Below, in pieces: positions 1-64,000 of a stretch of 64,000 nucleotides of DNA; the stretch's first letter is position 1; each line of letters opens with the position of its first letter. Location of the stretch: positions 1-64,000 of the forward strand of contig JAJFGW010000023.1 of the NCBI GenBank assembly GCA_021775915.1, read 5' to 3'. The notes under the pieces are model-generated. The model made no database searches, was not told the DNA's origin, and saw nothing but the letters and a program-made list of their open reading frames with translations. The position numbers were made by a program, and so were the translations under genes. The stretch comes from Alphaproteobacteria bacterium (GTDB taxonomy: Bacteria; Pseudomonadota; Alphaproteobacteria; Micavibrionales; Micavibrionaceae).

Positions 1-324
1 CAGGGGGGAGCCCCCCTTCTTTTCCAGAAAATGCGCCACAGACGCAACAGCCGGGGCCGTGCCCCTGCCCGCCGGTTCAAGGACAATCTGTTCTGCGGCA
101 GGGAGCTGCTCCGTCACCAGCGCACGGTGACGCTCGTTACAAACAACAAACGGAGCCTTTAACGCAGAAACCCGCTGTGCTGTCTTTTGCAAAAAGGATT
201 TACCGCCCATCAATTTCAAAAAAGGCTTGGGTCTTGCCGCCGTTGAAAGCGGCCATAAACGGCGCCCCACACCGCCCGCCAGAATAACAGGCACAATTTC
301 GGATAAATCAGCCTCACGCGGCAT
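1..324 (-). CDS. manC: Mannose-1-phosphate guanylyltransferase, N-terminal part
   Basis: Makes GDP-mannose from mannose-1-phosphate and GTP, the substrate of the Gmd and Fcl enzymes encoded just upstream. The visible 108 residues start MPREADLSEIVPVILAGGVG and contain the nucleotidyltransferase signature LAGGVGRRLWPLS, followed by RPKPFLKLMGG, as in the GDP-mannose pyrophosphorylase family. The frame runs open off the left edge of the window, so the C-terminal part is not seen. The ATG at 324 overlaps the fcl stop codon by 11 bases, which suggests one gmd-fcl-manC transcript with translational coupling. A bifunctional guanylyltransferase/isomerase is possible; its second domain would lie outside the window. 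Confidence 0.88.
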   Translation of the reverse strand, partial: MPREADLSEIVPVILAGGVGRRLWPLSTAARPKPFLKLMGGKSFLQKTAQRVSALKAPFVVCNERHRALVTEQLPAAEQIVLEPAGRGTAPAVASVAHFLEKKGGSPL

Positions 325-1261
325 TTAAAACCTCGTGATTTTGCAGGTAATCTGCAATGACTTTCTCTAGCCCTTCTTTTAATAGCGTTTGCGGCTGCCA
401 GCCCAGCGCCGCAAGTTTACCGCTATCCATAAGCTTGCGGGGCGTGCCGTCCGCTTTATCTGCATTAAACACCAGCTCCCCCTTGTAGCCGGTGATAGAA
501 GCAATCATGTGCGCCAGACCGGCAATAGAAATTTCAGCGCCGCTGCCAACATTGATATGCTCTTCTTCGCTGTAACTTTGCAGTAAAAATACCAGCGCAT
601 CGACGAGGTCATCAACATAGAGAAATTCGCGCAACGGGGTGCCGGTGCCCCAAATTTCAACATGGTCTTTACGAGCCTCTTTGGCAGCGCATATCTTCAT
701 GATGAGTGCCGGAATAACATGGGAGTTTTCAGCATGGTAAGTATCGTCCGGCCCGTAAAGATTACACGGCATCGCGCTTATAAAATTACAGCCATATTGG
801 CTTTGGTAAGCCTGACACATCTTAATCCCGGCGATTTTAGCCACCGCATAAGGTTCATTGGTGGCTTCCAGAGATCCGGTTAGAAGCGCATCTTCCGTTA
901 TAGGCTGCGCCGCTGCGCGTGGATAAATACAAGACGAGCCAAGAAAGAGAAGCTTTTCCACACCGGCCTTATAAGCGCCGTCAATGACATTACTTTCAAT
1001 CATGAGATTATCATAGAGGAATTCGGCAGGGTACGTACTATTCGCCGCTATACCGCCAACCTTTGCCGCCGCGAGGATAACGGCATCCGGCTTATGGGCG
1101 GCCAGCCAATTTTGGGTGTCCGCCTGAACCCGTAAATCCAGATCCGCGGTTAATATATCGCAATTTTCCTGCTGCAAGCGCCTGACCGCCGCACGGCCAA
1201 CCATGCCCTTATGCCCGGCAACCCAGACTTTTTTATTCTGCAGCGAGAAGGATTTGCTCAT
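314..1261 (-). CDS. fcl: GDP-L-fucose synthase
   Basis: Converts GDP-4-keto-6-deoxymannose to GDP-L-fucose (epimerase/reductase), the last step of activated fucose synthesis for surface polysaccharide. The protein has 315 residues, the usual length. It opens with a dinucleotide-binding GHKGMVG motif near residue 17 and has the short-chain dehydrogenase YAVAK catalytic motif near 140, GSSCIYP just before it, and the NLYGPDD segment typical of the family. An AGGG-rich ribosome site seven bases before the ATG supports the start. It overlaps gmd by 29 bases and manC by 11 bases. Confidence 0.94.
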   Translation of the reverse strand: MSKSFSLQNKKVWVAGHKGMVGRAAVRRLQQENCDILTADLDLRVQADTQNWLAAHKPDAVILAAAKVGGIAANSTYPAEFLYDNLMIESNVIDGAYKAGVEKLLFLGSSCIYPRAAAQPITEDALLTGSLEATNEPYAVAKIAGIKMCQAYQSQYGCNFISAMPCNLYGPDDTYHAENSHVIPALIMKICAAKEARKDHVEIWGTGTPLREFLYVDDLVDALVFLLQSYSEEEHINVGSGAEISIAGLAHMIASITGYKGELVFNADKADGTPRKLMDSGKLAALGWQPQTLLKEGLEKVIADYLQNHEVLNAA

Positions 1262-2282
1262 AGCTTTGCCCTCCCTGCAAGGCGCCTATATCCGCAGAAA
1301 CCATTTCCTCGACCAATTGCCCGAACGAAATACGCGGCTTCCAGCCAAGCTTTGCTGATGCTTTAGAGGCATCACCCAGCAATTCATGCACTTCATTGGG
1401 GCGGAAAAACTGCGGATCCACCTGAACCAGAACCCGGCCTGTTTTTCGGTCTATGCCCTTTTCATCAAGTCCTTGTCCCTGCCATGTCAAACTCGTCCCC
1501 GCACAGGCAAAAGCCGCATTGATGAAATCACGCACGCTATGCGCCTTACCCGTCGCCAGCACAAAATCATCCGGCGTGTCTTGCTGCAACATCCGCCACA
1601 TACCTTCGACATAATCACGCGCATGTCCCCAGTCACGGCGCGCATCCAGATTACCGATAGAAAGACTTTCCTGCTGCCCCAGCGCCATCGCTGCCACCGC
1701 CAGAGAGATTTTACGGGTGACAAACTCTTCACCACGCAGCGCACTTTCATGATTAAATAAAACACCATTCGACGCATGAAGACCGTAAGAATCGCGGTAA
1801 TTTCGCACCAGCCAGTAAGCATAAAGCTTAGCCGTTGCATAAGGACTACAAGGTGCAAAAGGAGTGCTTTCATCCTGCGGCGCGGGCGCGGAGCCAAACA
1901 TTTCGGAGCTTGAAGCCTGATAAAAACGAATATCGGTGTCGCGAATGGCCTCGAGCAAACGCAGCGTCCCCAGCGCGTTAATCTGCGCAGTCGCTTCAGG
2001 AACTTCAAAACTGACCCCAACATGGCTTTGCGCGCCGAGATTGTAAATTTCATCCGGCGCTATTGTTTCAATCAAGCGCCGCAAATTACCGCCATCGGTT
2101 AAATCGCCGTAATGAAGGTGGAAATTCCCATTATCAGAAAAAATATCGAGCCGTTGCGTATCGGTGCTGGCGCTGTAGAGCCGCAAGCCATGAACCTCAT
2201 AACCCTTTTCAAGAAGGAACTGCGCCAAAAGCGCCCCGTCCTGCCCTGTAATCCCTGTTATAAAAGCCTTCTTACCTAACAT
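1233..2282 (-). CDS. gmd: GDP-mannose 4,6-dehydratase
   Basis: Converts GDP-mannose to GDP-4-keto-6-deoxymannose, the first committed step to GDP-fucose or GDP-rhamnose. The N-terminus has the Rossmann motif ITGITGQDGALLAQFL, then SSSEMFG, the YATAK catalytic motif, and the NHES...RRGEE-like and RRDWGHARDYVEGMW segments that are specific to Gmd. The frame extends to a GTG at 2294, but the ATG at 2282 (MLGKKAFITG) places the nucleotide-binding strand where the family has it and is preferred. First gene of the gmd-fcl-manC set. Confidence 0.94.
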   Translation of the reverse strand: MLGKKAFITGITGQDGALLAQFLLEKGYEVHGLRLYSASTDTQRLDIFSDNGNFHLHYGDLTDGGNLRRLIETIAPDEIYNLGAQSHVGVSFEVPEATAQINALGTLRLLEAIRDTDIRFYQASSSEMFGSAPAPQDESTPFAPCSPYATAKLYAYWLVRNYRDSYGLHASNGVLFNHESALRGEEFVTRKISLAVAAMALGQQESLSIGNLDARRDWGHARDYVEGMWRMLQQDTPDDFVLATGKAHSVRDFINAAFACAGTSLTWQGQGLDEKGIDRKTGRVLVQVDPQFFRPNEVHELLGDASKASAKLGWKPRISFGQLVEEMVSADIGALQGGQSYEQILLAAE

Positions 2283-2357
2283 GCGTGAGTACACCAGCGG
2301 TTGTTACGATGGTATGCATTTAGCCTAAAAATGGAAAAAAGACAAGGTTTTTGAGGG

Positions 2358-2663
2358 TTAGGAGTTATTAAAATTCATAGTATTATTTTGCTGCTGAGCA
2401 ACAACAAGGTCCGGTGTCATATCCGGCTGCGGCCCTACCGCCGGTGCCTTTGTCTCAGCATTCGCGGTTTTGGCATTAAATTCACCGCTTGTGCCTTCCG
2501 GCGCGGCAGCATTAACATTAAGCCCCATTTCCTGAAGTCCGGCCTGCAACTGACGAAAACTCAGAGACGACTCCGATCCGTCACTGGGCAGTAATGTCGA
2601 GGATTCGGCATTATCAAGCGCCTCATTGACAGATGTTTCTTCCGGGATCATAGAAGCGCTCAT
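2358..2663 (-). CDS. Small acidic unknown protein
   Basis: A 101-residue protein of unknown function, rich in Ser, Glu, Ala and Asn, with no membrane segment or signal peptide and no motif I recognise. A strong AGGAGGG ribosome site sits six bases before the ATG. The start overlaps the stop of the upstream gene by four bases (ATGA), so the two are co-translated and probably work together. Low-complexity composition suggests a flexible or intrinsically disordered protein. Confidence 0.6.
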   Translation of the reverse strand: MSASMIPEETSVNEALDNAESSTLLPSDGSESSLSFRQLQAGLQEMGLNVNAAAPEGTSGEFNAKTANAETKAPAVGPQPDMTPDLVVAQQQNNTMNFNNS

Positions 2664-2989
2664 ACCACCCTCCTGACTTCAACATAGGCCACACGGGTGA
2701 TGTTCTCTGGAAAACCTTCACCGGCAACATATTCTACCAGCCCCACTTGCGTGTTATTCGCGATACGTTCAAAGATTTCTCCGCCCTGATAAGGCATCTC
2801 GGCGATACGTTCATACCCGGCCTTAAACAAAATATTCTCATCACTCACAGACACAGTATAAGTTTCCGCGTCCGGCAAGCTGGCCGGAACGATAATGACT
2901 ACCGTATTTCCTTTTCCGAGTAAAAAATCGCAACGTTCAAACACAATATACCCCGCATAATTCGTATTATCAGTATGCCTGCGGAGCAT
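2660..2989 (-). CDS. Unknown small protein
   Basis: A 109-residue protein with alternating hydrophobic beta-strand-like segments (GYIVFERCDFLLGKG, TVVIIVPASLP) and no signal peptide. I do not recognise a family. It is translationally coupled to the disordered-looking protein downstream. No strong ribosome site precedes the ATG at 2989, so the exact start is less certain than the frame. Confidence 0.55.
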   Translation of the reverse strand: MLRRHTDNTNYAGYIVFERCDFLLGKGNTVVIIVPASLPDAETYTVSVSDENILFKAGYERIAEMPYQGGEIFERIANNTQVGLVEYVAGEGFPENITRVAYVEVRRVV

Positions 2990-3031
2990 TAAGATGCGAT
3001 GAAAAATACATTGGATTTTAGCTAAATTTGA

Positions 3032-3916
3032 TTATTCTGCCGCATCAGGCCGCGATTCCAGACGCTTACGGCGTTTGAAGGGGTGCGCGAGTTGCTGCAA
3101 AAAACCGGGCGGCATGTACTCGTTAATACCGATATTGACCGGCGGACGGTGCGACGGATTGATATAGGTACCAAAAAGCTGGTCCCACAGCACTAAATTC
3201 TCTCCGTAATTCTTGTTTCCTTCCTTAATATCGCGGCTGTGGTGCCAGCGATGCAGGCCAGGGGTATTGAATATCCATGATAAGGGACCGAAACGCATTT
3301 CTATATTACAGTGCGTCAACATGCCGATAAAAGCCGTAATCGCCGAAAGCCAGATCAGAACCTCCATCGGCGCGCCTAAACCAAGCAAAATCGCCATACC
3401 GAGTAGAATACTGACAATACTATCAACAAAATGAAACCGCCCGGTATTGATGATCCAGAGCCGTGTGACGCTGTGATGGATGGAATGAAACCGCCATAAC
3501 GGATACCAGTCATGGCCTAACCGGTGCGCCCAGTACAAACCAAATTCAGCGCTAGCCACGCCCATAATGACCTGTATCCATAGCGGCCAGTCCCGTGGCC
3601 AGACCCCGTGACCCGGCTCCGCCATAGGCGTTACAAGCGAAGCCAACCCAATCGCTGTACTAAATATAACCAAAGTCTGAACGCTTCCCTTGCTGAGCAA
3701 GGTATGGGCAATATTGGCAAAGGTCTGACCATCATCCTCGTTCCATACCGGCTCGTGTGGCATAAATTGCTCAAGCGCATAAAGAGACACAGCCAGAAAA
3801 AGATAAGCGAGGTTAAAAAACACAACAGGCATATCAAGCACAAAGCCATAGCTCGTAATCAACATACATATAATTAATAAACCGGGCCAGGAAACCCACG
3901 AAAGCGCATATCTCAT
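3032..3916 (-). CDS. Sterol desaturase / fatty acid hydroxylase family membrane enzyme
   Basis: A 294-residue integral membrane protein with at least four hydrophobic segments. It carries the histidine clusters of the di-iron fatty acid hydroxylase superfamily: HRLGH near residue 131, HSIHH near 144, and HRWHH near 221. These bind the two irons that activate oxygen to hydroxylate or desaturate a lipid. The substrate cannot be read from sequence; bacterial members act on sterols, carotenoids, ornithine lipids or alkylglycerols. A GAGAGGGG ribosome site precedes the ATG at 3916. It stands alone, divergent from the DUF3147 gene. Confidence 0.85.
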   Translation of the reverse strand: MRYALSWVSWPGLLIICMLITSYGFVLDMPVVFFNLAYLFLAVSLYALEQFMPHEPVWNEDDGQTFANIAHTLLSKGSVQTLVIFSTAIGLASLVTPMAEPGHGVWPRDWPLWIQVIMGVASAEFGLYWAHRLGHDWYPLWRFHSIHHSVTRLWIINTGRFHFVDSIVSILLGMAILLGLGAPMEVLIWLSAITAFIGMLTHCNIEMRFGPLSWIFNTPGLHRWHHSRDIKEGNKNYGENLVLWDQLFGTYINPSHRPPVNIGINEYMPPGFLQQLAHPFKRRKRLESRPDAAE

Positions 3917-3980
3917 TGTCTAAACCCCTCTCTTCATATATCACAGAAACTATACAGAATAGAACAGGGACACAACAAAA

Positions 3981-4319
3981 ATGATATTCATGACATTCAA
4001 AGTTTTTGCTTCAGCAATCGTCATTGCCTTTGCTTCGTGGCTTTCCGGCAAAAGACCAGAACTGGCCGGGTTTATCGTCGCCCTGCCGCTTGTAACGCTA
4101 CTTGTACTGCCTTTTTCCTATATGGAACATCAAGACCCCGCAAATAGCGTCCTATTTGCCCGCAGTATTTTTGTAGCCATACCGCTAACTTTGCTTTTCT
4201 TCGTACCTTTCCTGTTTGCCACCAAGCTGCAATTTGGATTCTGGTGGCTTTACATCGCCGGACTGATATTTCTTATCGGCACTTATTTTATTCACAAATG
4301 GATACTCTCCCTGCTCTGA
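3981..4319 (+). CDS. DUF3147-like small membrane protein
   Basis: A 112-residue protein with four predicted membrane helices and short loops. The pattern FASWLSGKRPELAGFIVALPL, with an early Gly-Lys-Arg loop, resembles DUF3147 membrane proteins, whose function is unknown. It is divergent from the sterol desaturase-like gene, with about 64 bases between the two starts. A CAGGGA ribosome site precedes the ATG. Confidence 0.65.
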   Translation: MIFMTFKVFASAIVIAFASWLSGKRPELAGFIVALPLVTLLVLPFSYMEHQDPANSVLFARSIFVAIPLTLLFFVPFLFATKLQFGFWWLYIAGLIFLIGTYFIHKWILSLL

Positions 4320-4419
4320 ATACGGCAGTAATCATGTAGAAAAAAGTAACCTTTTCGGTGTAAGCATAAGGTTAGGTTTAGATCTCGCTAATGTTCACAA
4401 AAATGGATACGAGGCAGTC

Positions 4420-4740
4420 ATGCACGTTACTTTTAACAACCGCTTTGAGATCGTTGAAAATTACGACGGCAAAAGACGCATTCACTACAAACATAATTTG
4501 CGGTGTGCGCTCAATGTGTTCATCGAAAAATCAAAGCCGCATACCAACCCCGGCCTTCCACCTCCCGAGCGTGACTGGGAAATCATAATGGAAGGCGCCA
4601 GCAAGGCCGTTGTTAATGAATTCAAAATCAAACTGGCCGGTGATTTAGCCACATATATCAAACGACGGGTAAAAAAAAGAGCCAACGAACTTGCCTATAA
4701 TGACCTGGAAAAACTGGCAACAGTAAGGAGCATTCATTAG
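4420..4740 (+). CDS. Unknown protein upstream of CBS gene
   Basis: A 106-residue basic, soluble protein (MHVTFNNRFEIVENYDGKRR...) without a recognised domain. A GAGG ribosome site lies six bases before the ATG at 4420. Its stop is two bases before the start of the CBS-domain gene, so the two probably form an operon and may be functionally linked. I cannot assign a role. Confidence 0.6.
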   Translation: MHVTFNNRFEIVENYDGKRRIHYKHNLRCALNVFIEKSKPHTNPGLPPPERDWEIIMEGASKAVVNEFKIKLAGDLATYIKRRVKKRANELAYNDLEKLATVRSIH

Positions 4741-4742
4741 TC

Positions 4743-5150
4743 ATGAGCAGTCCAAAAATATCAGATGCATTAACTATTAGTCTTAACAAACGTGAGATTA
4801 ATGAAGATACAACTATCGCCGAAGCGATCAAAACCATGCAATCTGTTAAATATAATTGCCTTCTGGTCAAAGACAAAGACGGCAAAGGCATCGGCATATT
4901 ATCCGAACATGATATTGCCAACGCTTTTGCCGACGAAGGAGACGAAGCAAAAATCGCCCGCACATCCGATTTTATGGCAATGGACACGACTTGCGCCCGG
5001 GATAGCCAAACGCTTGATGAAATTATCAAACTAATGGCAAAAGAAAATATTCGCTATATTCCCATTATCTCGGAAAACGGTTCTGTCATTAGCTTTGTCT
5101 CTATCATGGAGCTTCTAATGGCCAAAATGACTCATTCTGCAACTTGTTAG
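4743..5150 (+). CDS. Tandem CBS-domain protein
   Basis: A 135-residue protein made almost entirely of a CBS pair: the first around residues 15-65 (TTIAEAIKTMQSVKYNCLLVKD, ending GILSEHDI), the second around 80-133 (TLDEIIKLMAKENIRYIPII). CBS pairs bind adenosine nucleotides and act as energy or redox sensors; stand-alone ones often regulate partner proteins. The AAGGAG in the 3' end of the preceding gene may serve as its ribosome site. It lies about 70 bases upstream of the bufferin operon, but a shared transcript is only a guess. Confidence 0.85.
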   Translation: MSSPKISDALTISLNKREINEDTTIAEAIKTMQSVKYNCLLVKDKDGKGIGILSEHDIANAFADEGDEAKIARTSDFMAMDTTCARDSQTLDEIIKLMAKENIRYIPIISENGSVISFVSIMELLMAKMTHSATC

Positions 5151-5224
5151 TAACTTTTTAGGTTGCCCCTGCGAATTTCAACACGTAACCTAAAATGCTA
5201 AATTAAATAGAGGAGAAAATGACC

Positions 5225-5548
5225 ATGAGTATTAAAAAAGTAGTAACTGCTGGTTTTGTTGCAGGTAGCGTTGCCTTGGCTATTGCTGGTGCGACAACAG
5301 TTGATGCCAAAGAAGGCGCTGAAAAAGAAAAATGCTACGGCGTTGTAAAAGCATCCCACAATGATTGTGCCAATGCTTCAAAAACCCATAGCTGTATGGC
5401 CCAGGCCACAGTTGATGGCGATGGCGGTGAGTTTATCGTCATGCCAAAAGGTGTGTGCGAAAAACTGGTTGGCGGTTCAACTGCTCCCATGATGAAGGAA
5501 GATGAAACACACGGCCATTCCGACATGAAAATGGAAAAAGAAGGCTAA
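5225..5548 (+). CDS. bufA1: Bufferin precursor BufA1 (DUF2282)
   Basis: Precursor of a bufferin, a ribosomally made, post-translationally modified protein reported to bind copper in the periplasm. The protein has an N-terminal signal peptide (hydrophobic GFVAGSVALAIAGATT, cleavage near VDA) and the four conserved cysteines of the family in KCYGV, DCAN, SCMA and VCEKL, the last followed by VGGS. The His/Met-rich tail (HGHSDMKMEKEG) could help bind metal. The AGGAG at 5211-5215 fits the ATG at 5225 (nine bases) better than the ATG at 5219 (three bases). First gene of bufA1-bufB-bufC-doxX. Confidence 0.92.
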   Translation: MSIKKVVTAGFVAGSVALAIAGATTVDAKEGAEKEKCYGVVKASHNDCANASKTHSCMAQATVDGDGGEFIVMPKGVCEKLVGGSTAPMMKEDETHGHSDMKMEKEG

Positions 5549-5555
5549 AAACATC

Positions 5556-6419
5556 ATGCACCCGACCCCGGAAAATCTTCCTAAAAAGGAATCCGGGATC
5601 GGGTTGCGTACTCCGCATTACAAAACAATCCTTGAAGAGAAACCGACTATTGGCTGGATAGAGGCCCATCCCGAAAACTATTTCGGCGGCGGAGCGCATC
5701 GCCATTACCTTAGCAAGGCAAGAGAGCTTTACCCTTTAAGTTTACATGCCGTTGGTCTGTCTCTCGGTTCTGACCAGCCTGTTTGCGAAGAGCATATGCG
5801 GCAAGTAAAGGAATTAATTGAAATTTACGAGCCATTCCAGGTCTCCGACCATGCCTCATGGAGCGCCAGCGGTAATGCGCACCTGAATGACCTGCTGCCA
5901 CTACCATACACAGAAGAAAGCCTGAAACGGCTCTGTGAGAACATAGACCGAGTACAAAGCTATTTTGGCCGCACCATACTGGTTGAAAACCCTTCGAGCT
6001 ATGTCGCCTTTGCTGTAAACGACATGAGCGAATATGAATTTATGAACGAGGCCGCAAAACGTACAGAATGCGGGATCCTGCTCGACGTTAATAACATCTA
6101 CGTCCAGTCACAAAATCACGATTTTGATCCTTATCATTACATTGACAATATCAATAGCGCGGCCGTTGGTGAAATTCACCTCGCGGGGCATATTAAACGC
6201 GATTTTGACGGCGGGTCTATTCTTGTCGACAGCCACAATCAATACGTCAAACATGCCGTGTGGGAGCTCTATGAGCATACGATCACAAAAACAGGTGCGG
6301 TGCCGACATTGATAGAGTGGGACACAGATTTACCGCCGCTCAGTGAGCTTGTCCGGGAAGCGGGTAAAGCACAGAAAATTATAGACGCACACGAGGCAAA
6401 ATCCCATGCGGCTGAATGA
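5556..6419 (+). CDS. bufB: MNIO-family bufferin maturase BufB (DUF692)
   Basis: A 287-residue multinuclear non-heme iron dependent oxidase. Enzymes of this family turn cysteines of their precursor peptides into thiooxazole-type heterocycles; here the substrate should be the BufA protein encoded just upstream. The TIM-barrel start GIGLRTPHYKTIL, the EAHPENYFGG and SLHAVGLSLGS segments, DHASWS and ENPSSYVAF with LDVNNIYV are those of DUF692 and carry the iron ligands (His, Asp, Glu). Full length. The stop overlaps bufC by 14 bases, implying coupling with its recognition partner. Confidence 0.94.
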   Translation: MHPTPENLPKKESGIGLRTPHYKTILEEKPTIGWIEAHPENYFGGGAHRHYLSKARELYPLSLHAVGLSLGSDQPVCEEHMRQVKELIEIYEPFQVSDHASWSASGNAHLNDLLPLPYTEESLKRLCENIDRVQSYFGRTILVENPSSYVAFAVNDMSEYEFMNEAAKRTECGILLDVNNIYVQSQNHDFDPYHYIDNINSAAVGEIHLAGHIKRDFDGGSILVDSHNQYVKHAVWELYEHTITKTGAVPTLIEWDTDLPPLSELVREAGKAQKIIDAHEAKSHAAE

Positions 6420-7188
6420 CGTACAGAAAAATTTCAAAGACAGAATTACAGGGCAAGAAAAGCCGGATCAAAACTCAGAATTTTCAGAGCTTTTTGAAAC
6501 AGGTGCCATATCACTTGAAAACCGTTTTAGCGTCTACCAAAATAATGTCCTGAAAAGCCTGACCGATGTTGTCATCGCCACCTACCCTCTGATTGAAAGC
6601 CTGACTGGAATCGAATTTTTACGGGGAGCCGCGCGCCTTTATATACAAGACAACCTTCCGGAAAAAAGTAATCTGAATGATTACGGCGGTAATTTTTCGA
6701 CCTTCATTGAAGGCTTCGAACCGGCAAAAAACCTACCTTATTTGCCCGACATCGCCCGTATGGAATGGGCCATGAATGAAGCCTATTACGCACCAGATGA
6801 TAGCGCCCTTAATATGCAGGAACTACAAAATATCGCTGAAGAGGATTTTGAACATCTGACATTTTCTCTACGGCACTCATGCCGCTTCATCCGCTCAAAT
6901 TACCCCTTATATGAAATTCGTGATTTTTGTCTAGAAAAAGACCGGGTCGGTCATTTGAATATCGATAGCGGCAACGCCAACCTATTGATATTACGTTCTG
7001 AATTAGAACCTCACATTCTTGAAATTGAGAGCGGTGAATACGACTTATTAAAAAACATCGAACAAGGAAAAACAATTTCACAATCCCTTGAAACCATTTC
7101 ATCCGATGAACCGAATTTAGACCTAGGAGAAATTTTACAAAAACATTTCAGTCTGGGGACATTTTCCAGTTTTGAGATCAGGAGTTAG
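6406..7188 (+). CDS. bufC: BufC, DUF2063 partner of the bufferin maturase
   Basis: A 260-residue DUF2063 protein. Known members carry an N-terminal helical domain and work with the MNIO enzyme as substrate-recognition partner. Here the N-terminal half has the family pattern RFSVYQNNVLKSLTDVVIATYPLIESLTG, then a YGGNFSTFIEG region and LPDIARMEWAMNEAYYA. It overlaps bufB and is followed after three bases by doxX, as expected in bufferin operons. Confidence 0.92.
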   Translation: MRLNDVQKNFKDRITGQEKPDQNSEFSELFETGAISLENRFSVYQNNVLKSLTDVVIATYPLIESLTGIEFLRGAARLYIQDNLPEKSNLNDYGGNFSTFIEGFEPAKNLPYLPDIARMEWAMNEAYYAPDDSALNMQELQNIAEEDFEHLTFSLRHSCRFIRSNYPLYEIRDFCLEKDRVGHLNIDSGNANLLILRSELEPHILEIESGEYDLLKNIEQGKTISQSLETISSDEPNLDLGEILQKHFSLGTFSSFEIRS

Positions 7189-7191
7189 AAC

Positions 7192-7671
7192 ATGAAAGCT
7201 TTAGTGATAAAAATTAACGACATGATTGAGCCATTGCGCGGCATTGCAAATAAATTTGCGTCCCCGCTACTTGACCTAGGGTTCCGGCTTTATGTCGCCG
7301 AAGACTTTTTTCGCTCCGGCCTTGGGCGTTTCAATAACTATTTAGATGGAAACTGGGACACGCAGCTCTTCCTGTTTGAAATGGAACATCCGGTCGCCGG
7401 CCTTGACGCAGCTTTAGTCGCGCCGATGACAACAGCAGCAGAGCTTATCCTTCCCGTGCTTCTTGCTCTTGGGCTATTTACACGCTTTGGCGCTGCCGGA
7501 ATTTTTGTTATGGCGCTCGTCATTCAAATGACATACCTGGAAAATTTCCAACACATCCTCTGGATGACCTTAATGCTGAGTGTCTTTATCAAAGGGCCGG
7601 GCGTTATTTCCCTTGATTTCCTGATGCAAAAGCGGCTAAAAAAATGCAAAGATGAGATTTGCCAAGCATAA
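7192..7671 (+). CDS. DoxX-family membrane protein
   Basis: A 159-residue integral membrane protein with four helices of the DoxX/DoxD superfamily (GFRLYVAEDFFRSGLGRF, AAELILPVLLALGLFTRFGAAGI). DoxX proteins are frequent last genes of bufferin operons and may take part in electron transfer or redox support at the membrane; the exact job is not established. An AGGAG seven bases before the ATG supports the start. Confidence 0.87.
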   Translation: MKALVIKINDMIEPLRGIANKFASPLLDLGFRLYVAEDFFRSGLGRFNNYLDGNWDTQLFLFEMEHPVAGLDAALVAPMTTAAELILPVLLALGLFTRFGAAGIFVMALVIQMTYLENFQHILWMTLMLSVFIKGPGVISLDFLMQKRLKKCKDEICQA

Positions 7672-7680
7672 GGAAATAAA

Positions 7681-7920
7681 ATGAGTGACGCTGTAATTGC
7701 TGCAAAAGAACCTGCTAAAGTCGAGCTGGAAGAGGGGAAAAATTACTTCTTCTGCACCTGCGGAAAATCAAGCAAACAGCCTTTCTGTGATGGCTCCCAC
7801 TCCGGTACCGATTTCACGCCCCATATGTTTACAGCCGAAAAAGACGGCAAGGCGTGGCTATGCCAATGTAAACGCACGGGGAAACAACCCTTCTGCGATG
7901 GGTCTCATTCAAAGCTTTAA
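7681..7920 (+). CDS. CDGSH-type iron-sulfur protein
   Basis: A 79-residue protein with two CDGSH zinc-finger-like motifs, each Cys-x-Cys-x(8)-Cys-x(3)-His: CTCGKSSKQPFCDGSH near residue 25 and CQCKRTGKQPFCDGSH near 61. Each is expected to hold one [2Fe-2S] cluster with three Cys and one His ligand. A spacing of nine bases from doxX and an AAGGAA ribosome site suggest it is co-transcribed with the bufferin operon. A redox role next to a copper-handling operon is plausible but inferred. Confidence 0.93.
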   Translation: MSDAVIAAKEPAKVELEEGKNYFFCTCGKSSKQPFCDGSHSGTDFTPHMFTAEKDGKAWLCQCKRTGKQPFCDGSHSKL

Positions 7921-8009
7921 ATCAACTAGCTAGCGAGAGCGCTTCCTCCTTAAAAGGCGAAAGATGTTTATGCTTATCTTGAAATCGAAAGATAGGGCAA
8001 GACTGCTGA

Positions 8010-11000
8010 CTACTTCTTCTTCAGATCAATGATCAGACGATCCGGTTTGCCGTCTACGGCAGGGAGCAATTTATGCTCTTTTACAAACATGCCTTCATGG
8101 GCTTTCAAAATCAGACGCGTTCCTTTATCCGGAAGCGTTTCTGTTACGTAACCTTTTAGCACTTTACTGTATTTAAATTCATATGCGGATACCGTACCCC
8201 AGATTGATCCGGGCAGGTCTACCAGAATGATAAGGCCGTTTCCTTCATTAATATCGTAAGAAGCCGGACCGGAGAGATCGAGGACAAGGCGAACCTCATC
8301 CGGATGCTCGCCGATCCGGACATCTTTTACGATAGAGAGTCCGATAGAGGGAGCTCCCCCGCTGGAATCGCTCTGATCGACAGGGAGGCTATCCCCATCG
8401 ACAGAACTCTCCACAACAGGGGAGCTTTCCTCATCGGAAGTTTCCTCGTCAATGGCGGAGCTACCACCATCTAGAGGAGAGACAAGAGCCGGCTGTTCCG
8501 TCCCGGAAACAGCTGGAGCGTGGTAAGTATGGGCTACTCCACCACTTTCTCCGCTTGCTTGTTCAGCTGCTTTCTCTTCAGCAACCGGCTCTAGGAGATA
8601 GAGATCAATGCCAAAGGCAAAGAGCTCTTCAGAAGAGACCGTGACGGTCTCGGCTGGGACGTAAACTTGATAAGAAGGATCGGCCCGGACTGTGTAAGTG
8701 CCGGGTAAAACAAATTCAAATGCGTAATAGCCATCGAAAGCAGTTTCAGTCCTCATATAGACTTCACCGCTTTCGCTAACCAGTTCGAGTTTCATGCCCG
8801 AAACAGGCCTGCCGCTGGGCTCGCGCCAAACCGTACCGTCAACAGCACCGGTCTCGACAACCGGGAATTCAAAGCCGGGCATCGTGCCTTTCAAGCCGAC
8901 AGTGCTATAGCCCTCAACAGAAGGGCGGAAATAAGGGTCTTCCAGAGAAGCCTCGTCAATACTAATTTCCATTTTTTCGTTATTACGCAACGAGGTAACA
9001 ATATAGCCGTCTTCATTCGTTGCTGTCTGTGAACGCCCTCTGTCAAGACTCAGCTTAACGCCTTCAAGCGGTTCATCGCCCTCGCTAAAGGCGCCGTCAC
9101 CATCCCTGTCAAGAAAGATATGCCCCAGAACAGGCGCCTGAGATTTTTTACTCTTGCTTGACAATTTGTAGGAGCGATCAGAATTATAAGGGTTCAAAGA
9201 CGTCGAAGCCCGCAACGTAAACAGCCACCCTCTTTCCTGCCTGTATTGAGCATCCACGGTCGAAAGAATATCCTGAAAATCATAACCAAGCTGCGCACCA
9301 ACCGTTGATGTTGAATCAGAAAAACTATGGTTGGTGTTTAGCGCAGCCTGAAGATTTTCTTTGGTCTTGTAGCGTATTTCGGCACTACCGGCATTAAGCT
9401 CGGAAACCGGATGTATCTTGTAATTAAGACTACCGCGTGTTTGCCAATCCCCACGGTTCCAGTTAACACCAAAACCACCAGAGCTTGTTTCGTGAATTTC
9501 ATTTACAAAACGCGTATTGGTCGAGTGGTTAAACCTTATCCCGCCGCCGGTAAAGGATTGTGCCGTATTTAGGTCTGTGCTGACATTACCATCAATAAGT
9601 TGTGTGTGTTTTGCATTGATACGCAGGGTCATAGGCAGGAAGGGCAAGTTTAGACTGGTGTTTGCCTGCACCTCTGCTTCAAAACGCTTGGAGCCAGCTT
9701 CCTGGCTTTCGAAATTGTGGAAAAAAGCACTGCGCATATTCAGGCTAACGCCCATAAGCCGTGTGATAAAACGCAGATCAACAGCCTTGCCACCATTGAT
9801 TTCCTTATAACCTTCTGCTTCACCAACCCCTATAGGGGTATTGAAGGCAAGGCCGGCTGTATAGTATTGCTTCTCTTCTGTGGCAAGTGGTGTTTTAGTA
9901 TAGCTGCCAAAAAGAGATAACCAGCGGTTTAAACCATAAAAAATCTCGGCATTTTGCGTAACAGTCAGCTTCGGGTCAAGCTCATTATCCAGCAGAATAA
10001 AAGACCGCCCTGTATCAACGATACCGCCCCTGTACTGGAATTCTCCAGGAGACAAAAGAGAATTGCTGATTTTATATTCCTCAACAACCTCCCTGACCTG
10101 TCCCTGCGGGCCATACATAATAACCCTGATGCGATTATTACCAAAGTTGAGAATAACATTCTCAAAGCGGTATTCACCATCATCCTCGATAGCGCTAAAC
10201 TCAAGAATCTCATTATTATTATAAAGCTCAAGTTGCCAGCCGGGGGGGCCGGTGCCTTCAACCGTTATACGGTCAAACTCGCGTGTTTTACTGGAGGCTT
10301 TATTTGAAAATGAAAAGCCACGACCTCCCGCATTATTGCCGATTAAATCCCTCTGTCCTACGCTGATATCACCAAATTCAAAGTGCTTTAATGTAGGAAC
10401 AAAAAGATCTTCGTCTCCCACGGCCTGACGTAAAAAATTAGCCCTTATACTACCGGGCCTTCTAAGTTGTCCGTCCAGATAAGCATAATTCGCCGCGTAA
10501 TTTGTTACGAACTGACCGAGCTGCTGAGTACCCGAAATATTATTTGATCCCGTGAGTATTTTATTCCTGTTGTCATAGACATATGAGGATTGCAAATCCA
10601 GTATCGGCTTGCCAAGCCACCGGTAGGGATTATCACGATATGGCAGGTCTTTCTGACTTCCCGCGAAGGCAGATTTCCGCGCTTTAATAATTTCCTGTTG
10701 GTCCTCACGTTTTTTGCGCCTGACAAATGATAGCTCCTCCTCGGCCTCTGCCGTAATTCTAAGAGAGGAAAGCTCTATCCGCATTTCCACAGGCCAAATT
10801 TTATTGAGGACATCAAGCCTGACATAAATGTCTTCTTCGATGACCAGCTCTTTTGGAATAATAGAGTCAACAGGAAGAGCTTCGCTCTCACCTTTTACAA
10901 TCAGCTCTCCACGTTCACCGTCAATCGTAAAGGTATTCTCTTCACGCCCGGCGAACCCGCTGACAAAAGCACGATCAGTCTCGGCCTCTACGAAGAACTC

Positions 11001-11234
11001 GTAGGCTTCCGCCAGTTCAACAACGGGGAGGTAATAGCCCCCCTTGAACTGGTACACAAACATGTTCTCCACAATACTCCATTGCGGAGGCATGATAACG
11101 CTAAATATCCACTCCTCTGGCGCCTGCGTTTCAGCTCCGCGAGAAGGAGACACAACCGCACCCGCAACAACGATAACAAGTATCGCTGCGAATACAATTC
11201 GCCTCAAAATAACCGTCAAATGTAAAACGCTCAT
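8010..11234 (-). CDS. Usher-like outer membrane protein with C-terminal AMIN-like domain
   Basis: A 1074-residue protein with signal peptide, an N-terminal domain that looks like an usher entry region, a long beta-barrel-like middle (about 230-720), and the usher-type pattern ITVEGTGPPGWQLELYNNNE...NNRIRVIMYGPQGQ near 330-385. Two Ig/SdrD-like segments follow: about 715-760 with DRDGDGAFSEGDEPLEGVKL, and about 805-880. After a Ser/Glu-rich linker, the last 100 residues (VRIGEHPDEVRLVLDLSGPASY...) resemble an AMIN domain, which binds peptidoglycan or secretin partners. Together with the PapD-like chaperone upstream and the DUF4402 pilins, it is probably the assembly pore of an alternative chaperone-usher fibre. 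The barrel limits are estimates. Confidence 0.72.
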   Translation of the reverse strand: MSVLHLTVILRRIVFAAILVIVVAGAVVSPSRGAETQAPEEWIFSVIMPPQWSIVENMFVYQFKGGYYLPVVELAEAYEFFVEAETDRAFVSGFAGREENTFTIDGERGELIVKGESEALPVDSIIPKELVIEEDIYVRLDVLNKIWPVEMRIELSSLRITAEAEEELSFVRRKKREDQQEIIKARKSAFAGSQKDLPYRDNPYRWLGKPILDLQSSYVYDNRNKILTGSNNISGTQQLGQFVTNYAANYAYLDGQLRRPGSIRANFLRQAVGDEDLFVPTLKHFEFGDISVGQRDLIGNNAGGRGFSFSNKASSKTREFDRITVEGTGPPGWQLELYNNNEILEFSAIEDDGEYRFENVILNFGNNRIRVIMYGPQGQVREVVEEYKISNSLLSPGEFQYRGGIVDTGRSFILLDNELDPKLTVTQNAEIFYGLNRWLSLFGSYTKTPLATEEKQYYTAGLAFNTPIGVGEAEGYKEINGGKAVDLRFITRLMGVSLNMRSAFFHNFESQEAGSKRFEAEVQANTSLNLPFLPMTLRINAKHTQLIDGNVSTDLNTAQSFTGGGIRFNHSTNTRFVNEIHETSSGGFGVNWNRGDWQTRGSLNYKIHPVSELNAGSAEIRYKTKENLQAALNTNHSFSDSTSTVGAQLGYDFQDILSTVDAQYRQERGWLFTLRASTSLNPYNSDRSYKLSSKSKKSQAPVLGHIFLDRDGDGAFSEGDEPLEGVKLSLDRGRSQTATNEDGYIVTSLRNNEKMEISIDEASLEDPYFRPSVEGYSTVGLKGTMPGFEFPVVETGAVDGTVWREPSGRPVSGMKLELVSESGEVYMRTETAFDGYYAFEFVLPGTYTVRADPSYQVYVPAETVTVSSEELFAFGIDLYLLEPVAEEKAAEQASGESGGVAHTYHAPAVSGTEQPALVSPLDGGSSAIDEETSDEESSPVVESSVDGDSLPVDQSDSSGGAPSIGLSIVKDVRIGEHPDEVRLVLDLSGPASYDINEGNGLIILVDLPGSIWGTVSAYEFKYSKVLKGYVTETLPDKGTRLILKAHEGMFVKEHKLLPAVDGKPDRLIIDLKKK

Positions 11235-11350
11235 GAAACCCGAGCAAAGATGTGATTAGTTAGAGTAGCCCACTAACATCGTACCAAATAATCACTAAAG
11301 CGCAAATAGTAATTTAACAATTACTTAACTTTTTTATAAAACAAAAGAAA

Positions 11351-11374
11351 AGGCGCCCGTTAATACAAGCGCCT
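11351..11374 (-). terminator. Rho-independent terminator after the chaperone gene
   Basis: Inverted repeat AGGCGC/GCGCCT with a 12-base loop. Read on the minus strand it is followed by a T-rich run (TTTTCTTTTGTTTT). It lies 31 bases past the chaperone stop codon and 117 bases before the usher start, so the usher gene may have its own promoter or depend on partial read-through. Confidence 0.65.
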
Positions 11375-11405
11375 AATAAATATAGTATGAAATAAAAAAT
11401 GCCGC

Positions 11406-12287
11406 CTAAAGACCCGCCTGCACCTGAGCCATAACCTGTCCACCATAAAGACTGTCATCCCGATCAGCAACGTACTCAACGCGAACACGACCGCAATCCC
11501 CGGCATGCTCTTCCGGGTAATTAAACTCGTAATCAAAAACGCGCTTGTCGACTTCGGTATAAATGGCAAGGCCCCTTGTGTGACTGGCTACATATTCCTG
11601 CCCGCCACCTGTGCAAATAATTTTAATATCCCCGTAAAGACTCCTGTTGCCTTCCCTGTGCAAAACAAAACCAATAGAAGATCCCCCTTCCGTTTTTGAC
11701 AGCTGCACGTCTGTAATGCTCGCCGACGCGGTCAAATCACCGTGACGAACAAATACCGGTAAGGTTATAGCTGGCTGCATAGTCAACTTAAAACTCTGAC
11801 CACCCGCCCTCGGTTTTTCATCCTCCGAAAACTTCTCAGCTTCCGTCTCTGTTATAATCCATAAATGCGAGCGATATTCCCCAGGCTCCAGATCACGCGG
11901 ACGCCTGAGCAAAATGCGTATTTGTTGAGAAGCCCCCGGCGGTACAGTAACCCGGCGCGGCGCATAGCGGATCATACCATCGGCCCACTTAATCTCATCA
12001 CCCGAACTATCGCCTTCTTTAATCCAGATCAGTGATTTCTTTTCGTCCATGCGATAATGCCGCCAACCAAGCCTGTAGGTTTGCTCTTTCGCCGTATTAT
12101 TCATGATAGTGATAACATCTGAACGCTTCGGCCCCTCAAAAACAATGCGCTTCATGCTTATTCGCAAGGCCTGCGCCTCATTAATCCACAAAAGACCGGC
12201 CACAGATAAAAAGACCATAAAAGACGCCACAAGCGCCATGGAAAAATAACGAGTCTTTGTCCGAGTTTCTTTTTGTAAATGAGGCAT
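11406..12287 (-). CDS. PapD-like periplasmic pilus chaperone
   Basis: A 293-residue protein with an N-terminal hydrophobic signal segment (MALVASFMVFLSVAGLLW) ending before a mature start near ALRISMKRIVFEGPKRS. The following immunoglobulin-like domain has the chaperone features: a first strand with VTIMNNT, basic residues that could anchor a subunit, and RRVTVPPGASQQIRILLRRP before the FGS-like loop. Such chaperones bind pilin subunits by donor-strand complementation. Next to the usher-like gene and DUF4402 proteins, it most likely serves those subunits. Confidence 0.82.
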   Translation of the reverse strand: MPHLQKETRTKTRYFSMALVASFMVFLSVAGLLWINEAQALRISMKRIVFEGPKRSDVITIMNNTAKEQTYRLGWRHYRMDEKKSLIWIKEGDSSGDEIKWADGMIRYAPRRVTVPPGASQQIRILLRRPRDLEPGEYRSHLWIITETEAEKFSEDEKPRAGGQSFKLTMQPAITLPVFVRHGDLTASASITDVQLSKTEGGSSIGFVLHREGNRSLYGDIKIICTGGGQEYVASHTRGLAIYTEVDKRVFDYEFNYPEEHAGDCGRVRVEYVADRDDSLYGGQVMAQVQAGL

Positions 12288-12411
12288 ACTTTTAATGATA
12301 ACTGATTTTCTAGACTAAAAAGTTAAAATACAGACCCCTAGATGATGCAACACTTTCTGTGAACTTTCAAGTCAGGAGAGTAAACTATTTTTCTCACCGG
12401 CCCCCACCCCC

Positions 12412-14067
12412 TCAGGCAAGCTCTTTTTTCAACAAAATCAAATGCTTGTCATACTCTCGCCATCGGCCAATAGCCCCTTTATACAGGGGCTTTTTAACCT
12501 GAAGAGCGCTAGCCGTCATAATCGAACGCTCTTTTTTATAAAAATCAAGACAAGCCGGGTCCCAAGGCAACCCACAAAATGACAAAATTCCTTTCGTAAC
12601 CTTTTCCTGATCAGCCACAAGATCCTCATATTGCACATCATGAATAAAACCAGATAATTTCTTGTGCCAAAATGCCATCAAATCCTCATAGGATTTATGG
12701 TATTGCCCCAACTCTTTTAAATCATAGGAAAAAGGGAAAAAACCAGTAAACATGCATTTATATATTGAAAAACAGCTATCCATTGCATCTCGTCTGCAAT
12801 GGATGACTTTCGCCTGAGGAAAAAGTAGTCTGATCAAGCCAATAAAACGAAAGTTAATCGGCATTTTATCAGTGATGTACTTTGCGCCCGGTGCATGTCT
12901 TTCCAGCTTTTCCAAATACTCATTCCGCATATGAAGTAAATCTTCGCCTGACATTTTGCTAATGTCCCAGCCCCCTTCCTTAAAATTCACGAAATTGTAC
13001 TTTCCCTGCAATTGATCCAGATAAACTGTCTCGCCGCCAGCCTCCACCTGCGGATGGCTGTATAAAATCTGCTCGGTCAGGGTTGTGCCGGAACGCGGCA
13101 TACCGACGATAAAAATCGGCGTGAAATCAGATTTGCGGGGCGCTATTTCCAGCTTTTTAAAATTGCCTTTAAAGACTTTTTTGATACCGGTGAAATTCTG
13201 TTCTGTAGATTTTGTCGTATATTTGAAGGTAGAGCGCATAAGGTAATTCCCCTGCGCATAACAGGTAAAAGCCTTGTCAAACTCTCCAGCATCGTCATAG
13301 GCCTTACCCAAAGAAAAACTCAAGCGTATGGCCTCATATGAATCTTTGCTCGTCTTTTTCAGCAGAGCTTCCATTATTTTTATATGAGGATCATCCAGCT
13401 TATATTTATGGATACGGGAAAAAAGATAGTGAGCCTCCACCAAATCCGGATCTGCCTTCATCGCTTTTTTAAAATATTGTCGGGCTTTCCTCTTATCCCC
13501 CATATCGGCATAAACAGAACCCATATTGCACAAATCAAGGGGCGCGGCACTACCTGCCAGTTTGATAGCCTGTTCAAATTCTTCAATAGCCTCCTGCGTC
13601 TTTCCCTGCACCCGCAAAGCCTGACCTAGAACAGTGTGAAGCGGTGCATAAGCGCTGTCTTTTGCCAGCCCTTCGCGGCATATTTCTTCGGCCTCCCAAG
13701 GCTCCCCGATACCGGCCAAAGCCATCGCAAGATTGTTATAGGCAGGCATATAACAATCATCAAACCCCAGAGCCTTACGAAAACAATCTTTGGCCCAGCC
13801 ATACCAGCCATACCGAACATAAACCGCGCCTAGCTTTGAAAGCGCCGGAGGATAACCCGGCCTGGATTCCAATGCTCTTTTGAGCAATTTTTCGGCATTT
13901 TTTAAATTACCACGATCATAAGCGACACACGCCCAGCCATAAAGCGCCTCGACATTAGCAGGCTGACGCGCGGTAATTTTCTTGTAAAGAAGAACAGCAT
14001 CCGCCAGCCTGCCTTCTTCATGCAAACTATGCGCTTTTTTCAAAATTTGTTCTGCTGCTTCGCTCAT
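12412..14067 (-). CDS. TPR-repeat sulfotransferase
   Basis: A 551-residue protein. Residues 1 to about 215 are tandem TPR repeats (for example ALYGWACVAYDRGNLKNAEK, GYPPALSKLGAVYVRYGWYG). Residues about 305-551 are a sulfotransferase domain with the 5'-phosphosulfate-binding motif PIFIVGMPRSGTTLTEQIL and the later KVIHCRRDAMDSCFSIYK segment that binds the 3'-phosphate of PAPS. No signal peptide, so it should act in the cytoplasm. The same architecture recurs at 17078-19582. Its substrate is unknown; lying between chaperone and pilin genes, modification of a surface component is a reasonable guess. Confidence 0.88.
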   Translation of the reverse strand: MSEAAEQILKKAHSLHEEGRLADAVLLYKKITARQPANVEALYGWACVAYDRGNLKNAEKLLKRALESRPGYPPALSKLGAVYVRYGWYGWAKDCFRKALGFDDCYMPAYNNLAMALAGIGEPWEAEEICREGLAKDSAYAPLHTVLGQALRVQGKTQEAIEEFEQAIKLAGSAAPLDLCNMGSVYADMGDKRKARQYFKKAMKADPDLVEAHYLFSRIHKYKLDDPHIKIMEALLKKTSKDSYEAIRLSFSLGKAYDDAGEFDKAFTCYAQGNYLMRSTFKYTTKSTEQNFTGIKKVFKGNFKKLEIAPRKSDFTPIFIVGMPRSGTTLTEQILYSHPQVEAGGETVYLDQLQGKYNFVNFKEGGWDISKMSGEDLLHMRNEYLEKLERHAPGAKYITDKMPINFRFIGLIRLLFPQAKVIHCRRDAMDSCFSIYKCMFTGFFPFSYDLKELGQYHKSYEDLMAFWHKKLSGFIHDVQYEDLVADQEKVTKGILSFCGLPWDPACLDFYKKERSIMTASALQVKKPLYKGAIGRWREYDKHLILLKKELA

Positions 14068-14112
14068 TCGCCTTCCATCTTATTCGAAATGGCTAAATGA
14101 CTAAATAGCGAA

Positions 14113-14712
14113 TTACTGATAACTGGCGAAAATTCGGGAAGCCCCCACATAAGTGCCACTGATCTGCCCCGTGCGCGTTTTGATTGTCGCCCCGATCGGA
14201 ACAGAAAAAGAATAAGTACCCTGAGTCGGAGTAAATGTCATCTTGGTGCCGCCCTTGGCCGTAACCAGATTAAAATCACCGATTTCTACCGTATTGGTAC
14301 CATTGGTCAGCTTTACTATTGTGTCATCAAGACTAATCGCGACAGGGAATTCGGCCCCCTTGATAAAGAGCCGCCCGGCCTGAGGCTTGCCGCCCGCCAA
14401 AGACAGGCTGCTGCCATCATCAATAAAAAGCTGGTTAATTTCGGGGTCAATCACGGCCTGTCCGGCGCGATCCGCCGTCATCGCCAGCGTACCGAAATCA
14501 AGCGTTGTGTCAACGGTCATTTCGATAGCACGCACCAGACGGGCTATAATGGGAAGCGTTGCCGTAGCGGCAATGGCGTGCATGGCCTGATAGGCGGCAA
14601 GCCCGGACAAAACAACCATCGCTGACGTACTAAGGTTACTTTTCCTAACAACAGAAGAATTAGTCTTTCTGCTCTTATTATTATTTTTTTTCTGCTTCAC
14701 CTTCTGTGACAT
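14113..14712 (-). CDS. DUF4402 pilin-like protein
   Basis: A 199-residue secreted protein with a basic N-terminus, a hydrophobic export segment (SAMVVLSGLAAYQAMHAIAATA) and a DUF4402 domain: an early DFGTLAMTADRAGQAVIDPE strand and the C-terminal SVPIGATIKT...SGTYVG...SYQ ending. DUF4402 proteins are fibre subunits of alternative chaperone-usher systems in Proteobacteria. The unusual 28-residue Lys/Asn-rich stretch before the hydrophobic segment is longer than a standard signal peptide n-region. Confidence 0.83.
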   Translation of the reverse strand: MSQKVKQKKNNNKSRKTNSSVVRKSNLSTSAMVVLSGLAAYQAMHAIAATATLPIIARLVRAIEMTVDTTLDFGTLAMTADRAGQAVIDPEINQLFIDDGSSLSLAGGKPQAGRLFIKGAEFPVAISLDDTIVKLTNGTNTVEIGDFNLVTAKGGTKMTFTPTQGTYSFSVPIGATIKTRTGQISGTYVGASRIFASYQ

Positions 14713-14893
14713 ATATAGTTCCTTGCAGATAATCTATTCACTTTAACTATAGCATAAATTTATTAATTTTCGAGAATCTCGGACAAAATAAAATAACGGC
14801 ACCGCACAAAATAATTGAAAAAAAACCAAAGGAGAAGCGAAGCCGGAAAAGCCTTCCCGGCTGCGCGATAGTCAAAAGCAATGAAACCAGGTA

Positions 14894-15436
14894 CTACTGG
14901 TAATTCGCCGTAATTGTAACTGTACCGGCATATGTACCAGCAGCATGACCGCCAGGAATAGTCAGCACACCGCCGACATCAAAGCCTGCCTTCGCCACTG
15001 ACGTCGTCGGCGTTGTTACAAACGGCGTTGCCGCAGCAGCCACCAGGTTGCTGATTTTAAACGCGTTCACGACCAGCGTGTTGGCAGCAGCAAATTTCAT
15101 CGTTGCTGTAGCCGGCATCGTAATATCAATGGCAACCTTTGCCGCCGTCATCTTGAATTGACCGCTCTGGGCCCCCGTACCACCAACCAGCGACACGCCG
15201 CCGGCACCACCGGCAGTACGTTTATTGACATTATCAACCGTGACCGTACCGGATGTTAAAGGGGCAACAGAAACGGAGCCAAAGTCAAGCCCCGCTGTTT
15301 GCGCAATGGTAATCGCTGCGATAATTTTAGCTGACATTGGCAAAGCCGTAGCCGCGGCCTTTGCGTCATGTCCCACCGCTGATACAGCGGCTATAGTTGC
15401 GGCCCCTAACAGGACCTTTCTGGTATTGCTTTTCAT
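14894..15436 (-). CDS. DUF4402 pilin-like protein (major subunit candidate)
   Basis: A 180-residue Ala/Thr/Val-rich secreted protein. Signal peptide ends at about residue 27 (cleavage near DAKA-AATAL). The mature part starts with a classic DUF4402 sequence (SAKIIAAITIAQTAGLDFGSVSV) and ends GTYAGTVTITANYQ. The short, regular sequence and its own long upstream region suggest the major fibre subunit. A weak hairpin-like sequence may separate it from the second DUF4402 gene 181 bases downstream. Confidence 0.86.
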   Translation of the reverse strand: MKSNTRKVLLGAATIAAVSAVGHDAKAAATALPMSAKIIAAITIAQTAGLDFGSVSVAPLTSGTVTVDNVNKRTAGGAGGVSLVGGTGAQSGQFKMTAAKVAIDITMPATATMKFAAANTLVVNAFKISNLVAAAATPFVTTPTTSVAKAGFDVGGVLTIPGGHAAGTYAGTVTITANYQ

Positions 15437-15748
15437 ATCTTCGCTCCTTGCTTGTTAAACTTTTTAAGCTCTTTGCTTATTAATCTTAAGCTCTTTCACT
15501 TATTAAGCTTTTCCTTGTAAACCCTGCCCCAAGTCTGACGATTTCTTTCACCAATACGACTCAGAGCCTTTTAAAAGTACCACACATGCCATGGCATGAC
15601 CACAGGACGATGCAATACAAAACAGAAAAAATCATCGCAATGACCCTTTCCCTACTGTCATTATAAAATGAACTTTCCTAAAAAATCATTAAATTGCATT
15701 ATGGCAATTAAGATTATGACCTTTGGAATATAAAGCAGCTTCCTGTTT
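15437..15748. promoter_or_regulatory. Upstream region of the pilin gene with palindrome and repeats
   Basis: A gene-free stretch of 312 bases. It holds a perfect 14-base palindrome CATGCCATGGCATG at 15585-15598 and, nearer the pilin start, two imperfect copies of a TTAAGCTCTTT...CTTATTAA unit at about 15468-15510. The AT-rich repeats followed by the pilin start read like a promoter and operator region, but no operator has been shown. The far end also holds the region just past the SET-domain gene. Confidence 0.4.
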
Positions 15749-17074
15749 TTACGCTCTGGTGCGTATTTTTTTATTTTTCTGCGACTTTCCCCGGGTTTCA
15801 GCAAAAAACGGGTAATTCTTAACATGTTCCAATTGTATCGTCGCCACATCCCGCGCATTTTTAGCAATTAATTTAACCGCGGGTTTGGGTTTATATTTCT
15901 TTAAATACGCGGACAGCGCTTTGAAATATTTTAAATTTTCATCAATGATCCGCTTTTCCGCAAACTGGACGAGCTCCGTCATCTGCTCCTGATTCAGAGG
16001 AACGCCAAGATGGTTGATCGCCAGCACCAGAACCCGGCGCATGGAACGCGGCGCCCTGTCAGGCGGAAGATATATAAAGCTTAAATTTACGGTCTTCTTG
16101 TCCTTATCCGCCCCCATGCCCGGTATATAAAAATTCAGGTCCTTTAGATGTTCGGGCAGTTTTTTATGATGAGGCTGCCCTGTCACAGACTTGATCCTGA
16201 TCGTCCCCACACCACCCGGAAGCTTAATTTCCATTGGTACCGAGCGCATAAATCCGGGCCCTTTATCGGCATAATTATAATGGATAAGCGCATCCATAGC
16301 ATCGTAGGGGCCATAATTCACATAGCATTCGTCCGATCCCTCAACCGGACATGACTTCACCACGGCGATACCGTCCGCATCATGTGTGTGCTCCTCACCC
16401 GGCTTAATCTCCGGGGCGCTTTCTTCTGCAAAACGAGTAAGGAAACCAATGGCCGCAGAGTGGTGATTAATAAAATCAATGATTGGCATAAGAACTTTTG
16501 TTCTTTTAAACTCTTTCTCCGCTTCTTTTCCGGCGCCCTTTTTGTCTCCCGATTCATTTTCTACGTCTTTAAAAGCCAGCACTCTGGTTTTTATAAAGCT
16601 ATCGAGATAGAACGTTTTTTTGTCCGGCCCCACCACCATACCATCAAGAAAAGGAATACCCTGCCTACTGCGGCTCTTAAGAATAACATCCAGAAAATCC
16701 CTGTCTTCATAATAAAGCGAAAGGGTCGCTATTTTTTTCTGGGTCGCTATTTTCCCCGTCAGATTATAAAGCTCGATCATGGTCTTCATCATGGCGACCT
16801 GACCTTTGCTCAAATCCTTGTCATGGGATGTCATGACAATATTATTACCCTTCAAATCAAGCTTGTATTTATCAACGGGGAGAAGACATTCTTTCGGCAA
16901 CACCAGAATCTTCTCACCCCGGGGCACGTCCCCGGCGACCCTGATTTTAAAATCGCCCTTTTCGCAGCCTATAATAAGTTTATCGTGAACAATTCCGCCA
17001 TTAGCCACCACTTGCTTATACAGCTTGCGTAAGGCTTTTTCGACTGCTTTATCGTCACAAGAAAATTCAACCAT
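15749..17074 (-). CDS. SET-domain protein lysine methyltransferase (Rubisco LSMT/SETD3-like)
   Basis: A 441-residue protein resembling the eukaryotic-style split SET family (Rubisco large-subunit methyltransferase, SETD3). Visible signs are RGEKILVLPKECLL near residue 52, the SET core MPIIDFINHHS near 197 (NHS motif binding S-adenosylmethionine), and VNYGPYDAMDALIHYNYADKG near 260, matching the YG-x-N-x-x-L-x-x-YGF pattern of the group, followed by an alpha-helical substrate-binding half. The expected activity is methylation of a protein lysine or histidine. It starts four bases after the stop of the TPR-sulfotransferase whose tail is extremely lysine-rich, so that protein is a candidate substrate. 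Its own C-terminus is basic. Confidence 0.75.
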   Translation of the reverse strand: MVEFSCDDKAVEKALRKLYKQVVANGGIVHDKLIIGCEKGDFKIRVAGDVPRGEKILVLPKECLLPVDKYKLDLKGNNIVMTSHDKDLSKGQVAMMKTMIELYNLTGKIATQKKIATLSLYYEDRDFLDVILKSRSRQGIPFLDGMVVGPDKKTFYLDSFIKTRVLAFKDVENESGDKKGAGKEAEKEFKRTKVLMPIIDFINHHSAAIGFLTRFAEESAPEIKPGEEHTHDADGIAVVKSCPVEGSDECYVNYGPYDAMDALIHYNYADKGPGFMRSVPMEIKLPGGVGTIRIKSVTGQPHHKKLPEHLKDLNFYIPGMGADKDKKTVNLSFIYLPPDRAPRSMRRVLVLAINHLGVPLNQEQMTELVQFAEKRIIDENLKYFKALSAYLKKYKPKPAVKLIAKNARDVATIQLEHVKNYPFFAETRGKSQKNKKIRTRA

Positions 17075-17077
17075 GGA

Positions 17078-19582
17078 TCAGGATTTCTTTTTCGCGCCGG
17101 GTTTTTTTGCCTTACGAGAAGTTGATTTTTTCACCGCAACTTTTTTCACAGACGTCTTTTTCTTTGCTGCAGCTTTTTTCTTCACCGTGGTTTTCGGCGC
17201 GGCTTTTGTTTTCTTTTTGGGTTCTTTTTCAAGCCCCAGTCCCTTTATCAACGGCTCGAGTTGCTTTTCATAGCGCTTCCATGCCTTAACCGAAGTTTTG
17301 TAAACAGGCTTGATAACCTGGCTTTTACTAGCGGTCAGAACGGCGCGTTTTTGTTTGTGCGGAGAGAGGCACGCCTTGTGCCACGGCAAGCCAACAAAAT
17401 CGATTAATTTATGCGCCTGCTCTTCAAAATTACCCACCGTTTCCTCATAATCGATTTCAAGAAAACGGTCCGGCAACACTTCACGCCAATACGCCATAAG
17501 GTCTTCGTAAAGTTTATAATGTTCGGCCAGCTCCTCCAGATTATAAGACCAGTACTGGCCACGGGCAAAGCTTTGCTTATAACAGGACAGACAGGTATCG
17601 ATCGGGTTACGGCGGCAATGAATAATTTTTGCATTGGGCAGGATACTGATAATTTTTCCTATGCTCGCAAAATTCCCCGGCATCTTGTCGGTAATTCTTT
17701 TGGCCTTCTTCGTCGGATCGAGCTTCTTGATATTCTTGACGTATAAAGCCCCCATCTCTTTGCAATTGTCTTTATTAAGAGGGCCTAATTCCTTCTCCAG
17801 AGTTGTCAGTATCGACAGTTCCCCGGCACCATATACCTCAGGATGCGAGGAAATAATTTGTTCGGTCAATGTCGTTCCCGAACGAGGCATACCGACAATA
17901 AAAACAGGAACCTTGGATTTATAGCCTGTACCTTCGAGAGACTTAAGGAATTTAGTCGTATAAGTTTTCTTTATAGAATCGTAAGACATCTTTTGATGCT
18001 CACCGTCATGCGGTATCAATCTACGCTTATAGTCGTTCCCTTTTTTGAGGTGCTCAAATGCCTTTTTGTAGCCACCCACATCCTCATAAGCAGAGAAGAG
18101 CGCAAAATTCAGAGAGGACGCCTGCTCAAGGCCACGCGCCTCGATGTTTTTTTCAAGCGCCAGCATCTTTTTAAAATCTTCATCACCCTTTTTAAACTTC
18201 TTGAGATGCGTCAGCGTAAAATACATACTCGGAAGATTGCGCGATAACTTCTTGGCCTTTTCTATGAATTTTTCTGATTTTTTCAAGTTGCCCAGAGTCA
18301 GGTGTAAATCTGCCAAAGCCACATAGACGCTTGGATGTTTAGGAGCAAGCTCCTTTGCTTTCATATAATTTTTCTCTGCTTCGTCGACCCTTTGAACCAT
18401 CAGGTAAATCTGCCCCTTGCGAATGTACACCTCAGGCATTTCAGGATTCAGCAAAACAGCCTTGTCGATGGTTTTAAGCGCATCCTCTATTTTATTAGCG
18501 CGCTCCTGCACACTGGCGAGCTTAATATAAATGCGGGGGCTGTCCGGTTTAAGCTCTTCAACCTTTTTTAGCTCAAGCTCCGCATCGCCGTATTTATCCT
18601 GCATCAAAAGGACATCGGCAAGATCCATATGAACTTCCGCCGACTCAGGGCGCTGAATAACAGCCTGCTCAATCGCTTTGCGCGCATCATCAACATGACC
18701 CAGATTACGCTGCGCATCACTGAGGTTAATATAGGCATCTGTGTAATTCGGGTTAAATGACGTAGCATAACGGCCATGCATTACCGCTTCATCATAACGC
18801 GACTGATACATCAGAGTGACACAAAGATTATTATGAGCTTCGGCATAATCCGGTTTATTGGCAACGGCCTTGCGGTACCACTCCTCCGCTTCTTTATGTT
18901 TTCCCTGATCCAGATAGACATTGCCCATATTGTTCATAGCTTCGACATAGTTCGGGTCAATCTCCAGAGCCTTTAAACATTTTTCTTCAGACTCTTTGAG
19001 TTTCCCCATGTCGCGAAGAACATTGCCCAGATTATTCCAGGCGAATGCAAATTCAGGCTGTAGCTCCAGCGCTTTTTCCCAACATTCAGCAGCTTCCCCT
19101 AATTTTCCCAGCTTGACGACAGCGGCCCCTAAATTCAGCCAGGCCTCAGGGCTGTCCGGGGCCACTTTGACAGCTTTCCTCCCCTCTTTTTCCGATTCTT
19201 TATAACGCCCGGCAAGCCATAAAGCATAGGCTTTGTTCCAGAGAACCATCGCATTTTTGGGTTCGATCTTCAGCGCACGGGTAAAGGCTTCGATGGCCGC
19301 GTCCTGACGCCCCAGATCATTCAGAATAACACCGTAATTGGAAAACCATTCCGCCGTTACCTCATCACTTTCGGTCGCCTGCTTCAAATGGACAAGAGAT
19401 TCATTTAAATCCCCCGTATGATAAAGCGCCATGCCCAGCAAGAATACGCTTTCATAATGATCGGGAACAGATTTAAGAATATCGCGCAACGCCAGTTCAG
19501 CAACGCGGTAATTACCAACATGCATATTTCGCATGGCGATATTATAAGCATCTTCCAGAGTAACTTCTTGTTCAGCGGCCAA
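17078..19582 (-). CDS. TPR-sulfotransferase with lysine-rich histone-H1-like tail
   Basis: An 834-residue protein: about 13 TPR repeats (residues 10-465), a sulfotransferase domain (about 545-785) with PVFIVGMPRSGTTLTEQII and KIIHCRRNPIDTCLSCYKQ, then a tail of which 22 of the last 49 residues are lysine, mixed with Ala, Pro, Ser and Thr as in histone H1 or AlgP-type proteins. The start is TTG at 19582, supported by AGGAG seven bases before it; no better in-frame start is near. The SET methyltransferase gene follows after three bases. The tail may bind polyanions or DNA, or be a methylation target. Confidence 0.86.
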   Translation of the reverse strand: MAAEQEVTLEDAYNIAMRNMHVGNYRVAELALRDILKSVPDHYESVFLLGMALYHTGDLNESLVHLKQATESDEVTAEWFSNYGVILNDLGRQDAAIEAFTRALKIEPKNAMVLWNKAYALWLAGRYKESEKEGRKAVKVAPDSPEAWLNLGAAVVKLGKLGEAAECWEKALELQPEFAFAWNNLGNVLRDMGKLKESEEKCLKALEIDPNYVEAMNNMGNVYLDQGKHKEAEEWYRKAVANKPDYAEAHNNLCVTLMYQSRYDEAVMHGRYATSFNPNYTDAYINLSDAQRNLGHVDDARKAIEQAVIQRPESAEVHMDLADVLLMQDKYGDAELELKKVEELKPDSPRIYIKLASVQERANKIEDALKTIDKAVLLNPEMPEVYIRKGQIYLMVQRVDEAEKNYMKAKELAPKHPSVYVALADLHLTLGNLKKSEKFIEKAKKLSRNLPSMYFTLTHLKKFKKGDEDFKKMLALEKNIEARGLEQASSLNFALFSAYEDVGGYKKAFEHLKKGNDYKRRLIPHDGEHQKMSYDSIKKTYTTKFLKSLEGTGYKSKVPVFIVGMPRSGTTLTEQIISSHPEVYGAGELSILTTLEKELGPLNKDNCKEMGALYVKNIKKLDPTKKAKRITDKMPGNFASIGKIISILPNAKIIHCRRNPIDTCLSCYKQSFARGQYWSYNLEELAEHYKLYEDLMAYWREVLPDRFLEIDYEETVGNFEEQAHKLIDFVGLPWHKACLSPHKQKRAVLTASKSQVIKPVYKTSVKAWKRYEKQLEPLIKGLGLEKEPKKKTKAAPKTTVKKKAAAKKKTSVKKVAVKKSTSRKAKKPGAKKKS

Positions 19583-19756
19583 TGGGATTCTCCTGCAGGT
19601 TTTTACCTAAATAAATATAAAGCCCCATCGCTTATGAGTAAATAGACGACTGCCCGGAACTAACCAAAAAAACGGTGTAGGAAAATAATCCTTGCAATAG
19701 GAATTTGTTCCTGATACGTTCCTTTTAATTAGTGTTTAAACAAAAGGAGCACACAC

Positions 19757-20605
19757 ATGTTACAAAAATTAGGCAGAGGCCTATCAACAGATTGCATAAC
19801 AAAAGGTACAACAGGCACCGGTTTTCTTGATGATGTGATTTCATCAGTCTGCTGTGATCTGGACGCAACAATCGCGGCTTCTTACACATCCGGGCAAACA
19901 TGGGCGAACCTGATTGAAACCCCTGCCGATGGTACGGGGCAAACATATTATGATTTCTGGCTCGGCGTTGATGGCTCGGCTACTGCTACAGACCCCACAT
20001 TCACAGGCAGCGCGGATGATCCGGCGGCTTACTTCGCGCATGATGGTGGTGACTATTTCCGCGCCAAGGATTTAACCGGGACAGCGCTTAATAAATCAGG
20101 CATGACATCCGGTACAGGAACCGGGCCTGTATGGATTGCCGTTGCCTTTAAACTAGGGTCTGTTGACGCGAATATATCCCCTTGGGGTGACAATACTGCC
20201 CAGCCAGGGGCGGTAAGAGCATTAATGAGCAGTACAGAAAACATGCGGTTTGTACAGAGGTCTAGCTCAGCCTCTTATAATCAAGAAATTATTCCTGCCG
20301 CCACCTTTGATGCCACAACAGATTTTTTAGTAATTATTACATACGATACAACGTCTGCCGGAAGCGAAAAATATTGGGTTAATTCTACAACGGGTGCAAA
20401 TTGGGCTACGGCTTACTCACCTGTTACAAATACGACAGAATATACAGGCGATTTCGATATTGCAGCCGCGGCCGGGTCTTTTGTTTTTCCCAACGGTAGT
20501 AAAACTTATCATTTTTCATGTGGTAATGAGCTTCTTGATGATGCAAAAGCCACCGATATATTCACGCATTTAGAAGCACGACACAGTAGGAACTACACGC
20601 CGTAA
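19757..20605 (+). CDS. Unknown protein with lectin/LamG-like C-terminal half
   Basis: A 282-residue protein without a classical signal peptide, rich in Thr, Gly, Asp and Ala. The second half (VWIAVAFKLGS..., FLVIITYDTTSAGSEKYWVN...) has the strand pattern of concanavalin-like (LamG) jelly rolls seen in phage and surface proteins, but I cannot name a family. AAAGGAG eight bases before the ATG supports the start. It precedes the large RTX gene by 187 bases on the same strand; co-export with it is only a possibility. Confidence 0.6.
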   Translation: MLQKLGRGLSTDCITKGTTGTGFLDDVISSVCCDLDATIAASYTSGQTWANLIETPADGTGQTYYDFWLGVDGSATATDPTFTGSADDPAAYFAHDGGDYFRAKDLTGTALNKSGMTSGTGTGPVWIAVAFKLGSVDANISPWGDNTAQPGAVRALMSSTENMRFVQRSSSASYNQEIIPAATFDATTDFLVIITYDTTSAGSEKYWVNSTTGANWATAYSPVTNTTEYTGDFDIAAAAGSFVFPNGSKTYHFSCGNELLDDAKATDIFTHLEARHSRNYTP

Positions 20606-20792
20606 CTCATTGTTATGGCTACAATCTCCGCTCGTTAAAACATTTTCCAGATAATACATAAAATTTTAGATAATATTATCTTTTTGGTAAACTGAATTTG
20701 CTACGATGAAGAGGTGTATTAATGCATTTTGCACCGCAACCTATACTTATAGAGGGTAACGAGTAAAAGGTAACGAGGGAGACTAAAGAACG

Positions 20793-23700
20793 GTGAACCG
20801 TTTTATATTAACAATTGAAGCAAGTGTCGCAGTATCGGGGGGAGCGGCCCCGATGCTGGATATTCTTGTTGATGGCATTCCTATTACCTCATCTACCGCA
20901 ATCACGGCCGTCACCGGCGTTGGGTCTGATATTTTCGTCTTCACCCTTGATTTTACTGGTAATTTTCCAACTTCCCTTGGTTTCCGTTTTAACGGCGGCT
21001 CCGGCGATGCAGGCGATATTGTTACCCTCGACAATGTCCGCATCAACGGACAAGCTCTCGCCCCGGCTGATTTAACCGGCACCATTCTCGCGCAGGGTGC
21101 ACAATCAGACCTTGTCAGCACAGCAGCACAAGATCACTTATTTGGCCGGGTTGAGCCGGTTCTCGCCGACTTTGCCCCCGTTACCCATACAGGAACAGCC
21201 GGCGCTGACAATATAGAAGGCACAAATGGCGACGATGTCATTGACGGGCAAGGCTCTAATGACCATTTGCGCGGCGTTCGAGGGGACGATGCCATCAATG
21301 GCGGCGCAGGTGATGATGTTATCTTTGGCGAAGAAGGCAATGATATTGTCATCGGCGGCATAGGGAACGACCGTATTTGGGGCAATTCCGGGGATGATCT
21401 TCTCTATGGACAAAGCGGTAACGACTTTATGTTCGGCGGAGAAGGCAATGATGTGCTCAGTGGTGGCCTTGGCAACGATGTACTCATAGCTGAAGAAGGC
21501 AATGACATCCTGTTCGGCGAAGACGGGAACGATACGCTTGTCGGCGTATCCGGTAACAACACAATGTATGGCGATGCCGGCAACGACCGGTTGCTTGGCG
21601 GCACAGGTGACGACACCATGTATGGCGGCACAAATGATGACACCATGCATGGCAAAGACGGTAATGACACTATATATGGCGAAGCAGGCGCAGACTTCAT
21701 CACCGGCGGCAACGGCAACGATATCTTAAGCGGCGGCGCAGGTATTGATATTTTATGGGGAATGGCTGGCATTGACACTGTTGATTACGCAAGCGCCGCA
21801 GCAGGGGTAACAGCTTCACTCGTAACCGGAGCCGTGAGTGATGACGGTGACGGTAGCACAGATACACTCAGCGGAATTGAGAATATCACAGGCTCTGCCT
21901 TCAACGATACGCTAACCGGCGATGCCAATGCCAACACCTTAATCGGTGGCGCCTTAAACGATATACTCAATGGCGGCGGCGGCGATGATACTTTATCCGG
22001 CGATGCTGGGAATGATATTCTTGACGGCGGCACCGGAGCAGACACACTGACCGGCGGCGCTGATAACGACATATTATCAGGCGGCAGCGGCGTTGACTCT
22101 CTGGATGGCGGAACAGGAACAGACACAGCCAGTTATACAAATGCGGCTGGCGGCGCAACGGCATCGTTGGCATCAAACACAGCAAGCGATGACGGCGATG
22201 GCAGCAATGATACTTTTACTTTAATCGAGAACCTCACAGGATCAATTTATAACGACACACTGACCGGTGATGGTAACGCGAACGCCCTCACCGGAAATGC
22301 CGGCGATGACACGATTTTGGGCGGCGGCGGAATTGATACGCTTGATGGCGATGATGGAGATGACTTCCTGTCCGGAGATGCCGGAGGCGATACTCTGTCC
22401 GGCGGAATTGGCAGTGATACCGTCAATGGAGGCACAGAAAATGATACGCTTTATGCGCTGGATAACGGTGTGTCAGCCGTCGATGCCGACGGCCTACATT
22501 CCAATACATTAAATGGAGATGCCGGTAATGACACACTCTGGGGAAGCACAGGATCAGATGTTCTCAATGGCGGTGTCGGTAACGATGTTATACGCTCCGG
22601 CTCTGCCGTTGGTTATACAATCGCTGATGCTCTGGCTGAAAATCCAAATGCTGTATATGATGCCGGTACCGGAAATTTTTATGAATACGTGAATGCAAAT
22701 ACAAATTATGCGGCGGCCGTAGCGGGGTCTAACGCCTCAACCTTAAACAGCGCGGCTGGTCACCTTACAACAATTACATCTGGAGCTGAACAAACTTTTG
22801 TTTGGGGACTAACCGGTAATAGCAGTGTCTGGGGTGCAGGCACAGATACTGCAGTAGAAGGCGCGTGGCGCTGGCAAAGCGGGCCTGAAACCGGCCAGCA
22901 ATTCTGGAATGGCGGCCCTGGTGGAGCACCTGTCGGCGGATTATACAACAACTGGATTCCCGGGTCCGAACCTTGGGATGGCAATGGCGCATATGACTAC
23001 TTCATATTACGAGCAGCCAATGGCGGTCAGTGGTATACGGAAATATCAACGAACAACTACGACTACGTCATTGAATGGGAAGGCCTTGACGTTCTCTCCC
23101 CCGGCAACACAACAATATTAAATGGCGGCGATGGACTGGATACACTTTACGGCAGCGCCGGTGTTGACGTTTTCCTCTTTGACGCGGCTACCGCTTTTAA
23201 CAATATTGACGTGATTAATAATTATGATACGGCTGGCGGAGATATCATTGATCTCTTGCCTGTTCTCAATGGTTTCTACATTCAAGCCATTCACACCCTG
23301 ACAAATTTTGTACAGATTACTGACAGCGGCGCCAATTCCATTGTAAGGGTTGACACTACCGGCACCGCCAATTTTGGCGCAGGAACACAAATAGCAACCA
23401 TTATAGGTGTTACAGGCCTAACAGATGAGATTGCTCTTGAAGCGGCAGGAAATCTGGTTGTGCCTACAGTTGGGCTGGATATTTTAGGTACACCGGCGGA
23501 AGACATACTGGTTAGTGACGCTACCGGCCATACAATCGGTGGTTTGGCTAGTGACGATATAATGCATGGTCGCGGCGGCATTGACACATTGTTTGGCTTT
23601 GGCGGCAACGATACGGCGAGCTATGAGTTTGCTGTAGGCTCCGTTACAGCCAGCATTACAGCTGGTGTTGCCAGCAATGATGGAGATGGCGCAAACGACA

Positions 23701-26700
23701 TATTCGATTCAATTGAAAACCTGACCGGTTCGGCGCAGGCCGATAATTTAACCGGCGACAACAATGTCAATGTTCTGAAAGGTCTGGGCGGCAACGATAC
23801 AATAATCGGCCTTGCCGGTGATGATATTCTGGCTGGCGGCGGCGGCGTTGACTCTCTGGATGGTGGCCTTGGTAGTGATACGGCTGATTATGCGGATGCG
23901 GCGGGCGCCGTGACAGCCTCTATCGCTGGCGGCGCTACAAATGATGGCGATAGCGGAACCGATACATTTATATCAATCGAAAATATTTCCGGTTCAGCAA
24001 ATAACGACACACTCACCGGTGATGGCAACACTAACATCTTAAGCGGCGCCGGTGGAGATGACACATTAAACGGCGGCGGCGGCGCAGACATACTTAATGG
24101 TGATGCCGGTAATGACTTCTTATATGGTGGCACTGGTAATGACGCACTTGATGGCGGCGGCGGCAGTGACACAGCAGACTATACAAATGCTGGCGGCGCC
24201 GTAACGGTTGATCTCAGCACGGGCACGGCTAGCGATGATGGTGACGGTGGAACAGACACCTTTATTTCCATCGAAAATGTTACTGGTACAGCCTTTGCTG
24301 ATAATTTAACCGGTGATGGTAACGACAATGTTTTAACCGGTCTGGGTGGCGACGATATATTCAACAGCAGCGGCGGCTCTGACACCTACAACGGAGGGGC
24401 TGGCACAGATACAGTTGATTACAGCAATGCATCGGCAGGTGTAACTGCAAATTTAGGTACAGGTATCGCAATCAATGACGGCGATGGCAGCAGCGATAGC
24501 TTCTCATTAATAGAAAATCTTACCGGTTCGGCACAGGCTGATAATTTAACCGGTGACGGCGCTATTAATGTTATCAGCGGTGGCGTTGGCAGTGACACGA
24601 TTGATGGCGGCGGCGGTAACGATACTCTTTATGCGCTGGACAATGGTGTTTCTGGAGTTAATGCGGACGCAGCTTTTTCCAATACCGTGAGCGGTGGTGG
24701 CGGCAACGATACTATTTACGGAAGCACAGGAACAGACACTTTAAACGGTGACGCTGGTGACGATATATTGAATTCTGGCTCCAAAGCGACAACAACTGTA
24801 GCATCGATTTTGGCGACCTATCCCGGCGTAAGTTATGATGCAGGAACAGGGAATTTTTATCAGTATATAAACGGAAACACAAATTATGCTGGCGCTGTTG
24901 CAGGGGCTAGTTCCTCTATCATAAACAGCGTGTCAGGCCATCTGGCAACTATTACCTCGGCAGCAGAAAATACTTTTGTCGATACTCTGGCCAATGGCAA
25001 CTCCATCTGGCTTGGCGGCTCTGATTCCACAGCAGAAGGCGAATGGTTCTGGGTCACCGGCCCTGAAAACGGAACGCAATTCTGGAGTGGCGATGAAAAC
25101 GGCGCTGCAGTTGGTGGCATGTATACAAACTGGAACCCCGGCGCAGAACCTAATGGCGGCACAGGTAGCAATCAAATGCGCATGCAGGGTAACGGCACCT
25201 GGACGGACAGACCAGATACATCCATTTATGATTATGCCATTGAATGGGAAGGTGCCGATGTTATCACAACAGGTAACATTTCAACGCTTAACGGTGGTGC
25301 CGGAGACGATACGCTCAATGGCGGCGCGGGTACGGATATACTGAACGGTGATGCTGATGATGACAAACTCAGTGGCGGGGCCGGAGCCGATACGCTCAAT
25401 GGCGGAACCGGCGTAGATACGCTTAACGGCGGGGATGATGATGATACCCTCAACGGCGATGATGGAAATGATACGCTCAGTGGCGGGGCCGGAAACGATG
25501 TATTAAACGGCGGCAATAACGATGATATACTTTACGCGACAGTAAACCCGGTCACCCTGCTTGATGTTCATTTTGATGCGGGAATAGAAGGCTTTGCTTA
25601 TTCCGATGGTTTCCTTGGCGGTAGTGATCCGGGCAACAATTACGTTAACGAATCTTATGATAATGCGGATGGTGGCCTTAATAACGGCTCTCTGGAAATA
25701 TTCTTCGATGGTCGTGATAACAACACACAAACAAATATGTCCGGCTCATGGGACGAGACATTTAATGCGGCAAGCGATGTCAGCAATGCACAGCTTACTT
25801 TCTCCTACCATCTCTGGCATCGTAACAGTAACGATACCGGCGAAGATATTCAGCTCTACGTCGAGCTTGATGGTGTTGTCTATGATGGTAACGGCGGCAG
25901 TAGTTTTGTTGTGGAAGCTCTGGGCAGCGGCGGTACAACCGATACAGGCTGGGTCACAGTAAGCATCAATCTTCCTGATTTGGCCGCAGGAAACCACACT
26001 TTAAAACTGGGTGGCTGGAAAACAAGAGATAGCAGATCTAACGAAGATTCCTACATTCGGTTCGATGACGTCTTGATAGATAACGCGATTAGTGGTGAAA
26101 CCCTTTACACTAATACCCTGAATGGTGGTGCTGGCAATGATGTTCTTAATGGCAGCGCAGGGACGGATACACTTAATGGTGATGCTGGAAACGATACGAT
26201 TAATTCCGGTTCAGCAGCACCATTAAGTATAGTCGAAATCGAAGCTATGTACGGCATTACCTATGACGCCGGAACGGGGAATTTCTATCAATATACGAAC
26301 GCTACAGTCGTTTACGCTACAGCATCAACCGCTGCATCTTCAAGTCTGGTCGTAGGCGTTGCCGGTCATTTGGTCACTATTGGTTCGGCCGCTGAGAATA
26401 CTCTAGTTACCGGCATGATAACAAACGATGTCTGGATGGGGGCCTCTGATTCCGCCACCGAAGGTGAATGGTTCTGGATAGATGGGCCTGAAAGCGGCAC
26501 TCAATTCTGGACTGGCGGCGGCGGCGGCAACCCGTTTGGCGGTGCATATACGAACTGGCGTGTTGGAGAGCCTGATAATACGACCGTTGACAACCATGGC
26601 CTCCTTAGGACTGACGGTCAATGGCGAGACAGAGAAGCGGGCGCTGATCAGGAAGCTTACGTCATTGAATGGGAAGGGGCCGATGTTATTGCGGCTGCTG

Positions 26701-27071
26701 CAGGAAATACAACCATACTGAATGGCGGTGATGGGCTGGATGACCTTTATGGCAGCACGGGGCTGGATGTCTTTATGTTCGAAAATGCCAGCGCCTTCAA
26801 CGATATTGATCTCGTTAACGGCTTCACCACCTCCGATGGTGACGCACTGGGTCTGAGCGATATTCTTACCGCAGCAGGCTACAACCCTGTCGCCGATGCC
26901 ATTACAGATTTCGTAGAAATCACCGATAGCGGCGCGGATTCTGTCGTGAAAGTCGACACAACAGGAAGTGCCAGCTTTGGTGCAGGAACACAGATTGCCA
27001 CCATTGTCGGCGTCACCGGTCTCACCGACGAACTTGCCCTAGAAGGCACAGGAAACTTGATTACCAGCTAA
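20793..27071 (+). CDS. Giant RTX protein with three C-type-lectin-like modules
   Basis: A 2092-residue calcium-binding repeat protein expected to leave the cell by type I secretion. The order is: a carbohydrate-binding-like beta domain (1-90); many GGxGxDxLx nonapeptide repeats in several blocks; three C-type-lectin-like modules at about 609-764, 1333-1488 and 1811-1964, each with YDAGTGNFY, GHL-x-TI, WxW-x-GPE-x-G-x-x-FW, NW and a closing IEWEG; a jelly-roll-like domain at about 1588-1768; and two type I secretion C-terminal target domains, one internal (770-890) and one at the very end (1965-2092). The GTG at 20793 has GAGGGAG 11 bases before it. Likely an adhesin or matrix protein. No transporter genes are in the window. 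Confidence 0.9.
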   Translation: MNRFILTIEASVAVSGGAAPMLDILVDGIPITSSTAITAVTGVGSDIFVFTLDFTGNFPTSLGFRFNGGSGDAGDIVTLDNVRINGQALAPADLTGTILAQGAQSDLVSTAAQDHLFGRVEPVLADFAPVTHTGTAGADNIEGTNGDDVIDGQGSNDHLRGVRGDDAINGGAGDDVIFGEEGNDIVIGGIGNDRIWGNSGDDLLYGQSGNDFMFGGEGNDVLSGGLGNDVLIAEEGNDILFGEDGNDTLVGVSGNNTMYGDAGNDRLLGGTGDDTMYGGTNDDTMHGKDGNDTIYGEAGADFITGGNGNDILSGGAGIDILWGMAGIDTVDYASAAAGVTASLVTGAVSDDGDGSTDTLSGIENITGSAFNDTLTGDANANTLIGGALNDILNGGGGDDTLSGDAGNDILDGGTGADTLTGGADNDILSGGSGVDSLDGGTGTDTASYTNAAGGATASLASNTASDDGDGSNDTFTLIENLTGSIYNDTLTGDGNANALTGNAGDDTILGGGGIDTLDGDDGDDFLSGDAGGDTLSGGIGSDTVNGGTENDTLYALDNGVSAVDADGLHSNTLNGDAGNDTLWGSTGSDVLNGGVGNDVIRSGSAVGYTIADALAENPNAVYDAGTGNFYEYVNANTNYAAAVAGSNASTLNSAAGHLTTITSGAEQTFVWGLTGNSSVWGAGTDTAVEGAWRWQSGPETGQQFWNGGPGGAPVGGLYNNWIPGSEPWDGNGAYDYFILRAANGGQWYTEISTNNYDYVIEWEGLDVLSPGNTTILNGGDGLDTLYGSAGVDVFLFDAATAFNNIDVINNYDTAGGDIIDLLPVLNGFYIQAIHTLTNFVQITDSGANSIVRVDTTGTANFGAGTQIATIIGVTGLTDEIALEAAGNLVVPTVGLDILGTPAEDILVSDATGHTIGGLASDDIMHGRGGIDTLFGFGGNDTASYEFAVGSVTASITAGVASNDGDGANDIFDSIENLTGSAQADNLTGDNNVNVLKGLGGNDTIIGLAGDDILAGGGGVDSLDGGLGSDTADYADAAGAVTASIAGGATNDGDSGTDTFISIENISGSANNDTLTGDGNTNILSGAGGDDTLNGGGGADILNGDAGNDFLYGGTGNDALDGGGGSDTADYTNAGGAVTVDLSTGTASDDGDGGTDTFISIENVTGTAFADNLTGDGNDNVLTGLGGDDIFNSSGGSDTYNGGAGTDTVDYSNASAGVTANLGTGIAINDGDGSSDSFSLIENLTGSAQADNLTGDGAINVISGGVGSDTIDGGGGNDTLYALDNGVSGVNADAAFSNTVSGGGGNDTIYGSTGTDTLNGDAGDDILNSGSKATTTVASILATYPGVSYDAGTGNFYQYINGNTNYAGAVAGASSSIINSVSGHLATITSAAENTFVDTLANGNSIWLGGSDSTAEGEWFWVTGPENGTQFWSGDENGAAVGGMYTNWNPGAEPNGGTGSNQMRMQGNGTWTDRPDTSIYDYAIEWEGADVITTGNISTLNGGAGDDTLNGGAGTDILNGDADDDKLSGGAGADTLNGGTGVDTLNGGDDDDTLNGDDGNDTLSGGAGNDVLNGGNNDDILYATVNPVTLLDVHFDAGIEGFAYSDGFLGGSDPGNNYVNESYDNADGGLNNGSLEIFFDGRDNNTQTNMSGSWDETFNAASDVSNAQLTFSYHLWHRNSNDTGEDIQLYVELDGVVYDGNGGSSFVVEALGSGGTTDTGWVTVSINLPDLAAGNHTLKLGGWKTRDSRSNEDSYIRFDDVLIDNAISGETLYTNTLNGGAGNDVLNGSAGTDTLNGDAGNDTINSGSAAPLSIVEIEAMYGITYDAGTGNFYQYTNATVVYATASTAASSSLVVGVAGHLVTIGSAAENTLVTGMITNDVWMGASDSATEGEWFWIDGPESGTQFWTGGGGGNPFGGAYTNWRVGEPDNTTVDNHGLLRTDGQWRDREAGADQEAYVIEWEGADVIAAAAGNTTILNGGDGLDDLYGSTGLDVFMFENASAFNDIDLVNGFTTSDGDALGLSDILTAAGYNPVADAITDFVEITDSGADSVVKVDTTGSASFGAGTQIATIVGVTGLTDELALEGTGNLITS

Positions 27072-27228
27072 GAATCTTCAACAATCATGAATTCAAATCA
27101 AAAATTTAGCATTTTGCTAAAGGCTATTTGATATAATCAAAAGAGACAAGCAGCGCGACTGCATACTGGCAGAAATAGAAACTAGCTGCTATCATGACGG
27201 CTTAGTTTAGAAAAGGTTACTTTTAAGT

Positions 27229-27732
27229 GTGACGAAAACATCAAGAAACAAGCAAATTATCAAGATTTCCGCAGTTCTGCTCACCAGCATTATTGCCAAC
27301 CCGGCTCCGGCACAGGCTCAAACCTTAAGCTGCCCGCAAAGCCTCCTGTTTGGTAATTATACAACCTGCGCGTCATCTCAAAGTGCGACCATCTCCCCTA
27401 ACAACGTCAGAACAACTACAGGCTGTCTATCGGCTGGCGGCGCCCCTTTTTCCAGAGCGCGCTGTATTGTGACACAGACTTTTCCACTGAAAAATATCGT
27501 ATTCACGATAACAGCGACAACCGCCAAGCTTAACCACACCACCGCCGCCGCCAGCATGACTGTCAACAACTTCAAATGCATGACCAGTTCGGTAAAATGC
27601 ACCTCAGCAAGCCCTGTCAAATCAGCAACATTTTTCCTCAGTATTCCCATCGGCGCCACAATGAACGTGGGAAACCCGCAAACCAGCGGATCTTATACAG
27701 GAACCTTCACAGTCAATGCTATATTACAATAA
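27229..27732 (+). CDS. DUF4402-like secreted protein with cysteines
   Basis: A 167-residue secreted protein with signal peptide (IKISAVLLTSIIANPAPAQAQ) and a DUF4402-type end (SIPIGATMNVGNPQTSGSYTGTFTVNAILQ), the same ending as the two pilin-like proteins of the minus-strand cluster. It differs by having seven cysteines in the mature part, which could form disulfides. GTG start with only a weak AAGG upstream. It may be a minor or tip subunit of the same fibre, or an independent surface protein; it lies 12 kb from the chaperone gene. Confidence 0.68.
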   Translation: MTKTSRNKQIIKISAVLLTSIIANPAPAQAQTLSCPQSLLFGNYTTCASSQSATISPNNVRTTTGCLSAGGAPFSRARCIVTQTFPLKNIVFTITATTAKLNHTTAAASMTVNNFKCMTSSVKCTSASPVKSATFFLSIPIGATMNVGNPQTSGSYTGTFTVNAILQ

Positions 27733-27851
27733 TATCAATAAATTGCTCTTATTTGCCCTTTTCCCTTCTGTCTGGTAGCAACATCTCCTTTTTTTTGATA
27801 AATTAGTATAGAGTAATTGTTTGGGGGAGTTGCGCTTAGCGCATAAAAATC

Positions 27852-29078
27852 ATGGCAGAGGGTGGACAGCAACATACAACGCATGAAAGCGCCATTGGCT
27901 GGATGATTCTTGGCGGAGTCTTTCTCGCTATTTTTTTCCTGTTCTGGCATTTCTTTGAGTATGAGATGAAAGACGCCCTGCGTTTTATCCGGCTCAGTGA
28001 AATTAAACTTGTCTCTATTTTTGTAGATGAGAACTATACCGTTATCATTGATGGAGAAGCGCTTCCTCTGGAGGCGTCCATAAAAGATATAGAAAACATT
28101 CCAGCGATAAATCTCGACGGCCCTTTGCTAAATATTATTTCAAGAATGGCTCTGGAACCCATGAAACTCATAATAAGTATTATTATGGGGGCTATGGGAA
28201 TGTGGGCGCTGTTTTTTGGGCCAGGCACGCAATACAGGCGAAAGATGAATCTGGACGGTATTATTGCCGCGCAAGCCAGAAATTTTCCAGCCATCCACCC
28301 CTTTATCAAATTCAACCCCTCCAATATGCCGCCGCGTCCTCCGGGCGCACCGGTTCCTGCGGAGTTGCCTCTTTTTTCAGAAGCGCTAGGGCCGGAAGAG
28401 TGGGTTGCTTACAATCAAATACCTGTGCCGGATGGGGCGCTGGACGCAAAAGCAGCTTACGTTGCTTTTGCTAAACAATTAGGACCTCGCTGGCAAGGCC
28501 CCATGCGGCTGCCCGCCTATAAACAAATTCTTCTTGCAGCTTGTTGCCTGAAAACATCTAGGAAAAGAGATGCTTCCGATGACATGTTGGGCCGGTTAGC
28601 TATGTGCTGGTCACATGACCGTAAATTACAGCTAGGCAAAGACAAAACATTACTAAAAGAAGCGCGGGCAGTCCTGAAAAATAGAGATCTTTCCGGGACC
28701 TGCCTGTCAAAATGTAACCAGCACTCTTTCCACACGACCGCTTTATTGCGCGCTTTGCAAACAGCCCGCGAAGAAGGGGGCGTTCTGGCCCCGGCGCAAT
28801 TTGTCTGGCTGCGCGGCTATGACAGAAACTTATGGTACCCGCTGAACAATCTGGGACGGCAGGCCTACCATATGGAAGCCATGGGTGCCATGTCACATTT
28901 CAAGGCTGAAAAAATGACTCAGCGCCCCATACCAAAACCAAAACTGGATGGGGCCGTCAGTAGCATCACCGAATATATGAATTCGGCGCGCTCCCGCCCT
29001 ATTCCGCAGCTCGATTACAGCAAATCAAAAAAACGCGGCGTTAAGAAACCAAAACAACAGCAAAAAGGTAAAAAATAA
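27852..29078 (+). CDS. DotM/IcmP-like type IVB secretion coupling protein
   Basis: A 408-residue inner membrane protein with two N-terminal transmembrane segments (GWMILGGVFLAIFFLFWHFF and PMKLIISIIMGAMGMWALFF) and a cytoplasmic domain with the DotM signature: KCNQHSFHTTALLRALQTARE, then FVWLRGYDRNLWYPLNNLGRQAYHMEAMGAMSHF. DotM forms the coupling complex with DotL, encoded two genes on. The Lys/Gln-rich tail (KKRGVKKPKQQQKGKK) is basic. The stop shares one base with the next start (TAATG). This is the first gene of the four-gene operon. Confidence 0.85.
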   Translation: MAEGGQQHTTHESAIGWMILGGVFLAIFFLFWHFFEYEMKDALRFIRLSEIKLVSIFVDENYTVIIDGEALPLEASIKDIENIPAINLDGPLLNIISRMALEPMKLIISIIMGAMGMWALFFGPGTQYRRKMNLDGIIAAQARNFPAIHPFIKFNPSNMPPRPPGAPVPAELPLFSEALGPEEWVAYNQIPVPDGALDAKAAYVAFAKQLGPRWQGPMRLPAYKQILLAACCLKTSRKRDASDDMLGRLAMCWSHDRKLQLGKDKTLLKEARAVLKNRDLSGTCLSKCNQHSFHTTALLRALQTAREEGGVLAPAQFVWLRGYDRNLWYPLNNLGRQAYHMEAMGAMSHFKAEKMTQRPIPKPKLDGAVSSITEYMNSARSRPIPQLDYSKSKKRGVKKPKQQQKGKK

Positions 29079-29614
29079 TGAGATGGTTAGAAAATTTAAC
29101 GGGCGGTTATTCGTCCAGTGCCAACGTCACCAGCGGCACGCTCGTTCTCTCTCTACCTGATGCGCAATCCCCTGTTGTCTGGCGTATGGAACTGGGAGAG
29201 ATCAAAGAAGCCGCCTTTGAAATACAAGACACAGACAATGGGAACTACATTCTGGCAATGAAAAAACCGGAAACAAAGCCACAGCAAATAGCTTCTTTCG
29301 ATAACAAGGCCAAAGCTTTAAAGGCGCTTATGTCCACGAGTCGCGCTATGAAGCAAGTACAGAGTGCTGCAACTATCGTTGCCAATGACGATGGAAGCGG
29401 AAGCACGGTTACTGTACCGCAAGAAAAAAAATCCGGACAATTTATAGCCGGTATTATCGGCGTTATTATCCTAGGCGCTTTAATTTTTGGTCTGACGCAA
29501 ATAGGCCCCAAAGTGCAGCGTTCAACAACATCTTCCGGTTCCACTTCAACAAACGCATCGCCAGGAGCGCCAGGCGTTCCAGTATCTGCCGACGATTTTT
29601 TAAAAAACAGATAG
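29078..29614 (+). CDS. Single-pass membrane protein between DotM and DotL
   Basis: A 178-residue protein of unknown family. The first 110 residues look like a small soluble alpha/beta domain, then a single membrane helix at about 127-147 (FIAGIIGVIILGALIFGL) and a Ser/Thr/Gly/Pro-rich tail. Overlap with DotM by one base and 16 bases to DotL make it an operon partner of the coupling complex; in position it would correspond to an accessory of the DotL-DotM pair, but no sequence match is recognised. Confidence 0.6.
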   Translation: MRWLENLTGGYSSSANVTSGTLVLSLPDAQSPVVWRMELGEIKEAAFEIQDTDNGNYILAMKKPETKPQQIASFDNKAKALKALMSTSRAMKQVQSAATIVANDDGSGSTVTVPQEKKSGQFIAGIIGVIILGALIFGLTQIGPKVQRSTTSSGSTSTNASPGAPGVPVSADDFLKNR

Positions 29615-29630
29615 GTTTTAAAGAAAAAGA

Positions 29631-32006
29631 ATGGCTTTAGACCAGAGAAAATATGAAAGAGAGCACCTTGATGTCCTGCGGGACATCAGGCCAACGTATG
29701 TGCGCCTTGCCGAATGGATGCGCAAGCCATCGCATTCCTTTGTTTTGTTTTTCTTCGGCATTGGTTCTTTCTATTTTCTCGAAGGTAGCATTCACTTCCT
29801 TGATATTACTTTCCTTATCTATACCGGTTATTTTTTCTGGTTAAGAGCTCAAGATCGTAGTCTGGCTTTTAAGCTTCCAATGGGTGCAAAATGGAAAGAT
29901 AAAAATAATGACGGGCCGGGCCGCAATAATGTTCCCGAAGGTATCCTGTATCTGGGCAACGTAAAAGATACAAACGAAGAAATATGGTTCAGCAATTCAG
30001 ATGCCAGGACTCACTGCCTGTTTTTAGGAACCACCGGTTCCGGTAAAACGGAAGGGCTTAAATCCATGGTCGCCAACGCCATGACATGGGCGTCAGGATT
30101 TGTTTATGTCGATGGTAAAGCCGATACGGATTTATGGTCGTCCCTGTCGTCCCTCGTGCGCCGCTTTGGCCGTGATGATGATTTACTGGTGCTGAACTAT
30201 ATGACCGGCAACTCGGACGTAAAAGCACCGTCAAACACAATGAACCCATTCTCCTCCGGCTCGGCCTCCTACCTGACCAATATGCTTGTAAGCCTGATGC
30301 CTGCCGCCGAAGGTGATAACGCAATGTGGAAAGAGCGAGCGGTGTCCCTTATCAGCTCGGTGATGCCAGCCTTAACATACAAGCGAGACTATCAAGAGAC
30401 CCCGCTTTCGGTCAGCATCATTCGTGAATATTTAACATTACCCAATGTGATAAAACTTTCCAAAGACGAAGGCGTTCCGGAGGCCATCCGCGAAGGCCTG
30501 AACGGATATCTTGACACATTGCCGGGCTATGTCGCCGATGCTTATGACGATCAGGGGCAGGTTAAACCGCCCGGCCCGGACCAACCTCAATATGACACAA
30601 CAACAGCCAGCCAGCAGCACGGCTACCTGTCGATGCAATTCACCCGCGCCCTTCAGTCACTCGGTGATGAATATGGTTACATCTTTGACACACAAGCCGC
30701 AGATGTGGACATGGTCGACGCCGTTCTAAACCGCCGCATTTTGGTCGTTCTAATCCCGGCACTGGAAAAGTCAGCCGATGAAACGGCCAATCTCGGTAAA
30801 ATTGTTGCTGCCACAATCAAAGGCATGATGGGGTCTTCACTAGGCGCCACCGTGGAAGGGGAAGCCTCGACCGTTATCGAGAACAAGCCGACCCAATCCT
30901 CAACGCCTTTCATGGTTATTTTCGACGAGGTTGGTTACTATACGTCCGAGGGCATGGCCGTGATGGCGGCGCAAGCCCGGTCTCTTGGTTTCTGCCTTGT
31001 TTATGCAGCACAGGATTTACCGGCACTCGAAAAAAGAGTGAAGGAAGAAGCGCGCTCTATTACGGCCAACTGTAATATCAAAATTTTTGGAAAACTCGAA
31101 GACCCGACACAAACCAAAGAGTTTTTTGAAAAAACGGTCGGCTCAGCCATCGTCATGGAAGCCTCCAGCTTCCAACTTTCCGGCGGTGCGGGCAGCGGTG
31201 CCTATTACGATACCCAGCAAGCCAACATGCAATTACGGCCACGCGCCAGCTACGATGAACTGCGCGGCTACAAAGAGGGGCAGGCGATCATCACGTTTGG
31301 TGAGGCCGTGATGGAGGCCGGAATTTTCTACTCCAATCCGGGCTTTGCCAAGGCCATGCGGGTTACGCGTTTTGTCGCGCTACCACCTCCTGATGAAAAT
31401 CTTATTAAACATTCCAGTGCCATTACAAAAGTTCGTGACTTGATGGTTCACAAAACTTGGACGGCCATGAAAGCCGATGTTGCCATTGAAACAGAAGATG
31501 AAATTGCAGCCATGGCCGAAGGATTCGATCTTGCTGAAAAAGCTAAAAAAGAAGGAGCAGAAGGCGGCATGGCCGCCATTGCCGGTGTTTATGCCCTTAA
31601 TAATTCTCTGGATGCAGAAACAACAACCGCTGACGTGCCGCCCCCTCCTCCGGCAGCGGCACCGGAAAAAACAGCCGCGCCGCCACCACAACAACAAGAC
31701 ACTCCAGCCAGCACGGCAAGCACCGACACAACAAACAACCCGATGGGAATGTTTGCGAAAAAACCGAGCGGAGAAGACGCTCCAGTAACACCGGAAACAA
31801 AAAAACCAGACGAAAAACCTGCGCCGCAAAAAGAAACAATGCCGCCGCCAGTAGAGCAAGAACAGAAGGTTACCCCTGAGCCCACCGCGGCCCAGCCCGT
31901 TAAACTTGACCCTGAAGTTGAAACAATACTGCAAAAAGCAGGGCAGGACGCAAAGCAGGCCATTTTCAAAAGCAAAGATCCAGACGATGCTGATGAAGCA
32001 GAATAA
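29631..32006 (+). CDS. DotL/IcmO-like type IV coupling ATPase
   Basis: A 791-residue coupling ATPase. Two N-terminal membrane segments (about residues 39-72) are followed by the Walker A motif GTTGSGKT at 133-140, the DGKADTDLW segment just after, the Walker B MVIFDEVGYY near 430, and the GQAIITFGEAVMEA region typical of DotL. The last 150 residues are Pro/Gln/Ala/Lys-rich and disordered, as in DotL tails that recruit adaptors. It recruits substrates to the type IVB system with DotM. No other Dot/Icm core gene is in the window. Confidence 0.88.
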   Translation: MALDQRKYEREHLDVLRDIRPTYVRLAEWMRKPSHSFVLFFFGIGSFYFLEGSIHFLDITFLIYTGYFFWLRAQDRSLAFKLPMGAKWKDKNNDGPGRNNVPEGILYLGNVKDTNEEIWFSNSDARTHCLFLGTTGSGKTEGLKSMVANAMTWASGFVYVDGKADTDLWSSLSSLVRRFGRDDDLLVLNYMTGNSDVKAPSNTMNPFSSGSASYLTNMLVSLMPAAEGDNAMWKERAVSLISSVMPALTYKRDYQETPLSVSIIREYLTLPNVIKLSKDEGVPEAIREGLNGYLDTLPGYVADAYDDQGQVKPPGPDQPQYDTTTASQQHGYLSMQFTRALQSLGDEYGYIFDTQAADVDMVDAVLNRRILVVLIPALEKSADETANLGKIVAATIKGMMGSSLGATVEGEASTVIENKPTQSSTPFMVIFDEVGYYTSEGMAVMAAQARSLGFCLVYAAQDLPALEKRVKEEARSITANCNIKIFGKLEDPTQTKEFFEKTVGSAIVMEASSFQLSGGAGSGAYYDTQQANMQLRPRASYDELRGYKEGQAIITFGEAVMEAGIFYSNPGFAKAMRVTRFVALPPPDENLIKHSSAITKVRDLMVHKTWTAMKADVAIETEDEIAAMAEGFDLAEKAKKEGAEGGMAAIAGVYALNNSLDAETTTADVPPPPPAAAPEKTAAPPPQQQDTPASTASTDTTNNPMGMFAKKPSGEDAPVTPETKKPDEKPAPQKETMPPPVEQEQKVTPEPTAAQPVKLDPEVETILQKAGQDAKQAIFKSKDPDDADEAE

Positions 32007-32694
32007 TAGCACCCCGGAAAGCGGCAATGCTTTCTTTATTGTCATGATTGGCGTCATCCTGTTTGCTGCCCTTATGTTTACTTTTTCACGTGGCGCGCGA
32101 CAGGGCGGCGGGAATTTATCAGAAAAACAAGCGGGAATTTTTGCATCAGACATTCTAAATTACACACAAAGAGTAGAGCGCGGCTTGGCCCGCGTTTACA
32201 GCAAAGGTTTCTCTGAAAACGATATAAGCTTTGAAAATAATATTTCCGCCGCTAACTACGCCAATGCAAATTGTGGTGCCGGGCTGAACAGGTGCAAAGT
32301 GTTCCTGCCCGCAGGTGGCGGCGCGACCTACAAACCTCTCGAAAGCAGCTGGTCTTTAAGCCAGACAGACTGGGTATTTACAGGTGCAAATGGTGTGTTC
32401 GGACTAGGGCAGGACTGCGCCGCTTCTCGCTGTTCAGAGCTTATCATGATGATTGAAGATGTGCCGATGTCTCTCTGTATTGCGATTAATGAGCAAGTGA
32501 ACCTGACCAGTGGCGGTGCCGCCCCGCCCACAGATGCCAATGTCAACCCGGCTATATTTACAAGCACCTTCGCCTACGCCGCCACCGACGATATTGGCGA
32601 TGAAGACGTCACTTTAAATGGTGTTAGAACTGGCTGCTTCCTTGAAACGGGCAGCGGTGATTATTATTTTTATCATACGCTGCTGGAGCGATGA
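31987..32694 (+). CDS. Pilin-like single-pass membrane protein
   Basis: A protein of about 235 residues whose start (ATG at 31987 or 31993) lies inside the end of the DotL gene, out of frame, so they are translationally coupled. One N-terminal hydrophobic helix (NAFFIVMIGVILFAALMFTFS) after a short Gly-containing leader is followed by a periplasmic domain with cysteines at NCGAGLNRC, DCAASRC and LC...GC. The layout resembles type IV pilin-like or pseudopilin proteins, but without a clear prepilin cleavage motif. Part of the DotM-DotL operon. Confidence 0.62.
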   Translation: MLMKQNNSTPESGNAFFIVMIGVILFAALMFTFSRGARQGGGNLSEKQAGIFASDILNYTQRVERGLARVYSKGFSENDISFENNISAANYANANCGAGLNRCKVFLPAGGGATYKPLESSWSLSQTDWVFTGANGVFGLGQDCAASRCSELIMMIEDVPMSLCIAINEQVNLTSGGAAPPTDANVNPAIFTSTFAYAATDDIGDEDVTLNGVRTGCFLETGSGDYYFYHTLLER

Positions 32695-35556
32695 TTACGC
32701 CGCTTTTTCATTTTTGGTGTGATGCTCAACAGCATCGGCGCAGCGATTACAAATACCGTCCATCTGCGCCCCGACTTCCGGCAAAATTTTCCAGCACCGC
32801 TCGCACTTGGAGCCTTCTGATTTTTTGATGGAGACAGAAGATTCTCCCTCTTTAATTTCTATCTGTGAGGTAATGCAAATGTCCGCCATTTCATCAGCCA
32901 GAGACTTAACAGCCTCTGCATTTGTTACCAAGACCGGGTAAGCTTCCAATGAAGATCGCAATTCTTTACTGGCACGCAGCGGCTCAATCGCAGCCAAAAC
33001 CGCCGCTCGAATATCAATAATATCAGCCCACTTCTCCGCCAACGCCTCATCTTTCCATTCTGCCGGAACATCCGGAAACTGGCGCAGGTGAACGCTTTCG
33101 GCACCACCAAAAACATCAGAAGGACGGTGGCTCCACGCCTCTTCCGCCGTGAAGCAGAGCAGCGGTGCAAGCCACGCGCTCAAAGCTTCAAAAAGATACA
33201 TCATAACCGTACGGGTTGCGCGGCGCTCGAAACTATCAGGACGGTCGCAATAGAGCCGGTCTTTGCGAATATCAAAATAAAAGGCCGATAAATCTTCGTT
33301 ACAAAAATCATGCAACAATTTTGTCAGTTTTGAGAACTCAAAATTTTCAATGCAAGAGCGCACGTCTTTATCTGTTTCATAAAGTCTGTGCAGGACAAGT
33401 CGTTCAAGTTCCGGCATATTCTTATAGTCTTCCGGTGAAACTTTCTCTGCCTCAGTAAATCCTTCTAATGCCCCTAATAAAAAGCGCAGCGTATTACGAA
33501 TGCGGCGGTAAATATCACCGGTGGATTTAAGCGCCTCATCACTGATACGAATATCTTCGGCGTAATTCGATGTCAGTGTCCACAAGCGCAATATATCCGC
33601 GCCGGATTTGTTTGTAATATCCTGCGGCGCAACCACATTGCCCGCCGATTTGGACATTTTATAACCGTCTTTATCGAGCACAAAACCATGGGTCAGCACA
33701 GTCTTGTAAGGCGCGCACCCTTTGGTGCCACAGCTTTCCAGCAACGATGAATGGAACCAGCCGCGATGCTGGTCGGAGCCTTCGAGATATAAATCGGCTT
33801 GTTCCACGCCCTCAAAAACAGGCCAGCGTTCCGTATCACCGAGCACAAAAGCATGGGTGGAACCGGACTCAAACCAGACATCAACAATGTCAAAAATTTG
33901 CTCGTAATCATCAACGCTGTAAGAATTGCCAAGGAAGTCCTCCGGCGGGCGCGACCACCATGCATCAGCACCCTCTTTTTCAAAAAGATCGGCAACACGA
34001 GTTAAAACAGATTCATCATTAAGAACTTCAGATGTTTCTTTATGAACAAATAACGCAATCGGCACGCCCCACGAACGCTGCCGCGAGATACACCAATCCG
34101 GACGATTTTCGATCATGGCACGAATACGCGCCTGCCCCTTTTCCGGCACCCAGCGGGTTTCGCTAATGGCTTTGAGCGCGGTGTCACGCAAATGACTATC
34201 ATCATCCATACCCACAAACCATTGCGGGGTGGTGCGGAAAATCAGCGGCGCTTTTGACCGCCATGAGTGCGGATATTCATGGCGCAGCGACCCTTTGGCG
34301 AGCAGCGCTCCAGCCTCCGCCATTTCCTTAAGCACCGCAAAATTACCACCGCCCAGCTCGCCGTCCTGTGTGTAAACTTCCATGCCAGCGAACAGCGGCA
34401 CATGCTCACGGAACTTTCCGTCATCAGTGACATTGTCGGTCACTTCCAGACCGTTTGCTTTACCGAGATTAAAATCGTCCTCACCATGACCGGGCGCGAT
34501 ATGGACAAATCCTGTCCCCGCTTCCTCGGTTACAAAATCACCCGCCAAAGCAGGAACATTAAAATCATAGCCCTTGCCATGAAAAGGATGCCGGCAAATT
34601 GTGCCTTCCAGATCGGAACCTTTGAACGTAGCAACCTGCTCCCATTCATCAATCTTAGCTTTGTCTTTCACGTCATCCGCCAGCGAGATTGCCAACACGA
34701 GTTTATCACCAACAATCGCGCGGCTACCCTCGGCAACGCTCTTCACCTCATATACGCCATACTCAATGCTCTCACCAAAAGCCAGCGCCCGGTTAGACGG
34801 CATCGTCCATGGCGTGGTCGTCCAGATCACAATCGAAGCATCTTTAAGTGCCTCTATGTTTGTTTTAACAATCGGAAACTTGATCCAGATCGTGATTGAT
34901 TTATGGTCTTTATATTCGATCTCGGCCTCGGCCAGCGCGGTTTGTTCCACCACCGACCACATAATTGGTTTCGCGCCCCTATATAAGAGTCCGTTTTGCG
35001 CAAATTTATGAATTTCGCGGACAATCTTGCCTTCCGCTTCATTCCTCATGGTGAGATAAGGCGTATCCCAGTCACCATTGATGCCAAGACGCTGAAACTC
35101 ATCGCTCTGAATATCAACCCATTTTCCAGCAAAGTCGCGGCATTCCGCGCGGAAATCTATCGGATCGACATCATCCTTGTCTTTGCCTTCTTCGCGATAT
35201 TTTTCCTCGATCTTCCACTCAATCGGCAAACCGTGACAGTCCCAGCCCGGCACATAAGGTGCGTTATAGCCCATCATTTGATAAGAGCGGCAGGTCACAT
35301 CCTTAAGGATTTTGTTCATCGCGTGGCCAATATGAATATGGCCGTTGGCATAAGGCGGACCGTCATGCAAAATCCACTTAGGGAGGTCTTTGGACTGCTC
35401 ACGCAGCATATTGTAGAGGTCCATTTCCTGCCATTTTTTGACCATACCCGGCTCTTTTTGAGCCAGATCACCGCGCATAGGGAACTCCGTCTTCGGCAGG
35501 AAGACCGTTTCCTTATATACATCTTCTTTTTTGGGCTCGTTACTCATAACAGGCAC
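32695..35556 (-). CDS. ileS: Isoleucyl-tRNA synthetase
   Basis: A 953-residue class I synthetase that charges tRNA-Ile. It has the HIGH motif in GHIHIGHAMNKIL near residue 74, the editing domain, the KMSKS motif near 633, and a C-terminal zinc-binding Cys pair set (KCERCWKI and CNRCADAV) near 917-940, so it is the full bacterial zinc-type enzyme. The GTG at 35556 has GGAG 11 bases before it; the ATG at 35547 is an alternative start. The stop abuts the stop of the convergent pilin-like gene. It lies directly after the ribF-AEC pair, as is common in Proteobacteria. Confidence 0.96.
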   Translation of the reverse strand: MPVMSNEPKKEDVYKETVFLPKTEFPMRGDLAQKEPGMVKKWQEMDLYNMLREQSKDLPKWILHDGPPYANGHIHIGHAMNKILKDVTCRSYQMMGYNAPYVPGWDCHGLPIEWKIEEKYREEGKDKDDVDPIDFRAECRDFAGKWVDIQSDEFQRLGINGDWDTPYLTMRNEAEGKIVREIHKFAQNGLLYRGAKPIMWSVVEQTALAEAEIEYKDHKSITIWIKFPIVKTNIEALKDASIVIWTTTPWTMPSNRALAFGESIEYGVYEVKSVAEGSRAIVGDKLVLAISLADDVKDKAKIDEWEQVATFKGSDLEGTICRHPFHGKGYDFNVPALAGDFVTEEAGTGFVHIAPGHGEDDFNLGKANGLEVTDNVTDDGKFREHVPLFAGMEVYTQDGELGGGNFAVLKEMAEAGALLAKGSLRHEYPHSWRSKAPLIFRTTPQWFVGMDDDSHLRDTALKAISETRWVPEKGQARIRAMIENRPDWCISRQRSWGVPIALFVHKETSEVLNDESVLTRVADLFEKEGADAWWSRPPEDFLGNSYSVDDYEQIFDIVDVWFESGSTHAFVLGDTERWPVFEGVEQADLYLEGSDQHRGWFHSSLLESCGTKGCAPYKTVLTHGFVLDKDGYKMSKSAGNVVAPQDITNKSGADILRLWTLTSNYAEDIRISDEALKSTGDIYRRIRNTLRFLLGALEGFTEAEKVSPEDYKNMPELERLVLHRLYETDKDVRSCIENFEFSKLTKLLHDFCNEDLSAFYFDIRKDRLYCDRPDSFERRATRTVMMYLFEALSAWLAPLLCFTAEEAWSHRPSDVFGGAESVHLRQFPDVPAEWKDEALAEKWADIIDIRAAVLAAIEPLRASKELRSSLEAYPVLVTNAEAVKSLADEMADICITSQIEIKEGESSVSIKKSEGSKCERCWKILPEVGAQMDGICNRCADAVEHHTKNEKAA

Positions 35557-35571
35557 TATCGCGGCAACTCC

Positions 35572-36495
35572 TTATAAAATCAAGCCTTTGATCAAGCCCA
35601 GCATGACCGGAATATAGAATACGGCAAAAACCGTAGATAACAACACAGCCGTCGCAGCTTCTTCAGCGGGCAGTTTAAGCGCCCCAGCAAAAGCGACCGT
35701 ATTAGCGGCCAACGGCACCATCCCTATAATCATAAGCATAAGATGAACGGGCTGATCATACAGACCAAAAACAAGCTTATCGGCCATTAGTAGCCCAAAC
35801 ATCAAAAACGGCCAGACAATAAAACGATAACCAAACAACCAGCCAAGCATGGCTAAATCAGGCTTAATGATTTTAATTTTAGATAGCCCCACACCAATCA
35901 GCATCATACCAATCACCACATAAGCACCAGTAAAATGGTCCCAATATGTATAGAAAATATCCGGCATACTAACGTGAAGGCAATTAAGCAACAACGCCAA
36001 TAACGCTGCATGCAATACCGGAAGCTTAATAACTTTTTTCAAACTTTCACGGGCATGGCTATGACCGCGTGCGCCGATGTAATAACAAAAAGTCATCTCA
36101 TTTAGAACAATCGCTAGATTTATCAGCATATAAAGTCCCACAGCCTCCGGCCCGAGCAATGCCAGCACAATCGGTAAGCCGAAATAACCTGTATTCCCAG
36201 TGCCACTAGCCATACCAATCAAATTAGCCATATTATTTTTTAAATGCCATTGCGATGTTTTATAGGATAAATAAGCGATAAAGGCAGCAACCAAATAAAT
36301 AGCAACAGGCAGAAACAGATAGGCCGGATTAAGCTCAATTTTCAGGATCGCACCAAACGCAACGACTGGCGAAATAATAAAAATAGCAAGCGTTGCCAGA
36401 GAATGTAAATTAACCTCCAGCCAACGCCCAGCGATATAACCAAGCCCAATCAAGATGTAGAGAGGAACCAAGTTTCCCAGCAACAAACCAATCAT
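35572..36495 (-). CDS. AEC-family transporter
   Basis: A membrane protein of 307 residues with about ten transmembrane helices in two five-helix halves, matching the auxin efflux carrier (AEC) family, whose bacterial members export or exchange small organic anions. The helices contain GTGNTGYFGLP, which fits the family's broken-helix substrate crossover. Start at the ATG at 36495, which overlaps the ribF stop by four bases (ATGA); an upstream extension to 36531 lacks support. Substrate unknown. Confidence 0.85.
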   Translation of the reverse strand: MIGLLLGNLVPLYILIGLGYIAGRWLEVNLHSLATLAIFIISPVVAFGAILKIELNPAYLFLPVAIYLVAAFIAYLSYKTSQWHLKNNMANLIGMASGTGNTGYFGLPIVLALLGPEAVGLYMLINLAIVLNEMTFCYYIGARGHSHARESLKKVIKLPVLHAALLALLLNCLHVSMPDIFYTYWDHFTGAYVVIGMMLIGVGLSKIKIIKPDLAMLGWLFGYRFIVWPFLMFGLLMADKLVFGLYDQPVHLMLMIIGMVPLAANTVAFAGALKLPAEEAATAVLLSTVFAVFYIPVMLGLIKGLIL

Positions 36496-37427
36496 TTGAC
36501 ATCCCCCAGAATTTTTCTGGTTTCCTGACAATCCCGCTCTATTTGCGCTATCAGAGCCTCAAGATTATCAAACCGGGCTTCGCCGCGTAGCTTTTTCACG
36601 GGACGAATGCGCAAAGTTTTACCGTAAATATCGCGATCAAAGTCCAGAATATGTGCCTCGACCTGCCCGACAGGGATTTCAAACATCGGGCGGATACCAA
36701 TATTGGTCGCCGCCATACGCCAATCATCCTCGCCTTCACCCTCGATATTCACCATCGCCGCATAAACGCCATAAGCAGGATGCAGCGTATCTTCCAGCTT
36801 TACATTGGCGGTCGGGAAACCAAGCTCGCGCCCGCGCTGATCACCCTTGACGATGATGCCTTCGATTTCCCAGCTCCACCCGAGCAACTCATTCGCCTTA
36901 TCAATCTCGCCGTGCCGCAAAGCAGTGCGGATCGCGCTGGAAGAAAAGGTGCTGTCCCCTTCATCGGCGATTTTATCAATAACGGTAACGTCAAACCCGG
37001 CCTGCTTTAAGGTTTCGGGCGTGCCTTTGCGTAACTGCCCAAAGCAAAAATCGTAACCGACAACAATATGAACAGGCTTAAGTCCCTGCTTAAGAATGTT
37101 TTCAATAAAATCTTCGGCACTTTGGCTCGCAAAATCCCAGTTGAAATCCAGAGAAAACAAAACATCAATGCCGCTTTTTTCAAGCCGCCGCGCCTTCATA
37201 GCAACAGGGGTAATCCGAAACGGCGGGTCGTCAGCACGGAATAATTTACGCGGGTGCGGCTCAAAGCTCAAAACACCAAGCTTTGCGCCTTTTTTATCAG
37301 CAATGCCCCGCGCATCGCTGATAAGCTGCTGATGCCCCAAATGAACACCGTCAAAATTACCGATAACAAGAACGGTATTTTGCGCGGCCTCTTTTACGTC
37401 TTTGTAGCTTTGAATGATTTGCATCAT
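36492..37427 (-). CDS. ribF: Bifunctional riboflavin kinase / FAD synthetase
   Basis: A 311-residue enzyme that phosphorylates riboflavin to FMN and adenylates FMN to FAD. The N-terminal FMN adenylyltransferase domain has [13 protein letters not shown] near residue 22, [14 protein letters not shown] and [12 protein letters not shown]; the C-terminal riboflavin kinase domain has [13 protein letters not shown] near 199 and a YGVYA segment. Full length. Overlap with the stop of the MmsA-like dehydrogenase by four bases and with AEC by four bases gives a tightly packed run. Confidence 0.95.
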
Positions 37428-38923
37428 TCCATCACCGGCATAATGAAATCAGCGCCGCCCGCAATGCCCGTCGGCCAGCGCGAGGTTACGGTTTTCAGCT
37501 TGGTGTAAAAATTCACGCCTTCCGTGCCATGAACACCATGCGCGCCAAACATGGAATTCTTCCAGCCACCAAATGTGTGGAACGATACCGGCACAGGGAT
37601 TGGCACATTCACGCCAACCATGCCGACCTGAATCTGAGAAGTAAAGCTGCGCGCCGCATCGCCATCACGGGTAAAGATCGCGGTACCGTTGCCAAACTCA
37701 TGGGCGTTAATAAGCGCCACACCTTCATCAAAAGTTTCAGCGCGCACAACACACAGCACCGGGCCAAAAATTTCTTCCTTATAAATCCGCATGTCCGGCT
37801 TCACATTATCGAACAGGCAACCGCCCATAAAAAAGCCGTCTCCTTCAAATTCGTGCCCGCGCCCGTCAACAACAAGATCCGCGCCTTCTTTTTCGCCGAC
37901 CTCAACATAGGACAAAACCTTGTCCAGGTGTTCACGTGTGACAAGCGGCCCCATCTCCATACAGGGCGACATACCATCACCGATCTTAAGCGCTTCCACC
38001 TTTGGCTTCAGCGCCGCGATAAGCCTATCGCCCATATCACCAACAGCCACCGCCACAGAAATCGCCATACAGCGTTCTCCTGCGGAGCCATAAGCTGCCC
38101 CCATAAGCGCATCAACAGATTGATCAAGATCAGCATCGGGCATCACCAGCATATGGTTTTTTGCCCCGGCGAGGGCCTGCACCCGCTTGCCATTCTTCGC
38201 GCCTGTTTCATAAATGTACCGCGCAACCGGCGTAGACCCGACAAAGCTCACCGCTTGCACGCGCGGGTCAGTTAGCAGAGCGTCAACGGCTTCTTTATCA
38301 CCCTGCACAACATTCAGCACGCCTTTTGGAAGCCCTGCTTCAGTTAAAAGTTCCGCTAAAAACAGCGAGGCCGAAGGGTCTTTCTCCGATGGCTTCCACA
38401 CGAAACTATTGCCGCAGGCTATCGCCACTGGAAACATCCATAGCGCCACCATGGCCGGGAAGTTAAATGGCGAAATGCCGGCACAAACGCCGAGCGGGGC
38501 GCGCAAAGAATGGCAATCAACGCCGGTGCCGACCCCCGCGCTAAAATCACCTTTCAGCAAATGCGGAATACCACAGGCAAACTCAACGACTTCCATGCCA
38601 CGCGTTACTTCACCGCGCGCATCGGAAAATACCTTGCCATGCTCGGCAGTAATAAGCGCCGCCAATTCATCGCCGCGCTCATCTAGAAGCTGCTTGAATT
38701 TAAACATCACCCGCGCCCGTTTTGCCGGAGACATTGCCGCCCAGGCGGGAAAAGCCTCATGCGCGGCCCCAATGGCGTTCTTAACCTCATCAGAAGACGC
38801 AAAGACGGCCTGCCCCGTAACCGCGCCCGTGGCCGGATTATAAACATCACCGCTGCGCGCACCGTCACCACCGGGTGTAAGAACGCCGTTAATAAAGTGC
38901 TCAATTTTCTCTATATTAGCCAT
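37424..38923 (-). CDS. mmsA: CoA-acylating methylmalonate-semialdehyde dehydrogenase
   Basis: A 499-residue aldehyde dehydrogenase of the CoA-acylating type that converts methylmalonate or malonate semialdehyde to propionyl- or acetyl-CoA in valine and inositol breakdown. The N-terminal [13 protein letters not shown], the NAD-binding region with [22 protein letters not shown], and the catalytic cysteine in GERCMAIS near residue 284 are those of MmsA; the normal glutamate of ordinary ALDHs is absent there, as expected for the CoA-type enzyme. Start at an ATG with a moderate upstream signal. Confidence 0.93.
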
Positions 38924-39032
38924 AATCTCCCCCTCAAAAGCCGGACTTTACTTTTAGCACCCTTTCCCCTTTCTGTCATCCCGAACAAAGCTTATGTTAT
39001 AGGATTACCGCCCTCTTTTATAAGGCCAGGAT

Positions 39033-39575
39033 ATGAGCAAAAATTTTACAAAAAAGACAAGCTCGGACAAAGAAGATTCTCCCCTCCCCGTGGGCGTTAG
39101 GAATTGCATGACACCCGGCGGCTACGCAGCATTACAGGAAGAGTTACGCTGGCTGTTACATGACGAACGGCCAAAAATTGTCGAAATCGTATCATGGGCA
39201 GCAGGCAACGGCGATCGCTCGGAAAACGGGGACTATATTTACAATAAAAAGCGCCTGCGCGAAATAGACCGCCGCGTGCGCTATCTCACCAAAAGAGTGG
39301 AAAATGGGGAGATTGTCGACCCCAAAAACCAGCAAGGGCTGGAGCAAGTCTTCTTTGGCGCGACAGTGAGCTATATACGGGAAGATGGCTCCGAATTGAC
39401 TGTTACGCTGGTCGGGGTTGATGAAGCTGACTTTTCAAAGGGCAAAATCAACTGGCTTTCCCCTGTCGGCAAGGCGCTTTTAAAAGCGCGCGTGGATGAC
39501 AGCGTAGTCGTACGAACAGACGCAGGAACGGAAACAATAGAAGTCACAGAAATTTTATACCTACTAAACCCGTGA
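39033..39575 (+). CDS. greB: Transcription elongation factor GreB
   Basis: A 180-residue Gre factor that rescues backtracked RNA polymerase by stimulating transcript cleavage. The N-terminal coiled coil carries the conserved GNGDRSENGDYIYNKKRLREIDRR motif region (acidic tip) and the C-terminal FKBP-like domain has ALLKARVDDSVVV. The first 25 residues are a charged extension before MTPGGYAALQEEL, so translation might alternatively start at the Met of MTPGG. Confidence 0.93.
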   Translation: MSKNFTKKTSSDKEDSPLPVGVRNCMTPGGYAALQEELRWLLHDERPKIVEIVSWAAGNGDRSENGDYIYNKKRLREIDRRVRYLTKRVENGEIVDPKNQQGLEQVFFGATVSYIREDGSELTVTLVGVDEADFSKGKINWLSPVGKALLKARVDDSVVVRTDAGTETIEVTEILYLLNP

Positions 39576-39636
39576 GAATCCTTGCCGCAAAGCGCCTTTT
39601 TATGCCATAAGCTCCTGTCTGGAGAAATGAGGGCTT

Positions 39637-41466
39637 ATGCTTACTGTATTAAATCTGACTTATAAAATTGGCGGCCGCACAATTCTTGATGAGTGCGACG
39701 TGACAATCATGGATGACTGGAAAGTGGGCGTTGTTGGCATCAACGGTGCTGGCAAATCCACGCTTTTCAAGCTTATTGCCGGGGAAATACAGGCCGATGG
39801 CGGCACGGTCGGCATGAACGCAAAACAGCGGCTCGGCATGGTACGGCAGGACATTCCCGAAACGGACACGCCTCTGATTGATTTGGTGCTCGCCGCCCAT
39901 GAAGAAATGGCGGCGCTGTGGGAGGCGACCGAAACCGAAAGCGACCCCAATAAAATCGCAGACATATACCAGCGCCTTTCTGATATGGACGCCTATTCCG
40001 CACCGGCCAAAGCCTCGCGGCTGCTAACAGGTCTGGGCTTCAAGGAACATGAGCTGCAAGAACCATTTTCATCATTCAGTGGCGGCTGGCGCATGCGGGT
40101 CGCACTAGCAGCCGCGCTTTTTGTTGAACCGGAAATACTGCTTCTGGATGAGCCGACCAACCACCTTGATCTTGAAGCCATCATGTGGCTGGAAACATAT
40201 CTGGCAAACTACCCTCATACGCTGCTGATTATTTCCCACGACCGCGAAGTGCTCAATAAATGTATCGACCATGTCGTCCATGTCGACAGGCAGAAGCTCG
40301 CCCTTTACACCGGAAATTACGACACGTTCGAACGCGAGCGCGCAGCAAGTATCGGCCTTCAGCAAAAAATGTTTGAGAAACAGCAGGCCGAGCGCGCCCA
40401 TATGCAAAAATTCGTCGACCGTTTCCGGGCGCAAGCCACCAAAGCCCGGCAAGCACAAAGTCGCATAAAAGCGCTGGAGAGAATGGATTTGGTTGATGCT
40501 GTCATTGCCGACCGGGCCGTACGTTTCACGTTTCCCAATCCAAAGGAACTCGCCTCGCCCATGATCACGATTGAGCATGCGGATGTCGGTTATGCAGAAG
40601 GAAATCCCGTTCTGCGTAATGTTCACGAAAACATCGACAATGATGATCGCATTGCCCTTTTGGGCGCTAACGGCAACGGGAAATCAACACTAATCAAGCT
40701 GATCGCCGGAAAATTAGGCGTTATGGACGGCGAAATTTTTCATTCAAAAAAGTTACGCATCGGCTATTTTTCCCAGCACCAAACCGAAGAGCTGGATGTT
40801 AGCGCCACCCCCTATGAAGCCATGACAGACATGATGCGCAAAAAAATACCGGACGTTAGAGAACCGGTCGTGCGGGCAAAACTAGGGGCCTTTGGTTTTT
40901 CCCGCGACCTTGCGGACAATAAAATCGGTTCCTTAAGCGGCGGTGAAAAAGCGCGCCTTTTATTCGCCTTTATGAGCTTTGATGCGCCGCATCTTTTGCT
41001 GCTGGACGAACCAACCAACCACCTTGATATTGAGGCACGCGAAGCTCTGGTTCAGGCCTTGAACGCTTATGAAGGCGCGATTGTCATCGTCAGCCACGAC
41101 CCGAATATGGTCGAGCGCGTTGCCAATCGTCTATGGCTGGTCAAAGACGGCACCTGCATGCATTTTGATGGCGACCTGGAAGATTACCGGAAATTTACAA
41201 TCAAAACCCGCCGCGAAGAGCGCAAGGAAGAAAAGAAAAAGAAAAACCGTAACGTCCAAAAATCACCACCAAAAAACACAGACGATACTGAAAAGAAAAT
41301 TGAAAAACTGGAACAAGAAAAAAAGAGTCTTGAAGAAACAATGAACGACCCTGACTTTTATAATGGCGACAGCAAAAAAATCACCGAGACACAAAATAAA
41401 TATAATAAGCTACTAAAAGATCTTGAGATTTACGAGACAGCATGGCTGGAAGCGCAGAGCGGTTAA
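39637..41466 (+). CDS. ABC-F family ATPase
   Basis: A 609-residue soluble protein with two ABC ATPase domains and no membrane segment: Walker A GINGAGKS and signature FSGGWRMR in the first, GANGNGKS and LSGGEKAR in the second, each followed by a LLDEPTNHLD Walker B. A charged linker joins them and a coiled-coil Lys/Glu-rich tail (KKKNRNVQKSPP...) ends the protein. ABC-F proteins act on ribosomes in translation regulation or antibiotic protection; this one is of the Uup/YheS type, exact class unclear. A GAGGG ribosome site precedes the ATG. Confidence 0.92.
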   Translation: MLTVLNLTYKIGGRTILDECDVTIMDDWKVGVVGINGAGKSTLFKLIAGEIQADGGTVGMNAKQRLGMVRQDIPETDTPLIDLVLAAHEEMAALWEATETESDPNKIADIYQRLSDMDAYSAPAKASRLLTGLGFKEHELQEPFSSFSGGWRMRVALAAALFVEPEILLLDEPTNHLDLEAIMWLETYLANYPHTLLIISHDREVLNKCIDHVVHVDRQKLALYTGNYDTFERERAASIGLQQKMFEKQQAERAHMQKFVDRFRAQATKARQAQSRIKALERMDLVDAVIADRAVRFTFPNPKELASPMITIEHADVGYAEGNPVLRNVHENIDNDDRIALLGANGNGKSTLIKLIAGKLGVMDGEIFHSKKLRIGYFSQHQTEELDVSATPYEAMTDMMRKKIPDVREPVVRAKLGAFGFSRDLADNKIGSLSGGEKARLLFAFMSFDAPHLLLLDEPTNHLDIEAREALVQALNAYEGAIVIVSHDPNMVERVANRLWLVKDGTCMHFDGDLEDYRKFTIKTRREERKEEKKKKNRNVQKSPPKNTDDTEKKIEKLEQEKKSLEETMNDPDFYNGDSKKITETQNKYNKLLKDLEIYETAWLEAQSG

Positions 41467-41472
41467 AACAAT

Positions 41473-42450
41473 ATGGGCTTTTCCATTGGCACTATAAATA
41501 TTGACGATCCGGTATTTTTAGCACCGATGTCAGGCGTTAGTGACTGGCCGTTTCGGCAGGTCGTCAAAAAATTCGGCGCCGGACTCGTTTTTTCAGAAAT
41601 GATCGCCAGCCGCGCAATGCTTCATCAAGACAATAAATCTTTGCGTCACAGTGCTGATTACGCTGAAGAGTTCCCCATGGCAGTTCAGCTTGCCGGGTGC
41701 GATCCGGAAATAATGGCCGAAGCAGCGCGGATAAATGTCGATCGCGGCGCCGCGATCATAGATATAAATTTTGGCTGCCCGGTCAAAAAAATTGTCAAAA
41801 AATTTGCGGGCTCCGCCTTAATGCAGGATGAAAATCTTGCCGTGCAAATCATGAAAGAAACCGTCAAAGCCGTGAGCGTTCCTGTCACCGTTAAAATGCG
41901 TCTGGGCTGGGACGAAGATAATTTAAACGCGCCGCATCTCGCAAAAAAGGCCGAAGATGTCGGCATAAAAATGATTACGATTCACGGGCGCACGCGCAAC
42001 CAAATGTACAAAGGAAGCGCTGACTGGGCCGCCGTGCGTGCGGTGAAAGAGGCGGTAAACCTACCTGTTATTATCAATGGCGACATTTTAAGTCCCGACG
42101 ATGCCAAACGCGCCATGGACATATCCGGCGCAGACGGCGTTATGATTGGGCGCGGCTGCCAAGGCAAACCGTGGCTTTTGCGCCAGACAATGGATTATTT
42201 GCGCAACGGAGAAATAAGCGCGGCGCCGCCTTTAACGGATATCCTCACACTGATTAAAGAACATTACGACACCATGCTGGATTATTACGGCGCGCAAAAA
42301 GGTATGGCGATTGCGCGAAAACATTTATCATGGTACTGCACCGGCATGCCGGGAGCCGCATCATTCCGCAGCCAAATAAACAAAATCACAGACCCGGATA
42401 TCGTGAAACGAATGCTTGAGGATTATTTTAGCCACACAGCCTGTATTTAA
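41473..42450 (+). CDS. dusB: tRNA-dihydrouridine synthase
   Basis: A 325-residue FMN-dependent enzyme that reduces uridine to dihydrouridine in tRNA. The barrel has [15 protein letters not shown], the catalytic cysteine in [21 protein letters not shown] near residue 100, KMRLGWDED, the [15 protein letters not shown] segment, and the [13 protein letters not shown] phosphate loop. It follows the ABC-F gene after six bases. The stop overlaps the stop of the convergent malic enzyme by four bases. The match to DusB rather than DusA or DusC is by length and motif. Confidence 0.92.
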
Positions 42451-44069
42451 TATGAAGGATCATACATCTGCGCGGCGATAAACGCCTTCAGATCAGACGG
42501 TTCAGGCTCTTGCGCCAAGCCCTGCTCATAAGCCTTTTCAACAACGGCAACGGCAATATTCAAAGACACTTCGCGGATATCTGTCAAAGCGGGATAAAGC
42601 GTGGATTTCTCCAGATTTTCTGCACTAACCATACCAGCCAACATTTTAGCCGAAGCTAAAAACATTTCATCACTGATTTTTTTAGCCCGGCAAGCCACAG
42701 CGCCAAGGCCGATACCGGGAAAAATATAAGCATTATTCCCCTGCCCCGGTTTTAATTTTTTGCCATCATACACCACCGGATCAAACGGACTGCCGCTAGT
42801 GAAAACGGCCTTGCCCTTACTCCACTCATAGGCCTGCGCGGCAGTACATTCCGCGCGCGATGTTGGATTGGATAGCGCAAATATCGCAGGGTGATCATTC
42901 AACTCTGTCATTGCCTCAACAACATCTTGCGTAAAAGTACCGGGCGCGCCGGTGGCGCCAATCAAAACATGCGGTTTAATATCCTTAATAGCGCTGATGA
43001 AATCGAGGTCTTCGTAATCATGTGCATAGGGCAGATTATGCGCCATCAAATCATCGCGATTTTTATTGAGCAGCCCATACTGATCAACAAACCACAAGCG
43101 CCCCCTGGCTTCTTCTGCGCTTAAACCTTCTTCCATAAAGGCGGCAACCATTAGGTCGCCTATGCCTGTAGCAGCCGAACCCGCCCCCAGAAACATAATG
43201 CGCAAATCTTTGAAGTCATGGCCACTAATACGCGTGGAAGCATATACACCAGACAATGTCACAGCGGCAGTGCCCTGAATATCATCATTAAAGCTCAGAA
43301 CCTTATCGCGGTAACTATTCAAAAGGCTGTAAGCATTAGGCGTAAGGAAATCTTCGAACTGAACCAGCGCCGCAGGAAATTTATCCTGCACAGCTTCAAT
43401 AAACTCTGCCATCAATTCAAAATAACCCTCACCCTCCAGTCGTTTATGCGGATAGCCAAGATAAAGTGGATCCTCTAGCAGCTCTTCATTATTTGTACCA
43501 ACATCAAACATGACCGGCAGGCACTGGCTCGGCTGAATTCCGGCACAAGCGACATAAAGTGCGAGCTTTCCAATAGGAATACCCATCCCGTTCGCCCCCA
43601 GATCACCGAGCCCCAAAACACGCTGCCCGTCAGTAATCACGATAACGCGCACATCATCGTCGGGCCAGTTATCCAGAATATGGCGAATTTCACCCTTATC
43701 GTCGGGGGTAATATAAAACCCCTTGGGCTGACGAAAAATATGGGCAAATTCCTTACAGGCCTGGCCAACCGTAGGCGTATAAATCAACGGCAAGATCTCT
43801 TCTATATTTTCGATAACAGTGCGGTAATAAAGTCGTTCATTACGCCCCTGCAGAGCGGCAAGGAAAATATAGCGCTCAATATCGAACTCCTTACGGCGCA
43901 AATTTTTCAACACACGAGAAAGCTGCGTGTCCTGATCACAGGCACAATGAGGGAGTAAGCCCCGTAACCCAAGCGTCTCACGTTCCTCTCTCGTAAAGGC
44001 CGTTGATTTATTAACCGCGCCGTTTCGCAGCACGCTATAACCTTTATTGGAGGCCGTAGAAACTGTCAC
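42447..44069 (-). CDS. NAD-dependent malic enzyme
   Basis: A 540-residue oxidative decarboxylase that converts malate to pyruvate and CO2. It has the family pattern [55 protein letters not shown], a NAD-binding region with [15 protein letters not shown] and the [20 protein letters not shown] substrate segment. The full length and the motifs place it with the SfcA/MaeA type (NAD). An isolated gene with its own promoter region; convergent with dusB. Confidence 0.93.
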
Positions 44070-44230
44070 AATAATTACTCTCTTTTTTACAGATTAACGC
44101 TTACAGACTATCGTTGATAGCATGCCAGATATTAACGCATTCACTAACAGTTGATGAGTATATTCTTCAATCCATCCCTATGTAGAGCATCATCCGGGGA
44201 ATGCAAAAAACAGCCCCTCAAAGTTGTTAC

Positions 44231-44286
44231 TCACCTCCAGATTTGCTATACTCTGAGGTGACAGCGCCCTTAGTGCGCTTTTTTTT
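44231..44286 (+). terminator. Double hairpin with T-run, attenuator or terminator
   Basis: Two stems in succession: TCACCTC (44231-44237) with GAGGTGA (44255-44261), then AGCGC (44263-44267) with GCGCT (44275-44279), followed by a seven-T run. The second stem is a normal Rho-independent terminator on the plus strand. No gene ends just upstream on this strand, so it may end a short leader or small RNA upstream of the YaiI gene; this is inference. Confidence 0.5.
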
Positions 44287-44457
44287 ATGCTTGGCGCACG
44301 GGACTGTACAAAAACACGCGGACAAACGAACTAATGGGTTATCATTTAAAAACAAGGGACTAGAATTGAGTTCAGAAAAAAATGCAAACAAACTGATGGG
44401 CAGGAAAGAAACAATCAGCGCAAAACAAGCCGACCAACCGTCCGGAAGCGTAAACAT

Positions 44458-44904
44458 ATGAAGATATGGGTTGATGGCGATGCCTGCCCCAAGGGCGTGA
44501 AAGAAATTCTGTTCCGCGCTGCGGAGCGTACAAAGATCGCTGTCATTTTTGTTGCCAACCAATATCTCCACCTCCCTCACTCCAACTATCTCGAGATGGT
44601 TCAGGTCAGTGACGGGGCCGATGTCGCCGACGATGAAATTGTTCAGCGCTGCCTAGCCGGAGACCTCATTATCACCGCGGATATACCGCTCGCCGCCCGC
44701 GTCGTCAAAAAAGGAGCTCTCGCCCTCGATCCTCGCGGTATATTATATGACAGCAATAATATCGGGCAGGTACTCGGCATGCGCGATTTCATGGATGAAC
44801 TACGCGGATCGGGCGTAGAAACCGGCGGCCCAAAAGGTTTCGGGGCAAAAGAGCGTCAAAAATTTGCGAATGAACTTGACCGACTCCTCACCCAGCGGCG
44901 CTGA
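44458..44904 (+). CDS. YaiI/YqxD family (UPF0178) protein
   Basis: A 148-residue protein beginning MKIWVDGDACPKGVKEIL, the diagnostic start of this family, with later VVKKGALALDPRG and GGPKGFGAKERQKFANELD. The fold is nuclease-like (PIN/NYN type); members are presumed RNA-acting enzymes but their function is unproven. The start overlaps the end of a small upstream frame by four bases, but that frame is not convincing as a gene. Confidence 0.9.
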   Translation: MKIWVDGDACPKGVKEILFRAAERTKIAVIFVANQYLHLPHSNYLEMVQVSDGADVADDEIVQRCLAGDLIITADIPLAARVVKKGALALDPRGILYDSNNIGQVLGMRDFMDELRGSGVETGGPKGFGAKERQKFANELDRLLTQRR

Positions 44905-45289
44905 TCAATACACCTCAATGCAGCAGATGGGCGCTGACTCATGATGATGAGCTGGATTTTATCACGAATGCGATAGGTTGGATTGTGGAAAATAAAAAGC
45001 CTCAGACTATCATTCTCTTGATTTATTGAAATATTAGAGCTATAACCCCATCTCTTTACTTATTCCACGTCCCACGCACACGCATTTTGGGACAGGTAAC
45101 GCGGGATGGAGCAGTCCGGTAGCTCGTCAGGCTCATAACCTGTAGGCTAAAAAAATGCTCCGAAGTAAGATGTTGAAAAGAAAAGAAAAACTAGATAGGG
45201 TGAAAATCGAAAAAGTGCAGTTTGTAGCACAGAGTAGCAGTGAGATGTCTAACACGATGTCTAACAGAATTTACGACCAAATTTCTTGA
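44905..45289. other. Gene-poor stretch with a possible gene remnant
   Basis: No intact gene. A frame at about 44910-45029 (ends HDDELDFITNAIGWIVENKK...IYstop) reads like the last part of a real protein but has no start; it may be a degraded gene. A truncated initiator tRNA copy lies at 45100-45148. Just before the complete tRNA are two tandem copies of GATGTCTAACA (45244-45254 and 45256-45266). Together these suggest a recombination scar. Confidence 0.4.
45100..45148 (+). pseudogene. Truncated copy of initiator tRNA
   Basis: The first 46 bases match the 5' two-thirds of the complete tRNA-fMet at 45290 with only three differences (acceptor strand, D-arm and anticodon arm with CAT), then the match stops after TGTAGG. 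The T-arm and 3' acceptor strand are missing, so it cannot make a tRNA. It is probably a remnant from a site-specific integration or a duplication. Confidence 0.8.
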
Positions 45290-45366
<77 letters not shown>

Positions 45367-45410
45367 AGAAAGCCAATAATACCGGACATTTATTTGATGC
45401 GAGAATTAAC

Positions 45411-46811
45411 ATGGGCTTTAATCCAGAGCAAGAATATTTAGTCGTCTCTAAAGACATTGATATTAAAGATTTCCACGAATACACCGATGGATACATAACC
45501 CGCCCGCCGTACCAGCGCAAGAGCGTATGGAGTCTTAAAAAACAACAATCTCTTATGGACAGCCTTTTTCGCCGCTATTATGTCCCCAAACTGGTTATTA
45601 GGGAAGTGCGACTGGATGAAAAGACAACGATTAATGAGATTATTGACGGGCAACAGCGCATAACAGCGGTGCAGGATTTCTTTAAAGGTGTATTTAAGCT
45701 GCCTAAATCTTTAGAGGACATTCATCCAAATGTAGCTGGAAAATACTATAAAGAATTACCCTCCGAAATAAGACGGTTTATTGATAAGGATATAATTTTC
45801 TCAGCAGATATTATAAAAAACATAGATGATCCTACAAATGTAAAACATCAAGAGATTGCCACAGATATTTTCTGGCGTTTGCAGCAAGGTGAGACACTCA
45901 ATTTCATGGAAGTGGCGCATGCCAAATTATCCAGCCTATCCCGAAATGTTGTTGTTAAATACAGTGATGATATTACGTTTGATTATGAAACATACCGGCC
46001 CGTTGACAGCAATCCGAACAAACACCCGTTTTTTAACCTGATTGATAAAGACAATAAACGGATGGAACATTTAAAGTTTCTCACCCGTTTTTTGATTATC
46101 GAAAGGGCTGGCGGATACGCAGAAGTCAAAGACACAGCCGTTACAGAGTTTATCGAGGAATATATCCGCGAAGACGGCATCGGCAATTACTCGCTTGAAG
46201 ACGAGGGCTTTGTTAAAGATACGCTCTCAACCCTAAATCTGTTCTGCGATATTTTTAAAGACGATCCTATGGTGGATGAAACTTCCGGCATCAAGGAGCT
46301 TAACGCTGAATATTTTGTAATCTCTTTCTATCTTCTCGTTCGGCACCTACGCCGGTTTTATGCCTTGCAAGACGCGGAAAAAGAGGCGGTTAAGACGTTT
46401 TTCTATGCTTTTCATGAGCGCTGGAAAATGGCTGAGGAAAACGATCACGACATTATGGCTTTTAGTACAAATAGGCAGCAAAGTATCAATAACCTTGAAG
46501 CGCGAGACAGAATTATTAGGCAGGCATTTTTTGACTACCTTGCCGAAAACAATATCGAGATCCTGCTAAAAGATGAAAAACGTGCCTTCAATGAAGCTGA
46601 AAGAATTAGCATCTACAGGCGTGATAAAGGTTTATGCCAAGACTGTCTTGCTGAGGGTAAAAATGAGTTGGAGGCAAAGGTAAGCTGGTCGAAGTACCAA
46701 GCCGATCATATTTTCCCGCATTCACTGGGTGGGCAGACAACTACGGATAACGGTCAAGTTTTGTGTACACATCACAATCAAAGCAAAAGCAATAAGGTTG
46801 CTGCTGCTTAA
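45411..46811 (+). CDS. DUF262-HNH endonuclease-like protein
   Basis: A 466-residue protein. The N-terminal DUF262 (ParB/sulfiredoxin-like NTPase) domain has RPPYQRKSVW near residue 33 and the nucleotide-binding DGQQRITA near 78. The C-terminal HNH nuclease domain has the zinc pair CQDC near 408, DHIFPHSLGG near 430, and NGQVLCTHHNQSKSNK near 448. This is the fusion seen in GmrSD-type and related modification-dependent or stand-alone defence nucleases. The frame runs through the tRNA upstream, but the ATG at 45411 is the first after it. It is convergent with the chaperone operon, with overlapping stop codons. Confidence 0.85.
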   Translation: MGFNPEQEYLVVSKDIDIKDFHEYTDGYITRPPYQRKSVWSLKKQQSLMDSLFRRYYVPKLVIREVRLDEKTTINEIIDGQQRITAVQDFFKGVFKLPKSLEDIHPNVAGKYYKELPSEIRRFIDKDIIFSADIIKNIDDPTNVKHQEIATDIFWRLQQGETLNFMEVAHAKLSSLSRNVVVKYSDDITFDYETYRPVDSNPNKHPFFNLIDKDNKRMEHLKFLTRFLIIERAGGYAEVKDTAVTEFIEEYIREDGIGNYSLEDEGFVKDTLSTLNLFCDIFKDDPMVDETSGIKELNAEYFVISFYLLVRHLRRFYALQDAEKEAVKTFFYAFHERWKMAEENDHDIMAFSTNRQQSINNLEARDRIIRQAFFDYLAENNIEILLKDEKRAFNEAERISIYRRDKGLCQDCLAEGKNELEAKVSWSKYQADHIFPHSLGGQTTTDNGQVLCTHHNQSKSNKVAAA

Positions 46812-47128
46812 TTAGTCTTATTTTTACTGTTGTTGATCCTGTACGCTAAAAACCCAAATAATCCGGCAACGACAATATTAAAAAACATCCATATTTCGCG
46901 GGTTAAATGTATAGGAATAATAGGATTAAAAAGTATAGCGACCGCGACGCATAACCAAAACAAAAGACTTTTATCATCGGCTTGATATTTTAAATAAATG
47001 GTAATACTTGCACAGCCTGTCACCGCTATTTTTAGAAGCGTATAATATCCGTATGGCATGGGGGCCAGCGCAATCAAGGAAAGAGCTATAGCCAATAGAT
47101 AAGGAATTTTAAGGTCAGATAACTTCAT
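46808..47128 (-). CDS. Small membrane protein of the chaperone operon
   Basis: A 106-residue integral membrane protein with about four helices and a LFNPIIPIHLTREIWMFF segment, a pattern seen in short membrane proteins of the DUF6804 type, whose role is unknown. It is the last gene of the minus-strand set, five bases after the M48 gene, and may anchor or form part of the same membrane assembly. Confidence 0.68.
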   Translation of the reverse strand: MKLSDLKIPYLLAIALSLIALAPMPYGYYTLLKIAVTGCASITIYLKYQADDKSLLFWLCVAVAILFNPIIPIHLTREIWMFFNIVVAGLFGFLAYRINNSKNKTN

Positions 47129-47133
47129 ATAGC

Positions 47134-48210
47134 TTAACGGCCCTCCTTAAAGCTAAAGACCTTTTTGTCTATGTCTTCAATTCTCTTGTTCACGCTGCCA
47201 GGCATTAAACGGGCCAATTCCTCAGAAGTTTCGGATATTTTTTGATTTAGAAACTCGGCCACTTCATCAATATTCATGCCCTCAATAGCGGCAATAAGTT
47301 TTTTAACATTGTCCTCTCCAAATTCTGCCTCCAGCTTTTGCCGGTCTTCTCGCGTAAATTTACCCTTTAAAGTAGCTGTTTTTGAACATGTCCAGAAAAA
47401 CAGGTCGTTCTCTATGTTCGTAATTTTTTCCCGCACTGGTTTGTCAATGTACCGGTCTAAATCCTTTCTGACCCATGCGTTGATTTTTTCTAGGGACATA
47501 GTGCCAGCCTTATCGCCTAGCAGTATTTCATCATTCATCGAAAACCATAAAAGCGCCCTAGCCCGCAAAACCAAAGAAGGGTGTGTGGTCAAACTGTCGG
47601 CCAGTGTTGCGTCTTGTCGGTCGGCAGTTCTAAGCTGGTTGATAAAGTTAGAGGTATCAAACCGGATAAACTCATCGGGCAGGCCTGAAATCACTTTCAT
47701 GGTGGCCCGCAGGGAGCTTTCAAGGGACTGGCAGGCAATAAGTCCGGCGCGGTCAACGGAGATCTCTTTCGCCCGCTGGTTCATAAGCCCCTCGATGGAG
47801 GCCTGCGCCTCCCCCTCTTGATTATGCCGGAGAATATGGTGCCCAATCTCATGTCCGATCACAAAGGTAATTTCATCGGCGCTGAGAAGGTTAATAAGGC
47901 CGGACGAGATATTGATAACGCAGTTATCGTCGTCTGCCTCAAAACATTGTGCCTGTAATTCAGGGGATGAAGTGACATAGGCATAAACGCTTTGCACCGG
48001 TACCCTCAAATGCTCACAGGCCGTTTCAAGGCTTTCGTATAGTTTAGGTGTAAGGGCCTGTGATATTTGCAGGCCGCTTGAGGAAAGCGCTCTTTTGACG
48101 TGCTGGGCGCTTTGGGCCGCATACCCCACTGTTTTTAATGGTACGTCTCCGGTGTAGCGGTATTCTTGCGCTAGGTTTCTTGCATCACTGAGGCTAGGCG
48201 GCTTCTGCAT
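47134..48210 (-). CDS. M48-family zinc metallopeptidase
   Basis: A 358-residue protein. Its metalloprotease core has the HExxH zinc motif in VIGHEIGHHILRH near residue 118, and the third ligand region EISVDRAGLIACQ near 155, matching the M48 Glu-x(3)-Asp pattern. Unlike HtpX or Ste24 it lacks N-terminal membrane helices, so it should be soluble or peripheral. A helical C-terminal part (about 250-358) is charged. It overlaps the TerB/J-like gene by 17 bases and is likely co-translated with it, so degradation of chaperone-bound or membrane proteins is a natural hypothesis. Confidence 0.83.
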   Translation of the reverse strand: MQKPPSLSDARNLAQEYRYTGDVPLKTVGYAAQSAQHVKRALSSSGLQISQALTPKLYESLETACEHLRVPVQSVYAYVTSSPELQAQCFEADDDNCVINISSGLINLLSADEITFVIGHEIGHHILRHNQEGEAQASIEGLMNQRAKEISVDRAGLIACQSLESSLRATMKVISGLPDEFIRFDTSNFINQLRTADRQDATLADSLTTHPSLVLRARALLWFSMNDEILLGDKAGTMSLEKINAWVRKDLDRYIDKPVREKITNIENDLFFWTCSKTATLKGKFTREDRQKLEAEFGEDNVKKLIAAIEGMNIDEVAEFLNQKISETSEELARLMPGSVNKRIEDIDKKVFSFKEGR

Positions 48211-49444
48211 ATTTCTTCCGGGCCTCTGCGATTAGATTGAGCATTCTTTGAGCGTTTTCTCTTTCTTCACCGTCCGGAAGGGTGTTAAGTCGGCCATTCC
48301 ACTTTGTAAATTCTTTTCTCAGGTGTTTTTGTATTTGGTCGGGTGACCAGTCGGAATCAATACCCAGCATGGCTTCAACACTTGATTGAGATTCTAGCTT
48401 GGTGGACAGCTTAATTAGCCTTTGGTCTTTCATTTTTTGGATTTCATTAAAATCCAGATCAAGAGCCTCGGAAATATTTTTGATTGCCGTAAGTTCTTCT
48501 TCCTCCGCTACACCGTCTGCAGCCATAACGTCAAAGCATAAGTCAACGGCTTCATATTTTTGCGCTTTAGTGGCAATCTCATTAAGTTTTTCGGTTACTT
48601 CTGAAATGGAAATTGTGCCATTTTGTGCTTCTTTGTAAGCAGTTTTGAAAGCGTCATTATAAGCCTTTTTGAGTTTTTCTCTTCTTTCATCCGTGTAAGT
48701 AGCTATAGAGCGTGTTATCCAGTCTTTAATGACCTTGCCTTCTTGTTCAGCAAAATCACCGTCTGACATTGCAACTTGTACGCCGAGCATAATAATAAGT
48801 CCGCGCGTCTCTTCTCTATGAGCAGCTTCTTCCTCATATCCTTTGTCCGAGAAGTTTTCTTCAAATTGATACTCGAAGCTTGCAATGAAACCAGCGTGTT
48901 CTTTGCTGGAATAGCCCAGTGATATTGGAGGAGGGTTATTACCATCAATCATTCTTACCAAAGCAACAAGCTGCCTATTGCCGCTTTTGGGAGGAACAAG
49001 GAGGCTGGGTATTACAACCCCCACTCTTGCCCAGCTTACATAACCCTCATTTGGGCTAGCTTGCCCAGCTTGCACAGAATGTTGAAAAGCTCTGGATTCA
49101 GGTTCTTGAAAATCATCTAGTGCCGACAATACCGGCTTAAGCTCATCATCCGTTATGTCTACTATGGAGGTTACAAAGCAAACATTTGTACGCTTCCTAA
49201 TTGGCAAAAGCCCTTTGCCCTTTAGTTCAAGAACCTCAAAAGGCAGTTCCTCCGAAATTTGGCCAGTTTCTCCTTTAAGTTCAAAGCTGTCCATCCCTGA
49301 AAAATTCGTTTTAAAGTTTTCAGCAAAGGTTCCGCCATGAATTAGTGTTCTCCACCCAGCTGATAGGCTTGCAAAAAAGGCGCGAATGATCTGGCCAAAG
49401 AAGGCATAGATCAAAATCATTACAATAAGGCCAAGTATCTCCAT
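48194..49444 (-). CDS. Membrane-anchored TerB/J-like co-chaperone
   Basis: A 416-residue protein with an N-terminal membrane helix (LGLIVMILIYAFFGQII), a beta-rich middle part, a TerB-like helical domain at about 200-345 (LIIMLGVQVAMSDGDFAEQEG and VMAADGVAEEEEL, both with the acidic DG motif), and a C-terminal stretch at about 352-416 (AMLGIDSDWSPDQIQKHLRKEF...) resembling a J domain. TerB plus J is the DjlA architecture. The His-Pro-Asp triad needed to stimulate Hsp70 is absent, so it may bind Hsp70 without classical activation or use another mode. It sits between the M48 and Hsp70 genes. Confidence 0.72.
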   Translation of the reverse strand: MEILGLIVMILIYAFFGQIIRAFFASLSAGWRTLIHGGTFAENFKTNFSGMDSFELKGETGQISEELPFEVLELKGKGLLPIRKRTNVCFVTSIVDITDDELKPVLSALDDFQEPESRAFQHSVQAGQASPNEGYVSWARVGVVIPSLLVPPKSGNRQLVALVRMIDGNNPPPISLGYSSKEHAGFIASFEYQFEENFSDKGYEEEAAHREETRGLIIMLGVQVAMSDGDFAEQEGKVIKDWITRSIATYTDERREKLKKAYNDAFKTAYKEAQNGTISISEVTEKLNEIATKAQKYEAVDLCFDVMAADGVAEEEELTAIKNISEALDLDFNEIQKMKDQRLIKLSTKLESQSSVEAMLGIDSDWSPDQIQKHLRKEFTKWNGRLNTLPDGEERENAQRMLNLIAEARKKYAEAA

Positions 49445-49448
49445 ATTT

Positions 49449-50954
49449 TTATTCCACCATAAATTTGTCTATGTCCACATCGGCGCTTTCTTTGCCTTTG
49501 CCCATACTTAAGTCCACTTCGGTCTTTTTATCCGTTTCAACGTCTATAAAAGAGCATTTCATTGTTTGGTTTTGGTCATAGCTAAATCGAACAACGATTT
49601 CCTGATTTGCGGGTCTGCCCGCCGGAAGTTCAAGGTCGCCTTCCCAAATAATCTTAACGAATTTGGGGTCTGTCTCTTTGGTGTTAGATTCCGTTACTAC
49701 GCAATTAACGGCGGTTTGCCCTTCCCCCATAGTGAAAAAGCTTTCTTCTTTTGTGCAGGGAATTTTTTCTCCCTTTTCAATGATAATGGAATTACCGCGC
49801 GCCAGTTGATCTCTGGCGTTGTCCATCCCTACGGAGATTGTACCGAAAAATTTGCTAGTAATTTCCGCCACGCTGATTTTCTCAACGGACTGCTTTTGAA
49901 TACTGTTTAAGAATTTACCATCAGATTTATAAGCGGCGTACAGAGCAGCGCCTAGAGCAACGACTTCATCCGGGTTAGCAAATGAAACCGGCTCTCTTTT
50001 GAAAACGCGCTCTACGCTCTTTTGAATGCAAGGTATTCGGGAGCTCCCTCCAACAAGAAACACCTCGGAAATATCGCTGGGTGCTAAATTTGCATCATCA
50101 AGCGCGGTTTCGCAGAGCATTTCAGTTTGAGCAATAAAAGAGGAAATAGCTTCCTCAAAGTCTTTTTGCTGTACTTCAAAATTAGTGCGCCCGCCTGCGG
50201 AGCGAATACCGATCTTCACCGTTTCGCGTCTGGAAAGCGATTTTTTGTCTTCCTCAGCGTCAATCAAATTGTAATCTTCTGGTTCAAGATCGAAGCCGGT
50301 TTCCTCTTTGTATTTCTGCGCGACAATTTTTTGCAGGGCTTTGTCGAAATCGTCACCCCCCAGCTTGCTAACGCCCTCTGTGGCTAATACTTCTACATTT
50401 TTGCCATGGACACTGATAATGGAAACGTCGAACGTGCCGCCGCCTAAGTCGTAAACAGCATAGGTACCGTCCAACTCCCGCCCAGAATGAAACGCATAAT
50501 ATAATGCCGCCGCAGTTGGTTCATTGATAATGTGTTTGACGTTCAGGCCAGCTTTACGAGCCGCGTTAAGCGTCGCTTCGCGGGCTTCATTCGCAAAGTT
50601 AGCGGGAATAGTGACAACGGCTTCCTCAATATCGCCAATAGTGCTTTCGCTGTCTTCTTTCAGCTTTTTTAGGAGAAGGGCGCTCAAGCTTTCTGGCGTA
50701 TGCTTTGTGCCGAACGCTTCAAATTCGGCTTTGCCGCCCATATCCCTTTTAAATCTGCCAAAAGTATTTGGTTCTCCAAGGCTCTTTCTGGCAACCTCTC
50801 CAACGTCGTATTTTTTGGCAGACGAAAAAGAAATAACAGAGGGCGTAATATTACTGCCGTGTGGATTGTGAACAATTATCGGTCGCCCTGTCTCATCTAA
50901 CTTAGAAACGGCGGAATTTGTTGTCCCAAGATCAATACCTATGTAATTAGTCAT
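49449..50954 (-). CDS. Short Hsp70 (DnaK-like) chaperone
   Basis: A 501-residue Hsp70. The nucleotide-binding domain (about 1-365) is complete: GIDLGTTNSAVS near 6, INEPTAAALYYAF near 143, VYDLGGGTFDVSII near 168, and VFLVGGSSRIPCIQ near 308. The C-terminal part (about 370-490) is a beta substrate-binding-like domain; the helical lid and the EEVD-type tail of housekeeping DnaK are missing. It is thus a specialised Hsp70 rather than the cell's DnaK. Its stop is five bases before the TerB/J gene and its start overlaps the GrpE-like gene by four bases. Confidence 0.88.
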   Translation of the reverse strand: MTNYIGIDLGTTNSAVSKLDETGRPIIVHNPHGSNITPSVISFSSAKKYDVGEVARKSLGEPNTFGRFKRDMGGKAEFEAFGTKHTPESLSALLLKKLKEDSESTIGDIEEAVVTIPANFANEAREATLNAARKAGLNVKHIINEPTAAALYYAFHSGRELDGTYAVYDLGGGTFDVSIISVHGKNVEVLATEGVSKLGGDDFDKALQKIVAQKYKEETGFDLEPEDYNLIDAEEDKKSLSRRETVKIGIRSAGGRTNFEVQQKDFEEAISSFIAQTEMLCETALDDANLAPSDISEVFLVGGSSRIPCIQKSVERVFKREPVSFANPDEVVALGAALYAAYKSDGKFLNSIQKQSVEKISVAEITSKFFGTISVGMDNARDQLARGNSIIIEKGEKIPCTKEESFFTMGEGQTAVNCVVTESNTKETDPKFVKIIWEGDLELPAGRPANQEIVVRFSYDQNQTMKCSFIDVETDKKTEVDLSMGKGKESADVDIDKFMVE

Positions 50955-51865
50955 GCTGCCTCACTTTTCTCATAAACATAAATTGCGATATTAGCCTCGC
51001 GCAGCACTTCTTCTCCTGCTTGCGTTTTCAACATAAATGCAGGCATTAAAATCTCAGCGATCTTTCCATGCAATTCTGGCTGGTCGGTTGTCTTCGTTTT
51101 TTTATGGCCGCTAATAATTTCTTTGTACTCGTCGGCTTGTTCCAGTAGCGCGGGCGCTCTTAACTCTACGTTACATTCCAAAAGGGCATCTTCCAGTTGT
51201 TCAAGCATGTCTGTAAGCAAGGCAGCGCTATGCTGGTTTTCTGGTGCGTCAGCCTCTTTTTTAAGGTCAATATAGAATTTTGTAAATTTGCCTAGAAATT
51301 TTTTGTAAATGGCAGAATCGTAGCCTTTTTTGTATCTCTCAATTTCTTCATCTTTTTTATTGAGGCTTTCCTGAAAAATGGCGAATGCTTTTTGCAACTC
51401 TAAAATATCAGCGTCCGTTTTTTCACGGTCTTGAGAAATTCTTTTTATATATTCCCCCACATACGATGAATTACTACCGAAAGCATTGGTTTGTTCGGCC
51501 AGTGAATCCATAAGCTTTTCAGGAACCACGGAGATCTGTCCGCCCGGAAGCCTATGTCTCCAATTAAGGAGTTGGATAATCAGGAATATAGAAGCGGCCA
51601 AGGCAACTGTGAGCAAAATTAAGAGGACGTATAAAACACCGCGCCCCTCTTTTGAGGGGCTGGTAGCTATGGAAGGTTGAGGTGCTTTTGCAATTTTCTG
51701 TTTTACAGGAACCGGCGCGGGGGTCGTTTTTACGACTTGTTCAACTTTTGCGGTTTCAGTCGAGCTAGGCTCGTTTGATTTGAAAATCTTTACAGCGGCA
51801 AACGTGGAAAGGCTTATCAATAAAAAAGCCGAGACAACGAGTATTGTTTTTTGTTTTATGTCCAT
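50951..51865 (-). CDS. Membrane-anchored GrpE-like protein
   Basis: A 304-residue protein with two N-terminal hydrophobic segments (about 7-26 and 75-98), a coiled coil at about 135-190 and a C-terminal domain (LLTDMLEQLEDALLECNVELRAP...) reminiscent of GrpE, the nucleotide exchange factor for Hsp70; the ADP-release partner would be the Hsp70 encoded next. GrpE itself is soluble, so membrane anchoring is unusual. The match is by layout and a few motifs, so certainty is limited. First gene of the five-gene operon. Confidence 0.6.
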   Translation of the reverse strand: MDIKQKTILVVSAFLLISLSTFAAVKIFKSNEPSSTETAKVEQVVKTTPAPVPVKQKIAKAPQPSIATSPSKEGRGVLYVLLILLTVALAASIFLIIQLLNWRHRLPGGQISVVPEKLMDSLAEQTNAFGSNSSYVGEYIKRISQDREKTDADILELQKAFAIFQESLNKKDEEIERYKKGYDSAIYKKFLGKFTKFYIDLKKEADAPENQHSAALLTDMLEQLEDALLECNVELRAPALLEQADEYKEIISGHKKTKTTDQPELHGKIAEILMPAFMLKTQAGEEVLREANIAIYVYEKSEAA

Positions 51866-52023
51866 ATTCTAACACCATGTTTTTCGGCAATTTTACCTTT
51901 TATCCACATTTTTGCGCTTATCAGCGAAAGATAGCGAAAACAAGCTAAGTGCGCAATATATAATCCACATTTTTGGAAAGCGGGAGTAAGTGTTATAAAA
52001 AACTTGTCCGTGTAGCATAAAAA

Positions 52024-52053
52024 AACCTTCCCGCCCATGAGGGAGAGAAGGTT
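52024..52053 (-). terminator. Terminator after the outer membrane protein gene
   Basis: AACCTTC/GAAGGTT arms around a 16-base loop; on the minus strand the stem is followed by a run of seven T. It lies just past the stop codon of the outer membrane protein, 160 bases before the chaperone operon start, and so separates the two. Confidence 0.7.
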
Positions 52054-52069
52054 TTAACAACGATAAACA

Positions 52070-52711
52070 TCAAAAGCTGTAATTCATACCCAGACTATAT
52101 GTCCAAGCGTTATCAGCTACACCGTCAAAATCGGCTGTTTGATAACGTGCAATGCCACGTACATTAATGTTGTCTGTAAAGCTGAATTGTGCGCCTGCGC
52201 CAGCACGAAAGCCAACTTCGCTTTCGTCAACACTACCGGAGCCAACACCGGGAACCGTTGCGGTCACTTCGGCTTTACTCCAACTTACGCCCGCTGTGCC
52301 AATCAATTCAAATTGTTCTTTTTCGTCAAGTGGCAAATAACCAAGACCATCAAGCGTAAAGCCTTGTACTTTTACGTCTGTGCTGAAAGCACCAGTGGCA
52401 ACCGTACCCGGCCCAACCGTTGCGCCAGCAGCAATGCTTTTGCTTTCTTCCTTTGTGCGGAAATAACCGAGTTCTGCGCCGAAGTTTTTATGAAAGCGGT
52501 TTCCGACATGGATATTTAAGCCATTAAAACTGTCTTCCAATATAGTATTACCATTCAGCGCCAAGCCGCCGCCAATATCGTAACTGTTATTGTAGTCATA
52601 GGTTGATCTTTGCAGATCAAAGCCGACATAAGGGTTAAAGTTCACTTCCTGCGCCTGTGCAGGAAATGTAAATGCAGCCAGACAGGCCGCGGTGCAGAGT
52701 AGTTTTTTCAT
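52070..52711 (-). CDS. Outer membrane beta-barrel protein
   Basis: A 213-residue protein with signal peptide (KKLLCTAACLAAFTFPAQAQ, cleavage after AQA) and an eight-strand barrel pattern ending in TYSLGMNYSF, with the terminal Phe recognised by the BAM complex. It resembles OmpA-like/porin-family barrels of alphaproteobacteria (such as Omp25/31), with no peptidoglycan-binding domain. A GGGAG ribosome site precedes the ATG. The terminator hairpin of the upstream RNA candidate ends about 35 bases before its start. Confidence 0.82.
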   Translation of the reverse strand: MKKLLCTAACLAAFTFPAQAQEVNFNPYVGFDLQRSTYDYNNSYDIGGGLALNGNTILEDSFNGLNIHVGNRFHKNFGAELGYFRTKEESKSIAAGATVGPGTVATGAFSTDVKVQGFTLDGLGYLPLDEKEQFELIGTAGVSWSKAEVTATVPGVGSGSVDESEVGFRAGAGAQFSFTDNINVRGIARYQTADFDGVADNAWTYSLGMNYSF

Positions 52712-52746
52712 CGGTTTTAACTCCCGTTTTTAAGTTAATAAAAAGC

Positions 52747-52767
52747 CACCAGAGGTGATCTCTGGTG
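52747..52767 (-). terminator. Terminator hairpin upstream of the outer membrane protein gene
   Basis: Perfect 8-bp stem CACCAGAG/CTCTGGTG around a 5-base loop; on the minus strand it is followed by GGCTTTTTATT. It sits about 35 bases before the ATG of the outer membrane protein and directly after the folded region 52776-52943, so it either ends a small RNA or attenuates the gene. Confidence 0.65.
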
Positions 52768-52775
52768 ACCGGGTG

Positions 52776-52943
52776 TTAAGAACCGTCAGTAGTGCAACGG
52801 CGCGATGCTTTTAGCTTACGCCTGTACATGACACCGCCACCCGGTCAGAAGACCGAGGGGCGACATCTTTTTGATGCGTTTCTTTTTAAAGGAAATACAT
52901 CAAATAACGACTGATGCCAGCCGCACTACTAAAGGGTTCTTAA
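52776..52943 (-). ncRNA. Candidate structured RNA, minus strand
   Basis: A gene-free region that can fold as a long closed rod. TTAAGAACC (52776-52784) pairs with GGTTCTTAA (52935-52943), and AGTAGTGC (52788-52795) with GCACTACT (52923-52930), separated by a small internal loop. Inside are a strong stem around GGTC-TTCT-GACC (near 52840-52865) and a TTGATG/CATCAA stem. A terminator follows at once in the minus direction. No known RNA family could be assigned. It could be a free small RNA or a leader of the outer membrane protein gene. Confidence 0.45.
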
Positions 52944-53116
52944 GCCCAGCGAGCTACACAGACCACCTGCGCAGCTCACTTTCGACTTTACGGGAAAGTG
53001 TTAACAGGGGCAAGTAGGTAAATAAAATAATGGATTTATAGTTGCAGCATTCTGAATTGTTCTTGCATTTTTTTGGAAAATCTGAAACTTTCAGGGTGTG
53101 CTGCTGTAAGCGGCAT

Positions 53117-53272
53117 GGGAAACCCTGCTAGGTTCCTGGCGTTTGCGCCTAAATCACAAAGCCAAACCGATCTCTTGAGGTCGGGGCGGCGGTGAATACA
53201 ACACCTTACCGCTTCGGCGGTGAGGGAATAAATCGCGGCCTTGCTTTGTGAGGCTTCCTAGCAGGCGTTCCC
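53117..53272 (+). ncRNA. Candidate structured RNA, plus strand
   Basis: Nested long-range stems: GGGAA (53117-53121) with TTCCC (53268-53272), CCTGCTAGG (53124-53132) with CCTAGCAGG (53257-53265), and TCACAAAGC (53154-53162) with GCTTTGTGA (53243-53251). They enclose two hairpins: CCGATCT/AGGTCGG, and CCTTACCGC-TTCG-GCGGTGAGG with a stable UUCG loop. A further stem (53275-53294) and a terminator (53349-53373) lie downstream before the XRE gene. I found no motif of tmRNA, RNase P, 6S or SRP RNA. Strand is chosen by the terminator. Confidence 0.45.
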
Positions 53273-53348
53273 GGCCACCCGGTTTTATGGGTGGTCGTTT
53301 TGCGTTAGGGGCGCGTTACACTGCTTAGGCCATTTTGCGGCGTTCCTG

Positions 53349-53380
53349 ACCACCAGTCATTATGACTGGTGGTTTTATAT
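53349..53380 (+). terminator. Strong terminator upstream of the XRE gene
   Basis: Perfect arms ACCACCAGTCA/TGACTGGTGGT with a three-base loop, followed by TTTATATTTT. It lies 27 bases before the XRE start and would stop transcription coming from the structured RNA region; a regulatory read-through mechanism for the XRE operon is possible. Confidence 0.75.
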
Positions 53381-53399
53381 TTTAAGGCCGGGAATGTTT

Positions 53400-53792
53400 A
53401 TGACTGAGTTCATTAAAAAACAAAGCACAAAAGAATCGCGTCGCGAGACAGACCGCCATGTCGGAAAGCAATTACGTCGCATTCGGAATTTACGCGGCCT
53501 TAGCCAGCAGGCGCTTGCTACCAAAATTAATTTAACTTTCCAGCAACTACAGAAATACGAGTGGGGTACAAACCGTATCTCCGCGTCTGTTCTTTATGAA
53601 TTTTCTCAAATTCTTGAAGTGCCGATTGCAGAATTTTATAAAGGGTTATCCACAGCCCAAAAAGAGCCGCTGGCACCGCTTTCGAAAGATCATTATGTGC
53701 TGATTGAAATTTTTGATTCCGCTCCTAAAAACGTCCAAAAAGCGCTTCTTAGATTACTCCAAGCAAGCAACGAGGCATTTAAAAATGCGTAA
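53400..53792 (+). CDS. XRE-family helix-turn-helix regulator
   Basis: A 130-residue regulator with a Cro/CI-type DNA-binding domain at about 20-75 (GKQLRRIRNLRGLSQQALATK..., TNRISASVLYEFSQILEVP), of the kind common in alphaproteobacteria and prophages. GGGA at 53390 fits the ATG at 53400 better than the ATG at 53394. The stop overlaps the next gene by eight bases. It heads the operon that ends with the reverse transcriptase and may control it. Confidence 0.88.
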   Translation: MTEFIKKQSTKESRRETDRHVGKQLRRIRNLRGLSQQALATKINLTFQQLQKYEWGTNRISASVLYEFSQILEVPIAEFYKGLSTAQKEPLAPLSKDHYVLIEIFDSAPKNVQKALLRLLQASNEAFKNA

Positions 53793-54117
53793 GATTTTGA
53801 TCCATTTTTTATTGTTTCTAATTTTCACAACCCCCTCATTTGCAAACGATATTTCCAGCCTTGAACGGTCGGTAATTGAACGCTCAAACAACAATCCAGA
53901 CACAGCTTATGAGTATTTTCTTGAGAAAATAGAGGTCAGAGCCAACCCCGAAGAGCAGGCCGTCTATCTATACGGAATGGGACTTATCAATGAGACAAAA
54001 GGCAATGTGAGTGGAGCTATCAACGATTATATGGCCGCTGAGATTCTTGGTAATGAGAGGGCCAAACATGCTTTAATTAGATTACGGAAAAAAGAAAAGT
54101 CAATTTATAAACCATAA
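53785..54117 (+). CDS. Small exported Sel1/TPR-like protein
   Basis: A 110-residue protein with a signal peptide (MRKILIHFLLFLIFTTPSFA) and a short helical repeat part (PDTAYEYFLEKIEVRANPEEQAVYLYG..., SGAINDYMAAEILG) like one or two TPR/Sel1 units. The ATG lies inside the end of the XRE gene in another frame. Its presence between the regulator and the reverse transcriptase is unexplained; export suggests a role outside the cytoplasm. Confidence 0.68.
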   Translation: MRKILIHFLLFLIFTTPSFANDISSLERSVIERSNNNPDTAYEYFLEKIEVRANPEEQAVYLYGMGLINETKGNVSGAINDYMAAEILGNERAKHALIRLRKKEKSIYKP

Positions 54118-54135
54118 AAAAGAGGGACACTGCGT

Positions 54136-54450
54136 ATGCTGAGTAAAACTATCATCAACACCGAAAACGAAATCAACTCCCTGATACCTGATAAATGGAT
54201 TTTGGGAACGGGGTTAAGCACCAACAGCCTGTATATCACGCACACAGACAAACCGTTAATGATTGTTCAGTATCCAATGGATGAGGATAATCGGGAAGAA
54301 GCGGCCTGTACCGTATATATCAAGGGCAAAATCAAACCTAAAATTCTCAACCAACTCTTTGCCGAAGCATGGGAGCTGATTGAAATTTATAAAACCCGCT
54401 TTGACGATCTCGGAATTGACACAAAAGATTCTCCCAAAAGCGTGACATGA
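54136..54450 (+). CDS. Unknown protein just upstream of the reverse transcriptase
   Basis: A 104-residue soluble protein of mixed alpha/beta character (MLSKTIINTENEINSLIPDK..., LFAEAWELIEIYKTRFDDLG), no recognised family. A GAGGGACAC-type ribosome site lies before the ATG. Only nine bases separate it from the reverse transcriptase, so it is a candidate accessory of the DGR; the sequence alone cannot show that. Confidence 0.6.
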   Translation: MLSKTIINTENEINSLIPDKWILGTGLSTNSLYITHTDKPLMIVQYPMDEDNREEAACTVYIKGKIKPKILNQLFAEAWELIEIYKTRFDDLGIDTKDSPKSVT

Positions 54451-54459
54451 GGTGCGGCC

Positions 54460-55584
54460 ATGGACGCGCGCCTTACCATCGAAGCCGTATTTGATGCATA
54501 TTTTGACTGCCGCAAGGAAAAGCGAAACACCATCAATCAACTGCGTTTTGAAGCGAATTTAGAAAGAAACCTTGTCCAGCTATACAATGATCTAAAAGAC
54601 GGCAGCTACCAAATCGGGCGCAGTATTGCCTTTGTCATTACACATCCTAAAATTCGGGAAGTATGGGCGGCGGATTTTCGTGATCGTGTCGTGCATCATT
54701 TGGTTTATAACGCTATTTCAGAAAAATTTTACAAGCGGTTTATTCGTGATAATTATGCCTGCATTCCGGGCCGAGGAACCCATGACGGTATGCGCCGAGT
54801 GTCGCAATTTGCCCGCTCAATAACAAATGAATGGACGCAACCCGCTTATTTTTTGAAGGCGGATGTGGCCAATTTCTTCAAAACTATTGATAAGCTGGTA
54901 TTACTTGATCTGGTGAAGCCGCATGTAAGCCAGGAATGGGCTTGGAGTCTGATTGAGCAAATTGTCTTGCATGATCCGCGTTCAAATTTTGTCATGCGCT
55001 CCCCGCAATCCCTATTTGATAAAGTTCCACTGCATAAAAGTCTTTTTAATGCCGCTAAAAACAAAGGGCTTCCCATTGGCAATTTGACCAGCCAGTTTTT
55101 TGCCAATGTTTATATGAATGAGCTGGATCAATTTGCAAAGCATGTTCTTAAAGCCAGATATTACGCGCGCTATGTTGACGATATGGTGTTGTTTCACGAA
55201 GATGCTGGCGTATTGAATGACTGGTATGTGCAGATGGATGAATTTATAAAAGACAAGCTGGCTCTGCATCTTCATCCAAACAAAAAACATATCAATCTGG
55301 CCGATAAAGGCATAGATTTTACAGGTTTCATCATCAAGCCGGGACGCACCTATTTGCGGCGGGCAACTTTGGCTACATGCAAGCAAACAATTCGGCAATG
55401 GGAGTTGCAAGGTTCGCCGGTTGATACGGAATCTTTAGACGATTTGTCCCATAGCATGAACAGCTATTTGGGAATGCTTCGGCAAGTAGATGGGTTCAAA
55501 GCCAGAAAATCTTTATGTAAGCGGATTGAAAGCCTGTTTTTAACCGCTGATGAGGATTGCACAAAAGTCATTTCAAATTTATAA
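54460..55584 (+). CDS. DGR-type reverse transcriptase
   Basis: A 374-residue reverse transcriptase. The palm has the first catalytic Asp in FLKADVANFFKTID (D135), the DGR-type motif KGLPIGNLTSQFFANVYMNELD near 202-224, and the active-site YVDD at 238-241 in ARYVDDMVLF. No maturase or nuclease domain, so it is not a group II intron. The size and the IGN-x-TSQ motif fit DGR enzymes, which copy the template repeat with errors at adenines. A GAGG seven bases before the ATG supports the start. It lies on the strand opposite to the template repeat, avd and target. Confidence 0.95.
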   Translation: MDARLTIEAVFDAYFDCRKEKRNTINQLRFEANLERNLVQLYNDLKDGSYQIGRSIAFVITHPKIREVWAADFRDRVVHHLVYNAISEKFYKRFIRDNYACIPGRGTHDGMRRVSQFARSITNEWTQPAYFLKADVANFFKTIDKLVLLDLVKPHVSQEWAWSLIEQIVLHDPRSNFVMRSPQSLFDKVPLHKSLFNAAKNKGLPIGNLTSQFFANVYMNELDQFAKHVLKARYYARYVDDMVLFHEDAGVLNDWYVQMDEFIKDKLALHLHPNKKHINLADKGIDFTGFIIKPGRTYLRRATLATCKQTIRQWELQGSPVDTESLDDLSHSMNSYLGMLRQVDGFKARKSLCKRIESLFLTADEDCTKVISNL

Positions 55585-55620
55585 AACAGGATCAAGAAAG
55601 GGGCATCCAACTCCGCAGGG

Positions 55621-55771
55621 GCGACAGGGCGAGACGACGAATGATCGTGGCCCTTATGGTCCCAATTGTTGTCACCGTCCGTGAAGTCCACGCTATACAC
55701 GTTGGAGCGGTTGTCCGGGTTCTCAGTGGCCGTAAACTGCCAATGAGCGTTGCCGGAATCGTTGGACGTTT
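55621..55771 (-). repeat. DGR template repeat (TR)
   Basis: Non-coding copy of the variable repeat at 56423-56573. About 37 of its bases are adenine on the minus strand; 12 of these differ in the variable repeat (plus-strand positions 55657, 55660, 55666, 55667, 55702, 55703, 55712, 55721, 55751, 55763, 55770, 55771) and none of the other bases differ. The first 36 bases (its 3' end on the minus strand) are identical and GC-rich, as expected for the initiation-of-homology part. An apparent open frame through it is not a gene. The stretch between the reverse transcriptase and avd (55585-55926) holds nothing else recognised. Confidence 0.93.
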
Positions 55772-55926
55772 GATGGTGATCTCTTGATCGGGCGGGCGAT
55801 TTCTCATCCGCCAAACCTTCCACTTTTCAGTTTCTACTTTGGTATAAATGCCTTTTGGCAAATATACCGCCACCATCCGAGTTGAATAAGCTCACTAGGT
55901 TAAGCCTTGACCTAAACCTATTCCGG

Positions 55927-56274
55927 CTACCCCTTCCTCGAACTTTTGAGCCACCCTTGGGCTTGTTTCCCAAGATTTTCCGTCATTTCGGATAAAGCCG
56001 CATAATGGCGGCGTGGCAATATCTTCATATCATGGGACAAGCGCATTAAAAGTTGCACCGCCTGTATTCGTTCCATGATTTCCTGTATGTGCTGTTCTTT
56101 ATTTTTAGCACTATTGGCCCGATAAATCAAAATCACGATGTCAATCAGCTCATCTTTGATTTTTTGGCCTAACGTGTACTTGTATTCGCGGGGAAAATTC
56201 TTTGTTGCAGTCATTGTACGCAACAAAATGTCGTAAGTTTGTTTATAGATCGGCAAATGTTCGTATTGCGCCAT
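55927..56274 (-). CDS. avd: DGR accessory variability determinant (Avd)
   Basis: A 115-residue all-helical, basic protein (YEHLPIYKQTYDILLRTMTA..., FPREYKYTLGQKIKDELIDIVILIYRAN) of the Avd/four-helix-bundle family related to 23S rRNA intervening-sequence proteins. Avd forms a barrel-shaped pentamer that binds the reverse transcriptase and the template RNA. The conserved FPREYKYTLG segment and its position between template repeat and target make the assignment safe. Start at the ATG at 56274. Lies between TR and target, on their strand. Confidence 0.9.
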   Translation of the reverse strand: MAQYEHLPIYKQTYDILLRTMTATKNFPREYKYTLGQKIKDELIDIVILIYRANSAKNKEQHIQEIMERIQAVQLLMRLSHDMKILPRRHYAALSEMTENLGKQAQGWLKSSRKG

Positions 56275-56386
56275 GATTTACTCAGAAAAACCCTAAAATT
56301 TACGCGAAAATACCGCCTCAAAAAAATTTGAGGCCGCGCTTCGCGCGACCTTTAAATGATTAAATAACTAAATGACTAACGTCCGT

Positions 56387-56404
56387 TCCCTAACAAGTTA
56401 GGGA
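56387..56404. other. DGR hairpin/cruciform element next to the variable repeat
   Basis: Inverted repeat TCCCTAAC-AA-GTTAGGGA: an 8-bp stem with a two-base loop (or 7 bp with a four-base loop). It overlaps the target stop codon and lies 19 bases past the 3' end of the variable repeat in the gene's direction. In the Bordetella phage DGR a short hairpin just after the variable repeat boosts retrohoming, so this is probably the equivalent. Confidence 0.75.
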
Positions 56405-57285
56405 GCCGGAGCGATCTGCAGGGCGACAGGGCGAGACGACGAATGATCGTGGCCCTTACGGCCCCAACCGTTGTCACCGTCCGTGAAGTCCACGCTATAC
56501 ACGCCGGAGCGGTAGTCCGGGTGCTCAGTGGCCGTAAACTGCCAATGAGCGTAGCCGGAATCGTAGGACGTAATGATTTCCTGTCCGCCTTGTGCTTTTA
56601 ATGCGGCGTTAATCTCAGCAACATTTGAATAGAGATTGTTTGCAACCGTAACGTCGCGTGTACCGATCTCACGGCCATGAACAATCTGTTTGGTTCCAAT
56701 CGCCAAACCAGTTGTTACGGCTTCGCCGGATTCATTAGCTTGTTCCCATGCGCTGCGAACTTCTTTTGACCATGCCTGCTCATAAGTCACATCTTCTGCG
56801 CTATCAGGGCGGTCAAAAATCTGCATACCTGTAAGGGCTTGTCCATCTGCATGAATACCGTGATCTTCGCTAATATTTCGGATGCTTACCGTGTCTTCAT
56901 TGAAAGTACCAATGTCACGATTAAAGATTTTGGCTGTATCTTGTGGTGAAACAAGTAATTCAGCTTTCGCCGTATCAGGCAGATCGGACAAATATTTACT
57001 AACCTTATTCAGTTGAATCTGACCGGCCTTTACAACGGCATTGGCAGGATTAAAAGCGCCTGCTGTCGGACTGGACTGGATAACATCTGGTGCGTTTGTT
57101 TGTTCTTCAACGGGAACCTGTTTTGTAACGCGACCGTCACCATTTGTAATGATATTAACGTTTACACCATTCAAAGCGGATACATCGAACGTAAGATCAC
57201 CGTTTTCTGCACGGATCACTGTCACGCCTTTAAATTCACCTCTTAAAGAGCGTTCGGTAACGCCTTGTGTTTCTGCTGTCGCCAT
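56398..57285 (-). CDS. DGR target protein with C-terminal variable domain
   Basis: A 295-residue protein whose last 58 residues contain the diversified region. The first 60 residues look beta-rich (GEFKGVTVIRAENGDLTFDVSALNG), a linker and a helical part (about 75-220) follow, then the variable domain with SYDSGYAHWQFTATEHPDYRSG and HDHSSSRPVAL, a layout compatible with the C-type-lectin fold of known DGR targets. The ATG at 57285 has AGGA eight bases before it; the upstream ATG at 57300 lacks a ribosome site. No signal peptide, so a virion or receptor-binding role fits. The family of the N-terminal part is unknown. Confidence 0.85.
   Translation of the reverse strand: MATAETQGVTERSLRGEFKGVTVIRAENGDLTFDVSALNGVNVNIITNGDGRVTKQVPVEEQTNAPDVIQSSPTAGAFNPANAVVKAGQIQLNKVSKYLSDLPDTAKAELLVSPQDTAKIFNRDIGTFNEDTVSIRNISEDHGIHADGQALTGMQIFDRPDSAEDVTYEQAWSKEVRSAWEQANESGEAVTTGLAIGTKQIVHGREIGTRDVTVANNLYSNVAEINAALKAQGGQEIITSYDSGYAHWQFTATEHPDYRSGVYSVDFTDGDNGWGRKGHDHSSSRPVALQIAPAP
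56423..56573 (-). repeat. DGR variable repeat (VR)
   Basis: The C-terminal coding copy of the template repeat. Compared with it, eight residues have been changed by adenine substitutions: Asn to Tyr (three times), Asn to His, Asn to Gly (twice), Asp to Gly and His to Arg; the last sites, at the repeat edge, lie near GlnThr/IleThr. The unchanged SSSRPV end is the conserved anchor. Confidence 0.93.
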
Positions 57286-57480
57286 AGCTATGTTCCTCAT
57301 TTTAACGCAGTTTACTTGCTTAATGACACTCTTTTAGCGTTTACGGCTCAAGCGCGTCAACCCATTCTCCGTTTTCACGGAAACTTTCTTAATAAAGTAT
57401 TAATGTTTTATAACGGAACATTATGGAATTTGCAAGCTTTTTGTTTAAGAAAAGCATAATTTACTGAAAACAATGCTTTT

Positions 57481-58359
57481 TTAGGTAATAACAATTCCTG
57501 TTCTGGCTGACCAGAATTGCATGATTTTACGGAGGTGCATAGGGCTAACAAGAGAAAAGGCATCAAATATAGGGCCAATTCTTACGCCGGTTTCTGAGCG
57601 CGTCCCTCCAATCCGGCCTAGCATTAGCCTTATCCTGTTAGAAGTCCAGTAAGCATCGTTTGGGTCAATAATAATCGGGTTTGTGGGAGAGTTCATATAA
57701 AATTCATGCCGCGTAAGGGAAACGTGCCGCACAATGATTATATAAGGCGTACCAATTACATTTGTTACAAGGGCAGGAAACTCGCCTGATGGATGATTTT
57801 CTGCCCTTCCATAAGTTATCCGGCCACCCGATGAGGTGCTGCTTGATACGCGCCAATGCGTATTGAACGCATTGTGTTTTGAAAGCCCAAAAATTTGATC
57901 GCTTCCAAAAGGGCCAGGCGTATCAATTACAATACCGATTGTCCGTTCAACTTGAAACGGTGTGGGGTCGGCATCGTACATCATCCACCGTGCTACATCT
58001 GCAAAACCATATCCCCCCAGCCCGTTAAAAAATGTCGGGTCAAAGTGCATAGCCGACGAGGGCAACGGTTGTTCAAGAATGTTTGCACCCTTGATCGGGT
58101 GTATTTCCTTTAGATAATTACTTGTGGCGGAAGATTTTTGTGCGCTTTGTAAATCAAAACTATTTGCTGATTTTGCCTCCAAACCTTGTAAATCTTCCAT
58201 ATTGTTAATGAAAGGCTCTTGTCCTTCTGGAGCGCTACTTGGATGGAAAACCATATTTGAAAGCGCCGGGTCGCTATAGTGATTTAGATTTTTGACAGAT
58301 AAAATGGGGTCGTGCCTAAATTGTCGTGAACCGCCAAATTGTCCGGGTGTAATAAGCAT
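57481..58359 (-). CDS. Phage surface/lectin-like protein
   Basis: A 292-residue protein. The second half (RTIGIVIDTPGPFGSDQIFGLS..., NTHWRVSSSTSSGGRITYG..., YIIIVRHVSLTRHEFYMNS) resembles concanavalin-like/LamG jelly rolls of phage tail or capsid-decorating proteins. No signal peptide. It lies between the lysis genes and the DGR target, on the same strand, so a virion structural role is likely. The exact family is unknown. Confidence 0.6.
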   Translation of the reverse strand: MLITPGQFGGSRQFRHDPILSVKNLNHYSDPALSNMVFHPSSAPEGQEPFINNMEDLQGLEAKSANSFDLQSAQKSSATSNYLKEIHPIKGANILEQPLPSSAMHFDPTFFNGLGGYGFADVARWMMYDADPTPFQVERTIGIVIDTPGPFGSDQIFGLSKHNAFNTHWRVSSSTSSGGRITYGRAENHPSGEFPALVTNVIGTPYIIIVRHVSLTRHEFYMNSPTNPIIIDPNDAYWTSNRIRLMLGRIGGTRSETGVRIGPIFDAFSLVSPMHLRKIMQFWSARTGIVIT

Positions 58360-58362
58360 CTG

Positions 58363-58629
58363 TCATTCTTTCGGTTCGGATTGCCGGAGCGCACGGCCCA
58401 CGGCTTCGAGTTTTGATTTACAGTCTTTATGCGCGAACCAAAGCTCTGCATAATTTGTGGCAATATCTCGTTGTGTCATATCCTCACCGGGATAGTCCGG
58501 CGCGGCTTTACATTGCCGCAGGCTGGAGGGTATTTCCGGCTTAATGACTTTAATTTTGGTTTGCGGTACGCTCGTACAGGCTGTCAACAGTATCACGCAG
58601 CACAGGGGCCACAGCGCCGTTTTTTTCAT
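58363..58629 (-). CDS. Rz1-like outer membrane spanin lipoprotein
   Basis: An 88-residue lipoprotein: signal sequence ending in the lipobox LLTAC (mature Cys near residue 18), then a Pro/Lys-rich linker and a charged tail. It overlaps the Rz-like gene in another frame, the hallmark of Rz/Rz1 pairs that fuse inner and outer membranes at lysis. AAGGAG six bases before the ATG at 58629 decides the start over the earlier TTG at 58644. Confidence 0.82.
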   Translation of the reverse strand: MKKTALWPLCCVILLTACTSVPQTKIKVIKPEIPSSLRQCKAAPDYPGEDMTQRDIATNYAELWFAHKDCKSKLEAVGRALRQSEPKE

Positions 58630-58906
58630 TACTTGCTCCTTCAATTTTTCCCTTTAGGCGTTCGAGATTGCGGACGCGCGCAACTTCCTGCTGGCGCTCA
58701 ATCTCCAAGGCTTCAATTTTTGCGGTGGTATCGGCCTGCAATATTTCTAAAGCCTTCTCATGGCTGGCTATACTGACAAGCGCGGCGTCCCTTTGTTTTT
58801 TAAGGCTTTCTATCCGGTAATCCTGATAAATGAAAACACTGGCAAGAATAGCCACCGCGCCTATGCCAGCGGCAATTTTCCAATAGCGAAGAAAAAAACT
58901 AATCAT
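58550..58906 (-). CDS. Rz-like inner membrane spanin
   Basis: A 118-residue protein with a single N-terminal membrane helix (WKIAAGIGAVAILASVFIY) and a long coiled coil (DYRIESLKKQRDAALVSIASHEKALEILQ...), the form of an i-spanin. It overlaps the Rz1-like gene by about 80 bases and its start overlaps the holin-like stop by four bases (ATGA). Confidence 0.8.
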   Translation of the reverse strand: MISFFLRYWKIAAGIGAVAILASVFIYQDYRIESLKKQRDAALVSIASHEKALEILQADTTAKIEALEIERQQEVARVRNLERLKGKIEGASNEKNGAVAPVLRDTVDSLYERTANQN

Positions 58907-59133
58907 TGTTTACGGTTTCCGTTTTTATGCGCGGCATAGAGATATGCGCCAATAGGGCCGACCGCGAGAGTGCCTATATAGGTTAGAACGGCTTTCAAAA
59001 GAGAGATTTCAACCTTGAACAAAATGTAATAGCCGATCAATAAATTCGGCAAAATAAGAAGGGCGTAAACAACCACCCAAAACGCCAGTGTGCGCCTAAC
59101 TTTTGTAGGGTCGTCTTTATCGGGTCTAATCAT
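58903..59133 (-). CDS. Holin-like small membrane protein
   Basis: A 76-residue protein with two membrane helices and charged ends (MIRPDKDDPTKVRR..., KNGNRKQ). Its place between the endolysin and Rz genes suggests a holin that times membrane permeabilisation; sequence alone cannot exclude another small membrane protein. Confidence 0.65.
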   Translation of the reverse strand: MIRPDKDDPTKVRRTLAFWVVVYALLILPNLLIGYYILFKVEISLLKAVLTYIGTLAVGPIGAYLYAAHKNGNRKQ

Positions 59134-59142
59134 AATTTTCTC

Positions 59143-59616
59143 CTATAAATATAAATCTTTGGCTGGGCGGGCTTTTTGCAGGAAACCCTCGACGGTGCCG
59201 GCACCCAGCCGCGTGTTGTAATATTTTTTCCAATAGGCGGCCATGCCGGGCCAGTCATTCTCTTTCGGCAACGGCTCCCGAAAGCGCAAATAGTGAATCC
59301 GGCACATTGCCGCGGCATAAAACAGATTGCCGTGCAGTTGATCGAGTAAATCCATGTCGCGGATAAATAACCCTTTCAAATCGTTCAAAAGGTGAGGTTT
59401 GCCGCTTAGATAGTTTGAAAAAATATCGTCATGCGTCGCTGGTTCCATCTGAAAAAAACCGCGCGCCGGGCCTTTGCCTATTTGCTGAATGAAAGACAAG
59501 CCACTTTCGGCTAGGGCGGTGCCTATAACGAGTTGCTCCGCATTTAGGCTGTAAGCTCCAATATGCCCGAGCGCAGGCACCACGATATGATCGCGGAATT
59601 GATTAGCATTCATCAT
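59143..59616 (-). CDS. Phage endolysin, transglycosylase-like
   Basis: A 157-residue protein of lysozyme-like fold. The catalytic Glu is in LVIGTALAESGLSFIQQIG near residue 33, followed by ARGFFQMEPATHDDI, the pattern of phage lytic transglycosylases. No signal peptide, so release depends on the adjacent holin. It precedes the holin gene by nine bases; start at 59616 or two codons on. Confidence 0.78.
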   Translation of the reverse strand: MMNANQFRDHIVVPALGHIGAYSLNAEQLVIGTALAESGLSFIQQIGKGPARGFFQMEPATHDDIFSNYLSGKPHLLNDLKGLFIRDMDLLDQLHGNLFYAAAMCRIHYLRFREPLPKENDWPGMAAYWKKYYNTRLGAGTVEGFLQKARPAKDLYL

Positions 59617-59633
59617 TTTTAGATTTCCTGTTT

Positions 59634-61313
59634 TTAAGGCAAAGTTAGTAGAAAGCCGGTTTCATCCACCCATTGCGCCTCAACATTTACGCCGGTGGCC
59701 GTAATGATAACGGCACTGGGGATTGCTCTTTGCGCAGCTAAAGGCAACGGCCCGGCAATAAAAACATTTTCTGCAATCACGCCGTCCCGATCTTGAACAT
59801 TTACGCTGCCGCGCCCCGGATTAGAAAGGGAGCTATCAGCGTAAATGTCTTGCACCACCACGCCATTTGCACCGGAAAGAACAACTGGCCAATCTAGGCA
59901 ATCGCCGTAAATATGATGGATATGCGTATTTGCTGCCGGGAGGGTGCTGTTGTCATTATCGGCATCAATAGCCATATAATTTATAGGGTCAAAGCTTTTC
60001 CAAATATCACAAACTTGAACGCCACAATTATCGGCCACGCAATACTCAATGGTGCATCCGTCTTGCGGGTATAAATGCTCGTAAGCATCCTCCGGGCATT
60101 CCGTCACCCAATTCCAGCGAAATTTAATATTAATCCCTGCGGCGCTTTCTAAGCACTCATTGCCAGCTACGGCGGTTCCGGTCTTTTTGGTGAATTTATT
60201 ATGATGCACGTCCACATTTTCACAAACCGCGCCGACCGTGCTTGAATCCCATGTAAGGTAAACCAGCCTGCGGTTTACGCCGGTTGTGTTATGTGCAAAT
60301 TCGTTATAGGCAATTTCGCCGCCTTTGATATTGCCTATAAAAATACATTCGTCGTTTGTGTCGGTAACGCGATTATTTTTGATAGACAGGTTTTGAATTT
60401 CTGCGCTGGCATCTTCGGTCGTTCTTACCAGTGAATCAAAGCCCGTAACCAAGTTATTCTCAATCACAAGGCGGGTGTAAACGTCCGGGCGCTCCGGCAC
60501 GACAATATATTTTCCACCTCCGGAGGGCGCGCTAAATTCACATTGACGAATTTCAAGATCAATATTGATACTATGGTCAACAGCATCAACATTCTCGATA
60601 AAGTCTGCATTGGTTGTCCATGCGGCTTTGGATTCATCAATCCGGCACGTATCAAAAACCAGCTTAATTGTGCTGCCTTCGGGTATGGCGACGCTGGTAA
60701 TGCCTATAGCCTGATTAACATTCGCGCCGGAAAACTGGCATTTTTCAAAGCGGTACTCGGTAGCTACATCTATACGGATAACGTAAGAATCTGCACCGGG
60801 GTTGAGGGTGTCGTAAAATTCGCAGTTCTCAAAAATCAGATTACCTATAAAACCCGGCTGGATAAGAAGCTCCATGTTATTGCCGTTTTCAAACAGGCAA
60901 TTTCTAAACTTTGTCCAGCCCGTATTATCCAGCCTGACTTGCATGTGCTGAAAAAGACGATTTTCAATTATCCATGGGTCGTTTTCGGTGCCGGTACCTG
61001 AAACAGCCTCCGCGGCCAAATCACCACCAAAGAAAACCTTACCCACTTCCGCCGCACCTAATGCGCTGGGATTTGTTAGCCCGACCGTAACGCCCATAGG
61101 AATACCCACCGTTTCGCTGGCCGGTACCCCGGCGCTATTGCGGATAAGTTGTGCTATGTCTTGGCGGTAATGTCGCCGCCTGCCGATAGCCTGGCGGATT
61201 TGCGGCAGCAAATTAGGCATGTGCTGCGCGGCTTCACTTTTAAGAAAAGTCCAATCACGGCTGCGTATGCCGCTGCTCGGTTGTGAAAGCGCGCTTCCTG
61301 TTTTTGTAAGCAT
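59634..61313 (-). CDS. Beta-helix tail spike protein
   Basis: A 559-residue protein. Residues 1-110 form a phage-attachment head, followed by right-handed parallel beta-helix coils rich in N and V (FENCEFYDTLNPGADSYVIRIDV..., LSIKNNRVTDTNDECIFIGN...), as in pectate-lyase-like depolymerases that cut capsule or LPS. Catalytic residues cannot be named. A second spike-like gene follows at 61702, which suggests two receptor-binding proteins. Confidence 0.75.
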   Translation of the reverse strand: MLTKTGSALSQPSSGIRSRDWTFLKSEAAQHMPNLLPQIRQAIGRRRHYRQDIAQLIRNSAGVPASETVGIPMGVTVGLTNPSALGAAEVGKVFFGGDLAAEAVSGTGTENDPWIIENRLFQHMQVRLDNTGWTKFRNCLFENGNNMELLIQPGFIGNLIFENCEFYDTLNPGADSYVIRIDVATEYRFEKCQFSGANVNQAIGITSVAIPEGSTIKLVFDTCRIDESKAAWTTNADFIENVDAVDHSINIDLEIRQCEFSAPSGGGKYIVVPERPDVYTRLVIENNLVTGFDSLVRTTEDASAEIQNLSIKNNRVTDTNDECIFIGNIKGGEIAYNEFAHNTTGVNRRLVYLTWDSSTVGAVCENVDVHHNKFTKKTGTAVAGNECLESAAGINIKFRWNWVTECPEDAYEHLYPQDGCTIEYCVADNCGVQVCDIWKSFDPINYMAIDADNDNSTLPAANTHIHHIYGDCLDWPVVLSGANGVVVQDIYADSSLSNPGRGSVNVQDRDGVIAENVFIAGPLPLAAQRAIPSAVIITATGVNVEAQWVDETGFLLTLP

Positions 61314-61328
61314 TGAAATATCCTATTT

Positions 61329-61670
61329 TTAGAAAAAGCCGATTTTGCTAAGAACCGTAATAATTGCCGCAATGGTTCCGGCTATGCCGGATGAAACCGT
61401 GACAACAAAGACAAGGGTTTTAACGCTGCCTATGGTGCGGCCCTCCAGCCGCGCTAGTGACTTGTTTGTTTCTTGCTGGCTTTGATTTATAGCCCTGAAA
61501 CCTTCCTGCATTTCGTCCTGTAAATTGGCCATGCGCGTCATGTGGCGTTCTTCCATGTTTTCCACGTTCTTTTCAGAAGCGCCTAACCGGCCCTCAAGCA
61601 TGCCGATTTCTTTAACTACGCCGGTTATAAGTTCTTTTAAAAGCTCTACTAGCCCTTGGTTTTCAGACAT
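61329..61670 (-). CDS. Coiled-coil protein with C-terminal membrane anchor
   Basis: A 113-residue protein: helical/coiled-coil (MSENQGLVELLKELITGVVKEI..., SEKNVENMEERHMTRMANLQDEMQE...) followed by one membrane helix near the C-terminus (SGIAGTIAAIITVLSKIGFF). It resembles small phage accessory or holin-type membrane proteins between two spike genes. No family recognised. Confidence 0.6.
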   Translation of the reverse strand: MSENQGLVELLKELITGVVKEIGMLEGRLGASEKNVENMEERHMTRMANLQDEMQEGFRAINQSQQETNKSLARLEGRTIGSVKTLVFVVTVSSGIAGTIAAIITVLSKIGFF

Positions 61671-61701
61671 TGCGCCCCCTAAGTTTGAGTGAAAAGTTGC
61701 A

Positions 61702-63321
61702 TTAGAAATTGTCGGATAGCACTATCCATTGCCCACCATCTGAATAGACAGTAAGCGCAGCAAAATGAGCTATGAGTGAAAAGATGGAAGCATCCGGCCC
61801 ACCGGTACCATTGATTTGCTGGATTTTGATATGGTTACTGGAAGGGTCAATTTTTTTAATTGTCGCTAAACGCCCCACCGCTTGATCGGGTTCGGGTAGT
61901 TGAAAAATAAGCTGGCCGGTAAAGGCGCTCACCAGATAAACCCGATGCAACATTGACGCCTCATAAATACCCGAGGGAATAGTATCAACGTCTACAAAAG
62001 TACTGCGTTGCGGCATACGGTTATCTTGCAAGACCCACCAATTCGCGCCGTTAGATATGAGCGTGACCGTATCGTATTGCTGTAACATAATGATTTCCCG
62101 GCGATCCGGGCCGGGGCCGTCTTTTTCTTTGATCGTAATAGGGTTGTCTCTGAAATCTGATTTTTTAATTGATACGTGGCGACCTATGGCATCCGAGGCA
62201 TTTGGCAGCACAAGGTCATAGGCCAAGTTAAACGAGCTCACGAGGTAAAATGTATGCTCTAAATCAATTTCAATGTCACCCACATGCTCGATAGGTGGGT
62301 CAATAAAGGTTGTTCCTCTGGTCAATCCGTCAATGTGGATGTCATTGACGAATACATCTTTGAGAAAATTCTTTGTAGGGAATCCGGCGTTATAAGCTTG
62401 GTATTCACCTCCCAAAGTAGGGTCAAAAATTGCCGCGCCGCCAGTGGCAGAAAACAGATTAATAATGGTGGTATTTTTGGAACCGTTATCAATTTTGACA
62501 CCCGGCAAAAGGCCGAGGCTTTCCGCGTAAAAATTAACAATGCGGTTTTCATCTGTGCTAAAGCCAAGTCGAAAGCAAGCCTCGCCGGAGGGGTGAAGGT
62601 TTGCCTCGCAATCAACAAAGGAGTTATGAAAGCGGGCGGCGCTCAAGAAAAAGCCAGAACCAGAAAGAGGCGCACTAAGAGAATAAACCCGTACATCATG
62701 TAATTTATTGGCGTTTGGCGTATCTCCTGAATTTCCATCAATCGGCGTAACCGTAAAAAGCACACCGTTGATTTGAGGCCGGGCCACCAAAATGCGGCTG
62801 GCGTTATTCCAATAGCAGGGCCTGTTTGTGTCGTCCCACCCATCAAATGTTATGCCGTTTTTTGCATCCCAAATAGTCACATTTTCAATGACGTTTTTAA
62901 CGCATGGCCCCGCTTTCCCGGCTAGTTCAATGCCTGTAGCGCCGCCAACAATCCATAAATCTTTAATGGTGCTATATCCATCGACAACTTCAATCCCGTT
63001 AAAGTTGGAAGGGTAAGTCGGTAAATTGATAGCATCATAAGGAAAGTCACGCGCTTGAATAACGGACTCGGCCCCTGTGCCTATGAGGGTAGTGCCGTAA
63101 CCCATGATAATAGGCCCGGTCGTGCGATACGTGCCAGGAGGAAGAAAGACCGTTCTTTCTTCCTCAAGCGCCTGATTGATCGCTGCGGTGTCATCGACTA
63201 TGCCGTCGCCAATAGCGCCGAAATCCTGCGGTGTGGCCCATTCGCGGCTGGCGAGATATTGCCGCAGCTTCTGCTTATTCACGCTTTCGCCGGGCGGGAG
63301 AATGTCATCAATTTTTGCCAT
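61702..63321 (-). CDS. Pectate-lyase-fold tail fibre/spike protein
   Basis: A 539-residue protein. The early part WATPQDFGAIGDGIVDDTAAINQAL is the Pectate_lyase_3 start that begins a beta-helix (about 30-345). The C-terminus has two copies of a beta-rich module at about 365-450 and 455-538, sharing LxxS(F/A)xxxLxF-type strands, GRxxxIKK and a closing NxxWxVLxDN. These may be receptor-binding or trimerisation modules. A head domain of about 25 residues attaches it to the baseplate. Full length within the window. Confidence 0.82.
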   Translation of the reverse strand: MAKIDDILPPGESVNKQKLRQYLASREWATPQDFGAIGDGIVDDTAAINQALEEERTVFLPPGTYRTTGPIIMGYGTTLIGTGAESVIQARDFPYDAINLPTYPSNFNGIEVVDGYSTIKDLWIVGGATGIELAGKAGPCVKNVIENVTIWDAKNGITFDGWDDTNRPCYWNNASRILVARPQINGVLFTVTPIDGNSGDTPNANKLHDVRVYSLSAPLSGSGFFLSAARFHNSFVDCEANLHPSGEACFRLGFSTDENRIVNFYAESLGLLPGVKIDNGSKNTTIINLFSATGGAAIFDPTLGGEYQAYNAGFPTKNFLKDVFVNDIHIDGLTRGTTFIDPPIEHVGDIEIDLEHTFYLVSSFNLAYDLVLPNASDAIGRHVSIKKSDFRDNPITIKEKDGPGPDRREIIMLQQYDTVTLISNGANWWVLQDNRMPQRSTFVDVDTIPSGIYEASMLHRVYLVSAFTGQLIFQLPEPDQAVGRLATIKKIDPSSNHIKIQQINGTGGPDASIFSLIAHFAALTVYSDGGQWIVLSDNF

Positions 63322-63324
63322 GTG

Positions 63325-64000
63325 TTACAACTCCGCACCGGCTAAAATGATCCCGCCCGTACCGCGCTGGATATGAATAGTGCCGGAGGACATGCCGGAG
63401 AAATTCCCAATATCTGCCCGCCCGTTATCTTTTGTATTTTCGTGGATGGTACCGATTTGCGCCGAGGATTGCGTTCTATCCGCTGCTACGGCGTCCGTCA
63501 TGTTAAGAGGGCCAGTTACTTCATAGGTGGGCGCAGCGCGCATATCCGGGTGGGCGAACATGGTTTGCATGTTGGAGGCGCTATTAGCCACCCCTATAAG
63601 CCCGCTAATAGGCCGTAAGAACCGATGGACTAGCTTTGTTTCAAGCCCGACCGGGCGTTGTTCAAAGGGCTTTTGTGTGCCGATGGATAATTGCTGCTCG
63701 GCTAGGAAAAAGTCTTTTGTTGTAACCGCGCCGCAATCGGCTTTGATTTCAATTTCAATACCATTTCGGCAATCCCCCATATCCGCAATCGCCAGCGTAA
63801 TATCGCTATTCGTATCGTTTGCGACCGCGACGGTGCCGGTATCAATTTGCGTTACGGCGCTAAAATCATCCTCGGCGTTTGCCTTGCGGATGGTGATAAT
63901 AAAATCGACCGATACCCCTACATCATGGTAAACACGCGCCGAATAAAACGCCGCCAGATTTGCAAAAGCGCGCGCGTCCCTTGATTCAATGCGGTGCCGG
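63325..64000 (-). CDS. Phage tail or baseplate protein, C-terminal part
   Basis: The frame runs open off the right edge, so the N-terminus is missing; 225 residues are visible. Beta-rich stretches (VYHDVGVSVDFIITIRKANAE..., TNSDITLAIADMG) and the tail ending GTIHIQRGTGGIILAGAEL are like structural phage proteins. Its position three bases before the tail fibre gene suggests a baseplate or fibre-attachment protein. No domain named. Confidence 0.7.
   Translation of the reverse strand, partial: RHRIESRDARAFANLAAFYSARVYHDVGVSVDFIITIRKANAEDDFSAVTQIDTGTVAVANDTNSDITLAIADMGDCRNGIEIEIKADCGAVTTKDFFLAEQQLSIGTQKPFEQRPVGLETKLVHRFLRPISGLIGVANSASNMQTMFAHPDMRAAPTYEVTGPLNMTDAVAADRTQSSAQIGTIHENTKDNGRADIGNFSGMSSGTIHIQRGTGGIILAGAEL

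Follow-up and report, generated by a model that had tools for sequence, protein, structure and literature searches.

The window, by which we mean the whole 64,000-nt stretch of DNA analysed, very probably carries a complete prophage-borne diversity-generating retroelement (DGR) whose putative mode of action is derived from that of BPP-1 and from the local anatomy. All parts of the cassette are present: a reverse transcriptase (RT), Avd, TR, VR, and a target gene. It belongs to a Micavibrio-like prophage and represents an independent case of inversion, the RT gene lying on the strand opposite to the other components. A structured leader RNA is located 5' of the TR. An earlier note, made from the DNA letters of this region, had announced a complete DGR; the RT and Avd families, the TR/VR pair, and the RT tree uphold this reading, but the note mentions neither the inverted RT nor the folded RNA preceding the TR.

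The prophage is of siphovirus type and comprises roughly 41 kb, from ~53.4 kb of the window to ~94.6 kb of contig C16, with the DGR at one end. Around the DGR lie a lysis cassette and tail-spike-like genes, and the prophage encodes spanins. Genes for terminase, portal, major head protein, tape measure, and tail fibre J, together with those for primase, repressor, excisionase, and tyrosine integrase, were found further along C16. At the right end of the prophage, the tyrosine integrase is situated beside a large serine recombinase (C16:93234-94556 and 94580-96208, corresponding to L101 9234-10556 and 10580-12208). A search for prophage attachment repeats of at least 14 nt was negative.

Reverse transcriptase, Avd, and target protein

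The RT gene (54460-55584, plus strand) encodes a protein of 374 amino acids with GLPIGNLTSQ and YVDD motifs, which matched the PHROG_1423 profile with 353 bits. Among solved structures, the best match was the 328-amino-acid reverse transcriptase chain of 8ub7 (E 2e-36), which we take to be the bRT of BPP-1, far ahead of group II and retron RTs (group II protein LtrA, E 2e-6). In a tree of 84 RTs, the protein was nested among DGR RTs that have TR/VR pairs of their own. Three other RTs of related genomes, used as an outgroup, likewise left it with the DGRs, on a weakly supported root branch (59/84). The DGR-type RT proposed earlier is thus borne out, and grouping with retrons or group II introns, against which it was to be checked, did not occur. 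The nearest named relative with the same kind of host was from a Micavibrio metagenome-assembled genome (58%). RT and Avd are each encoded by a single-copy gene in the genome.

Avd (55927-56274, minus strand, 115 amino acids) was correctly recognized as the neighbor: it exceeded the cut-off of Pfam bAvd (PF22296, 9e-19; 68.4 bits, cut-off 40) and matched the PHROG Avd family (phrog_3206, 1.9e-30), while scoring 73.4 against NF033474, which has a cut-off of 80. Genome G082 has Avd genes on either side of a single RT, encoded on opposite strands (L138 1152-1497 and 3000-3323); the first seems to be frameshifted, and the genome contains a second DGR RT (L139).

The target gene (56398-57300, minus strand) encodes 300 amino acids. 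The VR is in frame at its 3' end and terminates 23 nt before the end of the open reading frame, in agreement with the original placement of the VR in the C-terminus of a phage-type protein. A profile search gave no Pfam or other family match for the target protein itself, and its AlphaFold (AF2) model was too poor for use (pLDDT 31), so the putative C-lectin-like fold is deduced from relatives: the C-terminus aligns with targets of related DGRs, which match the Lcl_C (DUF1566) domain, above the cut-off in L098 and below it in L005, L008, and L097. Searches of phages, IMG/VR, and PDB gave no usable relatives of the target. Elsewhere in the genome, at G000:C42:51006-51155, weak protein similarity to the variable end of the target was detected (30%, E 0.06), with no DNA similarity to the TR.

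Directly 5' of the RT gene, a small open reading frame of 104 amino acids (54136-54450, plus strand) was found only with convergent cassettes, that is, with those in which the RT gene points toward the TR. Two of 142 genomes of the order possess it, and these are the two with convergent cassettes; three IMG/VR contigs carry it as well, and it is absent from G001. A pattern scan of IMG/VR and a search in phages identified no relatives, and its structure prediction was too poor for use.

Adenine-restricted differences between TR and VR

The best-supported alignment pairs the TR at 55619-55769 with the VR at 56421-56571, both on the minus strand, over 151 nt and without gaps. All 10 mismatches are at TR adenines, of which there are 35 (P = 1.5e-7). 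The interval chosen in the earlier note (TR 55621-55771, VR 56423-56573, minus strand) is this alignment shifted by two bases. Our recount there confirmed the numbers claimed: 12/12 differences fall on the 37 adenines, and the 114 remaining bases are unchanged (P = 1e-8). The gapless, adenine-only pair stands, with boundaries best shifted by two bases: the two additional A->T differences, at 55770-55771, lie beyond the last matching base, where similarity stops, and may be either part of the TR or external to it.

The changes from TR to VR comprise six A->G, three A->T (five with the edge positions), and one A->C. Eight codons are altered, each with a change of the encoded amino acid. The 3'-terminal 23 nt of the TR are free of adenine and identical in the VR, reminiscent of an IMH*. 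TR and VR are direct repeats 802 nt apart, and apart from one 23-nt chance match the VR is the sole other repeat of the TR in the 2.45-Mb genome. Behind the TR follows a short 3' tail (55588-55618, minus strand), which by eye resembles those of L005 and L097 (CCCTTTCT/C.GATC). In control runs, the TR/VR finder recovered BPP-1 with 17/17 mismatches at A and Shewanella baltica OS155 with 17/17 at A, the latter inverted as published.

Recent diversification in sister phages

The IMG/VR contigs L005 and L008 contain the same cassette, with RTs 79 to 81% and Avd 89% identical to those of the window. Their TRs are identical to each other, and their VRs differ from the TR at 21 and 16 sites, respectively, all of them adenines. 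In L097 (genome G033), 12 sites differ between TR and VR, again exclusively at adenines. The alignment of TR and VR in relatives, suggested at the outset as a check, thus returned the adenine-only pattern in all three. Between L005 and L008, a block of 1,982 nt, reaching from within the RT gene to beyond the target gene, contains 18 differing sites, and 18/18 fall within the VR, each corresponding to a TR adenine; up to the VR, the target genes are identical. We conclude from this distribution that a lineage with the convergent layout diversified recently, and the pair demonstrates that DGRs so arranged function in nature.

These data bear on two other explanations. Apart from the existence of the repeat, nothing speaks for a chance repeat or an ordinary gene duplication followed by normal mutation. 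The adenine-only differences (P about 1.5e-7 or lower), the RT and Avd genes adjoining the repeat pair, and the restriction of the differences within the L005/L008 block to VR sites corresponding to TR adenines all argue against it, and the sister comparison reduces its probability to a negligible level. The second holds that the DGR of the window was formerly active and is now silent, its VR differences being old and its inverted RT no longer expressed together with the TR. For the window there is a single VR sequence, and loss does happen: the RT gene of L008 (5001-5904) lacks ~206 nt, which breaks the frame, in a cassette that otherwise matches that of L005 and has a diversified VR. The RT, Avd, and target reading frames of the window are intact, however, the pairing of its leader is kept, and a sister lineage of the same layout diversified recently. 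We therefore regard silencing as quite unlikely and retain a probably functional DGR as the preferred reading.

Repeated inversion of the RT gene

The RT gene (plus strand) converges on the TR and is encoded opposite to TR, Avd, and target (minus strand). The same convergent layout was found in L005/L006/L008 and in L097. The distance from the TR to the RT stop codon is 34 nt in the window and 34 to 39 nt in the intact convergent cassettes. A one-strand layout characterizes the DGR of G001 (L098), which belongs to the same genus, as well as those of G082 (L138) and G363 (L141).

Inverted DGRs have been described before. Schillinger et al. 2012 (PMC3521204) listed three (Group 4) and suggested a single event, and Yan et al. 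2019 (PMC6642488) reported the inverted pattern to be >20 times rarer than the usual one. Like the window, Group 4 elements, such as that of Shewanella baltica OS155, and the G5 cassette of Yan et al. 2019 have the RT opposite to TR, VR, and target. However, a single clade of all inverted RTs, the window included, was rejected (p-AU 2.9e-7), and the close relatives of the window, G001, G082, and G363, are ordinary in layout. On the tree of 84 RTs, at least four changes of RT orientation are needed, or five with the long branch L115. The DGR of the window is therefore independently inverted.

Several further unusual arrangements were noted. L115 (4353-6294), a Bdellovibrio plasmid, carries an RT that is not annotated and an inverted TR/VR pair with 14/14 differences at A, and hence a DGR in another predatory bacterium. 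On an Aeromonas caviae conjugative plasmid (L112, 5001-8176), an inverted DGR has its VR in the gene of a very long Ig-like protein, and its RT and TR are separated by IS-type transposase genes. L054, L058, and L059 represent DGRs of candidate phyla bacteria with TR and VR located on opposite strands.

A structured leader RNA between Avd and TR

The ~160 nt between Avd and TR (55770-55930, minus strand) are predicted to fold into a 5' hairpin followed by a multibranch junction, with a closing stem ending at the TR. In the window, this leader folds far more stably than shuffled sequences (MFE z -4.4; TR alone, -1.0). A consensus from four loci had 14 of 42 pairs altered on both sides, and the covariance model built from these loci matched the window leader with 182 bits and scored 113 to 127 bits on four loci not used in its construction: L138 and L139 (G082), L140 (G106), and L141 (G363). 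The G363 locus was found by the RNA model alone in a search of 385 genomes of the class, and Avd, a TR/VR pair, and an RT are present there. Two weak matches in the same 385 genomes, in G153 and G356 (22 to 26 bits), were dismissed as false, with no RT or Avd nearby.

With all eight loci fitted to the covariance model, 20 of 42 pairs showed double changes, and covariation was 0.494, compared with 0.236 ± 0.021 in shuffles. None of 500 shuffles was as good, and sliding the pairing partners destroyed the signal. A plain MAFFT alignment, not fitted to the structure, also contained compensatory changes, in 21 of 41 predicted pairs. On this comparative evidence we consider the leader to be a new covarying RNA. 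Neither DGRs of Micavibrio nor a leader 5' of the TR turned up in our literature search. RT-k RNAs were reportedly described in a paper from 2017.

The leader shares its fold plan with Rfam RT-15, namely, a 5' hairpin, a closing stem ending at the TR, and three inner hairpins. Assignment to RT-15 failed: the leader remained below the gathering threshold, RT-15 failing to match anywhere in 55300-57400 with the E-value limit raised to 5, and the two covariance models do not find each other, our own model R1 failing to reach RT-15. By score, the leader and RT-15 are not one family. Since the models of the two groups miss each other, it is their position and fold plan that point to possible homology.

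Two halves of the RT tree with RNA on opposite sides of the TR

The RT tree is split, with support of 100/99, into a set of 27 rows containing the window and a set of 57 rows containing BPP-1. In the window set, the gap between avd and TR has a median of 165 nt, and that between TR and RT has a median of 5 nt and is ≤30 nt in 13/14 cases. In the BPP-1 set, the TR-RT gap is at least 99 nt in 52/53 cases (median, 384), and an avd located 5' of the TR and sharing its strand is usually no more than 45 nt away. The division into sets was made with the tree at hand, on loci collected for their similarity to the window RT, and gene ends were estimated for some of the gaps, so the contrast in layout is preliminary. 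The convergent cassettes all fall into the window set; the two inverted cassettes of the BPP-1 set have the RT on the other side of the TR.

Known Rfam RNAs are distributed along the same division. Phage_DGR (BPP-1), RT-14 (BalMu-1 and L009), and RT-9 (L014) lie directly 3' of the TR, whereas RT-15 lies directly 5' of it in eight phage loci of the RT clade that is sister to that of the window. This distribution also bears on whether the RNA between Avd and TR is instead a separate regulatory element of an Avd-TR operon, an attenuator or a small RNA. The leader directly follows Avd, as such an element could. Against it, at most a few nt lie between the end of the closing stem and the TR in the window, L005, and L097, RT-15 extends up to the TR in the phage loci examined, and the Rfam DGR RNAs of the BPP-1 half directly adjoin the TR on the opposite side. 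We think it unlikely that the RNA is a separate element and favor its being part of the template RNA.

In BPP-1 (mtd-avd-TR-brt), the spacer behind the TR serves both to recruit RT-Avd and to prime cDNA synthesis (PMC12875486; PMC8867640). The window shares with this phage-borne system a target gene with a 3'-terminal VR, Avd, TR, a DGR RT, and adenine-only mutagenesis. In BPP-1, however, the RT is encoded on the strand of the TR, avd directly adjoins the TR, and the structured spacer (Rfam Phage_DGR) follows the TR on its 3' side; the window has a flipped RT and its structured RNA on the 5' side. A BPP-1-type spacer, a structured RNA of ~140 nt between TR and RT, is absent from the window, where 34 nt separate the TR from the RT stop codon and the Rfam search gave no match. 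An antisense 3' spacer inside the RT gene was rejected, as synonymous change was not reduced at the 3' end of that gene. The TR of L097 is followed at a short distance by a 13-bp terminator-like hairpin. With the RT gene only ~35 nt away, no synonymous constraint, and this hairpin, little room is left for a 3' spacer of the BPP-1 type, which suggests that the leader or the short 3' tail does the recruiting and priming work.

The RT-15 (RF03018) phages, Pseudomonas phages Cruim01, Haboob, and LPPA56, Shewanella phage QDWS, and Burkholderia phage Magia, resemble the window in their sister RT clade (100/100), in a structured RNA between avd and TR with the same fold plan, and in a TR beside the RT. 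They differ in that their RT is on the strand of the TR and in leader sequences too diverged for cross-detection by either model. We tentatively propose, as a possibility that we rate somewhat below even, that the template RNA is mirrored in one half of the DGR tree: the element recruiting RT-Avd would be 5' of the TR, in RT-15 and its relatives, rather than 3'. cDNA synthesis would consequently be primed differently from that in BPP-1, and the RT gene would be free to flip and would have flipped more than once.

Proposed mechanism

In the proposed course of events, Avd, leader, and TR would be transcribed from the minus strand, and the RT would be expressed separately, along with the 104-amino-acid protein, from the plus strand. 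We infer that RT and Avd bind the folded leader in front of the TR, copy the TR into cDNA, and misread adenines. Exchange of the terminal VR of the target gene for this cDNA would then be directed by the adenine-free 3' end common to TR and VR and by a hairpin downstream of the VR.

Two hairpins are candidates for the latter role. The palindrome TCCCTAAC-TT-GTTAGGGA (56388-56405, minus strand) starts 16 nt after the VR and extends over the target stop codon; it is confined to the window, and 0.5% of shuffles were as good. A GC-rich 9-bp hairpin with a GAA loop (56331-56351, minus strand), 69 nt after the VR and followed by a T-run, has counterparts in L005, L097, L098, L042, L104, and L106. 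Published DGR target hairpins are 4 to 34 bp from the VR and have a GRNA loop (PMC3240598), whereas the conserved hairpin of the window is 69 nt away, and the GRNA loop of known DGR cruciforms was not seen in the hairpins downstream of the window VR. Either of the two may be the DGR target hairpin, and the conserved one may act as a DGR cruciform, a terminator, or both.

The outcome would be a population of phage proteins varying at 8 or more residues of a C-lectin-like domain, which most likely would serve in binding to host or prey surfaces.

Knowledge of how DGRs initiate cDNA synthesis comes largely from BPP-1, where the spacer behind the TR both recruits and primes. If the mirrored arrangement is true, a large group of DGRs with a conserved folded RNA in front of the TR and no 3' spacer would represent a second way to start the reaction. 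The flipped RT of the window and its relatives would make this easy to test, since the RT mRNA is already distinct from the template RNA.
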